From Bolinopsis microptera (taxonomy: Eukaryota; Ctenophora; Tentaculata; Lobata; Bolinopsidae), in NCBI RefSeq assembly GCF_026151205.1, contig NC_087079.1:14012445-14076444 (forward strand): a stretch of DNA of 64,000 nucleotides. The letters run 5' to 3'. Positions 1-64,000 of this stretch are shown piece after piece (the first letter of the stretch is position 1; each line of letters begins with the position of its first letter). The position numbers and the translations under genes were made by a program. The notes under the pieces were generated by a model. The model was not told where the DNA came from. It made no database searches and was given only the letters and a program-made list of their open reading frames with translations.

Positions 1-129
1 CCTGGGGCACACCTGGGGCACATCTCGGGCACATCTCGGGCAAAACTATACTACTATATGATGATAGATATCATTATTTATATTACTTATATTGGTGACA
101 GTATTAAACTATATGTATGAGCAATATAA

Positions 130-590
130 TTTAATTTAAGGACAACGCCCCAAACACTTATACCATAACTGAGATGTGATTCAAAGAGAGCATTATATAT
201 TTTCAAATATAGTTCACCAGAATCGAGTGTCGAATTCTACAGATTGCACCAGTCATGGACCGAAGTTTTTTACGAATGTAGTACATATGGGCAGCCCAGT
301 TTAACTTACTATCTATTACAATACCTAGGAATTTGGTATCCTTGACTTTAGTAATAACCTTACCATCGATGAATATTGACCTAGACTCATCTAGCAGGTT
401 AGCACTTTAGCAAATGGTCTGGTCCTAGCACAGGTCTCATCATATTCAGAGGCAGATTTAAAATGGATCATGTAGCAACATTTAGTCATATTGATATGGA
501 GTAGATTACATTTCATGTAAATCGACACATGTTTAAGAACTAAGAACTTCATTGACACCACTCCATCATATATAATCATCCCTTCACAAC
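130..590 (-). pseudogene. LINE reverse-transcriptase relic
   Basis: Read on the minus strand, about 320-200 encodes the segment just downstream of the RT catalytic core of many LINEs (KFLGIVIDSKLNWAAHMYYI), followed by an Arg/Lys helix. After a frameshift near 195 it continues with the KIYNALFESHLSYGISVWG block. The stretch to about 590 carries further LINE-like residues. Frameshifts and stops break the frame, so this is a dead fragment. It resembles jockey/CR1-type LINEs, but the clade is not resolved. Confidence 0.7.
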
Positions 591-1254
591 ATCATCACTA
601 GCTGAAGACGATTAACACATTTATTTTGAAAGCTCCTGCGAAAAAAAACTTTTCGTATCTCTTATACGTTTTGAAACAAATCCCCCTCCATGAAGCTAAG
701 ATCATTAACTTATACCACCCTATAGAAACAAGAAGTTATACTAACACTGTCTTGTCTTAAAGTTTTACTCGCAAATTGTCCTTCATGATTAAAGCAAACG
801 TACTTGATTCTAGTAGCCCCTACCTCCTCGAACTCTACGCAGTTGTTGAATGTACTGTGTTATTGTTATTTGTTCTATGGAAGCTATAAGTCTCTTTGAT
901 TATTACAATACAATGGGTCGTTCACATATTATATAATCAATATTTTAGCAATTTTTAATCAACCGTAATGATTTGGGAACCCCCTCCCCCCTCGGTTGAT
1001 TACGTTATATGTGAACGAACCCTAATCCCAAACTTAACCCCTCAAGAACTGAGCAGACTTATTTTCTAGTTACCATATGAGTAGCATGTTCTTATTGTTA
1101 TTTTACTCAATTCTAAGATCATTAGCTTACACCACCTTAGTCCCTACCTCCTCGGACGTACTTGATTCTAGCTCCTACCTCCTCGAACGTACTTGATTCT
1201 AGTAGCCCCTACCTCCTCGAACTCTACGCAGTTGTTGAGTGTACAAAATAAATA
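591..1254. repeat. Gene-free stretch with short tandem duplications
   Basis: No gene seen. A motif containing cctacctcctcgaac and gtacttgattctagtag recurs at about 800-850, 1143-1175 and 1180-1245, so a unit of 50-100 bp was locally duplicated. A MITE with ggtcgttcacatatta ends lies at 915-1022. Confidence 0.6.
915..1022. mobile_element. MITE of the ggggtcgttcacatatta family
   Basis: The ends gggtcgttcacatatta and tatgtgaacgaaccc are inverted repeats. The core holds a C-rich block (ccccctcccccctc) next to a second inverted motif (ggttgattacgt). Further family members lie at 2001-2043, 19056-19220 and 44530-44699. It is non-autonomous and has no coding capacity. Confidence 0.7.
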
Positions 1255-2000
1255 CAGGGTGGCCCAAAAGTGACTACCCACACGCAACCTTTTAATAACT
1301 CACGTAATTCGTCTTCAAATTGCTCCAAAATTTCAGAGATTATAGATATGGTCAAACTTAGATTTCCTGAAAGTTTCGTAAGCCGCGCCCAATTACAGTG
1401 GGCGTGGCGTGACACTCCCTCTTTTTCACTATTGTCTTCATAAAATGAGAACGCTTTAAGCTAAGAACTCCAAATTTTTTGCACACATTTGGCTTGATAA
1501 TTTAAAACCTTTCCCAAAGTTTCAAGTTTATTGTTCAAAATTTGGCTGAGTTATGACCATTTCAAAATTCATCGGATACGTGATCCGAGCACTCAGTCAG
1601 TGATGGGTGACCGACAACTGAACCCAATTGAACCTAGTTCCCACGCAGTTAACAGGTACCCAATCAGCTTAATTGGGTGACCAATCAGCTTAAATCCCAA
1701 AACGACAACTGAACCCAGGTCATATCACAACTGCACTGAAATCAGAAATACGACAACTGAACCCAACGATCAGATTTTCAGGTTCTCCTTCTTCGCAGGG
1801 GACTGTGGTCATTATCACTATAGGATAGATCATGACCACTGTAATTTAGAGCATTGGAGCCCTGTGCTTACCCCGGTAAAATATTAATAAGTGGAGAAAA
1901 ACGTTAAACTTCGTTTTCTCCGCATTTGGTGAATCGTTTTGTTGCTTGTATGAAGGCGATCCTTGGTAGTGAGAACTTATCTACTATGTCTGTCACACTA

Positions 2001-2043
2001 AGGGGTCGTACACATATTACGTAACAATATGTGAACGACCCCT
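2001..2043. mobile_element. 43-bp hairpin MITE relic inside the mariner
   Basis: Two ends of the aggggtcgt-cacatattacgt family are fused almost end to end with virtually no interior, flanked by TA on each side. It sits in the mariner interior, so it inserted later or is an internal deletion product. Confidence 0.6.
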
Positions 2044-2451
2044 TAGGTAGAAGAAGTCAAAGTATCCTCCTCGTTGGTAAGACCACTTCGGGCACTAGCC
2101 AATAAATTTTTGTTGAATATTATAAATAGAAACCAGGCAGCAGCTAAACGGTATTTGGAAACCTGTTTATCTGTTAGTTATTTCTAACTGACGATTGGGT
2201 TCAGTTGTCGTTTCAAAGTTAATTAGGTAGACTGATTGGGTTTAAGATTATTTTCCCAAGCTACCCTGTCTAGAAAAAGTCCAAGTTGGGTTCAGTTGTC
2301 CGGTAGTCGTAGTGATCTCTGCACTTGGTTAATGGCCTGTTTGGCTCACATGCACAGCTTGATTGGTTGCAGGGCTTGTTAGCCCTGCTAGTCACAGGTT
2401 TGTTCCTTACAATCGATAAAAAGGAACGAACTATCCATTGAATCATCGAAA

Positions 2452-3012
2452 ATGGTTCACTATCCTCCCTATACTGCGGAACAACGATGGTTTGTCTACC
2501 TGAAGAAAGAGAATGGGGAGTTCTGCCCTCAGCTTAAACGACAATTTCAAATGAAATTCAACCGACCATCTCTTTGCCGGAAAAGCTGCTTTGATATGCA
2601 TCACAAGATCAAGTTCACTTTTTCTGCAAACGATCGGCGAAGAGTCGGCAGAAGACGACTGCGAGGACCGAAGAAAACATCACCATGGTTGTTTGTGACG
2701 TGATGGATACACCTAAAATTGGCACCCGAAAACGAGCTCCTGCCTTAGACCTCAGCAGAACATCCCTTCAACGAATCCTAAAGCGAGATCTTTCTAACCG
2801 GGCCTATCGGATCACAAAGAAACACCAACTTTTATACCGTGATTCCTGACTTTCCTAAAAAAGTCACGATCTGGTGCGCCATTAGTTCTCGTGGAATCCT
2901 AGGACCTTACTTTTACGAAGAATTTGGTGTTTTCCTGTCTAGCAAAGTCATTATCGCCATCGGTATCCAATCAATCATGATCAGGTCGTCATCTCCTCAG
3001 TATGTTTGGTAA
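2452..3012 (+). pseudogene. Decayed mariner transposase
   Basis: The first 83 codons (2452-2703) begin MVHYPPYTAEQRWFVYLKKE, like the N-terminal helix-turn-helix of invertebrate mariner transposases. After a frameshift, residues such as SRTSLQRILKRDL match the second helix-turn-helix. Around 2850-2920 the block VTIWCAISSRGILGPYFYEE matches the region of the second catalytic Asp. Large parts of the DDE domain are missing and there are several stops, so no functional enzyme is made. Confidence 0.75.
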
Positions 3013-3446
3013 AGCCTAATGAACCTCATTAATACACGCTAACACCTTACTCTTGATCAGAGTGACGAGATCACTGATTGAGTGCAGAGATCACTGACTG
3101 AGTGATTGCCTCGGATCACGTATCCGATGAATTTTGAAATGGTCATAACTCAGCCAAATTTTGAACAATGAACTTGAAACTTTGGGAAAGGTTTTAAATT
3201 ATCAAGCCAAATGTGTGCAAAAAATGTGGAGTTCTTAGCTTAAAGCGTTCTCATTTTATGAAGACAATAGTGAAAAAGAGGGAGTGTCACGCCACGCCCA
3301 CTGTAATTGGGCGTAGCTTACGAAACTTTCAGGACATCTAAGTTTGACCATATCTATAATCTCTGAAATTTTGGTGCAATTTGGAGACAAATTACGTGAG
3401 TTATTAAGAGGTTGCGTGTGGGTAGTCACTTTTGGGCCACCCTGTA

Positions 3447-4398
3447 TATACCCAGTCCTAAGCACAAGAGGACTGCACCAGCGAACAGCACTTTGCCTTT
3501 ACACTTAGCTAACTTGTACTTGTACTACAAGTTGCATCTTCAAGTTGTAGATGCGATACTTCATAAGTCATACTGCCATAGATTGGTTCATAATTTATCT
3601 TTCATCTACCAGTATATATACTACCCTTGCAAGCTTACGACACGAAAGTCTCGCGTCCCTTAATACTAGAACCACCCCCATTAGCAAGAACTCCCGTATC
3701 TTGTGTGATCTACGAGTCGAGCAGACAAATCTTAAATATCATTTTAACTTCTTAATGTACAGTTACATCTACTGGTGGATCACACCACTAAATAATAAAT
3801 ATGTCACTATTTGGTGATATGATCTGACCCCTAATTAGTAATTATTGGGGTCCCCCTTTATAGTCGGTCTCTCGTCAGCTGCACTGCTCCGGTCATATTT
3901 GTTCTAAAAACCTCACAAATCTGTCTCGGGCATTTTAAGATTAAACAGCACCTTTAGATTAAACAATACGATATTTTTGGAACAAAATAAAGCAGTGTAG
4001 AGTTCGATTGTTGAGACATGATGAGTTCAGCTATCCCTTTTAAAAGAGCTGCTCTATGCAGTTCAGTAACATTCAGTTCTGCTCCAGGGACTTTGAGCCT
4101 CGTGGACGATAATTCAGTAACTCATTTTTGTCGTGAATTTCACACAGTACTACTATAACCAGAGGCTACTGATCGCTTACAATTACAAAAACTTGGTTAC
4201 TATCTTAACAAGTTTTTGTTTGTATATATTTTTAGTATACATTGGCTGGTACTACTATATAGGTACTACGGGCTAGTATAGTGGTTTGTTATTATAATTC
4301 ATTCAATTTTTATTGTGGCACGAAGGTCAGTTTCCACTAGGAAATTCGTTTTTTACCCTTTTTACAATATTCTACTTTCCAGAATAGCAGCATACAGA
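3447..4398 (+). other. Intergenic region upstream of the secreted-protein gene
   Basis: I see no convincing gene. TATA-like sequences near 4224-4230 and 4255-4260 and a pyrimidine tract at 4350-4375 precede the first coding exon at 4399, so the core promoter or a 5'UTR splice site may lie here. This cannot be confirmed without transcripts. Confidence 0.3.
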
Positions 4399-7300
4399 AT
4401 GAACATGTCTCTCAAAATCATTGTGGTCACTGCTTTGATGCTTTTAGCAGTCAGTGCAGTTCTTGGAACAGGTAGGAAAATGACCGAATAATGCATGTTC
4501 AATGCAATGTTGATTTTAACTTTTATAATCGTATATTTCACTCAAGTTTAATATTTTGCTTTATACAGATCTCAGATCTGCGAATTTCCAATGTTTTTTT
4601 CGTTAGTTAGGTACTTAACTCAATAATTAGATGGTGTGATCTGTCACCTGTCATAGTTTTCTAGGAAATAAATAAGTCTAGTAACAAACAAATTAACCCG
4701 CTCCAATACTGACATCTAAAATAAAAACAGTCGCCTGCAGACCGACTTACTCCGGCCATTAAGGTTTTAACCATTTAAATACCGAACCAATAACGTTTCT
4801 CAATGACTTTTTGTGAAACTTGATTTCAAGACAGCTGTTTGTTGACCAACAAACTATAGGGCCCGTGACCGAACTTTTGAGTGGGTTCCATACTCATGGT
4901 CCCCACCGGTGCCCGCGGGACAACCACGCCCATATTTGCTCAATTTTTAGCTTAATTTTGCCAAATCACCTTAACATGGTAGATGGGAGACCGAAGGGAT
5001 GATCTCCACATTTCTTTCAAGGTCCCGGAAATATCTTTCTTGTATTCAATAAGACATTTTGCCTTATTGTTAAACTTCTTTATAAACATGAAGATAATCA
5101 ACCCAGCAACACGCACAATACAAAAACTTTCAGATCAATACAATTGATTGCAGTATTGCAGTTATAAGGTAAACTGCCACCTGCATTTGAATAGAAGGTC
5201 AAGGGTTCGAATCCCAGTGTCAAATAGCTATAAAGATATGTGGATCTACCTTACGTCATTACAATGTGTGGCAGTATCGAGATAGCCCGACCACTGGTCC
5301 GCGGACCACTGTCCGCGGACCACTGTCTGCGGACCACTGTCCGCGGACACCTGTCTACCAGATCATATTACTGTATAATAACAGTATCCCCTGAATCAAG
5401 CAACAGGTGTTTGTGAATAGTTGATTGGTTACCAGATCATATGAATGGTATGTATGGTATCTTGGATGCAATTAGTTACGACTAGCATAATTAATTGTAG
5501 CGTAGTAAATTACTGGATCAAACTATTGATTACGATTCAAATGTGGTCTCTCGGATATAATTAGTTACGAATAATATTGATTGCTCAATGAAATAAATGA
5601 TTACGATTAAAATGTGGTATATAAGTCGTTCGTTTTTGGTGAAGTATTATCAGTTGCCATCATCAACAACAACAACTATTCCAATTCCTGACATGGTACT
5701 CTTCTGTCTAATGGACGAAATCAATGGACCCACCGCCTCCCTAGAGAATGCTCGAGACTTCCTATTCCTTGACACCACCGCTGATTGGAATTCGCGTGCG
5801 ATGATGTGAACCCTGCTGGATTCAGGGGATTACACAGGATTACACAGGATTACACAGGATTAAAATTAAATTATAGATCCATTATCATGGACCGTCATAA
5901 TTGTACAGAGATTAATGAAAACATTCATCTTTCCTTGAAGTCAGGGCCAGGGTTATCCTTAAATCTTAATAATGACTAATTCGCGAGGTTCTCACCAAGT
6001 TGATAGTAAAATTGTTTAAGTTTCGTGCATTTGAATTACGTTGACGCATATCTTCGGTGAAGCTATTTCGCTCTTCGGAGCAGCGAAGGAAATAAGTGCA
6101 CACACAATTGACAGCATAGGAGCGCCTTTCTTGAAATTGAATATACTGTGGGGTGTTTGGTTGAATATTAAGTGAACGGTGGCAGTGAATATGGAGGCTC
6201 TGGTGATTTTGAGGAATTACAGTTGAGTTAGGAGACAAAATTTCCATAAGATGGACTTTGAGATTTGTTTCATTGATATTGCTTGGGTCGGTGATATCAG
6301 TGCTTATTTCAATGAGTGGCATTTGAGAAAGATTTTTGACTAATTTCGACCTCTGTTTTGAATACAAGTCACATATGTAGAGAACATGTGACTCGTCTTC
6401 GATGGTCTCGACACCCATACTTGATTGACACCAGGCACATAGTCTTTGCTCACGGGGTGTGTTGGAGTATCTGCCTTTTTCAATATGGAGATCATGGGCG
6501 CTGATTCTAAGTTTTGTGGTGCTATAACGACGAGAGAAGCCTTTGCATAAGTGTAAGTAGGGCTCTCGTTTAAAGGTGTGTTTGATTGAGTGATAGAATG
6601 AGAGTTTAGAAGAAGTAGATTTCTGATATTCCCAACATTTTTTGAATTGATTGGTTAGAGCTTCGATGATGTTAGGAATTCTATACTTTTTGCTGCATAG
6701 TGGTTTGATACATTGACTAAAATTTGACTGATTTTTGAGGGAGTCTTTTAATAATTTGTGATCACTTACAGGGTTGGGCTCGGCTTTGTTGGCTGCATTT
6801 GTATTGAGAATTCGGTGCGCGGTTACGTGATCTAGTTTGTAAATTTCATCTAGTTCAAGGAGGGGTTTTATGTATCGATACCAAGGTAAGTTTAGTGATT
6901 TTTGTTCTTTTACGGCTGCAGTTACAAACGAATTCGACTTTGATTTTGTATTTAGCCTTTTGAAGTAATTTAATGTTAAGCGAATTGATTGATAAATCAG
7001 AGGAATTCTCCCTGTCTCTCCCCATACACCTACATTTGATGCTTTACGATGGACTCCCAATGCCCATTTTAGGAATGAAATATGCACTCTTTCTTGCAGA
7101 GAGGCGCTGATTTTTTTAAGTAAGTTAGTAGCGGTTGCTTCTGTCGAGTTAATCGTTTTGCAAAGAGATTTGTTGATCGTACTAGTGGGTGTCCATATTG
7201 GAGCACCATATAATAAAATGGGCTTGATGAGAGAGTCGAACAGTGTAAGGAGTGCTTTAAAAGATAACTTTGATCGCATGACAACCCTTTTCAGGCCAAA

Positions 7301-10300
7301 AAATGCACGCATTGCTTTGGTTTTAAGGTTTTGTTGAGCGATCTGCACTTGACCCGATTGATGAAGTTCAAATCCAAGGTAACAATAACTGTCGACAATT
7401 TCAAGATTAGATCCGTTGAGTGTAAATTTGATGTTTTGTACGTCCTGTTTTAACGCTTTCTTACCAAAGATGACTGCTTGAGTTTTGAGTTCATTGATTT
7501 CAATGCCCCACTCCTTACAAAAATTACCGAGAATATTAAGTTGCATTTGAGTGGTTTCCTGGTCGAGTGAAAGGAGTATAAGGTCATCCGCCCACAGCAG
7601 GTGGCTAACAGTAATATTTGAAAGTACGGGGCAATTTGGAAAGTCTAGGAGGCAGGACATATCACTGAGAAAAACTTTAAAAAGGTCAGGTGAGAGTGGG
7701 TGTCCTTGTTCTGTACCTTTACGTATCTGAAAGCGTTTACTGAGATGACCAGATAATTTTATGTAAGCGTACGAGTTTGAGTACATATTTTTGAGGACAT
7801 TGTAAAAGTTTCCAGTTATGCCATTTTTTGCGAGTTTGAGGAAAAGGGCTTGACGGCAGACTGAGTCGAATGCTTTTTTAAAATCAACAAATACTGCATA
7901 TACAGGTTTCCCCAAAAGTTTATATTTTGATGCTATAGTTTTCATGGTTAGTATGTGATCGTATGTTTGAGCTTTCTTTGTGAAGCCTAATTGGTTAGGT
8001 GGATCAGGGCAGTTTTCAGAGCGGAAGTGAATGAGTCGTTCTAAGAGAATAGTTGAGAAGAGTTTTCCTATGACACTGCTGACAGCAACTGCACGGTAGT
8101 TGTCAGGATCCGATTTATTTCCCTTTTTATGAAGTGGAGATATGATGCTGACGTTCCAGGGATAAATTCCTTGTGAGAAGCAGGCGTTAAAGAGGTTCAA
8201 CATAATTAATTTATGATTGGTATCCAGAGATTTTATAATTTCATTATTAATCATGTCGAGCGAGGAAGCTTTACCATTTTTGAGGGATTTTATACTAGAG
8301 TCAAGTTCTGTTGTTGTGATTAAGCTGTTGAGTGACTCAGGATGAGTTGCACCTTGATTTATCAAGTCAGCTTGATCAATCATAGAAACTTTTTTATTTT
8401 CATTTATTGTTTTGTGGTTATCAGAATATAGGTTACCAAAAAAAGACTCGAATCTATTCATATCATGACTGTCAAAATTTAAAGTTTCCTTTTTCTGATT
8501 TTTTAGTTTTTTGAAAGATTGCCAGTTGAGAATTTTCCCCCCCTCTATGTCCTCATTCATACGTGCGAAGAATTCGTTTTTGGCAGAGTTCTTCAAACGC
8601 TTATAGCTACCCTTGACAAGATAATAGTTTTCACGTATAAGGTTGTTTGACGGGAATTTTGAGGTTGCATCTGTAGCTTTACGAAATTCTCTTTTACCTA
8701 ATCTCGTTTTCCAGTTAAACCAAGGTTTGTTTGAGGTGTGAGATTTTTTGGGTGGTTTGGTTTGTTTGAAACACTTCGAGGCCATGTCGCGAAGATGTTC
8801 TGAAAGTCGTTTGTTAATGTCTTTAAGTTCAGTTTCATAATTACGGACATTGTCAGCTAAATTATTTTGATTGGTGAGTAAGTCGATGTTCGATTGGAGT
8901 TCTTGGATTAAGGTCAATGATAGATTTTCTGACTGAGCTTCGAAAAAGTCGTCTTTGTTCTCTTCGTTGATAATGAATCTGGTTGGCGCTGTCTTATATG
9001 TGTCCTGTAATGGGGCACATTGGCTGATCGCGAATCTATTGCATTTTAATTCAGTACTGAGGGGCCTATGATCAGAATGTTCGGTGAATGTCAAGATTTT
9101 GAAGTAGTTGATTCTGATCTTTGTGGAGTTGGTCACTGCAATGTAATCAATAACGCTGCACCCATTTTTTTGGATACTTGTGAAGTTTCCTACAAGATCT
9201 CCTAGGGTACGGCCATTCAGAATAGTGAGTTGGTTATGTTTGACTAGGTTAAGAAAGTGTGTACCATAAGTATTTGTGATAGAGTCTAGTGAGTTTCGGG
9301 GGAGAAAGTTGTCAGGCTCATAATCGTCTGGTAAGGGAACAACGTTGGTTGAGTCTTCTCTTATCATACCCGTTTTTTGTCCTATACGAGAGTTAAAGTC
9401 CCCACACAGTATGACTTCGCCCTCCTCCCGAAGTTCGTTTACAACGTCTTCAATGTTTTTTAAAGCATCTTTGCCATTGTCAGTCGGGTTTGAGGCTGAT
9501 GAATTAAATGGTCTAATGTAAACGTTAACTATGAATGTATCTTCTGATAGGTTAAAGAAATCCTTGTCTAGTCGACAAACAAGGTAGTCTGAACACTCTG
9601 TATTCTTGATAAACTCAATCCCTTCAATAAGCTCATTTTTTATGAGGATACCGACACCTCCTGATTTACCGTCTTTCCTTATGTTGCAGATTGATCGATA
9701 TCCTACCAAGTGAACCTCTCTCCTAATTTCCTGAAGACAGGCTATGTCATGATCTTTGATAACATTTTGAAATGATTTTATTTCAAATTTGCTCCCATCT
9801 ACTGATGAAGGCGATTGGATATTCCAAGAAAGTATTTTTATGCTATTTTTATTAATTGAAACCTGTGTATTTTTTTGTGTGTTTTTAGTCATGGTATAAT
9901 GTGTATAAATGAGAATATATATTATGTGAGTGTAATCACGTTCGACTAAGAGGCGAAGGTTCCAATCCACCTGTAGAACGGATTTTCTTTGGCTTGTTGA
10001 GAACCAATCTTGTCATTTCATGGATACTGTGACGGAAGTTTCCTAGAATGACCTCTTTGCCTCTTGTTGAAAGGTGGACTCCATCGTTCGTGAGATACTC
10101 TCCTATCAGATGATTATCATGCATGAAGTTGGCGTTGGGGTTATAATATAAAGACCGCTCTTTGAAGGGTTTTCGTTCGTTTTTATTAGTTACGGTCACA
10201 AATTCCCAAATTGCATCCCTTATCTCACCAATCCTTGCGTTTGCTTCGTTGTCAGATGTCATTAGTGGCATTGAGAAGAATAACTTTGTACCTATCAGGG

Positions 10301-13300
10301 ATTCCTCTACGAATAGTGAAAATTGAAATATGTTGTCGAGACTTACTCTTAGGTCGAACTTTTGGTTGGCATCATTGACTCCTAGGTGAACATAGATGAA
10401 ATCAGGTTGTGTTCTTAATAATTCGTCTTTGACTTGTTGCTCTTTAAGTCCACCTGTGTCCCGCTTGTTGATTAGAGTCAATTCATGGTTCTTTCCGAGA
10501 GCATTCTTGGTGTCCATACCCTGGACATGTCTCAGGATTGAGTCTGAGATGAGGGTCGTCTTGAACACTTTTGAGGGCGTGGTGGATCCTGAAGTTTGAC
10601 GAGTGAAGTCGGAGTTCTGAGTCCTGGTGAAATTGGAGTTCTGAGTTCTGGTAAAGTTGGAGTTCTGAGCTTGAGTGGAGTTATGAGCTCGAGAAACCGA
10701 GGAAGTCATGCTGAATCCATTGTTTCTCCGGGACAGCAGGTTGTTTTCTCTACTATGAGTTCTTTGATCTCGAAAGGGTGAGGGAGGTTGGTAGGGTGGA
10801 GTGGGTGATAAATCATCGTCATTAGGGGAATAGTCAGGTGGGACATCGGTACTCGCGCCATTCCATCCTTCTGACTGAGTGACTATTTTGTGAATTTCTT
10901 TTATCAACTGTCCGTCTTCCCGAAAGAATGCACTGTTGTAGTAGTTTTTGAGGTCAAATTTTAGTTTTTGAACACTTTTGTCTACTTCGTCCGTTTTCGT
11001 TTCTGCTATGGAAATCTCCGTGAAAACCTCGTCTACTCTGTTTTTGATCCGTGTGGTAGCTGACAAATTTTTCTCCCAGAGGTCTTTGACCTTTTGCATT
11101 TCCTTCTTGCCCACCTCGAGGAGTTTTTCGATTTGCTGGATGCTAGTATCGGAGCATTTAAGGCTGTTAACCTCAGATGTAAGTTTCTCCAACTCCTGTT
11201 TAACGTCAATAACTTGGTTCTCGATAACCGTCTGGACCCATGCGAGAGAGGGGAGTTTCGAGTCTAAGTCCTTATTCAGAGAGGTCCTTGCTGGTTCTTC
11301 GGGTCTAGACATCACATTCATCATTCTTGCTCTCCTTTCTGTAACAGATCCTTCTGTGGAGCAACCATTCCTCGTTAGTTCCTCGTTGAGGATGGGTTCA
11401 GGAAGATGAGCAACACAAGCAATAAGTGTCTCGGGAGGGACCGTGTGGTTCTCCACAAGAATAACTGTCCTTTCGGTGTCTTCGGGAGATGTAGGGCCAA
11501 CGTTGAGATCATCTTTGTTTACATCCAGATGAAGTGAAGCATGGGTCTCAGAGCTAGAGGGCGACCTGATGATTGGATTACTATCCAACAAACTAGATCC
11601 GCCTTGCTCAGTTAAGTAAGAGGTCTGCGCTTCGATCAGTTTGATATCAGTAGCGCTGGTTGAGGTGATAACAATGTCAGGGATATCCGTCGTCTTGTTA
11701 AAGGTCATTTGTAGTCCATTATCTTTTTCTAAGTTAGAGTCAGGTCTAAAGGGATCATCTGCACTAAATCCTTGAGGTTGCTGATGTGTAATAATGTCAG
11801 GTATCTCCATCGTCTTGTTAAAGGTCAATTGTAGTCCATTATCTATTTCTAAGTTAGTAAAGTCAGGTCTAAAGGGATCATCTGCACTAAATCCACCATC
11901 TGTGGAAGATTGAGAGGGAGCCGTTTCTTGCAGAGATGAAACTGAGGTCTGGTCACTTACAAGATTTTCCTCGATCGCAGTTGAAGGGGATCCAATGAAA
12001 AAAAGAACAAGTTGTTCGTTTTGAATATCACTCTTTCCTTTAGGTATGGAATGCATGTACTCAAGAGTGGAATTTCCTGAGAGAACACACAGAGATCCTG
12101 AGTGCATGGGCACCAAATGGGTTACTTTAGTTCCCCGTTTCAGTTTGAGTGATCTTGGGGCCCCAAGAGAAAGAATGGCAACTGTGGGTTTCGCCCCATG
12201 TTTTCCAGCTAGTGTTTCGTAGGGGATATGATCGTTATAACTTGGGAGTCGCCTGATTACTATGTTGGTGATAGTTGTATTAAGTTCAAATATTGAGCTC
12301 GCTGACTTCTCGATTTTCTTGGTGAGGTAGCTGATCTGATTTCTAAGGTTACTCTCCGGGGTCGAGTCATCTGGATGACCCTCAGACTCTACGCAATCAT
12401 CTTCGATCTCCAGATCTATCTCTTGACGGCTACTCGTTTGGTTAGGGTAATTTGATATATCAATATTCAGCTCACTAAGCAGCAGTTCAGCGGCGTCGAA
12501 GTCAATAAAATCCTCGATGTAGTGTAAAGTACATTTCTTTTTCCTTTGATCCAGGATGTATACCCCGTTCTCTGTGATGGCCTTTGGTTTATTTGACTGT
12601 TTCTTTTTCCTCATTTCTTGACTTGAACTGCACTCACTGACACTCCTCTCACTGACACTCCTCTCACCTGCACTCCTCTCATTTGCACTACCAGATGCAC
12701 TGCTCTGCTCGGAGTAGCTCCTCATTCTGCGCGAAATCTTCTCTCCGGGATTCCAGTACGGACTTAAGGTTTTTGGTAAGCGAGGTGGTTGACTGCTTGA
12801 AAGAGTTTCCTTGGGGTGTGCTTTCTTAGGAGTGCTGTTTGAGTTCTGTGATCTGGAGTCATCGGTATGATCTTCTTCTCGGACCATAAAAACTTGAAGT
12901 TGCTGATTGAGGGATGGAGTAGGTAGATATCTTTTTTTCACCGTAACAAGCGTTGAACTGTAGGTATCCAAAGGTTCCAAATGAAATTTAGAGAATTCAA
13001 ATGAGCCGACGATAGAGCAAACGGCCAACATAAAAACAAATGTCAAAAAAACCTGATACCTTGTCAAAGTGTTTTTATACTTCAAAATTTGCTCCAAATT
13101 TTGCTCCAAATTTTGCTCCCAAATTTTATTATGGCACAGGATGTGTGAGGTTGGTGAGATGAAAGAATATTCGAGATTGGGCGTTTCTATGCTATCATAG
13201 AGATTACGCGGCACTTCGGCTCTGCCGCATTGGGTCGGACGGGTCTCGGAAAAAGCAAGCGCAGGTACACGAGCGCGACGAACGTGGCCACAAGCGAGGA

Positions 13301-16300
13301 GGTACCTAGTAACCCTGGCACTGACATCTACCACTAAATATTCGGAGCGATCAATAAAATGGTAATCGAAAAAATCTTCAACAAAATCTCGCCAAGTCCA
13401 CTCATCAAATAAAATAGGGCGTTGGGGCACTATTACATTTCCTATCAGTATAATGTTAACATATTTAAAGACACTCAGGAAATCAAAACAATCAACAAAA
13501 ACATGGCATGAGCCCAAGTCTAAAAATAGGTCGGGGCGTGGGGCCACTGCAAGTATCACATTCGAAATATCACAAGTACATTCAAACAATACGTCATTAT
13601 TCCACATAGTGTGTAGCATCGGAATATAATATGAGAAAGTTCCAAGACACCGGAAGTACGTCTGCGTGTAAGTAAAATGCAAATGTTCATTTAAACAGAT
13701 GAGCGAAGAGTTGCAGTTACACGGGTGGTTGAGTGTGTAGGTACACTTAAAACTGATGTTAAACATAATCGGGTCCCTGATCGTTGTACGATATAAGTGC
13801 GAGTAGAAGCACAAACCCGGTTTTAAGCCAAAAGAATCCAAATCCAGTCCCAATTCCAGTTCCGATATGTCCAGAGAATTAGAGATAGGGTTAGGCGGAG
13901 GGGCAGGTCCAGTTCCAGCCACAGTACTGGCCACGCCAGCGACTAAAAGTATCAACCACGTCACGGTGACAGTGGTAAATCGAAGAGCGTTAAAATGTGT
14001 AACGAATGCAAATGTGCAAATATATATGTTGTGGGGATGATGTGAACCCTGCTTGATTCAGGGGATACTGTTATTATACAGTAATATGATCTGGTAGACA
14101 GTGGTCCGCGGACAGTGGTCCGCAGACAGTGGTCCGCAGACAGTGGTCCGCGGACCAGTGGTCGGGCTATCTCGATACTGCCCAATGTGTTGTATTTGTG
14201 GTAGATACTTCCAAGTGATACACTGTTTATGATAAACAGTCTCAATAAATATCGTAAGGTAAACTGTTCTCTGAGAATCTGGTTTTAAAATGGTACGGGG
14301 AAAACTGTTGCCCGAGAATTTTAGGTAATAGGTTCCAAATATTGTAAGGTAAACTGTTCTCGTTTCAAAATGTAATGTTACTGTAAGCTCTGCTTTTAGT
14401 TTTAGTTTTGGCAAAAACTGAATCATAATAATAATAATCTATAAATATCACGAACTACTAAGAAGTCTGTAAATAAAAACTGCTCAGAAGTCTATAAATA
14501 AAAACTGCTCAGAAGTCTATAAATAAAAACTACTCAGAAGTCTATAAATAAAAACTGCTCTGAAGTCTATTAATATCAACTACACAGAAGTCAGAAGTGT
14601 TTTAATACCAATTACTTTCACCATGAGTGGTCGAATGTCACGCAGGATATGCAGTGTTTACATTTAAATCGGCTGTATCTTCGGTTCAGATGAATATATT
14701 TTGATGCGATAAAAACGTACTACCACAGAATATTATTATTTTCCTCCCTGTGACCACGGGCTTCCCTAAGATTGTGGCTTACATCTGCAGAGTTAACATT
14801 ACCTTGTGTCTTCGTCTGGAGTTAACATTAGCGTGTGTCTTACATCTAGAGTTAACATTAGCTTGTGTACACTATATTATTCCATATAAGGCCTGATCAT
14901 TATTATTATTATCAAACTTTACACAAATCCGAAGTAGTAATATAAAAACATCCTAGGGATCTGATAAGTCTACGTGAAGAACTCTGAAAACAAACTTAAA
15001 TATTTAACCCAACAAAATTGAAAATTAATGAATCAAAAACTAAACAAATTTCTCCAATGGTTTCTGTTCGAGGCTATATGTCGAAGTTCTGTCAAATCTG
15101 TCAAATTACATAAATTTATATTTCTTTTATTTAAATCACTCAAAATGGTTTTGAAAATACTGATCTGATGTCTACCAATTCTCCCTTTCATATTCTCCAT
15201 ACTCTCAACAGTAAAACTCAATGCTAGTTGGGGTGGAGAGTTACAATCACTTCTAAGGATATGACCGAGCATTTTCCAGCGAGACTTAGCAACCCTCTCT
15301 GTTAATGGAGTCACCCCACAACGAGCATAAAGGTCTCGGTTACTGATGATTCGGGGATAAGTGGAGTTCATTATCCGCCTCAAATGTTTGCGCTGACACA
15401 CATCCACTTTCTGAAGGATTTTCTCTGGAGCGGCCCAGCTATTGCAGTTGTACAGCAGTACTGGGGTAACAAGGGCCTCGTATAATTTCACTTTGGTGTC
15501 CAGTGAAATTCGGGACTTTTCCAGCCAAACTTTGTTGTACTTTTCGAAAGCAACATTAGCTAGGATACAGCGGTGAAGTATGTCAGATTTGCTGCAAAGC
15601 CTGGATCCCAGTGACACACTCTTTCTCCATGGCTCTCTACCTCTTAATGGCTCTCCTTTCTTGTCGACATCTGTTTTGTCTGCTATATAGAAACGGACAA
15701 ATTCAGTCTTGTCTTCGTTAACAAGTAGGTCCCATTCAGCTAAAATTTCTCTGCAAATAGGCAGCATCTCATGCAGATCAAGTAACTTGATCTCTGGTGA
15801 CGTCGCAAAATATCTTAGTCGGGATACGACACGTTATAACGAATGTGATCACGTTCCCGAAGATAAACGTGATAGGACCGACTGTCACGTGGCCTTATTT
15901 ATCCCTTATATGGCACGAGTAGCTGCAATTTATGAGCTCTTAATTGGGCTGCAATCCTTGACAGGCCTATAATTACCCAGTTTTAAATGAACGATGTCTC
16001 ATTCTACAGAATCATTTACAATTGTAATAGATTAAAAAGAACTTATTACAATTCGTAAGCAGTGAATGAATGGGAAAAGCGAGCGACCGTTTTCATTCTC
16101 GTCTTCATTTTGCAGACGGTCAATCGAATTAATATCATTTCCTTTTGTTTGGGAAAGAGAGACACCGGCAGCGGTCCACTCTACCCATGATTACGGGTTT
16201 TAGTCAAATAAGTAAGTACTCATTTTATAATAATCCATAATTCTTAATGCTATAAACATCAACTACTCCCCCAGAACCGGAATGTGAGGCAGGTTATTAC

Positions 16301-19300
16301 GGCAAGGAATATGTAAAGTGCGCGGATCAAGTGGAATGTATCTATGTCCAATATGTTTGTGACGGAGATCTAGATTGTGAAGATGGGTCAGATGAAGAAA
16401 ATTGCCCAGGTTGAGTATTGATAAACTTACCTTTTATTTTACCCTAAAACCTATTAAAAATCTGAAATAACAACTTACAGCTATTATAGTCCAATATAAT
16501 AGCTTCCGCCATTTCATAATACCAAACACAATGTGTTTGTATGATCAAACACAATCACAAAATGTCACCAAATCACGAAATTAAATTTAGACTTTCAAAT
16601 CTTCTTTAGTATTAAATACAAAAACACGTTATTTTATTTACAACAACGTCAAGTTTGAGGCTTTTACTAATTCACGTCACTCGCCCAAAAATTTCACGTG
16701 ACTTTGGTTTTTATGGTTTTGCAGCCGTACAAAACGGTTTTACATAAACCCTAATCCCAACCCTAACAGTAACCCTAACCAAAACCCCGAAGCTATCCAT
16801 AACCCTAACTACAACCCTAACCCTAACCCGAGCCCTAAACAATCGAATTCATGTTTTACTAGCCTGTCACGTGACCAAAACGGTTTTTTGCCGATAACTC
16901 TTCAGGGAAGCATTTTTCGCTCCTACTAAATCGCTCGCCCAAATTGAAATAAATGAATGGCAGTGTACAGGATAAATTGAAAATGAAACTTACGTCTTGC
17001 AGTCTTTACTTACTAATACTGATGGTAATAGAAAACAGCGCTAGCAGTGATTTGCTTACATGATGACGGTCAAAGCAAGCGACCGCGCTGTTACAGGACA
17101 AGAACGGTCACTTTTTTATATCACATCTTTGACTCGTTTTATTATACTAATTTTATTGCGCAGCTTTATGTAACGCAGCTGATAACTTAAGTAGCATTAT
17201 AATTTCAATAACTAACTTATATTATCAATATCTTTACAATTTTACAGCACAAAACTAACCAGGCGATGAGGCGACGGTCCATCCTACCCAATTTATCGGG
17301 TTTGGGTTAAATTTCATAATACAAAATACAATGTGAATAAAACGCAATCATATATCAAACTACGTTTGACCGACATAAAAGTCTTCATAATGAATATTAT
17401 AACTATAAGTAAGTACTAATTTTATAATAATCCATAATTCTTAATTCTATAAACATCAACTATAACTCCCCCCAGTGGCAGTACCTGAATGTGAGGCAGG
17501 ATATGTAAAGTGCGCGGATCAAGTGCAATGTATTTATGAAAGATATGTTTGTGACGGAATGGCAGATTGTGATGATATGTCAGACGAAGAAAATTGCAAA
17601 GGTTGAGTATTGATAAACTTTCTTTTTAAATTTGGGGGGGGGGGGGGGGGGGTCGTGTTCATTTTCAATTGAACTGACCCGTTTCAAGGTCCTGTAATAT
17701 GGGCCAGGGCTCGGTTTAGATCGTACTTAGACCGTCCGTGCGTGGTGAAGAGCCACATCCTGCACGAGGTGACCCTGCAAGACCGGCATGTCATTGAAGA
17801 ATCCGACTGTCTGAGTCAACTAAACACGGCGGATCTAGAGGAGCACACACCTCGAAAAAAAAGCCAGGTATATGAAGACATGCACCCGTGATTGTACGAT
17901 TTCTGACAACACAGGGTTGTTTGTTAGGTCATTCGTAACCAAAATCGTTTAGGTGTACAATTTTTTTCGCTAGAGACAACCCTACAGGGCGAATTTTCTA
18001 AATTACCCGCAGTCGAATTTTCGTATTTCGGCTCCTGAAGGTCATAGAGACTTTAATTAATCTATAGATCTCCTAACGGAGTTTTCTTAGAGGGTGAGAG
18101 GTTCTTTAGTAAAACCGACTGATTAATTGACGCTCTAAAATGAACGGAAAGCTAGCATGGAGAGTGTACTCTAGTAGTAGTAGCAGGGAGTAGTTGAGTG
18201 TGCACTTCGATGTACACGATTTCAGACAACACAGGGTTTTCTTAGAGGGTGAGAGGTTCTTTAGTAAACCCGACTGATTAAATGAGGCTCTAAAATGAAC
18301 GGAAAGCTGACATGGAGAGTGTACTCTAGTAGTAGTAGCAGGGAGTAGTTGAGTGTGCACTTCAATGTACACGATTTCTGACAACACAGGGTTGTTTGTT
18401 AGGTCATTCTAAACCAAAATCGTTTAGGTGTACAATTTGTTTCGCTAGAGACAATCCTACAGGGCAAATCTTCTAAATTACCCGCAGTTGCGTATACGGG
18501 ATTTTCGCATTTCGGCTCCTGAAGGCCATAGAGAATTTAATTATAGCTTAAACTTACTGAAATGGCCACATTTATATACAACTTATTAATCAATGTATGG
18601 TCTAAAATTGTTTATTTCTGCAAAAAACTAATTTTAAGCTCAGGCGTGGGCACAAATTTCATCAAATTTGTATGTCAGCTTCTAATGCGGTCTTAGAGAC
18701 TTAAAGTTTGGCTTAAAATGACTGCAATACTCATGTTTATATTGACACTATAAAGGTTATAAAGGCCCAAAATGCTTGCTTTTGGAAAAAATCCAGAAAA
18801 ACTGATTTTCACTGGGGCGAGTGAAAAAAATCTACTCTAGAAGCTTATTGAAATCGAGTATGCAGTTTGGTGTCTACACATTAACTTTTCTAGAAACCAG
18901 GTCCTTTGTAAGGTCATTCTGGATCAGAATTGATAAGGTACGCAATTTCTATCAGTAGTTCCAACCCTAGGGGGGGGGGGGGGGGGGGATTTCTAAATTA
19001 CCCTCAGGCGCAAATATATGACTTTTGTACCTCGGCTTCTGAACGTAGACACTTAAGGGGTCGTTCACATATTACGTAATCAGCTGAGGGGGTAGGTTCT
19101 GAATGATTACGCTAGTGTAATTTTGACACAATAGCTATGTGTAAAACTGATTACGGAGGGGGGGGGGGGGGGGGAGTAAAAATGTTCCAAAAAATTATTA
19201 TGTAATATGTGAACGACCCTTTACTTGCAGCACAGCAAAATGTTCAGCATGAACACATTCAGATAATATTTATGGAGCAACAACACAACTCAGTTTCAGA

Positions 19301-21890
19301 AGCTCCTTCCAGCTATCTTATCATATCCCCAAATCTATACATCTAACCATCTCTCTGGTTACTTCACACCACTTCAATCCTCAAATTTATACATCTGACC
19401 ATCTCTCTGGTTACTTCCACCTCGTTAAAGCCAAGGCTCGTCCGGGACCGCTTTTTTGGCCGGTACTGGGACTGGGAAAAAGTGCCGGGAGCGGGATTAA
19501 GACCAGGACCGGGATTAGGGATCGGGATTATGTTTATTAACTCGCTTAGTTTATTCAGAAAAAGTCAAAAATTATCTTTAAGAACAGCTTTTTTCGGTTA
19601 CTTGGACAACAGCTTGATTCGGACCAGTCCAAATATTTAAAAAACTGTTATTTCAGCGGTTCAGTACAAGATTACCTACTCTATATTCAATCACCGCTGG
19701 GCAAGAAGTAGAGACCCTCAGTTTGTTTACATTAGAGGATCAAATGGAGAGACAGCTGAACATCCGTGTGATGCAGACTTCAATGTAATCAACCAAGATG
19801 TTGTGTGTGTTTTTGAGAGTGATATTGACATCGGGGATTACGAATGTGCATTTCTGAGGACTGGAGGAAGCGATGGACTTGATCTAAAAAAGGTAGTAGT
19901 TCAATAATTATTTGCAAATATAATAGCTGGGATTTGAGTTATCACTTGAGCAATCTTTTGCTCAAGGTGCACACTATATTTGCAAAATAATGACACAATG
20001 TCTTTCTCGGCTTCAAGCTAAGCTTATTAGTGGTTTTTGCTAAATTTAACTGAAATCAACCAGGTGTCGGTGCAAATAGACGGTATAGAGACACACACAA
20101 TTGTTCCTCAATGGCGTGCAAACTATATAGGTCTGGACGATGGTGAAACCAAAAAGTTCTGTAAATCTGGTAAGACTAAAACCCCTTTCGTACCCTCAAA
20201 CGTATCTTATTTTTAGCATTTTTGATAAATTCATGTACATAATGATATTATCCTGATTTCCAATCCAACCTCATAAAGTAAAATCTACTTCTACTTTCTA
20301 GTTTCCTTCAATTCTGCTACCTCCACTCTAGCTCTATCTAACAATCTCTGAATGCTTCTTCCTGCTCTATCTAACACCCAATAATTGTTTTTATGTTTCC
20401 ACTAGCAGTAGCAAATTCTAGCCTTATCCAGCAACCTCAGACTTACTCCTACTCTGTTCAGCTATCACCAGCACTTTTAAATTATAGCACTATTCAGCAA
20501 GCTCAGACTACTTTCTGCTCTATCCAGCTAACACTAGCAAACGGTACCCACAAATGTTAGCTTCTTCTATAGCTACTTCGGGTTACATCCATCCTTATTC
20601 AGTTGGTTGAGCACTCTCAAATTCTATTTGTTTTTACCTAATTCATGCTACCTCCAGGCTCCAGCTAGAATTTAAGGGTGCTTGTGCTATCTGGATATAG
20701 CATAAGGTAGTCTGAATTTGCTGGATAGGGCTAGAATTTGCAGGTGCTAGTGGTAGCTTAACAACAATTAGTGGGTGTTGGTGGAAGCTAGATAGAGCAG
20801 GAAGTAGCATTCAGAGGTTGCTAGAAATAGCAGTTTTCCTCTTCCTCAATGAGCTGAAAATTGTTGAATGCAGCTGAGGCAGCCGGAAAGAGCCAGAATA
20901 AATTGTTGCTGGTGATGCTATAAAAGGCAAGAGGTAGCTTAAGTTAAGTTTGCTAGAAAGATCAGAGGTTCATGGTGGGACTGGGGGCAGGGGGCTTTGC
21001 AGTAGTAGCTAAATAGTTGTAGCCGTGAAAAGAGCTGGAATTGGTGGTTTCTGCCCACTGGTGGTACCTGTATAGAGCAGGAGTTAGCATTCAGAAGTTG
21101 CTAGAAAAAAGCTAAAATTATAACGTGCTGGTGGTAGCTGTGTAGAATAGGCATGACATGAAAGGTAGCAGAATTATAGGTAGCTAGAAGTAGATTTTAC
21201 TTCATGAGTTGGGATTGAAATTGATTAGCCATAATAATAAGACAGTACTGGAGAGAGCCCAACTTGTGGTAGCTATAACGAGATAGTTGTTCATGTATAC
21301 ATTTGAGGATTGAAGTAGTTTGAAGTAACCAGAGTAGAGAGATGGTTATTGGTTAGATGTATACATTTGGGGATAAGATAAGATATAAGCTGGAAGGAGC
21401 TTCTGAAACTGAATTGTGTTGCTCCATAAATATTATCTAAATGTGTTTATGTTGAACATTTTGCTGTGCTGCAAGTAAAGTGTCTGTAAGACTTTTTTAG
21501 CTCATGATACCAAAATTAAGTACATGTTTGATGTTACTATTTTAGGATGCACGAAAGTTAAAACATGTTTGAATGAATGAATATCTCCTAAACTAAGCAC
21601 TATAAACCCTATGTTGCTTTATAGCTTGTAAGTAAATATGGCCTTTGCAGTTAGTTTAAGCTAAAAGAGAAGCCGCTACAACGTTCAGAAGCCGAGATAC
21701 AAAAGTCATACATTTGCGCCTGAGGGTAATTTAGAAATTTCCCCGGCCCTAGCATATATAGGGTTGGAACTACTGATAGAAACGCGTTTGTCGATCCCTG
21801 ATCCTAACAGATAATGGACTGTATAAATGAGATTATGTAACTGTAAGCTAACAAGATAACTATGAACTAAGAATTTCTATTTCAGGCTAG
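4399..21890 (+). CDS. Secreted protein: signal peptide, two LDLRa modules, PLAT-like domain (six exons)
   Basis: Exon model: 4399-4471, 16275-16409, 17476-17601, 19657-19892, 20064-20169, 21886-21890. Every junction is GT-AG and the phases (1,1,1,0,1) fit throughout, giving 226 codons. Exon 1 encodes a signal peptide ([20 protein letters not shown]). Exons 2 and 3 each encode an LDL-receptor class A module with six cysteines and the calcium-binding acidic tail ([16 protein letters not shown] in exon 2). Exon 3 has Met-Ala and Met in place of Asp-Leu and Gly but keeps the cysteines. Exons 4-5 encode about 115 residues with beta-strand patterning ([27 protein letters not shown]) that resemble a PLAT/LH2 domain, less securely. 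The last exon adds a Gly and the stop. Modules of this kind bind ligands or lipids outside the cell; the substrate is unknown. Further exons may be missing from the model. Confidence 0.62.
5820..5862 (-). repeat. 3'-terminal 10-bp repeats of the LINE
   Basis: About three and a half tandem copies of attacacagg (plus strand) lie at the LINE 3' end, directly against the target duplication. CR1/L2-type RTs recognise such a tail in place of poly(A). Confidence 0.75.
5966..9970 (-). CDS. LINE ORF2: AP-like endonuclease and reverse transcriptase
   Basis: This polyprotein carries out target-primed reverse transcription. The AP-like endonuclease lies at about residues 45-305 ([34 protein letters not shown]), with the catalytic residues in place. 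The RT lies at about 585-850: motif [12 protein letters not shown] near 690, motif [11 protein letters not shown], motif C LLWADDL near 793. A C-terminal CxxC...HxxxxC knuckle (RLCAWC...HVLYIC) sits near 1177-1200. The longest frame starts at 9970, overlapping the ORF1 stop by 35 nt. The better start may be the Met at 9892 ([10 protein letters not shown]), 44 nt downstream of that stop, since the first 26 residues look like non-coding read-through. No disrupting stop is seen. Membership of the CR1/L2 group is inferred from motif style. Confidence 0.9.
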   Translation of the reverse strand: MDWNLRLLVERDYTHIIYILIYTHYTMTKNTQKNTQVSINKNSIKILSWNIQSPSSVDGSKFEIKSFQNVIKDHDIACLQEIRREVHLVGYRSICNIRKDGKSGGVGILIKNELIEGIEFIKNTECSDYLVCRLDKDFFNLSEDTFIVNVYIRPFNSSASNPTDNGKDALKNIEDVVNELREEGEVILCGDFNSRIGQKTGMIREDSTNVVPLPDDYEPDNFLPRNSLDSITNTYGTHFLNLVKHNQLTILNGRTLGDLVGNFTSIQKNGCSVIDYIAVTNSTKIRINYFKILTFTEHSDHRPLSTELKCNRFAISQCAPLQDTYKTAPTRFIINEENKDDFFEAQSENLSLTLIQELQSNIDLLTNQNNLADNVRNYETELKDINKRLSEHLRDMASKCFKQTKPPKKSHTSNKPWFNWKTRLGKREFRKATDATSKFPSNNLIRENYYLVKGSYKRLKNSAKNEFFARMNEDIEGGKILNWQSFKKLKNQKKETLNFDSHDMNRFESFFGNLYSDNHKTINENKKVSMIDQADLINQGATHPESLNSLITTTELDSSIKSLKNGKASSLDMINNEIIKSLDTNHKLIMLNLFNACFSQGIYPWNVSIISPLHKKGNKSDPDNYRAVAVSSVIGKLFSTILLERLIHFRSENCPDPPNQLGFTKKAQTYDHILTMKTIASKYKLLGKPVYAVFVDFKKAFDSVCRQALFLKLAKNGITGNFYNVLKNMYSNSYAYIKLSGHLSKRFQIRKGTEQGHPLSPDLFKVFLSDMSCLLDFPNCPVLSNITVSHLLWADDLILLSLDQETTQMQLNILGNFCKEWGIEINELKTQAVIFGKKALKQDVQNIKFTLNGSNLEIVDSYCYLGFELHQSGQVQIAQQNLKTKAMRAFFGLKRVVMRSKLSFKALLTLFDSLIKPILLYGAPIWTPTSTINKSLCKTINSTEATATNLLKKISASLQERVHISFLKWALGVHRKASNVGVWGETGRIPLIYQSIRLTLNYFKRLNTKSKSNSFVTAAVKEQKSLNLPWYRYIKPLLELDEIYKLDHVTAHRILNTNAANKAEPNPVSDHKLLKDSLKNQSNFSQCIKPLCSKKYRIPNIIEALTNQFKKCWEYQKSTSSKLSFYHSIKHTFKREPYLHLCKGFSRRYSTTKLRISAHDLHIEKGRYSNTPREQRLCAWCQSSMGVETIEDESHVLYICDLYSKQRSKLVKNLSQMPLIEISTDITDPSNINETNLKVHLMEILSPNSTVIPQNHQSLHIHCHRSLNIQPNTPQYIQFQERRSYAVNCVCTYFLRCSEERNSFTEDMRQRNSNARNLNNFTINLVRTSRISHY
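9936..13964 (-). CDS. LINE ORF1: membrane-anchored protein with AlkB-like, coiled-coil and SGNH esterase regions (1342 aa)
   Basis: Seen: residues 1-17 form a signal peptide ([17 protein letters not shown]). Residues 18-304 carry about 13 cysteines and N-glycosylation sequons (NIS at 69, NSS at 85). Residues 305-322 form one hydrophobic span ([18 protein letters not shown]). Then follow Ser/Lys-rich linkers. A region at 475-660 resembles AlkB 2-oxoglutarate dioxygenases ([36 protein letters not shown]) without a clear HxD motif. A 35-40 residue unit ([11 protein letters not shown]) occurs twice at 691-765. A coiled coil spans about 910-1005. TQNSNFTR units follow, then an SGNH esterase at 1135-1320 with SDS, GVND and DGVH blocks. 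Known: SGNH esterases occur in CR1/L2 ORF1 proteins, which act as nucleic-acid chaperones and may bind membranes. Inferred: a type I membrane topology with the esterase in the cytosol. The start is the first Met near the 5' end. Confidence 0.8.
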   Translation of the reverse strand: MTWLILLVAGVASTVAGTGPAPPPNPISNSLDISELELGLDLDSFGLKPGLCFYSHLYRTTIRDPIMFNISFKCTYTLNHPCNCNSSLICLNEHLHFTYTQTYFRCLGTFSYYIPMLHTMWNNDVLFECTCDISNVILAVAPRPDLFLDLGSCHVFVDCFDFLSVFKYVNIILIGNVIVPQRPILFDEWTWRDFVEDFFDYHFIDRSEYLVVDVSARVTRYLLACGHVRRARVPALAFSETRPTQCGRAEVPRNLYDSIETPNLEYSFISPTSHILCHNKIWEQNLEQNLEQILKYKNTLTRYQVFLTFVFMLAVCSIVGSFEFSKFHLEPLDTYSSTLVTVKKRYLPTPSLNQQLQVFMVREEDHTDDSRSQNSNSTPKKAHPKETLSSSQPPRLPKTLSPYWNPGEKISRRMRSYSEQSSASGSANERSAGERSVSERSVSECSSSQEMRKKKQSNKPKAITENGVYILDQRKKKCTLHYIEDFIDFDAAELLLSELNIDISNYPNQTSSRQEIDLEIEDDCVESEGHPDDSTPESNLRNQISYLTKKIEKSASSIFELNTTITNIVIRRLPSYNDHIPYETLAGKHGAKPTVAILSLGAPRSLKLKRGTKVTHLVPMHSGSLCVLSGNSTLEYMHSIPKGKSDIQNEQLVLFFIGSPSTAIEENLVSDQTSVSSLQETAPSQSSTDGGFSADDPFRPDFTNLEIDNGLQLTFNKTMEIPDIITHQQPQGFSADDPFRPDSNLEKDNGLQMTFNKTTDIPDIVITSTSATDIKLIEAQTSYLTEQGGSSLLDSNPIIRSPSSSETHASLHLDVNKDDLNVGPTSPEDTERTVILVENHTVPPETLIACVAHLPEPILNEELTRNGCSTEGSVTERRARMMNVMSRPEEPARTSLNKDLDSKLPSLAWVQTVIENQVIDVKQELEKLTSEVNSLKCSDTSIQQIEKLLEVGKKEMQKVKDLWEKNLSATTRIKNRVDEVFTEISIAETKTDEVDKSVQKLKFDLKNYYNSAFFREDGQLIKEIHKIVTQSEGWNGASTDVPPDYSPNDDDLSPTPPYQPPSPFRDQRTHSRENNLLSRRNNGFSMTSSVSRAHNSTQAQNSNFTRTQNSNFTRTQNSDFTRQTSGSTTPSKVFKTTLISDSILRHVQGMDTKNALGKNHELTLINKRDTGGLKEQQVKDELLRTQPDFIYVHLGVNDANQKFDLRVSLDNIFQFSLFVEESLIGTKLFFSMPLMTSDNEANARIGEIRDAIWEFVTVTNKNERKPFKERSLYYNPNANFMHDNHLIGEYLTNDGVHLSTRGKEVILGNFRHSIHEMTRLVLNKPKKIRSTGGLEPSPLSRT
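14183..15032. repeat. Intronic stretch with short tandem repeats
   Basis: No gene seen. A unit of about 25 bp (agaagtctataaataaaaac) recurs about five times at 14458-14570. A unit containing gagttaacattag is repeated at 14790-14870. Confidence 0.6.
15033..15767 (-). pseudogene. LINE fragment: C-terminal part of a reverse transcriptase ORF
   Basis: A 244-aa open stretch begins just after the RT active site ([13 protein letters not shown]) and runs through the thumb region ([30 protein letters not shown]). The endonuclease and RT palm are absent, so this is a 5'-truncated insertion, although the retained part is open. A decayed relative lies at 48977-50022. The exact LINE clade is not assigned. 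Confidence 0.78.
15768..16274 (+). other. Intron 1, distal part
   Basis: No separate gene. The segment from about 16070 to 16274 (aagcgagcgaccg, ggtccactctaccca, taataatccataattctta) recurs upstream of exon 3 at 17080-17475, showing that the exon duplication included flanking intron. Confidence 0.55.
16275..16409 (+). CDS. Exon 2: LDLRa module 1
   Basis: A symmetric phase 1-1 exon of 135 nt. All six LDLRa cysteines and the DCEDGSDE calcium site are present. The acceptor is a pyrimidine-rich ccccag and the donor is ag|gttgag. Confidence 0.85.
16655..16960. repeat. MITE with degenerate CCCTAA interior
   Basis: It starts at ttactaattc-actcgcccaaaaattt, contains tttcacgtgact and an interrupted run of ccctaaccctaac-like hexamers (16750-16840), then ctgtcacgtgaccaa, and closes at cctactaaatcgctcgccc. 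The copy at 23033-23406 shares the whole layout. It lies in intron 2 of the secreted-protein gene. Confidence 0.7.
17476..17601 (+). CDS. Exon 3: LDLRa module 2, duplicate of exon 2
   Basis: A phase 1-1 exon of 126 nt, nearly identical to exon 2 over the stretch [15 protein letters not shown]. Its upstream intron (about 17400-17470) also copies that of exon 2 (16205-16270), so exon and intron were duplicated together. The calcium site is changed to [10 protein letters not shown] but keeps its acidic residues. Confidence 0.82.
17633..17655. repeat. Poly-G tract
   Basis: An uninterrupted run of about 20 G in intron 3. Similar runs occur near 18970-18988, 19158-19174, 27631-27658, 44641-44664 and 50403-50417. 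Confidence 0.8.
17668..17872 (+). pseudogene. GC-rich orphan coding-like segment
   Basis: One frame is open for about 65 codons, with balanced composition and codon-like GC use unlike the AT-rich intron around it (residues include [13 protein letters not shown] and [11 protein letters not shown]). It ends at cag|gtatat, a possible donor. I do not recognise the product. It could be a retrocopy fragment, a captured exon or a chance open stretch. Confidence 0.3.
17880..18560. repeat. Nested tandem duplications in intron 3
   Basis: A block with acgatttctgacaacacagg, gtttaggtgtacaattt and ggctcctgaagg occurs at 17890-18060 and again at 18365-18545. Between them a block of about 150 bp (gagggtgagaggttcttta to cacttcgatgtacacg) occurs twice, at 18090-18220 and 18245-18375. 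No gene seen. Confidence 0.75.
18948..21785. repeat. Large inverted repeat enclosing exons 4 and 5
   Basis: The left arm (18948-19393) reappears inverted at about 21295-21785 (for example ttctatcagtagttcc, taccctcaggcgcaaat, tatggagcaacaacacaac). Inside, 20279-20560 and 20745-21199 form a second, more diverged inverted pair rich in gctagatagagcagg-type repeats. Exons 4 and 5 lie between the outer arms. It could be an old TIR element that carries the exons or two opposed copies of one repeat. Confidence 0.65.
19056..19220. mobile_element. MITE with poly-G core, ggggtcgttcacatatta family
   Basis: The 165-bp element has aggggtcgttcacatattac ends flanked by TTA duplications. It holds a gctagtgtaattttgacaca block and a run of about 17 G. 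It interrupts the left arm of a large inverted repeat; the right arm lacks it, so the insertion is recent. Confidence 0.8.
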
Positions 21891-22348
21891 GTGATAACCG
21901 GAGTTGAAAATGATGTAGGTGCATGTTCATCGTAGTCGAACATTGTTCAATCGTACAACCGTCAAAAAATATGGGGAAAATGAAGTAAACTGTTCAAATT
22001 TTATATTTATGATTTTAAAATGTGCTTTTTTAAACTTTAAATTGCATGACAAAAATTGGCATCTAATATTCAACACTTTTGTGGCGGTATTGTAGTGACA
22101 TTAATGCATATTGACTTCTTAAGTTATGTCTTATTGCTGTCTTAAGTTATGTCTTATAGTTACTGCTTATCGTATTGTTCTTATAACTAAAATATTTACT
22201 CATTCATCATTTATCGTGTTTAATTCTGTGTATACTGTTATTTATTGGAAAGATAAAATGGTGACATTATGCAACAGACAATTAGTTAGTTTGCTAATTA
22301 TAAGATATGAAATAGAAAACTTAGCAAGGATCAACAAACAATTACAAA
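21891..22348 (+). other. 3' flank of the secreted-protein gene
   Basis: This is the presumed 3'UTR and flank. It is AT-rich and I see no canonical AATAAA close to the stop. The short open frame near 22126-22374 has no recognisable domain. Confidence 0.3.
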
Positions 22349-22369
22349 TTAGTAAAGGCAAAGCGGGTT

Positions 22370-22990
22370 ATTGAATCCTCGAGTCTGGTACGGCAATTTT
22401 AGAGCATTTGGAAATATTCCCTCAGTAAAGGAAGAATTTATGATTACGGCCAACGTTTTTGTGAATTTCGTATTTAAGCTTGCAAGATTTATTGGTTCAA
22501 TTTTTGTGTCACGTGTCGCTTTGTTCTTGAATTTTGTTACTACTTTACTGATTTCAGAGGGCGTAACAGGTCTTAACTCAATACTGCTAGTACCTATATC
22601 CGTCCTACGTCCGTACTGTAACAATTCTTCAAAACCTGGCCTCCTGGATCGAAAGTTTGCCAAGCACTTATTTAGGACTTTATGTTGCTTGCAATGTTGG
22701 AAAAATACTAATTAAATTTAGCTGATAGATCGGAATGGCTGCTGAGTATGTTTCCACATTCATCCTTTAATTTAATACTAATAGGCCCAGAGTGCTTGGC
22801 ATTTCTATTTTGGAGACTATTAATAAGTTGCCACTGCTTTTTGGAGTTGTCGCGGTACTCATCAAACAAGTTTTTGTAATACTTAGTTTTGGCCAAATTT
22901 ATATGTTTGCTACAGAATTTACCAATTTTTTGCACGCAGAAATATTTGTCACGCTGCATGGGAACTTTTAACTTATCGTGGTACTGGTAG
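22370..22990 (-). pseudogene. LINE ORF2 relic before the RT palm
   Basis: On the minus strand, 22959-22708 encodes a linker typical between endonuclease and RT (KTKYYKNLFDEYRDNSKKQW). After a frameshift, 22663-22420 continues with RPVTPSEISKVVTKFKNKA and a FTEGIFPNALK block that normally precedes RT motif 1. The fragment then ends, so it is dead. Confidence 0.72.
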
Positions 22991-23032
22991 AGACGCTGTC
23001 TTAGTCTACGGGCACATGCATCTTCTGGCTTT

Positions 23033-23406
23033 TACTAATTCGCTCGCCCAAAAATTTCACGTGACTTTGGTTTTTATAGTTTTGCAGCCGTACAAAACGG
23101 TTTTACATAAACCCTAATCCCAACCCTAACCCTAACCATAACCCCGAAGCTATCCATAACCCTTACCACAACCCTAACCCTAACCCGGGCCCTAAACAAT
23201 CGAATTCGTATTTTACTAGCCTGTCACGTGACCAATACGGTTTTTTGCCCATAACTCTCCAGGGAAGCATTTTAACCCTACGTCATGGGGGTGATTCGGA
23301 ATCAGCGTCCAAAAATACATCGATCTAGACCACTTTCATGCCCAAAGGGCCTTTTCTGTTTTCACAAGAATTTTCTTAAAATTTGGGCGAGCGATTTAGT
23401 AGGAGC
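23033..23406. mobile_element. MITE with degenerate CCCTAA interior (second copy)
   Basis: The ends are ttactaattcgctcgccc and gggcgagcgatttagtag. The interior has tttcacgtgact, an interrupted array of CCCTAA hexamers (23108-23195), ctgtcacgtgacc and a ggtgattcggaatcagcg block. It matches 16655-16960. A solo end lies at 24083-24100. Confidence 0.72.
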
Positions 23407-23499
23407 GGCATCTTCTAGCCACGGCCAGTAAGATCCAGGGTTTTGAGTCGTGCCGTTCATTTTTACGTCTAGGTCCAGGTTTCTTTCCAGGTTTCAGGG

Positions 23500-23595
23500 G
23501 GGGTCAATTGTCGGGGGATCAATTTTCGGGGGGTCAATTGTCGGGGGGTCAATTGTTGGGGGGTCAATTGTCGGGGGGTCAATTGTCGCACCCAA
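23500..23595. repeat. 15-bp tandem repeat
   Basis: About six copies of gtcaattgtcggggg, with single-base variants such as tttcg and ttgtt. The open frame through it is a by-product of the repeat (15 is a multiple of 3). Confidence 0.85.
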
Positions 23596-23668
23596 TACTA
23601 ATAGTATGGGAGGTGTAACTGTAACTGTAAGGGCAACGGTCGTCGGTCATGCTTGCCAGCACTGTGAT

Positions 23669-23762
23669 TTACTGGGCCGCGCTCAGCCTGTCATTCCGCC
23701 AAATCTTTATTGTTTATTGTTCTTTATGTTAATGAACATAATAGCCTGGGGTCCTCAGGTAA
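23669..23762. mobile_element. Short TIR element with 9-bp target duplication
   Basis: The core ggccgcgctcagcctgtcat is bounded by ttactggg and ctcaggtaa and flanked by cactgtgat on each side (23660-23668 and 23763-23771). Relatives lie at 41270-41389, 42730-42815 and 42813-42865, and a core at 43750-43790. Confidence 0.65.
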
Positions 23763-23771
23763 CACTGTGAT

Positions 23772-25025
23772 ATAATTCTAATATAATATACGCTGCTATA
23801 ATAGTAATACTAATATAATATACGCTGGTCGCGGATGACCGATTTATTTAATATTGTATAGATACAAGAAAAACGCCACTTTTATTCGGACGTATGGAAA
23901 ATTATTAGTGATTCTTTGAATTACAATTACATGGTAAATAATTATTAATAGGAGGCTAAATTGTGAAAATGAGGCCAAATTTGAGGGTTCGTACGATATT
24001 AGGAATTAAAACACATACATATGTACTGCATATATATACGATATATGTACATATCCAATATCGCTCCCACTATATTATATAATATCGCTCGCCCAAATTT
24101 TAAAAACATCTTGTGAAAGGCCCTGCTCTGAGGGTAAGTATAAAGGTCACGTAAAACCCAAGACACGTGATGATGCCGTGTTATACAATATGAACTAACT
24201 CTACTCACGTCCGAAAATGGCGTTTCTCTTGTATCAAATATGAAGCTACGATCTACATTTACCGATATAATGCTAAATGTGAGCAGAGATATGCAAGGTT
24301 TCAAATGAGTCTACATATGAGGCTCCGTAAGGTCATGCATATATGAGGCTCCATATAAAAACATTTAAAATTAAATCATAGATTGGAGGCTAAATGTAAG
24401 GTTAGTTATGAGGTTAGATGAAATTAAATGTGATGTTAAAAACGAGGCTACATTTGCCCAAAAATAAATGCAACTACTTTGATTTTCTTTTATTTTCATA
24501 CCATTACCAGGATAAAAGCATACAGCTTATAAAAATTACATAAAAATCGAATTGACCTAATATACCTCAAAGATAGAATTTCAAAATGAAAAAGTACCAA
24601 AGTTATCAATAGAACTTTAAACATTTAATATAAAAGCTTTAAGTTATTGTTTTCTAATATAATACTAATAGTATATAACTTATAACTTATATATCATAAG
24701 TTGTTTTCTATTTGATTGTTTATAGTAGCAGATCTGATCTAGTAGAACTAAAAGAAAAAGTTAGCAGTCCACAAAGTGAATTATCTAAAGTTTAGTCCAT
24801 GTCTCCATGACCTCTATAGTTGTTGTAACTAACTGAAATATTTTCAAGGTTTCTACGTTGCGCTCATAAATAAACGAGGTCTCCCATGGCCATTTCCAGT
24901 ACCACTGCTTAGAACAACCCTTCTCGCAATTATCAATTGCATTAATTGAATTAAGACGCCCGGTCGACTTCAACCCTTCAATTTCAAATCTAAAGGCCGA
25001 GTTGTTGTAAAACAGAAGAGGTCGG
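23772..25025. other. Gene-poor AT-rich stretch
   Basis: I see no supported gene. It contains AT microsatellites near 24020-24080, one end of the cgctcgcccaaatttt MITE family, and short aggctaaatg-like repeats around 23950-24470. The open frame at 24785-25087 (minus) partly overlaps the TM exon in another frame and has no recognised domain. Confidence 0.4.
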
Positions 25026-25252
25026 TCACAATGTATGTGATGCAGATGCCTCGTTTCTGGCCTCATCTGGCGGTACCATTCCGACAAGTTGCCTTGCTGC
25101 TTGGTTACGGTTAGGTTGAAAATCGTTTCTCAATATTCTGACCTGCCAACCAGCAGGTACCACTACACGACCCGATATTCTTTCTCGTATTCCAAAGATA
25201 GCTAGAACAATCACAATCATCACCAGGAGGATTAGAAGCCCCATTAACGTTT
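25026..25252 (-). CDS. Second TM and tail exon, alternative 3' exon or paralogue of the LRR gene
   Basis: A tttttcag acceptor opens this exon at 25252 in phase 1. The frame encodes TLMGLLILLVMIVIVLAIFG, a clear membrane span, then a basic stretch (IRERISGR) and a tail of about 45 residues ending at 25026. Phase and layout match the terminal exon of the LRR gene at 27076-26727, so exon 6 of that gene (27561-27523) could splice to either. I found no secure upstream exons of an independent gene between 25253 and 26726. Confidence 0.5.
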
Positions 25253-26726
25253 CTGAAAAAGAAAACGGTTAAATTATAATTACATTTATCTTTAGAATTC
25301 AAGACGATCATAATCATATCCACGTGAAATTTTACATCTTTTATTTGGAGCTCGGATGGGATTATAACTCAATAAAACCCTAATTTTCATCATATTTAAC
25401 GTGAAATAATTTGCTGAATTACAGCCTGTGTATGTTAGATCATTTAGATTAAAAATACATCGATACGAAATCCGCTTATTGATGTACTCTAGACTGATTT
25501 AAAGTTAACGCGAAAAACTTAATATGATTAACTAAATCATATTTAGTATAGATATATATTTAGAAGAAAGGACAGCAAGAAAGTTGCCTCAAAGTAAATT
25601 TCATCAGATCCGGTAGATTGAAATTTACTGATACTCAGATGTACTTCTCGGCACAGCACACGATCGAAACAATTCTCATTCTCTCTGGTTACAATTATTA
25701 ACATTTACTCAACTTTAGTGTATAAATTTCCCCATTAAAAATACATATAAAAATAGCCCATTTTATCAAAGTGACTACTGTCCATTAAAGCAAACTGAAA
25801 AATTATTATTAAGGGAAATTGGAATAAGCTACAAAATTTTAATAGTGCCAGTGGGGACAAAGGGTTAATCCTCCATGTTAATGTTATACCCCATCGTTGC
25901 TTTGTCGCATTTTCAGGAAATACAACTGATAGTTCCGAGTCTGCATTCTGCAACACCATCGATTCAGGCAGACTCAACCACAGAAAAGGATTATTCTTAG
26001 TCATCTAACTCAATCTACTATCTACTGTAAATTGGACCGACCAGCAAAAGGTGTCTTCTAATTCTTTCAAAAACTTCGCCACCAATTATGCACCAGCCTT
26101 CGCCACTAGCTGTGTCCCTTCTATTCAGTAGTGAACAAACATTTTTGACCATAAAGTAATGTTTCAAGAGGAAAAAAAGGTATCCGCCAGTGTCGCCAAT
26201 TTTATGATAATTAAAAGTATAGTAAACTCTAACAATTTGACTCACCACACTTAAACAAAATTGAAAAAAGAAAAACGAAAAAAAGATATAATCTGATCCA
26301 TATACTTATAATTAATACGATTACGCGTACAGCTGCCACACAAACTAACGATAGTAAGAGGGTCAAGGGATTATTTATCCAAGACTTAAATGGATAATTT
26401 TTATCATGAAGGTTACATATCAGCAAATTCTCAAAATATACATCATACTGCTTTTCTTATTTACGTATTAAACCAACCAGCGCATTAAATCTACCATCAA
26501 TTTGCTCAACTACATGATGCTTCCGAGAGAGGCGTTTAGAACCGCTGATATCACGAAATGAACAGGTCCATCAATTGTCTTTTGTTCCAAGCTTCACGTG
26601 TCACCTGAGTCTTACAGAGTTCAATAGTAGAACAATGAACAACGAACGAAAAAAAAATCTGGTCACCCGAAGTCAGGCAACATCGCTACCTCCAGTGCCT
26701 ATAAAACAAAACCATTGGTTTCCCAT
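25253..26726. other. Between the two TM exons; no secure exon
   Basis: Open minus-strand stretches at 26004-25735 and 26426-26229 (the latter strongly hydrophobic) lack convincing splice sites or domains. They may be intron, or weak exons of a further receptor copy. Confidence 0.3.
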
Positions 26727-29656
26727 CTACCAAAAAGAACCCGAGGAAGCATTTGATGGGCCGGGTCTAACATCCTCCATCTCCACACGTTCTACATTTT
26801 CTACTGGAGCTAAGTTTTCCTCCCCGTACACACTCCCAGAGAAATGATTCCGAGTACTGTTCCGCCCCGGACTACTCCCCGCATCTGGCGTATCCTGATT
26901 AATGTTCCTGTCTGGAGATCGCTGTGCCCGGATGGGGGGCCTTGTCCGCTGGCAGCAAATCAAAAAGCAGCTGCGCACGGAACGGCCGAATCGGTTGTTG
27001 CCGTTGAGAACAATGTAGAATGCAGTTAGGGTTGTTATCATTATGGGAACTACTATCCAGATCATAAATACCGTCCCTGAAAATACGTACGTCAAACTCA
27101 AAGGGTTGTTTTGGATTTAATTTGTAATTGTATTTATTTTATTCTCATTTGTTACACTTATAAATTCGTTTTTCTTTGCGACCAGCAATTCATGTATTTT
27201 ATTGATATGCCTGGAAATGACGCGTTCACACGTTAGAGTTGCCCAACTTTGACATTGAAAGCAAAATGTTCTGAAACTCGACCATGCATGTCAATTAGTC
27301 AATAGTTTAACCACCCACTACTAAATTTACCGTCAGAAAACTGTCGAGGATATTCTGAACATTCTGCAGCAATGAGACATAATTTTGAAATTTGACTTAT
27401 TTCACTTCAGGGACGGTATTTTGACAGATAACGTTTACTAAGCACCAAGAGAATGGTGCTTATATGAACATGCATATAATAATTATTTCTGTAATTTAAC
27501 TGTCAGCCGTGCTTCAATTCACCTGTATTGATTTCAAAGCCGTGGTGAATCGTCCCATTACCTGAAAGTTATGAAGATAATACATGCGTTTGGACCTCAC
27601 TTACAAAATGAATATCAGATATAGTATATACGGGGGGGGGGGGGGGGGGGGGGGGGGGTGGGTGAAGTCAAATTTCAATGGATTGTGATATAAGTAATAT
27701 AAAATAACCTAGTTTAAAATAAGTTATTAGAAGGACTTACTGCAAACAGAGTCCGCGTCCAACTCTATGATCTTCTGGCCTCTGAGAGCAACAGGACCAA
27801 TACATGTTACAGACTTTATATCCTTAACCATGTGCATGTTACTGAAAAATAGGATAATCTTAATATACGGGATATGTTTATTGCAGGCAGTATTATAAAT
27901 ATTACCTTTTAAATGCTATCCGGCCTAAGAAGCTTCTGACAAATCCGAATAATGGTCATATCCAACGGTTCTATATTAGAAATGGATCAAAATCATATAA
28001 CCCAATACGTTTACATGCCTAAGTATATTTTACAGACATTTTATAAATTAATAATTATTAACTAGAAGTAGGAGTACAAAACCTACCCAAAGAGCCAGTT
28101 CCTAAAGGAACAGATGCTAGCTTCACAAACATAAGGGTTGTTCCCAAGCTTAATCTCTGTTAACGATTTGAGATGCTTTAGAGCGTCAGGGTCGATGTTA
28201 CTGATATCATTATGCGATAAATCCCTGAAATAAAACTCAGAGTCAAGAAAAAGAGAGACAGAAAAGAATTATAAATTCCGTCGTAACTTACGGAATTTGA
28301 TAGAATCCAAAAATCAAGCATTCGAATGGTTCATAAAGAAAGGTGACTAACGCCAAATATAATTGAAATGAAGAACGTAGGCCTTAATTTCTTTCCGATC
28401 TAAGGTAATATTTTCTAGAAGATATTGATCTTCACTTACAGTTTCATGAGAAGTCGTTGACTCTTGAACCTCTCCTCCCCTATCGTCTTAATCTTGTTGT
28501 TACTTAAGTTCCTGAGAATGTTTGATTTACTTCGATATCTTTTAAATGTTTACAACTTTTCCCATAAACTTCTCCATCATGATTATCAGATGACAAGTTG
28601 ATAATGCATTGTCTTTTAATAATATCGATATTTGATAAAAACAAAAGAGGGTAAATCTTGGCAACTTGTCAAGCTGGATTGCAATCCCTCAATAGATTTA
28701 AATTAAGAGAGTTTAGTAACGTTAGTCACATATAATACACACAATGTGTTGGTATCGTATGTTATAAAATTATAAAATTATCATAAACTTATTCAATTGT
28801 AGCTCCCGCTGAACCTATTATAATATATATTATATCTATAATATATTATATAATATATAATATAAGGATAATTCTAGGTGTATAAATTTTGAATTATGAG
28901 GAAACTCAGTGTAAGATATTACGTAAAACACCCAGTAAGTTAGTTGTAGTGTTAAACACAACAATCGTGTAAGGCAATGTTAAATACTAAGCTGTTGGAT
29001 AATTCAACCTGAGAGTACGTTAAGGCTGGAAATTTGCCGAATTGTTCAGCTTAATTGTAGTGTCTTTTGTCTCCAAATTTGCTGCATATAAAAAGTTTTG
29101 TGCAGGTGCGGAATAATCGCACTATTTACAAATTATTACCGCACGTACGTCCTACATGTTATGTTGCCTCTGTAGCCAAATTATGTAAACTTTAAATCAA
29201 TATAATAAATTATGTAAAATAATATTCGACAAACTTACAATATGCTTGTGACATTGGTCCCTTCAGGAGGTTTGGTAAGACTTTTGTTGGAATAGTCCAG
29301 ACAGTATCGATAATCACCAAGCAGTGTACCGCAGCTTAAATCATCATAACTGCTGACCTTTGTCTCTGCGAAACACGCATAAATTAATATAGATATGTAT
29401 TAAGTTATTCGAATATATTAGATGGACTAAATAAAATTTAAATTCTAAAGATTGTTCGATCAGATTAGTTGACCGATCGATTAAAACTATTAGGTTAACT
29501 TAGGTATCCATATTGGGGTGAAACCATCACAAAGGAGATCACTGAATTTATATTGCACACAAGGTACACCACACGTTAATTATTACCTGTTTGGATGACT
29601 TGTAGAAAAAGAGGGAGAATAATGGTAGTAAGTAGTGTCGTCCTCACATTCTGCAT
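26727..29656 (-). CDS. Single-pass LRR receptor-like protein (seven exons)
   Basis: Exons in transcript order: 29656-29587, 29365-29239, 28511-28440, 28224-28087, 27841-27741, 27561-27523, 27076-26727. All junctions are GT-AG with matching phases (1,2,2,2,1,1), giving 298 residues. Exon 1 encodes a signal peptide (MQNVRTTLLTTIILPLFLQV). Exon 2 gives a Cys-containing LRRNT cap (SCGTLLGDYRYC) and the first repeat. Exons 3-4 encode LRRs (LNLSNNKIKTI, LDLSHNDISNIDPDAL) and the LRRCT start (NNPYVCEASICSFRNWLF). Exon 5 completes the cap with two cysteines. Exon 6 is a short stalk. Exon 7 holds the TM helix (VFMIWIVVPIMITTLTAFYI), a Cys/Arg-rich juxtamembrane motif and a tail of about 90 residues with Pro/Ser/Glu. 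With only two or three repeats it is small for this class. Adhesion or recognition is inferred from architecture; the ligand is unknown. Confidence 0.82.
27631..27658. repeat. Poly-G tract in an LRR-gene intron
   Basis: A run of about 28 G, antisense to the gene. The count may be unreliable because long homopolymers are assembly-sensitive. Confidence 0.8.
28805..28865. repeat. AT-rich microsatellite and palindrome
   Basis: Interleaved tataatatat motifs form a self-complementary tract in intron 2 of the LRR gene. Confidence 0.7.
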
Positions 29657-32656
29657 GTTACGTAACCAGCATCATATACTTAACTTAAAATAGAAGTTTT
29701 ATTATAGGGTATTTTAATTTATAATTATTAACTTAAATATCAACTCAATTAACTTAATGTTACGTATCCAGCATGATGAACTTAATATATAAAGATATTA
29801 TACGTTTGTTGGAGCATGAACGTTTTCAACAATTGACAGCGATTCACAAATTCGAACGATTATTACAACAAGTTGATTGGCAAATTGATTTCAGAATGGT
29901 AGCATCAACACAAGTTTCTATAACCAAAATGATTCCTGCTCCCACTCATCATTTTCGTGCGTAACATCATGGTGATTCTTGAGACCGAGCGTGCTAATCA
30001 CTCTACAGTTGAGTGTCTTCGAGATTTTTCTGACAGTTAAAATCTACCTGATTCGATGTATTTTCGAACGCTGATTCCAAATCACCCCACATGACATAGG
30101 GTTAAAACCTAAAATGCTCCTCTAGCGAGAAATCGGCGAAAAGCTGTCTCTATCACGTGATATTACCATATAATAAGGAAGTTGGACTACCTTAGGGTTA
30201 GGGTTTCAGCATATGCTTCAGTTAGGGACTGGGTTATGGTTAGGGTTGGGATCAGATTAGAGAGTTAGGGTTTCGAATAGTCATTCAGAGCCACCTAGAG
30301 GACGTGTTAAAAAAGTCACGTGACAGTCGAGTGATTAATCATCATCCTTTTAAGACGTTAGTGCCGATTTTACTTCTGAGGAATTCCCCAAACCAAACCA
30401 AGTTATCAAACGACAGTTTAAAATCAACTCGGTATAACCCACTGAAACGAGTCGGTCACAGTATATCACCTTACATATAAGGATAAATAAGCGTAAATAT
30501 TGATAATCTCAAAATCTAATATTTGATCGCTAGACGAAACGATTACTAAGTTGACAAACTAACCAACGTACTACCTTGTTTTGGATATGAACCTCATATC
30601 CCCGATATTAATCAGAAAAATCGTCAAAGTAATTTCAAATATGTCAAGTCGAGACAATTCAAGGTTAATTATTAAAATCTTATTAATCAAGATATTTCAC
30701 ATGTACATTGTACGTGTGTGTTGGGTAACCTGGGTAAACTTGGCCGTCAAATGGATTGGGAGGGTTGTGAAGACAAAACGAGCAAAGAACTTCACGTTAA
30801 AGAGTTGACTGGTATTATTACAGTCAACAGTTTAGTCAAGTTGATGCTTATCAAAAACGTTGCACGCGAATCAGCGTTTCAATAGTCAAATAAAATTCAT
30901 CGTACTCGTACGTTGATGTACTGGCTGCTGCTTCACTTAGCATGCTCGCATAAATACTTTTAAGGTCAAGATTGGTTATTATGAAGCCATTAAAGCAGGA
31001 ATCAGCCAGAGAGAATTATACTGTTTCAAGGAGGAACGCACAAAATATACCATTAGCTGATTAGCTGATAAGCTAATTAAACTTAAAGCTGCATTATACG
31101 ATATTATACTCTATGCAAATTGCAAATTCATCCTCATCCCTGGTCTCGCTAAATTGTTCAGGCGGTTTATTTATTAATTTTGCTCTGATATTAGATCAGG
31201 AGAGACGTATTATATATGAACAAACTGGCTTAAACGCCAATTTAGCCATAATATAAACAGTACATACAATGTCGCAATAATTGGTGACTCAGCTGCACCT
31301 TGATAATTGACATTAAAACCAGATAATCTAAGTCAATGTCCAGTAAACGACTGGGGCGGGGAATGACCAAATTCGGTCGGGACTGGAAGTGACCGGGCAA
31401 GGATTTCAGTTGGATAATTGAAATTGTATTCATGTAATCATGATGGTTAACACAATTTTCTATGTTTGAGGCACATTATGCAATGTATCCTTTAAAGTTC
31501 AGGTAACTGATCAGTTTTGAATTGAACGTAAATATGAATTGCAGTATCAAAGCAGTATATTTAAAATTTATTGGGCTGTAATCAAAATGTTATAAGTCAA
31601 CTGTTTAACTTATAATTCCTAGCAAAAATTGTAAATTGGCGGGAAAAATACTTCCCCCGGCGTTGGGAATCCCGGTCGTTTACTTGACATGTCAGCGAAT
31701 CAAAGGTAATAAAAAAGTAAGACAAATAAAAGGATTGCCTTCAAAACAACTTAGGACCGTTCAAACTATATAAGGAAAGGGAATATAACTGAATAGGGTT
31801 ATATCCTTCAATAATCCCTTAAATCGAGAATCACGATATTGATAGTCTCTAATTTTATGTAAAATCTTATAAATATTCAAGAGTTTTTGCATATATTTGA
31901 ATATTCATGGTCACGCCCGAACTGTTTAAAGTGATTTAAATTGTATTTATATTATGCAATGCTCGACAAGCTAATCTCATATAAATAGTAAGAAGCAGTA
32001 TTACAACTCACCTGCTAATGTGCTTAAAACATTAATTTGTATTGAGTAACTTGGCTTTTTAACTTTATAAATTCATTGCTATTAAAAATGATTTAAATAA
32101 CCATTATGGAGATGATAATGATTCTCCTGAACATGTTTGATCCTTAAATTATAAAAAACGTTAAAGCAAGTCCTTACTGAAAACAAAATAATCCTTTAAC
32201 CACTACTAGAATGTTGATAAGTGATTTATATATTTATCTTTATTAAAACATTGTCATTTTTTATTTTGATTGGGGACCAGCTTTGCTTACTCGCCAATGT
32301 TTACTTCAAATATATGTTATTACAGATACAAAATTAATGTAAAAAGTAGCACAAAATACTTAATAACTCCAAATCTCTATATGACTGATTAATGATAAAT
32401 GTGATTATAAATCAGGCAATATGTTAAAACTTTAAAAGATAAAATATAAGTTATTATGAACACTGTCATTGAGATGAATGCCAACTAGATGTGCAAGTTA
32501 GAAATTAACTGTGCTAAATAGGCTCTCGGGAATTGTTTAATCCTGTATGATCACTTAAAAAAGCAAAAAACTGAACGTTAAAACATGTTGCAAACACTCA
32601 AGCTAGCAACGCCAACTAAAACCAATTGATTCGCCACAAAATATATTTGACCCATA
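29657..32656. other. Gene-poor region with one MITE
   Basis: This is the presumed promoter flank of the LRR gene (29657-29760), followed by AT-rich DNA. Apart from the MITE at 29990-30348 I see nothing supportable; the open frames of 60-75 codons have no domain. Confidence 0.4.
29990..30348. mobile_element. MITE with degenerate TTAGGG interior, second family
   Basis: The ends are taatcactctacagttgagt and gtcgagtgattaatcatc. The interior includes tcacgtgat, several tagggttaggg-type hexamers (30190-30275) and gtcacgtgacagtc. A close copy lies at 42046-42423 and partial copies at 55430-55530 and 61600-61740. Confidence 0.72.
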
Positions 32657-33540
32657 TCATCCCTCGGCCTTAGTTTCAATCTTATCTCTGCAAAGGATTT
32701 TACCAGCCTTTATGAAAAACACTTTATCCTTCTCTTCTGCCGCTCTATCCTTCATTTCCTTGACTAAGTTTCTTTGAAACTGGCGTTTTTCAGGAGACCG
32801 ATCTGGACAGATGAAAACAGTTTTAAACTTTTCTGTTATCCTCAGATTCTTTAGTGTTGGCAATTCAAGCTGATCAACAACAGTTGAGGTTGATACTTTT
32901 AATTTAACGGGCCGGGCGGTAACTGAATTGTCCTTAGATTTCCTGCCAATTCTGCACGCTTCAACGATCTTCGGTTTTTGTCCAATGTTTTGGAAAACCT
33001 CGCTAACTGTGTTAACAAGTTCGCTATCGCTCCCTTCGGACAGACCAAATACAACGACGTTGCGACTGCGGTCCTCTTCCTCAACAACACGTTTGACTAC
33101 GCTTTTAAGCGTTTCCGAGCTGATGACCAGCTCAGTTGGCTGTAAATTGAGCTATACGTTTGAAATTCGGTTTTAACTGAGTCAAAAACAGATGTCTTAA
33201 CGGTTTTCTTTAATGTTTCAAGTTGTTCAGTCTTACAGTTCGAAAGCTCTGCCTGAACACTGATCAATTGTTCCTGACTCTTTATGAGATTGCTCTGAAT
33301 TAAAATTTACTCGTTCCGAAATTTCTTGACAATGGTCTATAAAAGTATCATTGATCTGAAACGAATCATTTAGATAACGGACTACATCAGGCCTGCAGTC
33401 AACTTGTTAATGTCCCCACCGTTATTCTCACCGATTTTGACATTAGGTTTCTTCAACTCCATTCTGAAATCTTTGCTCCATTCTAACGTATCCGTCAACA
33501 CCACATCAATCTCATTAAGTAATTCACTTTGCATTTTATA
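32657..33540 (-). pseudogene. LINE ORF1-like relic with RRM-like region
   Basis: The minus-strand frame from about 33165 to 32657 is open and encodes RSRNVVVFGLSEGSDSEL, a downstream RIGRK...RPVKLKVS block and FKTVFICPDRSPEKRQFQRN. This signature is shared by the nucleic-acid-binding first ORF of many invertebrate LINEs. Upstream (33540-33170) lies a frameshifted coiled-coil-like stretch (TEQLETLKKTVKTSVFDSVK). No ORF2 follows, so it is a truncated relic. Confidence 0.7.
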
Positions 33541-33541
33541 A

Positions 33542-33893
33542 GGCCAGGTAGCACAGTTGGTTAGTACGCCAGCTTTGCAATCGTGAGATTGCGAGTTCGA
33601 ATCCCACTGTCTGCCTGGTCGTGGGGTAAGCGTCGTTGACGTTCAGCTAAGGATCCTGAGTGGTCTATATGCAGCCCCCCGGTCAACTCAGACGAATACT
33701 CGAGAAATTGGGTGTGAGGGTTAAATGAGGAGCTGCACATTGCAGCAAAGTCTCGGGCGAAGAAAGTATGGTACTCACTACCTTAACCGTCACTGGCCAA
33801 ATAAATCCTTCGGCTTCCTGCAACTGGCTGGTTGCACTTGTGTAACAATGTGGCTGTTGGAATAAACCGAAGTAAAATAAGTGTCTTGATAAA
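33542..33893 (+). mobile_element. tRNA-like-headed SINE
   Basis: The head ggccaggtagcacagttgg...gagttcgaatcccac carries pol III A- and B-box-like motifs of a tRNA-derived promoter. The body (gtcgacgttcagctaagg-like, gaggagctgcacattgcagc, ttcggcttcctgcaactggc) ends in aagtgtcttgata. A second copy, inverted, lies at 46842-48275. Mutation in the head argues against a functional tRNA. Confidence 0.82.
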
Positions 33894-35670
33894 AAAATTA
33901 CAAGGTGAGGCTGTAACGGTTAAAACAAGCCGTGTTGGATATTAATTAACATTTAAACAAAGATAAGCTAAAGCGATAACAGAGCTACAATTTAGCAACG
34001 AATGTAAAAGTGTAATATCTGCACTCGATATTACACGTTAAGTCAACTATCAGAAAAGCAGAAATTTATATGTATGAATGAAAAAAAAAGCTGTCAACCC
34101 CAATGAACACAATAATCCAAAAAATAACCCTGACAATAATGAAGTCTGATTAGCTGTTCTCTGGTCGGCTAACGGAAAAAATAAACTCCCTTCCAACCCA
34201 GACCTTTAAATGTATTGCACAAGCACATAATTAGTATCGGCTGGACATTATACGGTCACCTAGGGTTAGTGGTCGGCAAGTGGTTGTTTCTACGACCACT
34301 TCCAATCTAGCACCACTTTCATCTTGGCAATTATAAAAGTATTATAACAACCGCATAGCTATGGCCCGCGAAGTCTTTCTCCGGACGTCCACGACGTGCG
34401 AGCTGGGTGGCGCCCACGGGAGACCGGGAGTATCAGTGAGTTATCTGCGATACTTTCCTGAGGACGGAACTCACCTTTCCATCCTCCACAGCTTTGAAGT
34501 ACAGCAGTTGATCTCGATGATTGGCCAGGAAAATTTAGATTGATTATACATTTCTAGTGGCATCGGGGAGACGAAAAACGGGCTTTTAAACTTTGTAACC
34601 AAACAATATAGAGGGAGGGTGTCATAAAATTAAATACTCAAGTTAGCTACCACTGTAAATTCTTCTGAATTCTGTTGACCAGAGTCAGTTAGGACTTATT
34701 AGGGCTTATTAGGGTAAGATACTGCAGTAAAGTTCAATGTTGATTATATATTCAGGGTGGCAGTGTTCAGGATCTAGAGGGTTAGACATTTCAACAAACG
34801 CCCTAGTGGCTCAGGATAAGGAGACTTCTTATGAAACTCCTTGTTGCAGATTGACGGCTCTTGGTACTGAAAACATTGGACGATATGCTGGCAGTGTCTG
34901 CGGATCTCTGGCTTTAATATTGACCTGACAGTTATGATTCATTCTCAGACTAACTAGATCAGAATTTTCGGGGGATTTATATTCTCTTAAGATCGTCATA
35001 GGTGTAAACTGTAAAGTGTAAAATTCTCACAGAAAGGAAATGACTATAAACTTATTTCCTAGCATTTCAGGACGCAGTGTTCCGAGGATAAATCTTCATT
35101 TTAGTGGCCGTCGCTGAAACCAGGGGCGACACCCAAGTGGAAATATACAGTAATACAAATATTTTAACTAAAAGTCCTGCCTCTTCGGCGTGATTGCAAT
35201 CAGAACTCATAACCGAGAACTCCTCAGGGTTGTTGGCCAGTATTTCAAGACGCAGTGATATTCCGTTGATAAATCTGTGTCATTATAGCTGCCATGACTA
35301 CTGATAAGACGGGAAACACCCAAGTTTGCAAGCAGAACAGCAACAACAGTAGGGCTATTATTTATCAGTATATCATTCCGGTGATAGTTATGAGAAGCAA
35401 TCAGTGACAGATGACCCCAATAGAGAGATCGTTCAAGGGATCCTAATAATTGTATCTCAGATAACAACAGGTCTCAGATTTCAGAAGCAGAGAGAATCTG
35501 TAGGCCATTTACTGAGAAAAATCAACAATAAACTATTACAGGTTAGATGTTTATCTGAGTTCTATATCTTTCGATAGCAACTCCATCTATAAATCTGATT
35601 AGCACGTCATTCTGTATTCCACCAGTACTTGTGATCCTGGTTGCAGCTTTCAACATGTTTTATGGGCCCA
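33894..35670. repeat. Gene-free; segment duplicated at 38.4-38.9 kb
   Basis: Motifs cacagctttgaagt, ttcttctgaattctgttgac, gggcttattagggtaag and attcagggtggcag occur in the same order at 34490-34755 and 38437-38855, so this is an old segmental duplication. A further degenerate internal repeat (ttccgaggataaat / ttccgttgataaat) lies at 35075-35275. No gene supported. Confidence 0.6.
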
Positions 35671-35674
35671 ACAC

Positions 35675-36165
35675 TCAGCTTTCACAGTTTATGACTTCTG
35701 GCCTCCTTGCGATGTCGTAGCAGGTAGACCATTTCTTGTTGTCGCGGGCTAACCAGATTGTATAGGAACATCGAAGAGCGACCAAAGCAGCCTCATTCAG
35801 GGCTTTATTCTTCGTTCTCTTCGCCAATCCAAAGTAGTTGAATAGAGCTGGTACAGTATGGTGCCAGAAGCCCCTACACCCAATCTCTACCGTAAAGAGC
35901 AGAGCTTTCCAACCGCACCCGTCGATGCCAGGAATCAGCTCTCTGTTGTAGCGTGCTTCTTTACGTGCTACTTGGTCACTGAAGTTACTCTCGTCACCAC
36001 AAGTCAGTTCAATCAGAACTACTTCTCTCAAACTATCCGACCATACTACAATGTCGGGTCTCTCCGCAGTGTTGTAGATGTGCTGTGGGAACTGGGCAGG
36101 TAGTGTATCCTCGTCCCATATCAGCTTCCAGTTACTTAGGAATAGCTAAGCTTTATATAGATCCT
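35675..36165 (-). pseudogene. Retroelement-associated PD-(D/E)XK-like domain relic
   Basis: On the minus strand about 36125-35675 encodes PDIVVWSDSLREVVLIELTC followed by a KEARYNRELIPG helix and VEIGCRGFW. This matches the D...E-x-T...K layout of nuclease-fold domains that accompany reverse transcriptases in many invertebrate genomes. The open part is 118 codons. Stops upstream (36290-36165) and the lack of an RT show it is a fragment. Confidence 0.6.
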
Positions 36166-36730
36166 CTATCGGCCGGTGATCAGATTTACCGACCACCCGG
36201 GCAGTATAATAGGTGCTGCTTTGTTAGCATTCCAATCCAGCGAGCAGGTTCTATTGCGGCAACTGTATCCAGTCTCCAGATATGAGTGAGAGGAAATATC
36301 AGGAAACTATTTAACAGAAGCAGTAAGCATTGAAATTCAACGAATGTCGAAGATAAAGACTAGAGGCTCAAATACACGTACCACCAAATAGCTTAAGCTT
36401 GATCAGTAACAAATACACTACCAACAGCCCATTTAACGTGTATCTGTTTAATATCATATATCAATGTTTATCAAATCGCAACGAACAGTCAATGAAAAGT
36501 AAAATTATGAAGAATATAGCATTCTGAAGAATATGACAACGATTAATTTATTTGGACAGTATAACAGATATACTCACACGTATACTACTATAATGTATAT
36601 TGTATATTCATATAATACTGTCAAAAATATGTTAAAACTTGAAACGAGTTCCAGTAAGCTTAACACAGATGTCAAATATTCGCAAAATGTTCGCCTAAAT
36701 ATCAAACTATTCGAAAATACCGCACGTTTT

Positions 36731-36953
36731 TACGTGCGGTATCGACGAGCGGTATCGACGTGCGGTATCGACGTGCGGTATCGACGTGCGGTATCGACGT
36801 GCGGTATCGACGTGCGGTATCGACGTGCGGTATCGACGTGCGGTATCGACGTGCGGTATCGACGTGCGGTATCGACGTGCGGTATCGATAGTGAGGTATC
36901 GACGTGCGGTATCGACGTGCGGTATCGATAGTGAGGTATCGACGTGCGGTATC
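36731..36953. repeat. 13-bp satellite (tatcgacgtgcgg)n
   Basis: About 17 tandem copies, with two variant units gatagtgagg. The 132-codon open frame across it arises because three 13-mers make 13 codons without a stop; I do not regard it as a gene. Confidence 0.92.
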
Positions 36954-37253
36954 TAAAGTAAGCGGTCGATACGTGAACTATAAGCGAGACTGGATAGCTT
37001 CATTCCAGGGAACCGTTTAGATTATAAACGGTTGATCGTTTAAAACTTAAAGCTGTTCAGTGATGGATCATGTTGAATCGCAAGCTTAAAATAGACACAT
37101 TTATTATTAATATCATATCCGGGGTAAAGTTGGATATCGAAGTTTATGGTAAATCAGGATTTCACTATACCACTTCACAATGAAACAGTTCTTGGTTCTC
37201 GAACCTTCTTTTTCTTGAGGAATCATTACAGTAAGGCGCGGGCTGAGAAGAGC

Positions 37254-37495
37254 TACCTTACTCGGGAATATTATGACTGGGATAAAGTGGTGGGTTTTGG
37301 AAAATTCCGCCATATTTTTCCCGGTCATTAATTTTCCCAGTCATAAATTAACCCGCTATAATGTTCCCGAGTAAGGTAAACTAATAGTAATACATTTTGA
37401 TGCTTGGTGGGTTTTGGAACATTCTGCCATATTTTTCCCGGTCATTAATTTTCCCAGTCATAAATTAACCCGCTATAATATTCCCTAGTAAGGTA
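37254..37495. mobile_element. TIR element with tandemly duplicated half
   Basis: taccttactcgggaatatta and its inverse close a short palindromic element at 37254-37375. A segment of about 90 bp (tggtgggttttgga to gtaaggta) is repeated directly at 37406-37495 with few changes. Confidence 0.7.
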
Positions 37496-37789
37496 TTCAA
37501 TATTTCCTTTAACTTAACATCTGTAAAATAACACATCCTACAACCTACGCACTGTGCTCAAATTGTGGCTTAACTGGTGCACGTCAACCGCACTTTAAAT
37601 AGGCTTTAAAAGGGTTCCAATTCGTGCGTCAATCGTGCGTCAAGTGCACCCATCGACAGATTACGAAGTTAGAAATTATAATAGGGAGGCACCTGGCACA
37701 GCTGGTAGTATATTCAAAATAACACATACTAACCCGCTGTCCTTGTTAAGCGTATAATGTTCCTGGCTAGAACAATACATCCATTGACC

Positions 37790-37895
37790 TGATTAGGATT
37801 TACCAACAAATTTCTTGGAAGGTCGGAAGATTCAGTGAACAGTCATTGACCTGATTAGGATTTACCAACAAATTTCTTGGAAGATTCAGTGAATA
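37790..37895. repeat. Tandem duplication of ~50 bp
   Basis: cattgacctgattaggattt and the following accaacaaatttcttggaag occur twice in direct orientation. Confidence 0.8.
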
Positions 37896-40800
37896 TCCCG
37901 GGAAATAATGAATAATTCATTGATTAGCATTTCACTAATAATAATGCAGACATTATCACAAATTATCTGATATGAAGTAATAAACCCGCGATGGGATGGA
38001 ACGAGCCTCAATACGATATTACATACATTTATATTTTGATAAATGATAATCATACATATAACATTCAATCAATAACCATTGTTGAGAAATGAAATTCTCG
38101 TTCAAGATCGTGAAACCATCCTACTGTTGAAATGTGCACCTTTGAAAACAGATCACTGCAATGCCGGGTGTTATAAATACCCTTTTTCTGATGAAAATGA
38201 ACTAGACCATTATTAGAAAACATAATATCTAGTTTAACAATGGCAACTTGCCAATATATCAAGGCTTAGCTACACGAGGCCTGGAATAACGAGAAATGTA
38301 AAAACATTTTAAGCATACAAATTCACTGTATCTGACAGAGACAACAACCCGGATAATACTTCATCAGAGAAAAACAGGTCTCTGGATTTGAAACGATGTA
38401 ACTTGGAACACGGACGCTACCGCAAATGCAATCACAGCTTTGAAGTCCAACAATTCATCTCGATAGTTGAGCATGACAATTAAGATTAGGTGGCAGTATA
38501 TATAATTATATACCTTACGAGACATATTTATATTCGACATAATTCCGGTGACCTAAATGATTTGGGAAGAAAATATGGGACCGAAATTATTTGGGGAAAA
38601 TAATGATGATGACCTAAATTTGGTAGTCCGAAAATATAGTGTTTTCTCGGAAAACCACCGACTATCGTACCTTTTAAATATGTCTCGTAAGGTATCACTA
38701 ACAATTCATTACAATAAGTTAGCTACCAGTACCACTGAAAAATTGTAAATTCTTCTGAATTCTGTTGACCACTTATAGAGTTAGTTAGAACTTATAAGGG
38801 CTTATTAGGGTAAGTTAGCTGCAGTAGCGTTGATTACATATTCAATTCAGGGTGGCAGCGTTGGGTAGCGAGATATAAAGTACCAGACTAAGACATCGAC
38901 AGTTGTGAAATGAACATAAAATAGTGTTTATAGGGCACAGAAAACGCACAAATCGTGCTACAATTCTATATATTTGATCTGCATCGTAATTTGAAATGAA
39001 AACACAGCTTAAGGTACAGGAACTTCACAGACCACGAAGAGAAATGACAGGAATAGCACAAGTCCGAGAGCTCATCAAATCAAATGACATAAATATAATT
39101 ATAGTGACTTTAATATACAGGTATTAAGTGTGCCTTGACATCGATACCCAGCTCAAATTTATGAAGCTAAAGAATCAAAGGACCGCCAAATCACGCAGGA
39201 TAAAAGTTTGCATGCGAATGTAGTATGGATTTAATTTCTAAACTTCGTAATGTTATTACGCTACTAGAAAACGTGCTAAGTAAAAAGAATTATGAATCAA
39301 TTAACGAGAAGGCAAGAATGTTGGGTTAATGAGATGTATAAATCACTAATTATTGAGTTTAATCACTTATTCACTAATCATGGCCTTATCCGGAAAGAAA
39401 ATGTATGCGTAAAAATCACACTGTCCCTCCTTGGCATAAGCGAATAAATGAGGAAAAGATATAAATTATGAGATACGCATGAAGAAAATAAAACCATGAG
39501 AGACGTATGAGGAAAAAACCGAAGGTGTCATGTTAAGAAATGAAGAGCAGAAAGAATGAGAAAGTATAAAAGTAAGGTGGATCATGTGACCACGTACTGA
39601 CGTGTAATATATATATACACCAGCGCAGTACGGGTTACAATGAGCCAAACACCTGTGTCTAGAAATGCATATAATTATGAGTGTTTCCGTGTCAGAGTGA
39701 TCATATCATTAACAGGGTCACGCTGCACACTCGCCGAGATGTCTTCTTAGCTACTTGATGACGTGCTAGAATCACAGCTCTGACCTCAATCGTTAGCCGG
39801 AACCTCCTTATCGGATTACTTATATCGAAGAATTACAATTACAGCTGTAATCGTGACACCGTGGTAATCAAATTTAAGCGAAATCGTAACGAAGAACAAT
39901 CTAGAATTCCATCACAAACTAACAAGCAGAAACAAAAACTATGTACACGCAGAGGAACTGAGCTCAAACACAAACAGAAAGCTGCAAAGAACGACATAGT
40001 TTATTGTTACACCAAGCCAGCGAGCGGAGGGATTTTAATACGGTTACAGTGCTTAGTTAACTACACATATATCGGAGACTTGCGGTGTAATTTACATTCT
40101 TATTATATTGTGAAATGCTGTATGAGGAAATGTGATGGTATGGGTACATTTTCTCACTGGTCCCACTCGAGGAATGTACTGCAACTGGAATGTACACGAA
40201 TGTACTGGAATGTACTGGAATGTACACGAGATGTACAAATACAATAGAGCAGATTTATATCAGATTTATATGTATATGATATAACTGGAAATGCTGTGAT
40301 GTGTAAAGATTCGATGTGTAGTGCTGTTATCTGATACTGATATATGATAAGGCTGCGTCTACTAATCGGTCAGCAGCTTCGCTGTAAAAACAAGACAAAG
40401 GGCACAGCAAAATTACACAGGACTATTATATTATGTTGTATATAAAAGCAAGGCCGCGGTCTAACATTGCAGACAGCGCTATGATCTAATCTGTCGAAAT
40501 ATACACGGCAAGCAGACGAAAACAAAATTAATGTATAACTGATAAATTCTATGTATAGTAGTAGCTGAGTGGTTATACATAAGTGGTGTACATGAGATGA
40601 GTTGTTCAGTCTCGAGTGTACTTGGTATAATGCGATTAGCGAACAACAATAGTGCTGTGAGTTTCAGTCAATAGCTGTAAGAAAACAATTAGGTAATAAT
40701 GTTTAAGCGGGTATATAATTATAACTATATAAGTGATGTATTATTCATAAATTATAATGCTTATACAATATAGATACAACATATTCGGCAAAGAGTCGAT

Positions 40801-41068
40801 ATAACTCGAGGACCCCAGACTGATATAATGACAAGATAAATGAAGAAATGAGGTTGATAATAATTAATATATAGTTATCTACAAACTTGTTGGCTGGCTC
40901 TCAAATTTGGAACGAATGTTGATTTCGAACATATCAATTACAAATCAGTCAATTTATTTGCGTATTTATTTTGATATACTGATAGATTCTGAATTGTAGT
41001 TGAAAGTTTAATTGTTGACCGTATGGGTTAAATGCTGAAACAGTGATAAGTTCATGAATAGTCTATAT
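37896..41068. other. Gene-free stretch
   Basis: I see no supported gene. It holds the second copy of the 34.5-kb duplication (38437-38855) and a small tgtactggaa microsatellite at 40175-40232. The 128-codon open frame at 39861-40247 runs into that microsatellite and has no recognisable domain. Confidence 0.4.
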
Positions 41069-41269
41069 TTGATTCACGATGTCAATCCTTCGCAGCTCGG
41101 CGAGGCCCAGTGGTGCATTTCGCCGATCTACCGAAGAAGAATTATTTGATGCGCGGCGCGGCCCAGTATAGTTATAGTAAGTAGTGCATTAAGTCTATAT
41201 ATGTAATACTATTACTAATAAGTGCCATGAGTTGGCACGGATTTTTTGTCTCCGATTTTGAAATTTGGT

Positions 41270-41389
41270 ACCAAAAGTTACCTGGGGACCTCAGGCTATT
41301 ATTCACTGGGCCGCGCTCAGCCTGTCATTCCGCCGAATCTCTATTCTATGTTAATGAACATGATAGCCTGAGTAGAGGTCCCCAGGTAA
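41270..41389. mobile_element. Short TIR element (gttacctggggacctc ends)
   Basis: gttacctggggacctcaggc on the left is matched by gtccccaggtaac on the right. The centre contains ggccgcgctcagcctgtcat. This is the best preserved of four copies in the window. Confidence 0.75.
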
Positions 41390-42045
41390 CGTAGGACAAA
41401 GTTAAGTATGATTGGAAGATTCTGATAAATTTTCAGTATGATTCATGTTCAGGAACCAAAGATATGCATGATAGAATAATACGACAAAAATCAACGAATT
41501 TCGTCAAATTACGCGACTTTTACACCTAATTTTGCTCCAAAAGCCGCGCACCATCGAATTTGGCACCTAGGCGAAACTCACTGATCATTCTAAAAAAGTA
41601 TAACAAATTTGGAACTATATATTACATTTTAAACTTGACGAAATCCCCCCGCGCGGCAACGCGAACGGGACATTTTTTTAAAACACTGAAAATTGACCAA
41701 AAACCGACGTCCTCTGCACTCTGGCGTTGCCGTTACCAATTTAAGTTTGTAAATGGAGTTGGAACCTTGTATTTGTATGTTTATAACCTACTAGGACGCG
41801 CGCCGCCCGACGGTCCGCGGTCCTGATATTTGGAATAAATATTTTACGCGTATGGAGTATCACCCGTTAATTGGAACCTCGCAATTTTTAGCTGGGTTGT
41901 AAACAAAAGATAACAACAAAATATTTGTATAATTAACGTCGGAAGTGAGTTAAAATAAACGTTAGAATAATGTTGGTTGACGATGTCAACCCATCGAGAT
42001 CGTTGCTCTGCGAAGCAGAGCAACGATCGACGATGCGAAGCGAGC

Positions 42046-42423
42046 GTACTAAATCACTCTACAGTCGATCTTCGAGATTGTTCTAAAATGGCCCCCGGGC
42101 CCGACAGTTGAAACCAACTTCTATCGATGTATTTTCGGACGCTGATTTCGAATCACCCCCCATGACACAAGGTTAAAATGCTCCTCTGACGAGATATAGG
42201 CGAAAAACTGTCTCGATCACGTGATATGACCGTATAAGGAAGTTAGTCTAATTTTTCGTAGGGTTAGGGTTTCAGCATATGCTTTTGTTAAGGATTGGGT
42301 TAGGGTTAGTAGGGTTGGGATCAGATAAGAGGGTTAAGGTTTCGAATAGTCGTTCAGGACCAGCTAGAGAACGGGTTGAAAAAGTCACGTGACAGTCAAG
42401 TGTAGAGTGATTAATTATCATCC
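42046..42423. mobile_element. MITE with degenerate TTAGGG interior (second copy)
   Basis: Same layout as 29990-30348: aatcactctacagtcga at the left, tgtagagtgattaattatca at the right, E-box-like cacgtg near both ends, and interrupted ttagggttag hexamers at 42255-42320. Confidence 0.75.
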
Positions 42424-43331
42424 GATGCGAAGCAAGAATGCTAGTTCGCGCGGCGCGTCGAAGTCCTCCAAGAATAATGTTGTTATTTTAGTTGATTGAC
42501 GATGTCAATCCGTCGAGATCGTTGCTAGTTCGCGCGGCGCGTCGAAGTCCTCCAATTATTTTAGCAAAGGTTAAGTTAACCGTTATAACTGCGTCGTTGC
42601 TTGGCATGCAACATCAAGATCGAATTACTCGTGCGCGAGCAAGATGCAAGAGCAGATTAGCAACGCGCGTTCACGCGTTGCCATGCCTTATAATACTGAT
42701 ATTTTATCATTGATACTGATAGTGATACGTCATTACTGGGCCGCGCTCAGCCTGTCATTCCGCCGAATCTCGATTCTTATGAACAATAAACATAATAGCC
42801 TGAGGTCCCCAGGTTACTGGGCCGCGGTCAGCTTGTCATTCCGCCGTCCCGCCGAATCTCTATTCGTTGTTTCATAATTTTGGTTGTGAAATTGATGTTT
42901 TTCGATGCAGTAGAAAGTATCGTTTAGAGAATTTGAATACATACAACTTTGTAGTCATTATCAAATAATATACATACTTTTTACAGTTAAGTAAGTACTG
43001 ACTGAGTACAGAGCTTAGAGCTAAATGATTAGAAATAGAGAAATTTGAATTCATAAATGATTTTTTTAATTTCCTCGAACAAAGCTTCCCAGTAGAGGGT
43101 TTTTAGTATTAATATTATACATAACACGCCAAAAACTATAAAATTGAAAACTTCAAATTTTGCGCGATAAAAACAACGATCGACGATGCGAAGCAAGAAT
43201 GCTAGTTCGCGCGGCGCGTCGAAGCCCTCCAATTATTGTAGCGCGATGCACTACTGGGTCGCGCGCGCGCATCCAATAATGCTTCTCGTATGCAGATCGG
43301 CGAGCTGCGAAGGATTGACATCGTGAATCAA

Positions 43332-44529
43332 CTCCAATTATAAACCTACAACCTGAACTAGGTATACAAATATTATGTTATTGATCATCATGATCAACAT
43401 GCGAGATCATTATATCTCACTACTAACAACTAATTAAAATTACTCAGTAAGTTTATTTTGTAAATGTATTTTGAACCAGTACTTAAATGTAAATGGTAAA
43501 TGTGCTAAACTTGTTCTACACTAAAAGTAAATGTTTTATTGTCTATTTTACATTTTAAGTAACTACACATTTTATTAACAATGAATTTGAGTTGGTTTTA
43601 TTTGTACTTTTAAGAATAGCTGGAAATTCGGACGTCCGGGGTGGTTTTGAAAATTCGGACACTGACAGGGTAGGGGAGGGGGTGGTCTGACCTATCGCTT
43701 CGCCTGGGTCATTTCGTACCGTCGATCCTTAGATTTGAGATTGAAGATATGGCGCGGCGGAATGACAGGCTGAGCACCGCCCGTTATTATTAAGTATCAT
43801 TCGTCAAATAAAACGAAAGTTTGATATGCTCAATGGATTGATATGCTTGACTTGGATTGAGCCGAATACAGGTAAGTCCCTAATATAAACAGTTTTTGAG
43901 ATAAAAGATTTCTGCCTTAGCTTACTAGGTTGTCAGTCACTGTCAGCACAAAGAATAACTCAATAAGCTATATCAGACACAAACTTCGTTTAACTTTAAG
44001 CAAGCAGTTCTGGATAGGAGAGCTTAAGTGTGAAGGAGAGATACGAATATCAGCTATTCGTCGTACGACGAACATAATATTGATAGCAAGGTCTTGCCCC
44101 TACAGTTACATTACATAGAGATCAGATCTATTCTCAGAGGAAAGGAAGCCTCTACATTGTACATAAAACAACAATATCCGCATAGTGCATAGTAGAGTCG
44201 AGTGCAATCACTGGTTATTGTGATTTATGGTCTGTGGTCAGGATTGATTTGCGCTTGAGGGTGCAATCGAGAGTCGCGTTGGGTAGTACAGACAATAATG
44301 AATAACAATGGTATTGAAACTGAAAGCAACAGCAGAAGTGCTCACAGTTCACGCCAAGGAAAGAGGTGACAAGAAAATAAGCCATTACCATTACCAACTG
44401 TCACGTTTGTCGGATCGCTGCCATGATACGGGCATTTTCATTTATGAAAGCCAGAACTTTCTAGAACAAAGGGAAAGTTCCTGATGAATTTACCGATTCA
44501 TTGAAGTGTCACACTTAACAATTCTAGTA
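43332..44529. other. Gene-free stretch
   Basis: Contains a core of the gcctgtcattccgcc repeat near 43750-43790. No supported gene; short open frames lack domains. Confidence 0.35.
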
Positions 44530-44699
44530 AGGGGTCGTTCACATATCACGAAATCAGCAGAGGGGGAGGGGTTTTTCAAATGATTACGCTAGTGTAATTT
44601 TGACACAATTGCTAATAGTAATTGTGTAAAACTGATTATGGGGGGGGGGGGGGGGGGGGGGGGGCGGCAAAGTGATTACGTAATATGTGAACGACCCCT
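44530..44699. mobile_element. MITE with poly-G core abutting a coding exon
   Basis: aggggtcgttcacatatc and tatgtgaacgacccct ends are flanked by AGTA on both sides. The centre has gctagtgtaattttgacaca and a run of about 24 G. It closely matches the element at 19056-19220. Confidence 0.85.
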
Positions 44700-45040
44700 A
44701 GTACTCTGTACTTGAAACCACACGAACAACTACAGAGAACAATGAGAGAAGTTAATCTATCAGTGTTAATAAGACGATCTTCTCCAGAGAAAGTAGAGGC
44801 TTTTCTAGGTTTCACTTCCTTCATCACAGATGGGTTGAGCGCCTTCCTCTGCACAACACTCTTCCTTGGCAACCTTTCAGGAGAAGAATCTTCTTTGGAT
44901 GTGTCCACATGATCAGATTTAGGGGATTTAGACCCTGAATCGCACTGATTTTCGGTGCACACTTTAAATTCATTATCTTCATCTTTTTTGTTGTGACTGC
45001 GGGTTAATTTCCGCCGAAGAGACTTCAGAAGATCAGACAT
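44636..45040 (-). CDS. Hypothetical Lys/Ser-rich protein, 5' exon; 3' end runs into a MITE
   Basis: The frame starts at 45040 (aaaaaaATG) with MSDLLKSLRRKLTRSHNKKD and continues through acidic/Ser-rich then basic segments (SPERLPRKSVVQRKALNPSV) for about 110 residues. Beyond 44700 it reads through the MITE end and ends in Pro codons from the poly-G core, so the real coding part probably stops or splices before 44700. Possible weak donors are ct|gtagtt and aa|gtacag. It lies 690 bp downstream of the EIF2S2 stop on the same strand. I do not recognise the family. Confidence 0.4.
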   Translation of the reverse strand: MSDLLKSLRRKLTRSHNKKDEDNEFKVCTENQCDSGSKSPKSDHVDTSKEDSSPERLPRKSVVQRKALNPSVMKEVKPRKASTFSGEDRLINTDRLTSLIVLCSCSCGFKYRVLGVVHILRNHFAAPPPPPPPP

Positions 45041-45727
45041 TTTTTTGAGTAACGCTGCTTTTTGTAGGAAGTTAAATTGCGATTCAGTACCTACAACGAG
45101 GAAGCATTACACTTCAAATGATGAAGCGGTTTGAATATGGCCAACAATATCATAAAATGCCATGGTAACTAATCTGCACGTGCAAAACAGTCACGTACCG
45201 TATCATTCTGCACAATTAACAACAAGATACGGAACATTTTCTAACAGTACAAAACGAATAATCTCGGGTATATAGTCACAGTTCACACACGAAACGAAAA
45301 TAAAACACCTTCTGTTGACGAGTGATATCAAATAAAAAGGCAATTGACATGAATCAAACATCTCTGTTACTCAAGACAATATCAAAGTTCGTTAGTTTTT
45401 TCAGAACCCCTTCAATTTTAAAATTTAATTTGGAGAGTACAGCAGACCCTTAAGCAGTGTCTTGGGAAGTTTATACAAACAATGGATTAAGTGATCGTCA
45501 ATGCCAGCCCCACACACTCTGATGAAACTGAAATGATGATAATTCACACTGTTGTCAGAATAATACACAGTATATTATAGATAAAAGTAATTTCAGAAAC
45601 GGCCAAATTAACGTCAACAAAAATGGTGTGGCATCAGAGAAAAGAGAACTCATCCCAATTCAAGAAGCAAGTCGGTTAAACGGGGAAATCAAGAGTCATT
45701 ACATACCTCGAGATTGAAGAAGACACA

Positions 45728-48700
45728 TCAACCTTGTTTGTCACGCAATTGTTTACGTTTCCCAGTGACCGCTTGGAAGCCACTTTTGATCGATTGGACG
45801 CTACATCTGGAGCCGCAGGACTCGCACTGTAAGAAATGTAACCGACCCTCTTTTTGTAGAAGTGTTTCAGCCGACCTACACGTGTGACACGTAACGTATT
45901 CACCTGAAAAAAGGGTTTTTTTTTTTCAAATCAAATACAAACCTTTAATTAAATACGGTGAACGCTACATCGGATCATTTTATCCTCTAGTTTGTTATGA
46001 AATACCAAGGGGAATGAAAGCAACTTTACCCTTTTATTAATAGAATTTATAACAATGATGAAAACAAGGCAAAATAGTAAGGTGCAATACTTACGGATAT
46101 ATCGTTTTAAAACACCCTCTATATTTTTCTGTTGAAAACGACCCTTTATTAAAAGCTGGTTGTAACCGTCAACTGAACCGCTCGTACCCAATTCAGCCAT
46201 CAAAAAGTCTTGGACGTGTTTGGGTGACCTATGCAACCTGGAGGTGATTTACTTTAGAAACACAAACTTACATTTCCAATAACTTTTCTTGACAAACTTT
46301 TCGAGTGTTCCAAAAACGTACGTACGTGTTACCCAATAGGTCAAGACAACGTGACATCTATTTGCGTTTGATGGCAGTAATCGTTTCGCGTGTTACATAA
46401 ATTCCATCAGAAGGTTCGCGTATTTAAATGCGCGCATAAAACAGCAGGGAAAGTTTGAAATTATTATATACTTATTATATATCAAAATACGGCATCCCCT
46501 ACTCACATTTTGCATATTTCTAAGAAATTAGCGAAGGACGTTTTCTTGCTGCCGTGTCTCAATACTTGGGGCGGCTTCATAACGTACTTCTTTTTCTCGC
46601 CGGCTTGCATGTCAGGGTTTTTGTCCCTCATCATGTCTACAGCCCGTTTCAATAACTGAATAAAATGAGAATCGTTTACAATGACATTTCACATTGCTCA
46701 ATGATTCAATATAAAACAAATGATAGTAGAAATCAAGAAGAAAAAATTGGATCTTCGATTTAACAAACTTTCAAAAGGGGAATAATTAAGGAATAATTAA
46801 TGAATAATTAAGGAATAATTAAGGAATAATTTTTATTTATCTAGACACTTATTTTACTTCGGTGTATTCCAACAGCCACAATGTTACACAAGTGCAACCA
46901 GCCAATTACAGGAAGCCGAAGGATCTTTTTGGCCAGTGACGGTTAAGGTAGTGTGTACCATACTTTCTTCGTCCGAGACTTTGCTGCAATGTGCAGCTCC
47001 TCATTTAACCCTCACACTCGATTTCTCGAGTATTCGGCTGAGTAGACCGGGGGGCTGCATAGACCACTCATGATCCTTAGCTGAACGTCGACGACGCTCA
47101 CCCCACGACCAGGCAGTCAGTGGGTTTCGAACTCGCAACCTAACGATTGTAAGACAGGCGTTCTAACCAACTGCGCTACCTGGTAGGCTATCCATTATCG
47201 GTATGAAATATTTTATCTAGATAAACAGATAAAGATTTAGGGTTTATCTAGATAAAACCGATAAAACCGATAATTTTTCTGCTGAAGGCCAAAGCCAAAA
47301 TGTTTTCCAAATTTCGCAAAAACTAATTCTCGACTTTTATTACTGTTTACCAGTAATTTTGCTAAAGTACCACTTCCTTTCTTTTGAAAATATTAGAGCA
47401 TCAGTTTTCTTATCCGAGGAGCAGAAGTGCACCAGTTTTCTTAAAAAGTTAAAAACAGTAGACCAACGGTATTCTTCTCCTAAGAACAGTAGTGTACCAG
47501 TTCTCTTCAAAACAGTAGACCAACGGTTTTCTTCTCCTCAGAACAGTAGTGTACCAGTTCTCTTCAAAACAGTAGACCACTGGTTTCCTTCTCCTGAGAA
47601 CAGTAGTGCACCAGTTCTCTTCAAAACAGTAGACCAAGGGTTTCCTTCTCCTGAGAACAGTAGTGCACCAAATACCAATTTTCCTTGAAACAGTAAAGCA
47701 TTTAAAGTGATTCAGTGAACCGTTTTCTTATCCTGTTGATAACTTGGAGCAACAGATTCCTTCTCCTGAAGACAATGTTTCACGCCCAGAACACTTACGG
47801 AATTCAATTGAGTGCTCTGCCGGTATTTTTGACTCTTGTTAACAGTAACATGCTCGTTCCCGTCTCCAGAATGATTAATGATTATAAGGTAAAACGCCAG
47901 CACCCTCAAGAGAACAATGTCAATAACCTTCTCTGGATTTCAACAGTTCATACAGTTCTACAGTTCCATAGGTATACAAATGTAAATAAACCTCTTAAGC
48001 TCACATCTAAGTAAACTACCTCTTCTATCATACTAGAAGACGTTTGAGACTGTTTCTTGGATTACTTGGGAAGGCAAAAATACTAATATTTCTTTACAAT
48101 TTTACGGTATTGTGGCAGTATTTTCGGTAATATCTAGTGAATTTTTATACCGATAAAAATATGTTTTATCTAGATAAACAGATAACTTTTTTTAACGAAT
48201 TATCGGAGATAATTATCGGTTACAATTATCGGAGTGGATAGCCTACTACCTGGCCGTTTGCGCTACCTGGCCGTTAATTAAGGAAGCTCTCGTGAACTAA
48301 CCTCCTCGTAACTGTAATCTCGTTCCGAATTTCCCCAAGAATCACCACAATTGTCTACTGAATCTTCCCCAAGCTCTTCATCGAGAATTGTGGTCTTCTT
48401 CTTTTTCTTCTTTTTAACTGACATGTCGAACTCGCCGAAATCTGAAAGTGTAAGGGATAAAGATTGAGGGATCACATTCTAAACAAAACTAAATCGCATT
48501 TTTGCACCTTTGAGAACATTTTATTCACGAAATGGAATAATGGCTCTATAATTAAGCAATTACATAAGACCAAATAATAATTGTTACAGGAGATACAACC
48601 CGAAGTGATTAATTTTGATGAAAAATTGTGATTTATTGTTTTGATGGATCAAGTTCCTAAATTGTAAAACCTATATTTACTTTAAATATAATGAAACACA

Positions 48701-51700
48701 TCCTAAAAATCTGATTTAATAACCAAATATTGTTTTAGAATTTCAACACCAAGGCAAATACACTCATCGAAAAATGGTGTAAAATGATGAAAAATTGTGA
48801 CATTTTACAATTAGGATACTCAATTCACCATAAAAATCATTCACAATTTTTCGCAATTTTTCACCATTTGAAACCCCCAAGTGCCTGTTCTCATATTTTA
48901 TGATGTCAGCGAGTTCTACTGTTAGTTGTCCAAAGAAAGAAATGGGAGTATCATCTTATGGGTATAGACTAAAGACATGTCTAGTGGGTTGGACACGATC
49001 AAACGAACTACTATTCTCGAACTCCTGAAACTGTGTGGCTGTACTGAGGATGAGCTGAGGATTGCCCGGTTGTTGTTGTCCAACACGAAGCTACGGATAA
49101 AGGTCAATGGAGTTCTTTCAGTTGAGTATTTAAATCTCCTTGGAGCTTTCCAAGGTGACTGTTTATCCCTTGTCTTAGCTGGTGCTTTGAATGAACTTAG
49201 ATTGACTGTAACAATTAGTTTAGATAGGCCGATTCCCCCGAAAAATATTGCTGGCCTTCCACTTGATCATGAATATGCTGATGATGTCGACTTCAATGAT
49301 GAAGAGGAAGACAACTTGAGAGCTAAATCAGCCCCCTGCCCCAGGAAACAGCTATACTCGAGAAATGGAACCTCTTTGTCAATAAAGACAAAACGGACTT
49401 ACTCATGATCATGTTTATTTAGCTAGTACGGTTGAAGTTGACAGTGATGGAAAATTATTGTCGGGGAATGAAGCATGGAGGAAAAGTATCACTCTAGGGT
49501 CCGTCTTGTGAGGCAAAGCTGATATTCAGCGTCGCATAAACCTGGGATATGCTGCCTTCAAAAACTACAAGAAGGCCTGGAGTGATAAACTGCCTCTAAA
49601 CAAACGTCTAATACTGTACAATGCTTTAGTCGTATCAGTTCTTATGTACAACTCATCCTGCTGGGCAGTCCCCAAAATATTCCTTGAAAAACTAGATGTT
49701 GTTCACCGCGGACATCTTCGCTCTATGTTGAATATAAGGTACCCAGGAGTCATCTCCAACAAAATTTGTATAAACGCTGCAATGCTGAACCATTTGCGGG
49801 GTCCTGTTGCGGGATCCTGTTGATGGACCAGCGTTTTCTTCCCTCATTTTTGCCATCAATACACTGGACTTACCAGGGAAAAGAGGAAGACCCCAAAGCA
49901 ATCTATTCTCACTGATTGTGCGTGATTTATGTAAAAGAAATCTTTCTATGAATAATATTTTTGATCTGTATTATCTCCGTAATTTAGCTTATGATAAGAA
50001 ATATTGGCAGAAATTACAATGAAGTTTTGATGTTATTTGTTTTAGAGAAAGATTAGACTATCCCTTGTTTAGAACTTTTATCTAGAATAATAATCTCTAC
50101 TATAATTCAGAGAATTATTTCTGATGTTGTCTGTATGTACGACCGCCCACGTGCAAAACAAACGAAAAATATGAACTTGCGTAGTACAACTTGCGTAGTA
50201 ACCATGGTAACGAGGGTTGTTACACGCACGTGCACGTGCAAATATTGTTAAAACGTAATTTTTTATCGTTTTTGTTGATATTACGTTGTGTTTAGTGCGA
50301 GCAACATTTTAATTGGCTGTATTTTCGGTTGTGTAGGATATTTTTTGACGCGATTTAAACTTACTAACAAAAAATACTATTAGCTTCCTCCCTGTGACCA
50401 CGGGGGGGGGGGGGGGGCCAATGACTACCAATGGAGACTTTTGGGGACTAATGGGGACTAAAAATCATCTAAATGGGGACTAATGGAGACTTTTGGGGAC
50501 TAATGGGGACTAAAAATCATGGGGACTCGGGGTAAAATCGTTGACGTAATTCCCCAAGTTCCCAAAAGTAGTCATTGGCCCCCCCCCCCACCCCGACCAC
50601 GGGTTTCTAGTAATAATAATATAATAATTAACTGCGTCGTTGCGTAGCAACAGATTGCACGTGCGCGAGCAAGCACAGGTTAGCAACACGCTTTGCCATA
50701 CTTCATGATAAGTCATAACTAGCTCACATTTACACTCACTCTATGATTATTCATAAATTTGGTTGTGATTGATACTTTTCGATGCGGTAAAAAGTGTCGT
50801 TTAGGGAATCGGAATACTTACAACGTTGTCATCATTGTCAAATAAAATTCATACTTTCTACAGTACAGACTACAGAGCTACACCGATTTGGATGGATCGC
50901 TTTTGGAATGACTGCAGTTCATTGCATGGTGGGGGCCGGAGGGGGGTCCTCAACCCCATTTTCCCCATCCCCAAATCCAAACTTCTCGTTGTTTCTGGGC
51001 TTGAGATCCCCCAATTCATATAAATAATATTTTAAGTACATTAGTCATTATATATATTCGACACAAAAGTGACGATACAGAATTCCCGGGCAAACTCGTA
51101 TTGGCTTTGACCCATACATATTTTTGTTGTTCCTTCACGAACTGAATTCTTGCGATTTCAATGGAGGTCACAGTATTGAGTTAACCGAAAGAACTAACTG
51201 TTTATAACTTTAAAATTTCTCACCATCAATATCATTATCGATTTCACCATCAGGTACGAACTCCTTCTTCTTTTTCTTCTTCTTCTTCATCGAGGGATCA
51301 AATTCCCCCACATCCTCCATCGCTTTGTCCTGCAGAAATGAAATTGTTGTAAAAAACGCCCTATTAGTATGAAATCATTATTATAATTACCATTTCTGGC
51401 ATGCCCCTTTGACTAAAAGTTGAGGAATAAATGGGCAAAGCCTTAAAAACAGCAATGGCCATCGATGCCCATGCCCCCAATTGATGAAATCACACAAATT
51501 ATATAGTTTATAAGGCCTTAGTGGGGTTCTCTGCTAATAGCTCACAGAACTGATTCGAGTGTCTTCACAGTTCGAAGAAGTCTCTTTATATTACCAAATG
51601 ATTTCATTGTGTTTGATGCTGTGTAAAATTGATTATAATAAAGTGAACACTGCTCGCCTATTTCTGTGATAATACCCAGATTAGCCAAATTTCAAATGTC

Positions 51701-53392
51701 GCAGGTCTATTGTACTGTAGATGCTATTTTCATAACAATTATCAAAGAATTCAGGGAGTATCATTCATTTTTGAAGTACAGTCAGAAGCAAAGCACAGTG
51801 TTACAATAGTTCAAGGGGGCTATATTTATGAGTCGCATTTAAACTTGATTTCTCTTGGAGAATTTCTCTTTAGACTCTTAACTTGCGAACAAATTGAAGC
51901 AGCAAACTTTAGGCTAGAAACTTTATTGAATTGAAATAATCATTCCACGTAACAACGTCTTCTTCAGTTCTGTAATAAAATTGTTAAACATGTGTAAAAA
52001 TTAACGACGGAAAGAAATTTAAAAAAATAACATTAAAACAAAAACAGAGAAATAAAATTTACGAAATATGACCCAAAAAATGTAATTGCAAAAAATGTCA
52101 AAACAACAAAAAATACGACAAGAAGAAATGTAAGCTAATACAACTAAATATTGAGTAGTACAGTATTTAGTTGTATTAGCTTACATTTCTTCTTGTCGTA
52201 TTTTTTGTTGTTTTGACATTTTTTGCAATTACATTTTTTGGGTCATATTTCGTAAATTTTATTTCTCTGTTTTTGTTTTAATGTTATTTTTTTAAATTTC
52301 TTTCCGTCGTTAATTTTTACACATGTTTAACAATTTTATTACAGAACTGAAGAAGACGTTGTTACGTGGAATGATTATTTCAATTCAATAAAGTTTCTAG
52401 CCTAAAGTTTGCTGCTTCAATTTGTTCGCAAGTTAAGAGTCTAAAGAGAAATTCTCCAAGAGAAATCAAGTGTTACAATAGGTCAGAACAAATCTGGCAT
52501 TACTAAAATGTGCAAGGCAAAAAATAACTTTGACTTTCTTTACTGCAGTAGGAGGAAATCAGGTCATGTGATGTAGTTGCTAGCTTATAATTGGACATTA
52601 CCACCAACGTTAATTCTTAGATTCCACGTGCCAACTATTGTTTTGAGCACTATAGATGTAATTATTTGATAAAAGATAGCAATTAAACTTACATTGTCCA
52701 ACTCGTCAATGTTCACAGGCTTTTTCTTCTTCTTCTTTGCGAGCGAAAAATCTTCCATGTCATTGGCGAGTTCGTCAGTCTCCTTTTTCTGTAATTGGAA
52801 TAATTAATTAATTAATAACTAATAGATTATTACCAGGAGCTTTTTGTAAGAGATATGAAACATCACACAATTCGTAACCCATTATTTAAACATTCTAACC
52901 TCACATTTGCATTTTCACATGGAATTAAAAACTTAGTATTTCATTCAAGCTTTGATGGTTTCAATTTACCCAATTTACCATGTCATCGATAATCTCAGTG
53001 GCAGGTGCATCTAAAGCAGGCGATTTCTTCTTCTTCTTTTTCTTCAACATTGGGTCAAACTCCTGGAACAAAGACTTGAAGGTCTAGCCTACTGCCTACT
53101 ATCTTACCTTCTAAATTGTGTACCCCAAAAAGATAAAATTTGTTGAGGTAGAATCTGTCTATAGGAAATACAAACGAAAAAAAAAAAAATTTTGGTCCAT
53201 GATGAAAATGGTCATAGTGCCCATAACTTTTTTTAAATGAGTAACCTCATTTACAACAAGGCCGAGGTGACATCTAAAACCTTAGCAAGAGTACCACAAT
53301 AAATAAACTTTTAGAGTATAGTTATGAGAAAAAATATAATGATTTATGATGCGATAAATCAAGTTAGTACTCACAAGCATGTCTTCAGTCAT
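45728..53392 (-). CDS. EIF2S2: Eukaryotic translation initiation factor 2 subunit beta (eight exons)
   Basis: eIF2-beta is a subunit of the GTP-binding complex that brings initiator Met-tRNA to the 40S ribosome; its N-terminal Lys-boxes bind eIF5 and eIF2B-epsilon. Exons: 53392-53375, 53062-52979, 52788-52693, 51329-51224, 48441-48302, 46655-46507, 46237-46095, 45903-45728. Phases fit throughout, giving 303 residues, close to the usual animal length (about 310-335). Exons 2-5 each hold one Lys-box. Exon 5 also has [13 protein letters not shown]. Exon 6 carries [20 protein letters not shown] and KTSFANF. Exon 7 has [20 protein letters not shown] and [19 protein letters not shown]. Exon 8 completes the C4 zinc ribbon (CHTC...CESC) and the [13 protein letters not shown] tail. 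The introns host transposons. Confidence 0.95.
47184..48245. mobile_element. Non-autonomous hAT-like element
   Basis: The terminal repeat taggctatcca is matched by tggatagccta and flanked by the 8-bp duplication ctacctgg (47176-47183 and 48246-48253), the hAT hallmark. Subterminal tatctagataaa and ttatcgg motifs occur at both ends in inverse orientation. No transposase; the interior is a 60-bp minisatellite plus unique DNA. Confidence 0.85.
47430..47665. repeat. 60-bp minisatellite inside the hAT element
   Basis: About four copies of a unit containing ccagttctcttcaaaacagt and agaacagtagtg. Because 60 is a multiple of three, both strands stay open (109 codons on plus, 62 on minus). This looks repeat-driven and is probably not coding. 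Confidence 0.85.
48977..50030 (+). pseudogene. Decayed LINE reverse transcriptase
   Basis: Plus-strand reading gives an RT palm ([29 protein letters not shown]), then, with frameshifts and stops, the thumb region ([20 protein letters not shown]) and a C-terminal tail ([25 protein letters not shown]). It is the same family as 15033-15767. It is antisense to EIF2S2, in intron 4. Confidence 0.78.
50403..50591. mobile_element. MITE with G/C-tract ends
   Basis: A run of about 15 G plus ccaatgactac on the left is mirrored by gtagtcattgg and a C-run on the right. The interior is two tandem units of ggggactaatgg and ctaaaaatcat. Confidence 0.72.
51845..52470. repeat. 0.63-kb near-perfect palindrome in EIF2S2 intron 3
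   Basis: Arms of about 300 bp (51845-52150 and 52165-52470) are near-exact inverse copies around a short spacer (about 12 bp, tgagtagtacag). tgttacaatag occurs just right of the palindrome (52471-52481) and again at 51799-51809 on the left, which could be a target duplication of a fold-back element. An assembly artefact is also possible. Confidence 0.85.
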
Positions 53393-53402
53393 GTTGAGGG
53401 CT

Positions 53403-54861
53403 GTACTCTATAGAAGATAGTTTGATAAGAATTTAGATACAATCTGATTCCTAACATTAATACCCTCATAAGAAGTTATTTAGGGGATTTTTATTTTAAT
53501 TCTTTGATTCACAATTGTAAAGTTTCTATGGAACTTGACGATTTTCTTTTCACCCACTCTAAATCTGGTACCCCGGCCGAAGTATCTTAAGCTTCTCAAA
53601 TAAAATTCCAAGCTTCTCATAAACCCCATTAAGGGCCTAACACAATACTATGTCTACAGTAGATGTACAGAAGGGGTATCCTAAGAAGATTCTTGATCTT
53701 TTGGTAGGGCCCTTCCTCAATCATGGTTTTCCAATCATTTGGCTGAGTCAACCCAGGAGACATTACAAAATGTATAACTCCCCATTTTAGATCTAACAGA
53801 TCCATACATCGAGATACCTGGTATATAATAGTGGGGATCCTTTTTGGATTCTATGAGACATTAGCGGACAAACATTATGAGAATTTTTCGCACATAATTT
53901 GGATAATTGGAAGGAGCCTACATTCATAAGGAGCCTATATTCATTAAAATTCTAAGTTTTCATGTACATGTTCATAAGTCGCTTTAGATGGCTTGAACCG
54001 AATCTTTTGATCTTGATTTTTTGAGTTCTTTTTGGCTATAAGGCGATGTATAAATTTCTAGTTATTATTATATCGGGTCTCAATAAGAGGTCTTGACTGC
54101 CTAGGCATCAAACCTTGGCAATCGGTATTATTATTATTATCGGATCCTATATCGGGTCTCAATAAGAGGTCTCGACTGCCTAGGCATCAAACCTAGGCGA
54201 TTGGTAATTTTTTTTCTGGCCCGGAGTCAGCTGACCCTAGGGACCAGAGGATAAAGACGTAGAGACTGTGTGTATCTACAACAGTGGTTGTTATTACAAG
54301 AGACAGGGCTTGCAATGCAAGGGAAGAAAAATGGGAAAAACAATTAAGTAAAACAAAATTTTAAGTAAAACAAAATTTAAATTTTATTGCCATATTGCAA
54401 TGAATAATAATATCATAATAAACATAGTTAAACTTAAACATCCGATACTAAACTCATGAATATTGGATATGCTAACGAAATGTAAAATAAGCTTTTTACT
54501 ATATAGTAGTGAACTAATCGAAGATTCGTCTCAATCATACATTTTTATCAGCGCAAATTCAAAATTTAAATAAAAATTCTAAAGCAGAAGTGAACGTTAT
54601 ATAAAGTGTAAATTATATGAATTAGCAAATAGAAATTCAAACAATCCTACGCTACAATAAATGTTTATTACACAATTATAATTTGTTGTATAAACAAGAA
54701 ACAGGGCCCGGCTTGCATGGCAAGAAATGGGACACACAAGAGCTGACAACAGAGTGTATAATACACTATACAGTAATTCAGCAAACACCTATTACTGATA
54801 CCGAAATCTGAACTCGGTTATTATTATTATTATTATCTTTTCTTCAAATAACTGCAATGCA
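53403..54861. other. Upstream flank of EIF2S2 and repeats
   Basis: This is the presumed EIF2S2 promoter region directly above 53392; no TATA box is evident. A unit of about 75 bp (atcgggtctcaataagaggt ... gcctaggcatcaaacct) is tandemly repeated at 54068-54205. Two fragments with acagggc-cttgca-ggcaag and flanking AT-rich DNA (54300-54330, 54700-54730) look like related retroposon tails. No gene seen. Confidence 0.5.
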
Positions 54862-54862
54862 G

Positions 54863-54941
54863 TTCACCACAGCTGGGACACATTTGACTCTTTCATGCAG
54901 TTACTGCATGAAAGAGTCAAATGTGTCCCAGCTGTGGTGAA
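54863..54941. repeat. Perfect 39-bp hairpin with 1-nt loop
   Basis: ttcaccacagctgggacaca continues to a centre at 54902 and is mirrored exactly to 54941. No other copy is visible in the window. Confidence 0.9.
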
Positions 54942-55424
54942 ACCTATCTATATCGTTTTTTATATTTCAAGACAAGAGCTTCTCTAGATTAGCATATTGT
55001 CAATACAAGTCCTGGAACAGCCAAGCATTTGGTGAGCTGGTACTAAAATTGTTCGTATGAAGCTGTGTGGAATATTATTTCTTGTAATTTGTCCTCTGAT
55101 ATGATGGGTCATTCAAAATGTTGACATTGAAATCACCAAGAATATATACTTTTTGCCATTCAGTTCTGACAGAATACGTTCATCGTTCATATGCTTCGAT
55201 GAACAATTCAAGTGATGCGTTTGGGGGATGGTAGATAACCCCTGCAGCAGTTGGGTCTTGCAAGCTAGTGATAGATACAAACAGTGATTCAATGTGTTCC
55301 TAACAGAGAACCCTGTGCGACATTCGTAGGAATATGAGAATAATATTCCTACGAATATTTAAATTGATGTCGAAAAGGAGCAAATTTAGCCCCAAAGAAT
55401 GAAAAAGTAGGATGATGATTAATC

Positions 55425-55535
55425 ACTTTACACTCGACTGTCACGTGACTTTTTCAACCCGTTCTCTAGCTGGCCCTGAACGAAAATTCGAAAATGTAGC
55501 CCTCTAATCTGATCCCATCCCTAACCTTGACATAC
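55425..55535. repeat. Fragment of the TTAGGG-bearing MITE
   Basis: gatgatgattaatcactt, cgactgtcacgtgacttttt and the following ctagctggccctgaacg match the right end of 42046-42423 in inverse orientation. Confidence 0.65.
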
Positions 55536-55689
55536 GTTGCATGCCACTTTTCACGCCAAACTCAATCCCTGACAAAAGCATATTCCAAAAAATTTTTGAG
55601 GAAATCAAACAGACAGTGGTAATTTAATAAATTATGGCTCAGATATTTTCAATGTCAGTAGATCGGTTATATTATATACAATATTAAAA

Positions 55690-55848
55690 ACTCTAAATTA
55701 AGGAATCTTCGTAAAGCTTTTCCCTTCGAGAGTTATACCTTATTGGAATACCATACCAGTGGATGTTAAGCATTTTTATAGTGTAAATAATTTAAAGATA
55801 AATCTAGAATATTTTAAAAGGGACTGCATTAAAAAAGAATTTATTTAA
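55690..55848 (+). pseudogene. LINE ORF2 C-terminal tail fragment
   Basis: The frame around 55718-55848 reads LFPSRVIPYWNTIPVDVKHF then NLEYFKRDC and a stop, the usual C-terminal signature (R..P.WN.LP....FK) of jockey/CR1 LINE polyproteins. It is a short 5'-truncated insertion. Confidence 0.6.
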
Positions 55849-56001
55849 GTAAGGTGATAAGTAGAATTGAAGGAGATAATTATTTGGAGAATAAAAGTAA
55901 ACCTCATCCCTGCCCCTATAATGGAGTAGATGTGTATATATTTTTTTTTGAAGTTATACATAAAATTATTCAAACAATATACACATAATAATATAGCAAT
56001 G

Positions 56002-56586
56002 ACCCTATATAAAATCAACCCTTTAACAATTCAAAAAATTCCCTTAACAATTAAAAATTACCCTTGGCCTTGTGGCTCCAAGTTAAGATCTAGACTGTTT
56101 ATATCAACAATGTTTTTTCTCGCACCTCTGTCTCCACGGAGAGAAATCACTGTTGTTCTGAGAATTTCAAAGCGAAGGCGCTTTCTTATGTATCCTACGG
56201 CGTCTGAGTATCTCTGGCCAGTGTGGTACTCCATCTTACTGGCCAGCTTCTTGACCAGTCTCTCAGCTTCACCACCCATTCCACCAGAAGTCGAGAACAC
56301 TAAAGGTGTGAAGCTTCCTTTGTCCACTTCAAGAACCCTTGCATTGTAACATTGCTTTTTCTCATTTTCATGGGACAGGTACATTGCTGGTATCGGTTTG
56401 CATGCATTGGAGGGGGCTGGGGCATGAAATACCCTTACATCAAAAAATGCCCTCTCTGAAGCATTCCAAATCGATCTTGCAGAAATGTCCAGCCTGGCTT
56501 GGTCTCCTAGGACTGTTCCCCTTGGTAACTCTAGACCATCAACTGGAAGAAGAACTGGCTCAGTCTGCACATCCTTGCATTAGAAT
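56002..56586 (-). pseudogene. 5'-truncated PHD-type LINE (copy A): C-terminal endonuclease
   Basis: 170 codons on minus (56570-56058) encode the end of the restriction-like endonuclease domain (RAFFDVRVFHAP, RVLEVDKGSFTPLVFSTSGG, LRFEILRTTVISLRGDRGA). The insertion is flanked by a direct repeat of about 33 bp (attcaaacaatatacacata...; 55968-56001 and 56587-56618), a long target duplication typical of target-primed integration. It is a dead-on-arrival copy. Confidence 0.82.
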
Positions 56587-56880
56587 ATTCAAACAATATA
56601 CACATAATATAGCAATGGCCAATTGGCTGACTATAAGGTCATGGCCTGAACAAACAATTTTTTTAAATAGTCAAGTGATGCTAAAGCAGAGCACAAATGT
56701 GTAATAAGTTAATAGATTAAAAAACTGATTCATGTGATGCATTCGCAGAGCACAGATAAAAATACTGATTCAATGATTAAAATTATAGCTGTGAGTGTCA
56801 ATAAATTACTGTGTCGTAAAAAAAGGAACGATGTACACGTGATCTGAAATACCAATATCTCAATATCAAAAGGATAGTGT

Positions 56881-58272
56881 CTAGAAACATTCATAGTCCA
56901 TGGTGGCAGGTATCAAGTTAAACGAAGTTACACTGACTGGCAATGTATACGATTGCCGTCTCCCTCTCTCACCCCTGACCACTATCAGGGTGCTCCTGAG
57001 GATTGAGAATCTAATCCTGGTGCGCATGTAACACATAATAGCCGCATAGTCTTCTCCTCTCTTCTGGGATAGTTTTTCAGCGAGTCTCTTGTGGTATCTT
57101 GTGGCTTGTGGACCCCATCCGCCATTTGTTGAGTATATAAGTGGAGTAAAGGTGCCTTTTTCCACCTGGATGATTCTGTTGTTGTACTTTTTCATTTTCC
57201 TCATTTCATGAGTTTTATAGATCTGTTCCATATCTTTTTTGTCATATGTGGGTGAGTTGGGGTGGGTAACACAGACATCAAAGAATGTCCGTTCAAATGT
57301 GCTCCAGAGACCTCGTGAGGATACATCAGGTGCAGCTCTATCAGCATTGGTACCAACAATTTCTTCATTATCAAGGGGTATCAATGCTGGCTCAGTCACT
57401 ACATCTCTGCATACTTCACGCTGCAGCTCTGCATTTAGATCGCGGATGTTGTTGTGTCTCATAGAAACATAGCCACCTTTCTTGCATATAAGTGTGTGAT
57501 TCACATTATTTCTATCTCCACAAGCACAGTGAAATGGGGTGTTAGGGATCTCCCAACCATAACGCAAGTACAGAGCATCACGGAACTCAATCTTGTTCAG
57601 GGAGTAGCCAAATCTCTTCAATGGAAGTGCAGTAAGCCAATATCCTGAACCTTTCTCTTTGATGAACTGGAGGGATCTCTTTAGGTTGGGATCTCTTACA
57701 CTGTCCTCTATTGATTTGCTAACCGTAAATAAGTGTTTCTCCTTGATTGCCTTGAGACTTTTTATAGTGTCATTTTGAATTGACATGTTGTAATGTTCAA
57801 GGGTGTTTTGCTGGTTGATAATCAGGTCTGTAAGGTCTTTTGTGATGGTGACTGAGGCTGTGAATTCTCTATTGCAGTTTTCAACTGGGTTGGAGATACC
57901 TAGGCCACCATGTCTGACTGGCAATGCAAATATGGAGCGGTCCAAGTCTGATACGTTCTTACCCAAGATTGCTGGAATAAAATCTGTTCTGATGCAATCC
58001 TCCAATGGTTGAAACAAGTGACTTATACCCGGGATGGTCCTCTGAATGAACGTCCACCGGTGACAAATTCCCTTAGTATATGCAGTCAAAGCAGCTTGGG
58101 GCTCCTCTTGAAATAGCAATTGATGACAACAGCTTGATGTCCTGACACCATTTATGGACTTTATCTGAGACATATTTGTTCTTAAAAGCTTCGCTGCCAA
58201 TTGCTGCACCCAAATGGCGTTCTCCTTCAGACTCGATTTTAATACCAGTGCCTGAGAATACTTTCTGCGCAA
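56881..58272 (-). pseudogene. PHD-LINE C-terminal zinc knuckle and restriction-like endonuclease
   Basis: From about 58100 down the frame reads thumb residues (HGGLGISNPVENCNREFTAS), a CxCG...HxLxC knuckle (CACGDRNNVNHTLICKKGGY) and a PD-(D/E)XK-like nuclease (APDVSSRGLW, RTFFDVCV, KMKKYNNRIIQVEKGTFTPL). The first 55 residues of this frame are out-of-frame shadow. The stop is at 56881. Confidence 0.82.
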
Positions 58273-59152
58273 GATCTAGGTCCTCGCTATTCTTCACAAT
58301 CAGGACGGTCTTACTGGCTTTTGGGTAATATCCATACTTTGGTCCTTGCTCCAACAGCGTATCCCACCATATCTTAATACCTTCAATCTTTCCACCAGCA
58401 CTACTGTCATCTGCATACCAAGACTGTTTGCAAACACTGGGCTTGGAGGCTGTGGCAAGGTCATCTACTAGAGGCTTGATCCCTAACGCATAGAATGCCA
58501 TTGCTGCTACATCTCCCTGAGTTGAACCTTCCTCAGACTTAAGTTGGTAGTGGTCCTCGGTAGTATTAATGATCAGGTCTGCTGGCTTTTGGTAGTGGTT
58601 CTTTAGATACTGATAGAGCGGAGGACAGATCTCATGAACATTGTGAAGGGCTGCTTCTCTATTAAGACGATTGAACGCATTATCAGCGTCAACCTGTAGT
58701 ATTGCTTCAGTGTCACTGTCTTCCCAGATCTGTCTCATTGCATGAATGGAAGCCTCTATTCCTGATTTGAGCCCTGCACATGTCTGCAGTGGGCCAGCAG
58801 CATATTGTATATCAGTTTTGAAAGACATTATAACTGCTTTTCCAATGATTCTGCGCAATATCTCGCCGATTCCAATTGGTCTTACACCAGGTTTCCTGTT
58901 CTTATCCTGGCCTTTATCAAGAGGGATTAATCTGCATGCAGTGAACTCTTTCAGACAGCTATGATGGATATCTTCTCTACAAAGGTGCCTTGCAACAATT
59001 GCTATAGACTCAGCAAGTGTCACTGATGCTTTGCCAAATGATTTGCTGCAAATGATATGCTTCCACAAATCTGAGTCCGTTAGTGTTGGGCCGCCTGATC
59101 CATCCAAAATATAAACAAGCCCTCTTGACAGTCTCTGCGTCAATCCTCTCAA
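58073..59152 (-). pseudogene. PHD-LINE reverse transcriptase domain
   Basis: It contains RT motif 1 (KPGVRPIGIGEILRRIIGKA), motif A (LQVDADNAFNRLNR), motif B (EEGSTQGDVAAMAFYALG) and motif C (SWYADDSSAGG), with all three catalytic Asp present. The Met at 59152 is an artefact of the frameshift; the natural N-terminus is in the preceding frame. Confidence 0.85.
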
Positions 59153-60275
59153 ATATCACTTCCTGAGGTGGAGGAGTACTGTGAGGGTGCAGAACAACTG
59201 GATCTGCTTTAACAGCTGGAGGGTGTTTCTCCCCAAGGACCTGTTTAATGTTTGCTGTTAGGCTGTGAACTCCTAAGGTGTCATTGGAACTGTCAACATA
59301 TTTGGTGGCTTGTTTAACTTTCCCAAGGAGCATTAGTCGGCAGAAACTCTTCTTCCTGGATTCCTCGCTGATTTTTTGTTGCTGCACCAAGGCTTTCTGA
59401 ATACTCCTGCACTCCATCATTAGATCGTCAAGTTCTCCACTTTTCCATTTAACCAAACGCTTGGTGAGATATGTTACATGGTCTCTTGCTTTTGACTTGC
59501 TTGACGGTTTTTGCAACATGATTGGCAAAAAGATATGAACCAGTGCGAACGATAGCCTTTCCCACTTGGTAGCATCTGCAAATAAGAGGATGAGCCGAGT
59601 CAGTTCTTTTATAAAGTCGCTACCTGATTTACCTCTGGGAACTAGGAAAAGATTCTTTCTCCATGTCACCATCTCTTGATAAACAGCTTGGACTTTCTCA
59701 GCTATCAACTCTTCACCAACCATTGAGCCCCAATTAATTTTGTTTGCTTTCACTGCTTGACAAGTATCACAAAACCATATCTCTTCATTATCCATCTCAG
59801 CGTACTCGGTTTCACTGATAAACAAACAAGGTGCATGGAGCCATTCTTCACAGCCATCACAACCCAATGCCTTATCCGAATCCCCCACAACACTCCTACA
59901 CACGGGACAGTTATAACAGATATCATTTTCCTCGTCAGGAGCATCAATGATCTGCTGGTTCTCTACATTATCCCTACATTTCTGACAAACCCACCGTTCA
60001 CTGTCCACTGGTGCAGACTTGCCAAGACATTTAGGATGGAAAAATGTCTTACAGGAATCACATTGAATGCTACAAGGTTCTGATATAAGATCTTTGGGAC
60101 AGATTCCACATAACAGAGAAACAACAGGTGTAACATAAGCAATACCTTCAGAAGACAGGTGTTGAGATGTCTCCGGATCACAGGTGTCTGGTAGCTGTAC
60201 ACTCTCTGTTTCTGCTGTCTTGTCTTCACCGCTGTTTGTTATCATCGTAGCGGACTTTCCATTGTCATACCTCAA
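59010..60275 (-). pseudogene. PHD-LINE N-terminal region: two PHD fingers
   Basis: PHD finger 1 at about residues 54-103 (CGICPKDLISEPCSIQCDSC ... WVCQKC) and finger 2 at about 118-175 (CPVCRSVVGDSDKALGCDGC ... WFCDTC) show the C4HC3 zinc pattern. A long helical linker follows (RKNLFLVPRGKSGSDFIKEL, QKPSSKSKARDHVTYLTKRL). PHD fingers read histone H3 tails, so a role in choosing chromatin targets is plausible. The frame is lost near 59115. Confidence 0.8.
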
Positions 60276-60276
60276 A

Positions 60277-61020
60277 TTATTTGTTATATAGTAGTGTTGA
60301 AAGTATTAAATCCTTGCATTTCACAGTTCTCATTAGTTCTGCAAAGGTGTCTCTCAGCGAGTTGTGGCGCAATGACACATATCCACCAAGTTTGCAGATG
60401 AGCGCATGGTTTGCTGAGTATTTCTGGCCACATGTACATGTTTTAGGGCAGTCCTTCAAGTTCAGGTTGTATCTGAGAGCTATTGCATCTGAGAACTGTT
60501 GTTTATTCATCAGATATCCATACTCTTTTAAAGGTAGTGCTGTTAACCAAGCACTTGCCCCTTTCTCAGCCGCTAGTTGGAACATCAACTTTGCCAGTGG
60601 TGTTGACTCGAGCTCCTGGCGTATTTCTGCTTGTTTTTGTCGATAAAAGAGATTTCGTTCAGTCGTTATCTCAATTTTCACTCCTTTACTGTGTCTCCAG
60701 TCCTCTGTGTAGTTGTCTATCTGCTTGAGAATAGCTTCTTTAAGGGGTTTTGTGGCTCTACATGAGAAATTGTACTCTCGGTCTGCCATTTCCATCATAA
60801 CTGGTATACCCAATCCTCCATATCTTGGTGGTAGAGCCATTATGTTCCTTAGTTCATCAGTGCAGCTAAACAGCCTGTTAATGATAGCTGGGATAAACTC
60901 ATCACGTGTTACTTGTTCTAGAGGAGTGAGCCTATCTGCAACTCCTGGGGTAGTTCTGCACACATAGTTCCATCTTTTACTAAGCCCATACATGTATGCA
61001 CTGTATGCTATTTGAGGTTC
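60277..61020 (-). pseudogene. PHD-type LINE copy C, interrupted
   Basis: 238 open codons on minus correspond to the thumb and zinc-knuckle region (PPRYGGLGIPVMMEMADREY, CTCGQKYSANHALICKLGGY, LRHNSLRD). The frame ends just where the nuclease should start, next to the 5' end of copy B, so copy B probably inserted into copy C. The two copies are clearly diverged subfamilies. Confidence 0.75.
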
Positions 61021-61424
61021 TCTTGATGCTATATCACTTAACTGTTTAAGATCACGATGTGTATATATTTGATTTTTGATATTTCATATTATATAATATT
61101 GGTAGCAGTGGACAATTTCCGTTACCTCTGTATTGTGCTCTGCCAATTGCAACACTTGAATTACTTTATTGTATATATACTGTTTGACATACTTTTTATC
61201 ACATTAAAAAAAATAAATAAATAAAATAAAAGTATACATAACTATCATTTGTGGTTTCGTCCCTATGTACAATGTGGCAAAGAAAAATGAATTAACCTGA
61301 ACAAGGTCGTTTGGGTATGATTGTGAAAACTGGCCACGGGCCTAAATATTACATATCAATCAATTACAATTCATTAATATTACCAATATTAAAAACTATC
61401 GAAAATATTCAAGAAAGTATTCTC

Positions 61425-61545
61425 TAGCCAAAGGGCTCAATATTTAAATCTAAATCTTCAATATTGTCTGGTTTATATCGCAACTTGGGCCCTCTGTCCC
61501 CCCTTATCGAAATAACCGTTGTCTTTAATACCTCAAAGCGCAAAA
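61425..61545 (-). pseudogene. PHD-type LINE copy D: last ~40 codons
   Basis: On minus the frame reads LRFEVLKTTVISIRGDRGPK then DLDLNIEPFG and a stop, nearly matching the C-terminus of copy A. Only the 3' tip remains. Confidence 0.7.
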
Positions 61546-63489
61546 TATTATTAAAATATTTTATGAATATTTATGATGATCTTATGTAACATTATGTTTT
61601 GATTTGGTTTGAAACCCTAACCCTAACAATAAATTATACTAATTTCGTGGCTGGTCATATCATGTGGTTGAAACAGTTTTTCGACAGTATCTCGCCAGGA
61701 GAGCATTTCAACCTTGACCATTGTTAATGGTCTGGCCCGGCGCGCGCTACTTCGTAGCACTTAACGTCGGGCATTTCGAAAAAAAAGCGGCGTGCGCTAC
61801 TTCGAAGAAATTTAGACGAGTAACATTCGTTAAATTTTAACTTTATTTAACTATGTCATCGCGGGTGATTTGGAATCAGCGTTCGAAAATACATCGATTC
61901 AAAAAAGTTTCAACGGTAGATAAGGGGATTTTTAAGAAAAAATTTGCAAATGACCATTTTACGGCTTAAAATCCGACATATGATACATTATTGAAGTAAA
62001 ACAAAATTTTTTTTAAGTAAAACAAAATTTAAATTTTATTGCCATTACAATGAATAATGATATCATAATAAATATAAGTAGACATCCGATAATAAACTTG
62101 TTACATCCAGTACAACCCAAGATGTCAGCCGACACGACTTACAAAAATAAAGAAAGCTAGCATGTTATGTTCATTGTTCATAGTTTATCTAACGAGCATG
62201 CTTAGCACTTAGGCTGTACGGAAATAGCTTTAATTCTACGTCATATTAAAAACTTTACATCATTTTTGAGATACAAAAATAAATTTTAAAATAAATAACT
62301 CTTTTGCTGCTTAGGCGCGGCACCGCGCTTGTTCCACATGCTATACAGTGTGTAGCAACACATCGCTGAAAACAGAAGCTGAATGAGCTATAACATATAA
62401 GCAGTGCGCCGCGCCTAAACCTAAATCCATAAACTTTAAATATTGTCAAGATATTAAACGAGTTTTGCAAAATAATATAACATGCTGACTTCGTAGGATA
62501 TTACAATTATACCAGTGCCAGTTCCAAATGTGAGTCCGCGCTTAAACCAAAAGCAGTTGGCAAAAGGAGCCAGTTGCCTGCAAGAGCTTTACTAGCACCC
62601 GATTTACCACTTTTGGAGCACAAACTCAAACCTAAAACCGGCCAAGCACAAAAATATGTTATCGCCACGATTGGGTGGATTGATTCCCAGAATATTTATC
62701 AGCACGCGGCACTAATAATATATGAAGTTCATTATCGAATTTTAGATATGCCCTGGATCGTTTAACACATATGTAAAAGGTTATTAAAAAATAATTAATG
62801 TTTGGTTCGTATAAATCGATATTAATCAATTATTTGAAATAGTATTTGTGTTTGTTATTATTAACTATTGAGTTGCGTTCGATTTAAATATTAAAACACT
62901 ACTACAATAAATTTCACAAAACAAAACGACGGGGACACAGAAAGGAGGAGGACAACACATCACACGGACGGAAACTGCTGCTGTTGACGAGTATCTGATT
63001 ATATTAATTATGGGTCTTTTGTTCATTAAAATAAGTGTGATCATACTTCTAGAGTATATTGGGCTGACACAGTTGCTGCAAGGTTAACATTGGGGTCCAA
63101 AACCGGGAGTGTGATACAACTTAATTTCGCGTTACGTAGTAAGAGATACGAAATATAAAATATAAGATATAAGTGACGGTAGGTTCACGGATATAGCGCG
63201 GCGTCATTTCATTAATCTGGCGCGGTAAATCACGCTGGGTAATGAAATGATAGAGTTATACAATATTTAAGTTTCGCGCCGTACGTTTACACAATATATT
63301 TGTGAGTCCGTCCCACGTTCCAGACGTACACTCCAGACAAGTCCAGACACTAGTGTAAAGCGGGTGAGCTGATCAGTGTTCTGTGTTATATGTGTGAATA
63401 TATAGTTTCTATGTTTGACTGTGGTGTGTATTGTGTGTGTTATTTTGTGTGTGTAGTATGAAATCTATATGGACTAGTTTGTATGTTCT
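61546..63489. repeat. Gene-free repeat-rich stretch
   Basis: Holds a degenerate CCCTAA-bearing repeat at 61600-61920 with ggtgattt-ggaatcagcg, and a cggcgcgcgctacttcgtagc motif (61738-61760) that recurs at 63873-63890. A ttaggcgcggc inverted pair sits near 62310 and 62405. Short open frames lack domains. Confidence 0.5.
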
Positions 63490-63491
63490 TA

Positions 63492-63743
63492 TTATAGGCA
63501 CATGTCATTTCCATCAAAGTTGAGTTCTGACCATTCATCAGTGTTTCCAGCTTTTTGAGCATTGAGTAGCATAGTTTTAATGCGACCTTTAACAAGTGCA
63601 ATTGGGGACGAGAAGTCAATCTTACTAGAAGGTTTAAGGAATTTATTCCACATATTCGAGGTTTTATATACAAACAAATTGGTTGCAGCGGGGTTAATAT
63701 AGTAGTTATCACGTCGGGGTGACTTTTGAAATAAATTGTACAT
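63492..63743 (-). pseudogene. LINE ORF2 C-terminal tail fragment
   Basis: The minus frame reads SPRRDNYYINPAATNLFVYK and then MWNKFLKPSSKIDFSSP, the R....Y.IP....Y..S..r.WN.L signature at the C-terminus of many LINE polyproteins, followed by a 30-residue tail. It is a truncated insertion. Confidence 0.6.
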
Positions 63744-64000
63744 CGGTATTGGAGTGTGAAGTTAGATTGAGTAAAGGTACATGGTAGCTTTGGTATAGGT
63801 ACAAAGTTTTAGGCAAATAGTATAGCAGGGCTAGCACGAAATTTATTGTCCATTGTTAATGGACTAACCCGGTGCGCGCTACTTCGTAGCGTACTTGCCT
63901 CAGGCTTTGCTCTAACCAAAGCCCTTTCACTTGCAGTAGCGCTGAGCGCTCGACCGCTTGTGAAACAAGCACGTCACGCAGTACGCGTATACACATGGCT

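Follow-up and report, generated by a model that had tools for sequence, protein, structure and literature searches.

An esterase-bearing LINE of Bolinopsis microptera whose ORF1 combines a selected N-terminal module, a transmembrane-like segment and a predicted AlkB-like fold

The window, a stretch of 64,000 nucleotides of Bolinopsis microptera DNA, contains a young, full-length, esterase-bearing LINE. The element, its flanking duplications and its two reading frames are as follows.

5831..14036, minus strand: full-length LINE (window copy); 5' end common to copies with differing flanks, 3' (ATCCTGTGTA)n tail, 30-bp direct repeat on either side
14037..14066: target-site duplication, 5' copy; 30 bp, 1 mismatch relative to 5801-5830
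5801..5830: target-site duplication, 3' copy; pairs with 14037..14066
9936..13964, minus strand: ORF1, open frame of 1342 codons; codon 1 reads GTG in 10/10 copies
5966..9970, minus strand: ORF2, endonuclease and reverse transcriptase

The ORF1 frame that a sequence-only reading had placed at 9936-13964 was recovered as 1342 open codons upstream of ORF2. Pfam searches of ORF2 yielded the endonuclease (PF03372, E 1.9e-10) and the reverse transcriptase (PF00078, E 3.4e-28). The element is an esterase-bearing LINE, probably of the CR1/L2-like group: both these ORF2 domains and an SGNH esterase with catalytic motifs in ORF1 are present. Five matches at 94-100% identity, one of them the window copy, are free of stops across residues 1-1342 or 1-1341. 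Nine of the ten copies that reach codon 1 have the same 5' end, and truncation of the 5' end was therefore rejected as the explanation for the absent ATG. The tenth is a broken copy (L015, L018, L019, L030, L031 and L033), located about 33 kb from a contig end and perhaps an assembly error. Among the remaining copies, the frame of L007 is interrupted by a stop at codon 42, and L020 and L028 extend only to about residue 146-149.

Two families of this genome, the window family and family B, share the ORF1 layout, which is also present in relatives, Mnemiopsis among them. With the Mnemiopsis protein P0011 as genome query, no closer family was obtained; the 40 matches belonged to the window family, to family B or to a few weaker places. 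A profile search of the protein collection added 2 further rows. The window ORF1 alone gave no PDB sequence match at E <= 1, and the PDB profile search gave four matches, none below E 0.8. A scan of viral contigs returned 76 pattern matches with no relative among them. The parts of ORF1 are given below.

13767..13964, minus strand: residues 1-66, 5' of the first AUG and of uncertain translation; the signal peptide claimed earlier would be residues 1-17
13764..13766, minus strand: codon 67, first AUG in the window copy and likely start; first ATG in any frame in 7/10 copies
13056..13766, minus strand: residues 67-303, Cys-containing, fast-evolving N-terminal module; 12 Cys in 237 residues
12999..13055, minus strand: residues 304-322, single transmembrane-like segment; counterpart in 9/9 sequences reaching it (window included), family B too
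11982..12599, minus strand: residues 456-661, AlkB-like fold with degenerate catalytic motifs, from a predicted model compared with the PDB
10875..11264, minus strand: residues 901-1030, probable coiled coil; dN/dS 0.09; weak matches to coiled-coil-like families and a kinesin-like chain
10005..10574, minus strand: residues 1131-1320, SGNH esterase (PF13472) with DS, GxND and DxxH motifs; dN/dS 0.09

Residue 1 of ORF1 is encoded by GTG, a codon that the ORF lister takes for a start as in bacteria. Codon 67 is the first AUG of the window copy across all frames, so an AUG-initiated protein would lack residues 1-66. Codon 67 is TTG in the full-length copy L003; L007 has a deletion at this position, and L018 belongs to the broken copy. 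No in-frame AUG lies upstream of codon 67 in the nine unbroken copies, and none occurs before or within the proposed signal peptide in 10/10 copies. With GTG as codon 1, the signal peptide claimed for residues 1-17 was not borne out for an AUG start. The 272-nt leader has no ATG in any frame, as was the case in 0.44% of shuffles, and Met67 has an A at -3. Family B has its first in-frame ATG in the strong context GCGGCCATG; an out-of-frame ATG and the signal-peptide-like residues are located upstream of it. The dN/dS of residues 1-66 was 0.95, with a bootstrap range of 0.20-4.91.

The 5'-most peptide of L004 scored 52 against P0011, compared with a shuffle mean of 25.5 and a maximum of 48, and P0011 has an aligned hydrophobic stretch with the same AGVA ending. 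Among the 15 pairs compared, only P0008-P0011 (z 14) and P0008-window N-part (z 7) stood out beyond two P0011 leader pairs. Scores of the leader comparisons with P0006, P0008 and family B were inside the shuffle range. The resemblance to P0011, together with the Cys excess of the N-part, suggests that translation might include residues 1-66. The codon-1 GTG sits in the word TGACGTGG, which also occurs on the opposite strand of the family B leader, and promoter DNA could explain the conservation around codon 1 equally well.

Residues 1-303 were found in a single open frame in 6 genomic copies, and purifying selection acts on residues 67-303; the N-terminal module and the membrane segment therefore stand. 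In the window family dN/dS was 0.44 (bootstrap 0.24-0.98) for residues 67-303 versus 0.31 from residue 360 onward, and the excess of third-position changes in the module had a P value of 0.058, which is not significant alone. The N-part of family B had a dN/dS of 0.23-0.25 in 5/5 comparisons, which all share L047 and are not independent, similar to the 0.21-0.24 of its body. In one of these comparisons the differences numbered 21 at synonymous and 17 at nonsynonymous level (Fisher P 1.8e-5). Purifying selection on the N-terminal segment thus applies to residues 67-303 and to the family B N-part; the wide range for residues 1-66 is uninformative. The window-family analysis left out L006 and fragments that do not span the N-part. 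The family B dN/dS analysis did not use L037 and L043-L046, whose frames are broken or start later; L041, which differs in length, was excluded from one set of pairwise counts and included in dN/dS.

The cysteine richness ascribed to the N-part was confirmed, with 13 Cys in the 303 residues of the N-part versus 7 in the 982 that follow residue 360 (Fisher P 8e-5). Its description as sequon-bearing was not, as 2 sequons in 303 residues are at chance level (shuffle mean 2.28). Sequons were enriched in neither the window family nor family B; among 8 sets tried they were above chance in P0009 (P 0.033) and P0011 (P 0.025). No envelope or receptor relative was among the matches listed in the sequence and profile searches, and a search with the N-part of P0011 (residues 1-545) returned three proteins, all ORF1s of the same group.

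Hydropathy also agreed with the single membrane span proposed earlier: residues 304-322 form the one strongly hydrophobic segment (mean Kyte-Doolittle 2.11), with weaker segments at residues 1-19 and 156-180 (1.6-1.7). Of 13 ORF1 sequences, the window one and 12 obtained by searching, 9 extend to the segment, and its family B counterpart has a value of 3.06. Judging from hydropathy, ORF1p would be inserted into a membrane at this point. Flank charges in the window family are +2 before and -2 after the segment. Throughout its clade (9/9 rows, related and not independent) the 15 residues before the segment are more positive than those after; family B has the opposite pattern.

The region after the membrane segment had been described as holding the expected LINE parts. 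This applies to the esterase, which is present, and to the coiled coil, which is likely upstream of it; an AlkB-like domain is also there. PF13472 was detected in 9/11 rows at E <= 0.1 (best relative 1.1e-9); the window row, at E 0.003, is below Pfam's own cut-off. All three motifs are present in 9/11 rows, the other two rows ending earlier, and also in family B. Comparison of the predicted model with the PDB indicated the AlkB double-stranded beta-helix fold. With HxD of the iron site placed by eye, its position is occupied by DHIPYE, DHVPYE or DYIPYE in 11/11 rows. The second His is kept in the window family, as aligned to ALKBH3, and is Arg in family B; no Arg for 2-oxoglutarate was seen at the expected place, also located by eye. 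Relative to AlkB dioxygenases of the ALKBH3/ALKBH2 type, to which it is 17% identical, the LINE domain has HxP for HxD (YxP in P0010-P0012) and seems to lack the 2-oxoglutarate-binding Arg; it has therefore probably lost its catalytic residues and is probably inactive. Neither RRM nor CCHC was among the Pfam matches, and because Pfam showed no other, the pseudo-AlkB domain is the candidate nucleic-acid binder.

If translation began at a non-AUG codon close to codon 1 (the GTG itself, or the ACG of codon 2), ORF1p would be a type I protein with signal peptide 1-17, lumenal residues 18-303 and a cytosolic AlkB-like domain, coiled coil and esterase, an arrangement that would place the RNA-facing domains in the cytosol. 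Frame 0 is open up to the 5' end of the element, as in 3.7% of shuffles, and the GTG is retained in 10/10 copies; this topology is further favored by the uneven Cys distribution of the window family and by the similarity between P0011 and the 5'-most peptide. We nevertheless consider it unlikely. Besides the missing AUGs, the charges in the window family's clade favor a cytosolic N-terminal side and sequons are unenriched in both families, and the type I layout was not upheld. Residues 1-66 gave no clear signal of selection, the family B signal-peptide-like residues precede an ATG in strong context, the P0006, P0008 and family B leaders scored no better than shuffles, and the retained GTG could belong to a promoter word. 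It is very improbable that the same non-AUG signal peptide would send ORF1p into the secretory pathway, with the fast-evolving Cys-rich domain on the lumenal or outer side, the RNP and esterase on the inner side, and RNPs passing into vesicles as the LINE counterpart of an enveloped particle. A signal-anchor that follows an N-domain of 237 residues usually leaves that domain in the cytosol and the C-terminal ~1000 residues in the lumen. Such a type II protein, started at Met67, would have its esterase on the lumenal side of the ER, with glycoconjugates or lumenal lipids as possible substrates. It would agree with the clade's flank charges and with an AUG start that gives no signal peptide. RNA binding in the lumen, however, makes no sense; the coiled coil, pseudo-AlkB domain and K/R-rich linker look cytosolic, Cys is scarce in the body (7/982), and the family B flanks are opposite. 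This orientation appears distinctly improbable.

Two further readings change the role of the N-part. The hydrophobic segment could lie outside the membrane, with the N-part as a cytosolic or nuclear domain that is at most peripherally bound. Insertion is a prediction, single-sequence AF2 of residues 1-360 reached a pLDDT of only 32, five of the 9 segments include one charged residue, and the N-parts hold other hydrophobic stretches. Mean hydropathy values of 2.1-3.1 across a 19-residue stretch whose position is conserved, despite 17-36% identity of the segment and its C-terminal flank in four distant pairs, argue against this reading, to which we assign a very low probability. Residues 1-359 could also be an open 5' leader, with ORF1 beginning at Met360. 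All 11 sequences that reach this region have the Met at VYM/VFM or VYTM, conservation climbs sharply after it, and the gene calls P0007 and P0013 begin between the membrane segment and Met360. However, the purifying selection on residues 67-303 and on the family B N-part argues for translation of the module, and codons 1-359 contain no stop in frame 0, compared with 19 and 27 in the other two frames, and remained open in 0/5000 Markov shuffles. The window copy also has 16 AUGs ahead of codon 360, of which 12 are out of frame, and scanning would therefore be unlikely to give a start beyond codon 340. On these grounds Met360 was rejected as the main start, the probability of such a leader being close to negligible; a second, shorter isoform may arise from it.

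We favor, with moderate confidence, an ORF1p that is an integral membrane protein, likely translated from Met67 and lacking a cleavable signal peptide. It would consist of a fast-evolving module of ~240 residues, a transmembrane helix, a basic linker, the pseudo-AlkB domain, the coiled coil and the esterase. The helix, as a signal-anchor, would put ORF1p into the ER or the nuclear envelope, the coiled coil would form multimers, the pseudo-AlkB fold would hold the LINE RNA, and the esterase would act on membrane lipids, so that RNPs would assemble on the membrane. Against this reading speak the usual behavior of a signal-anchor behind such a long N-domain and the window family's flank charges, which both point to a lumenal body, as well as the TTG at codon 67 of L003 and the out-of-frame ATG in the family B leader. 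The pseudo-dioxygenase adds a candidate RNA-binding module for ORF1 proteins without an RRM, and the unusual layout offers a way to ask whether such elements move using membranes.

For the zebrafish LINE ZfL2-1, lipid binding by the esterase has been demonstrated (Schneider et al. 2013, PMC3905857), and it was proposed there that ORF1p is targeted to membranes via charge-driven lipid binding. Membrane recruitment of RNPs by a LINE esterase is hard to test without a protein anchor. With a membrane segment of ORF1's own beside a selected N-terminal module, membrane-based RNP assembly becomes directly testable. ORF1 proteins of the ZfL2-1 type (CR1/L2/RTEX) share the SGNH esterase, which is preceded there by a coiled coil; the transmembrane-like segment, N-terminal module and AlkB-like domain belong to ORF1 here, and the main text of PMC3905857 contains neither "transmembrane" nor "signal peptide". 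A survey of Jockey-superfamily ORF1 types across 448 elements (PMC4120745) likewise treats the esterase as one modular ORF1 domain; "transmembrane", "signal peptide" and "AlkB" each have 0 matches in its main text. Transmembrane regions and SGNH esterases also occur in accessory proteins of bdelloid LTR elements (PMC5408684). There, Env-like and GDSL ORF3s are separate ORFs, unlike the LINE ORF1, and a paramyxovirus-like fusion glycoprotein is present in one lineage; the LINE ORF1 gave no sign of such a protein. Capture of AlkB by a retroelement is shared with orchid Ty3/Gypsy elements (PMC9289625); these are LTR elements with an additional ORF and demonstrated demethylase activity, whereas the domain described here is part of a LINE ORF1 and has a degenerate active site.

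ORF1, proposed by the sequence-only reading to be a type I membrane protein, belongs to a LINE that was inserted within another, inverted-repeat element. The window also holds a second LINE remnant and a tandem array.

9936-13964, minus strand: ORF1, 1342 codons, with GTG as first codon
5966-9970, downstream of ORF1: ORF2, with endonuclease and reverse transcriptase domains
LINE 3' end: (ATCCTGTGTA)n tail
14037-14066 and 5801-5830: direct repeat bounding the LINE, 30 bp, one mismatch
14050-14182 and 5270-5402: inverted ends of the host element, either side of the LINE, 133 nt, 98%, 14-bp tandem unit
58073-60275, minus strand: LINE remnant whose overlapping frames match PHD fingers (PF00628, E 1.9e-13) and, weakly, reverse transcriptase (PF00078, E 2.2e-7), perhaps a different, PHD-type LINE
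36732-36953: 13-bp tandem array, ACGTGCGGTATCG x 16.9 copies

The genome (264,652,675 bases, 232 contigs) yielded at least 42 matches to the window protein at E <= 0.001. Five, including the window copy, were stop-free over residues 1-1342 or 1-1341 at 94-100% identity. Further relatives of ORF1 were obtained from a protein collection (10 in a first search, 2 in a second); Mnemiopsis leidyi was the source of every one with a source name (3/12). Of 13 ORF1 sequences, the window's and these 12, nine reach the position of the proposed transmembrane segment, and P0003, P0007, P0013 and P0014 start downstream of it. A hydrophobic segment was present in all nine (mean Kyte-Doolittle value 2.1-2.8), with no charged residue in four and one in five. 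The region upstream of the segment (N-part) diverged faster than the ORF1 body in the seven pairs compared, with identities of 17-36% versus 44-60% in the AlkB part for four distant pairs and 78-88% versus 86-94% for three close pairs. The N-part contains a minimal RxxR motif, RRAR, at residues 229-232 (13269-13280); it is not a special word, because a second RRAR occurs at residues 877-880. Arg-rich stretches ahead of the segment are also present in relatives.

Selection was assessed by pooling six copies of the window family.

dN/dS along ORF1 (bootstrap interval in brackets)
Residues 1-66: 0.95 (0.20-4.91)
Residues 67-303: 0.44 (0.24-0.98)
Residues 360-455: 0.29
AlkB-like part: 0.18
Linker 662-900: 0.99
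Residues 901-1030: 0.09
Esterase: 0.09
Residues 360 onward as a whole: 0.31

Purifying selection on the N-terminal segment was favored for residues 67-303, but the interval for residues 1-66 is too wide to tell. The third-position excess in 67-303 was borderline in this family by itself (P 0.058). No dN/dS could be given for the transmembrane segment, because residues 304-324, like 325-359, showed zero synonymous differences. A second LINE family in the same genome, family B (L037-L046 plus the older relative L047), has a frame of 1252 codons from stop to stop. Its identity to the window protein, 30-34%, is confined to the AlkB-like part and its surroundings, and pairwise scores against shuffles revealed no similarity between the two N-parts. 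The domain order, read from sequence apart from hydropathy and motif checks, is the same: Cys-containing N-part, transmembrane segment (mean Kyte-Doolittle value 3.06), AlkB-like, coiled-coil-like and SGNH. In comparisons with L047, the family B N-part (18-308) showed 20-22 synonymous and 17-18 nonsynonymous differences and a dN/dS of 0.23-0.25, similar to the body (0.21-0.24); the L038-L047 pair gave a Fisher P of 1.8e-5. The transmembrane segment gave 0.38-0.57, from 4-5 changes.

The proposed signal peptide (residues 1-17) falls upstream of the first AUG. Codon 1 was found in 10 distinct copies among the fetched loci (L001-L005, L007, L008, L020, L028 and the broken L018), and is GTG in every one. 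In seven of them codon 67, in frame, is the first ATG in any frame; of the three exceptions, L003 has TTG at codon 67 and its next ATG, at +274, lies out of frame, L007 carries an internal deletion, and the third is L018. In nine of the 10 the element begins at a common 5' end, some 54-57 nt ahead of codon 1, although their flanks differ, and truncation was therefore rejected as the cause of the missing ATG; the window copy has some 17 additional bases ahead of this end. On contig C8, the upstream flank of L004 and L031 1300-1540, about 1.9 Mb apart, have the insertion's 5' flank in common; one locus is intact and the other, which lies roughly 33 kb from where the contig ends, is stop-riddled, reflecting either a duplication or an assembly error.

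Met67, with A at -3, is the likely start of the protein. A non-AUG start ahead of it is possible. In the window copy the leader of 272 nt lacks ATG, which happens in 0.44% of Markov shuffles, and has frame 0 open, which happens in 3.7%. The 5'-end in-frame peptide of L004 scored 52 against the N terminus of the Mnemiopsis protein P0011, compared with a mean of 25.5 and a maximum of 48 for 500 shuffles in which hydrophobic patches are not preserved; the window copy scored more weakly (47; mean 26.6, maximum 46). Both alignments span a hydrophobic stretch whose last residues are AGVA. This likeness would count in favor of the non-AUG start; because of the null used, and because the Mnemiopsis side is a protein sequence, it may represent coding or promoter conservation. 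Scores of leader peptides against P0006, P0008 and family B, and of P0011 against P0006 and family B, lay inside the shuffle range. The codon-1 GTG falls inside TGACGTGG (L004 leader, up to codon 3), which also occurs on the opposite strand in the family B leader (L039 5' end) and which we take to be similar to CRE/UPRE-type sites of the ER stress response; ATTTGCAT in the window family's leader presumably resembles an octamer site. In family B, codon 18 is the first in-frame ATG, preceded by a signal peptide-like stretch and one out-of-frame ATG. A Met at or adjoining residue 360 (12885-12887) was kept in 11/11 sequences reaching that place, and family B has Met-Met near the equivalent position. 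Met360 is possibly a second start, giving a putative soluble isoform.

The orientation of the N-part was considered from several sides. The charges flanking the transmembrane segment disagree between the two families. Long N-domains without a signal peptide tend to remain cytosolic, which is at odds with the idea that the C-terminal domains bind RNA in the cytosol. The asymmetry of Cys in the window family (13/303 in the N-part versus 7/982 in the body) would argue for a lumenal N-part. In family B the excess (10/288 versus 18/852) was not significant (P 0.19).

Membrane insertion of ORF1p is predicted as likely. Among the papers listed, titles and abstract openings from outside Repbase and the subscription journals mentioned no LINE ORF1 with a transmembrane segment or AlkB domain. 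In Schneider et al. (PMC3905857), lipid binding is shown for a LINE esterase and membrane targeting is put forward as a proposal; a membrane-anchored ORF1p would provide a direct route to such targeting.
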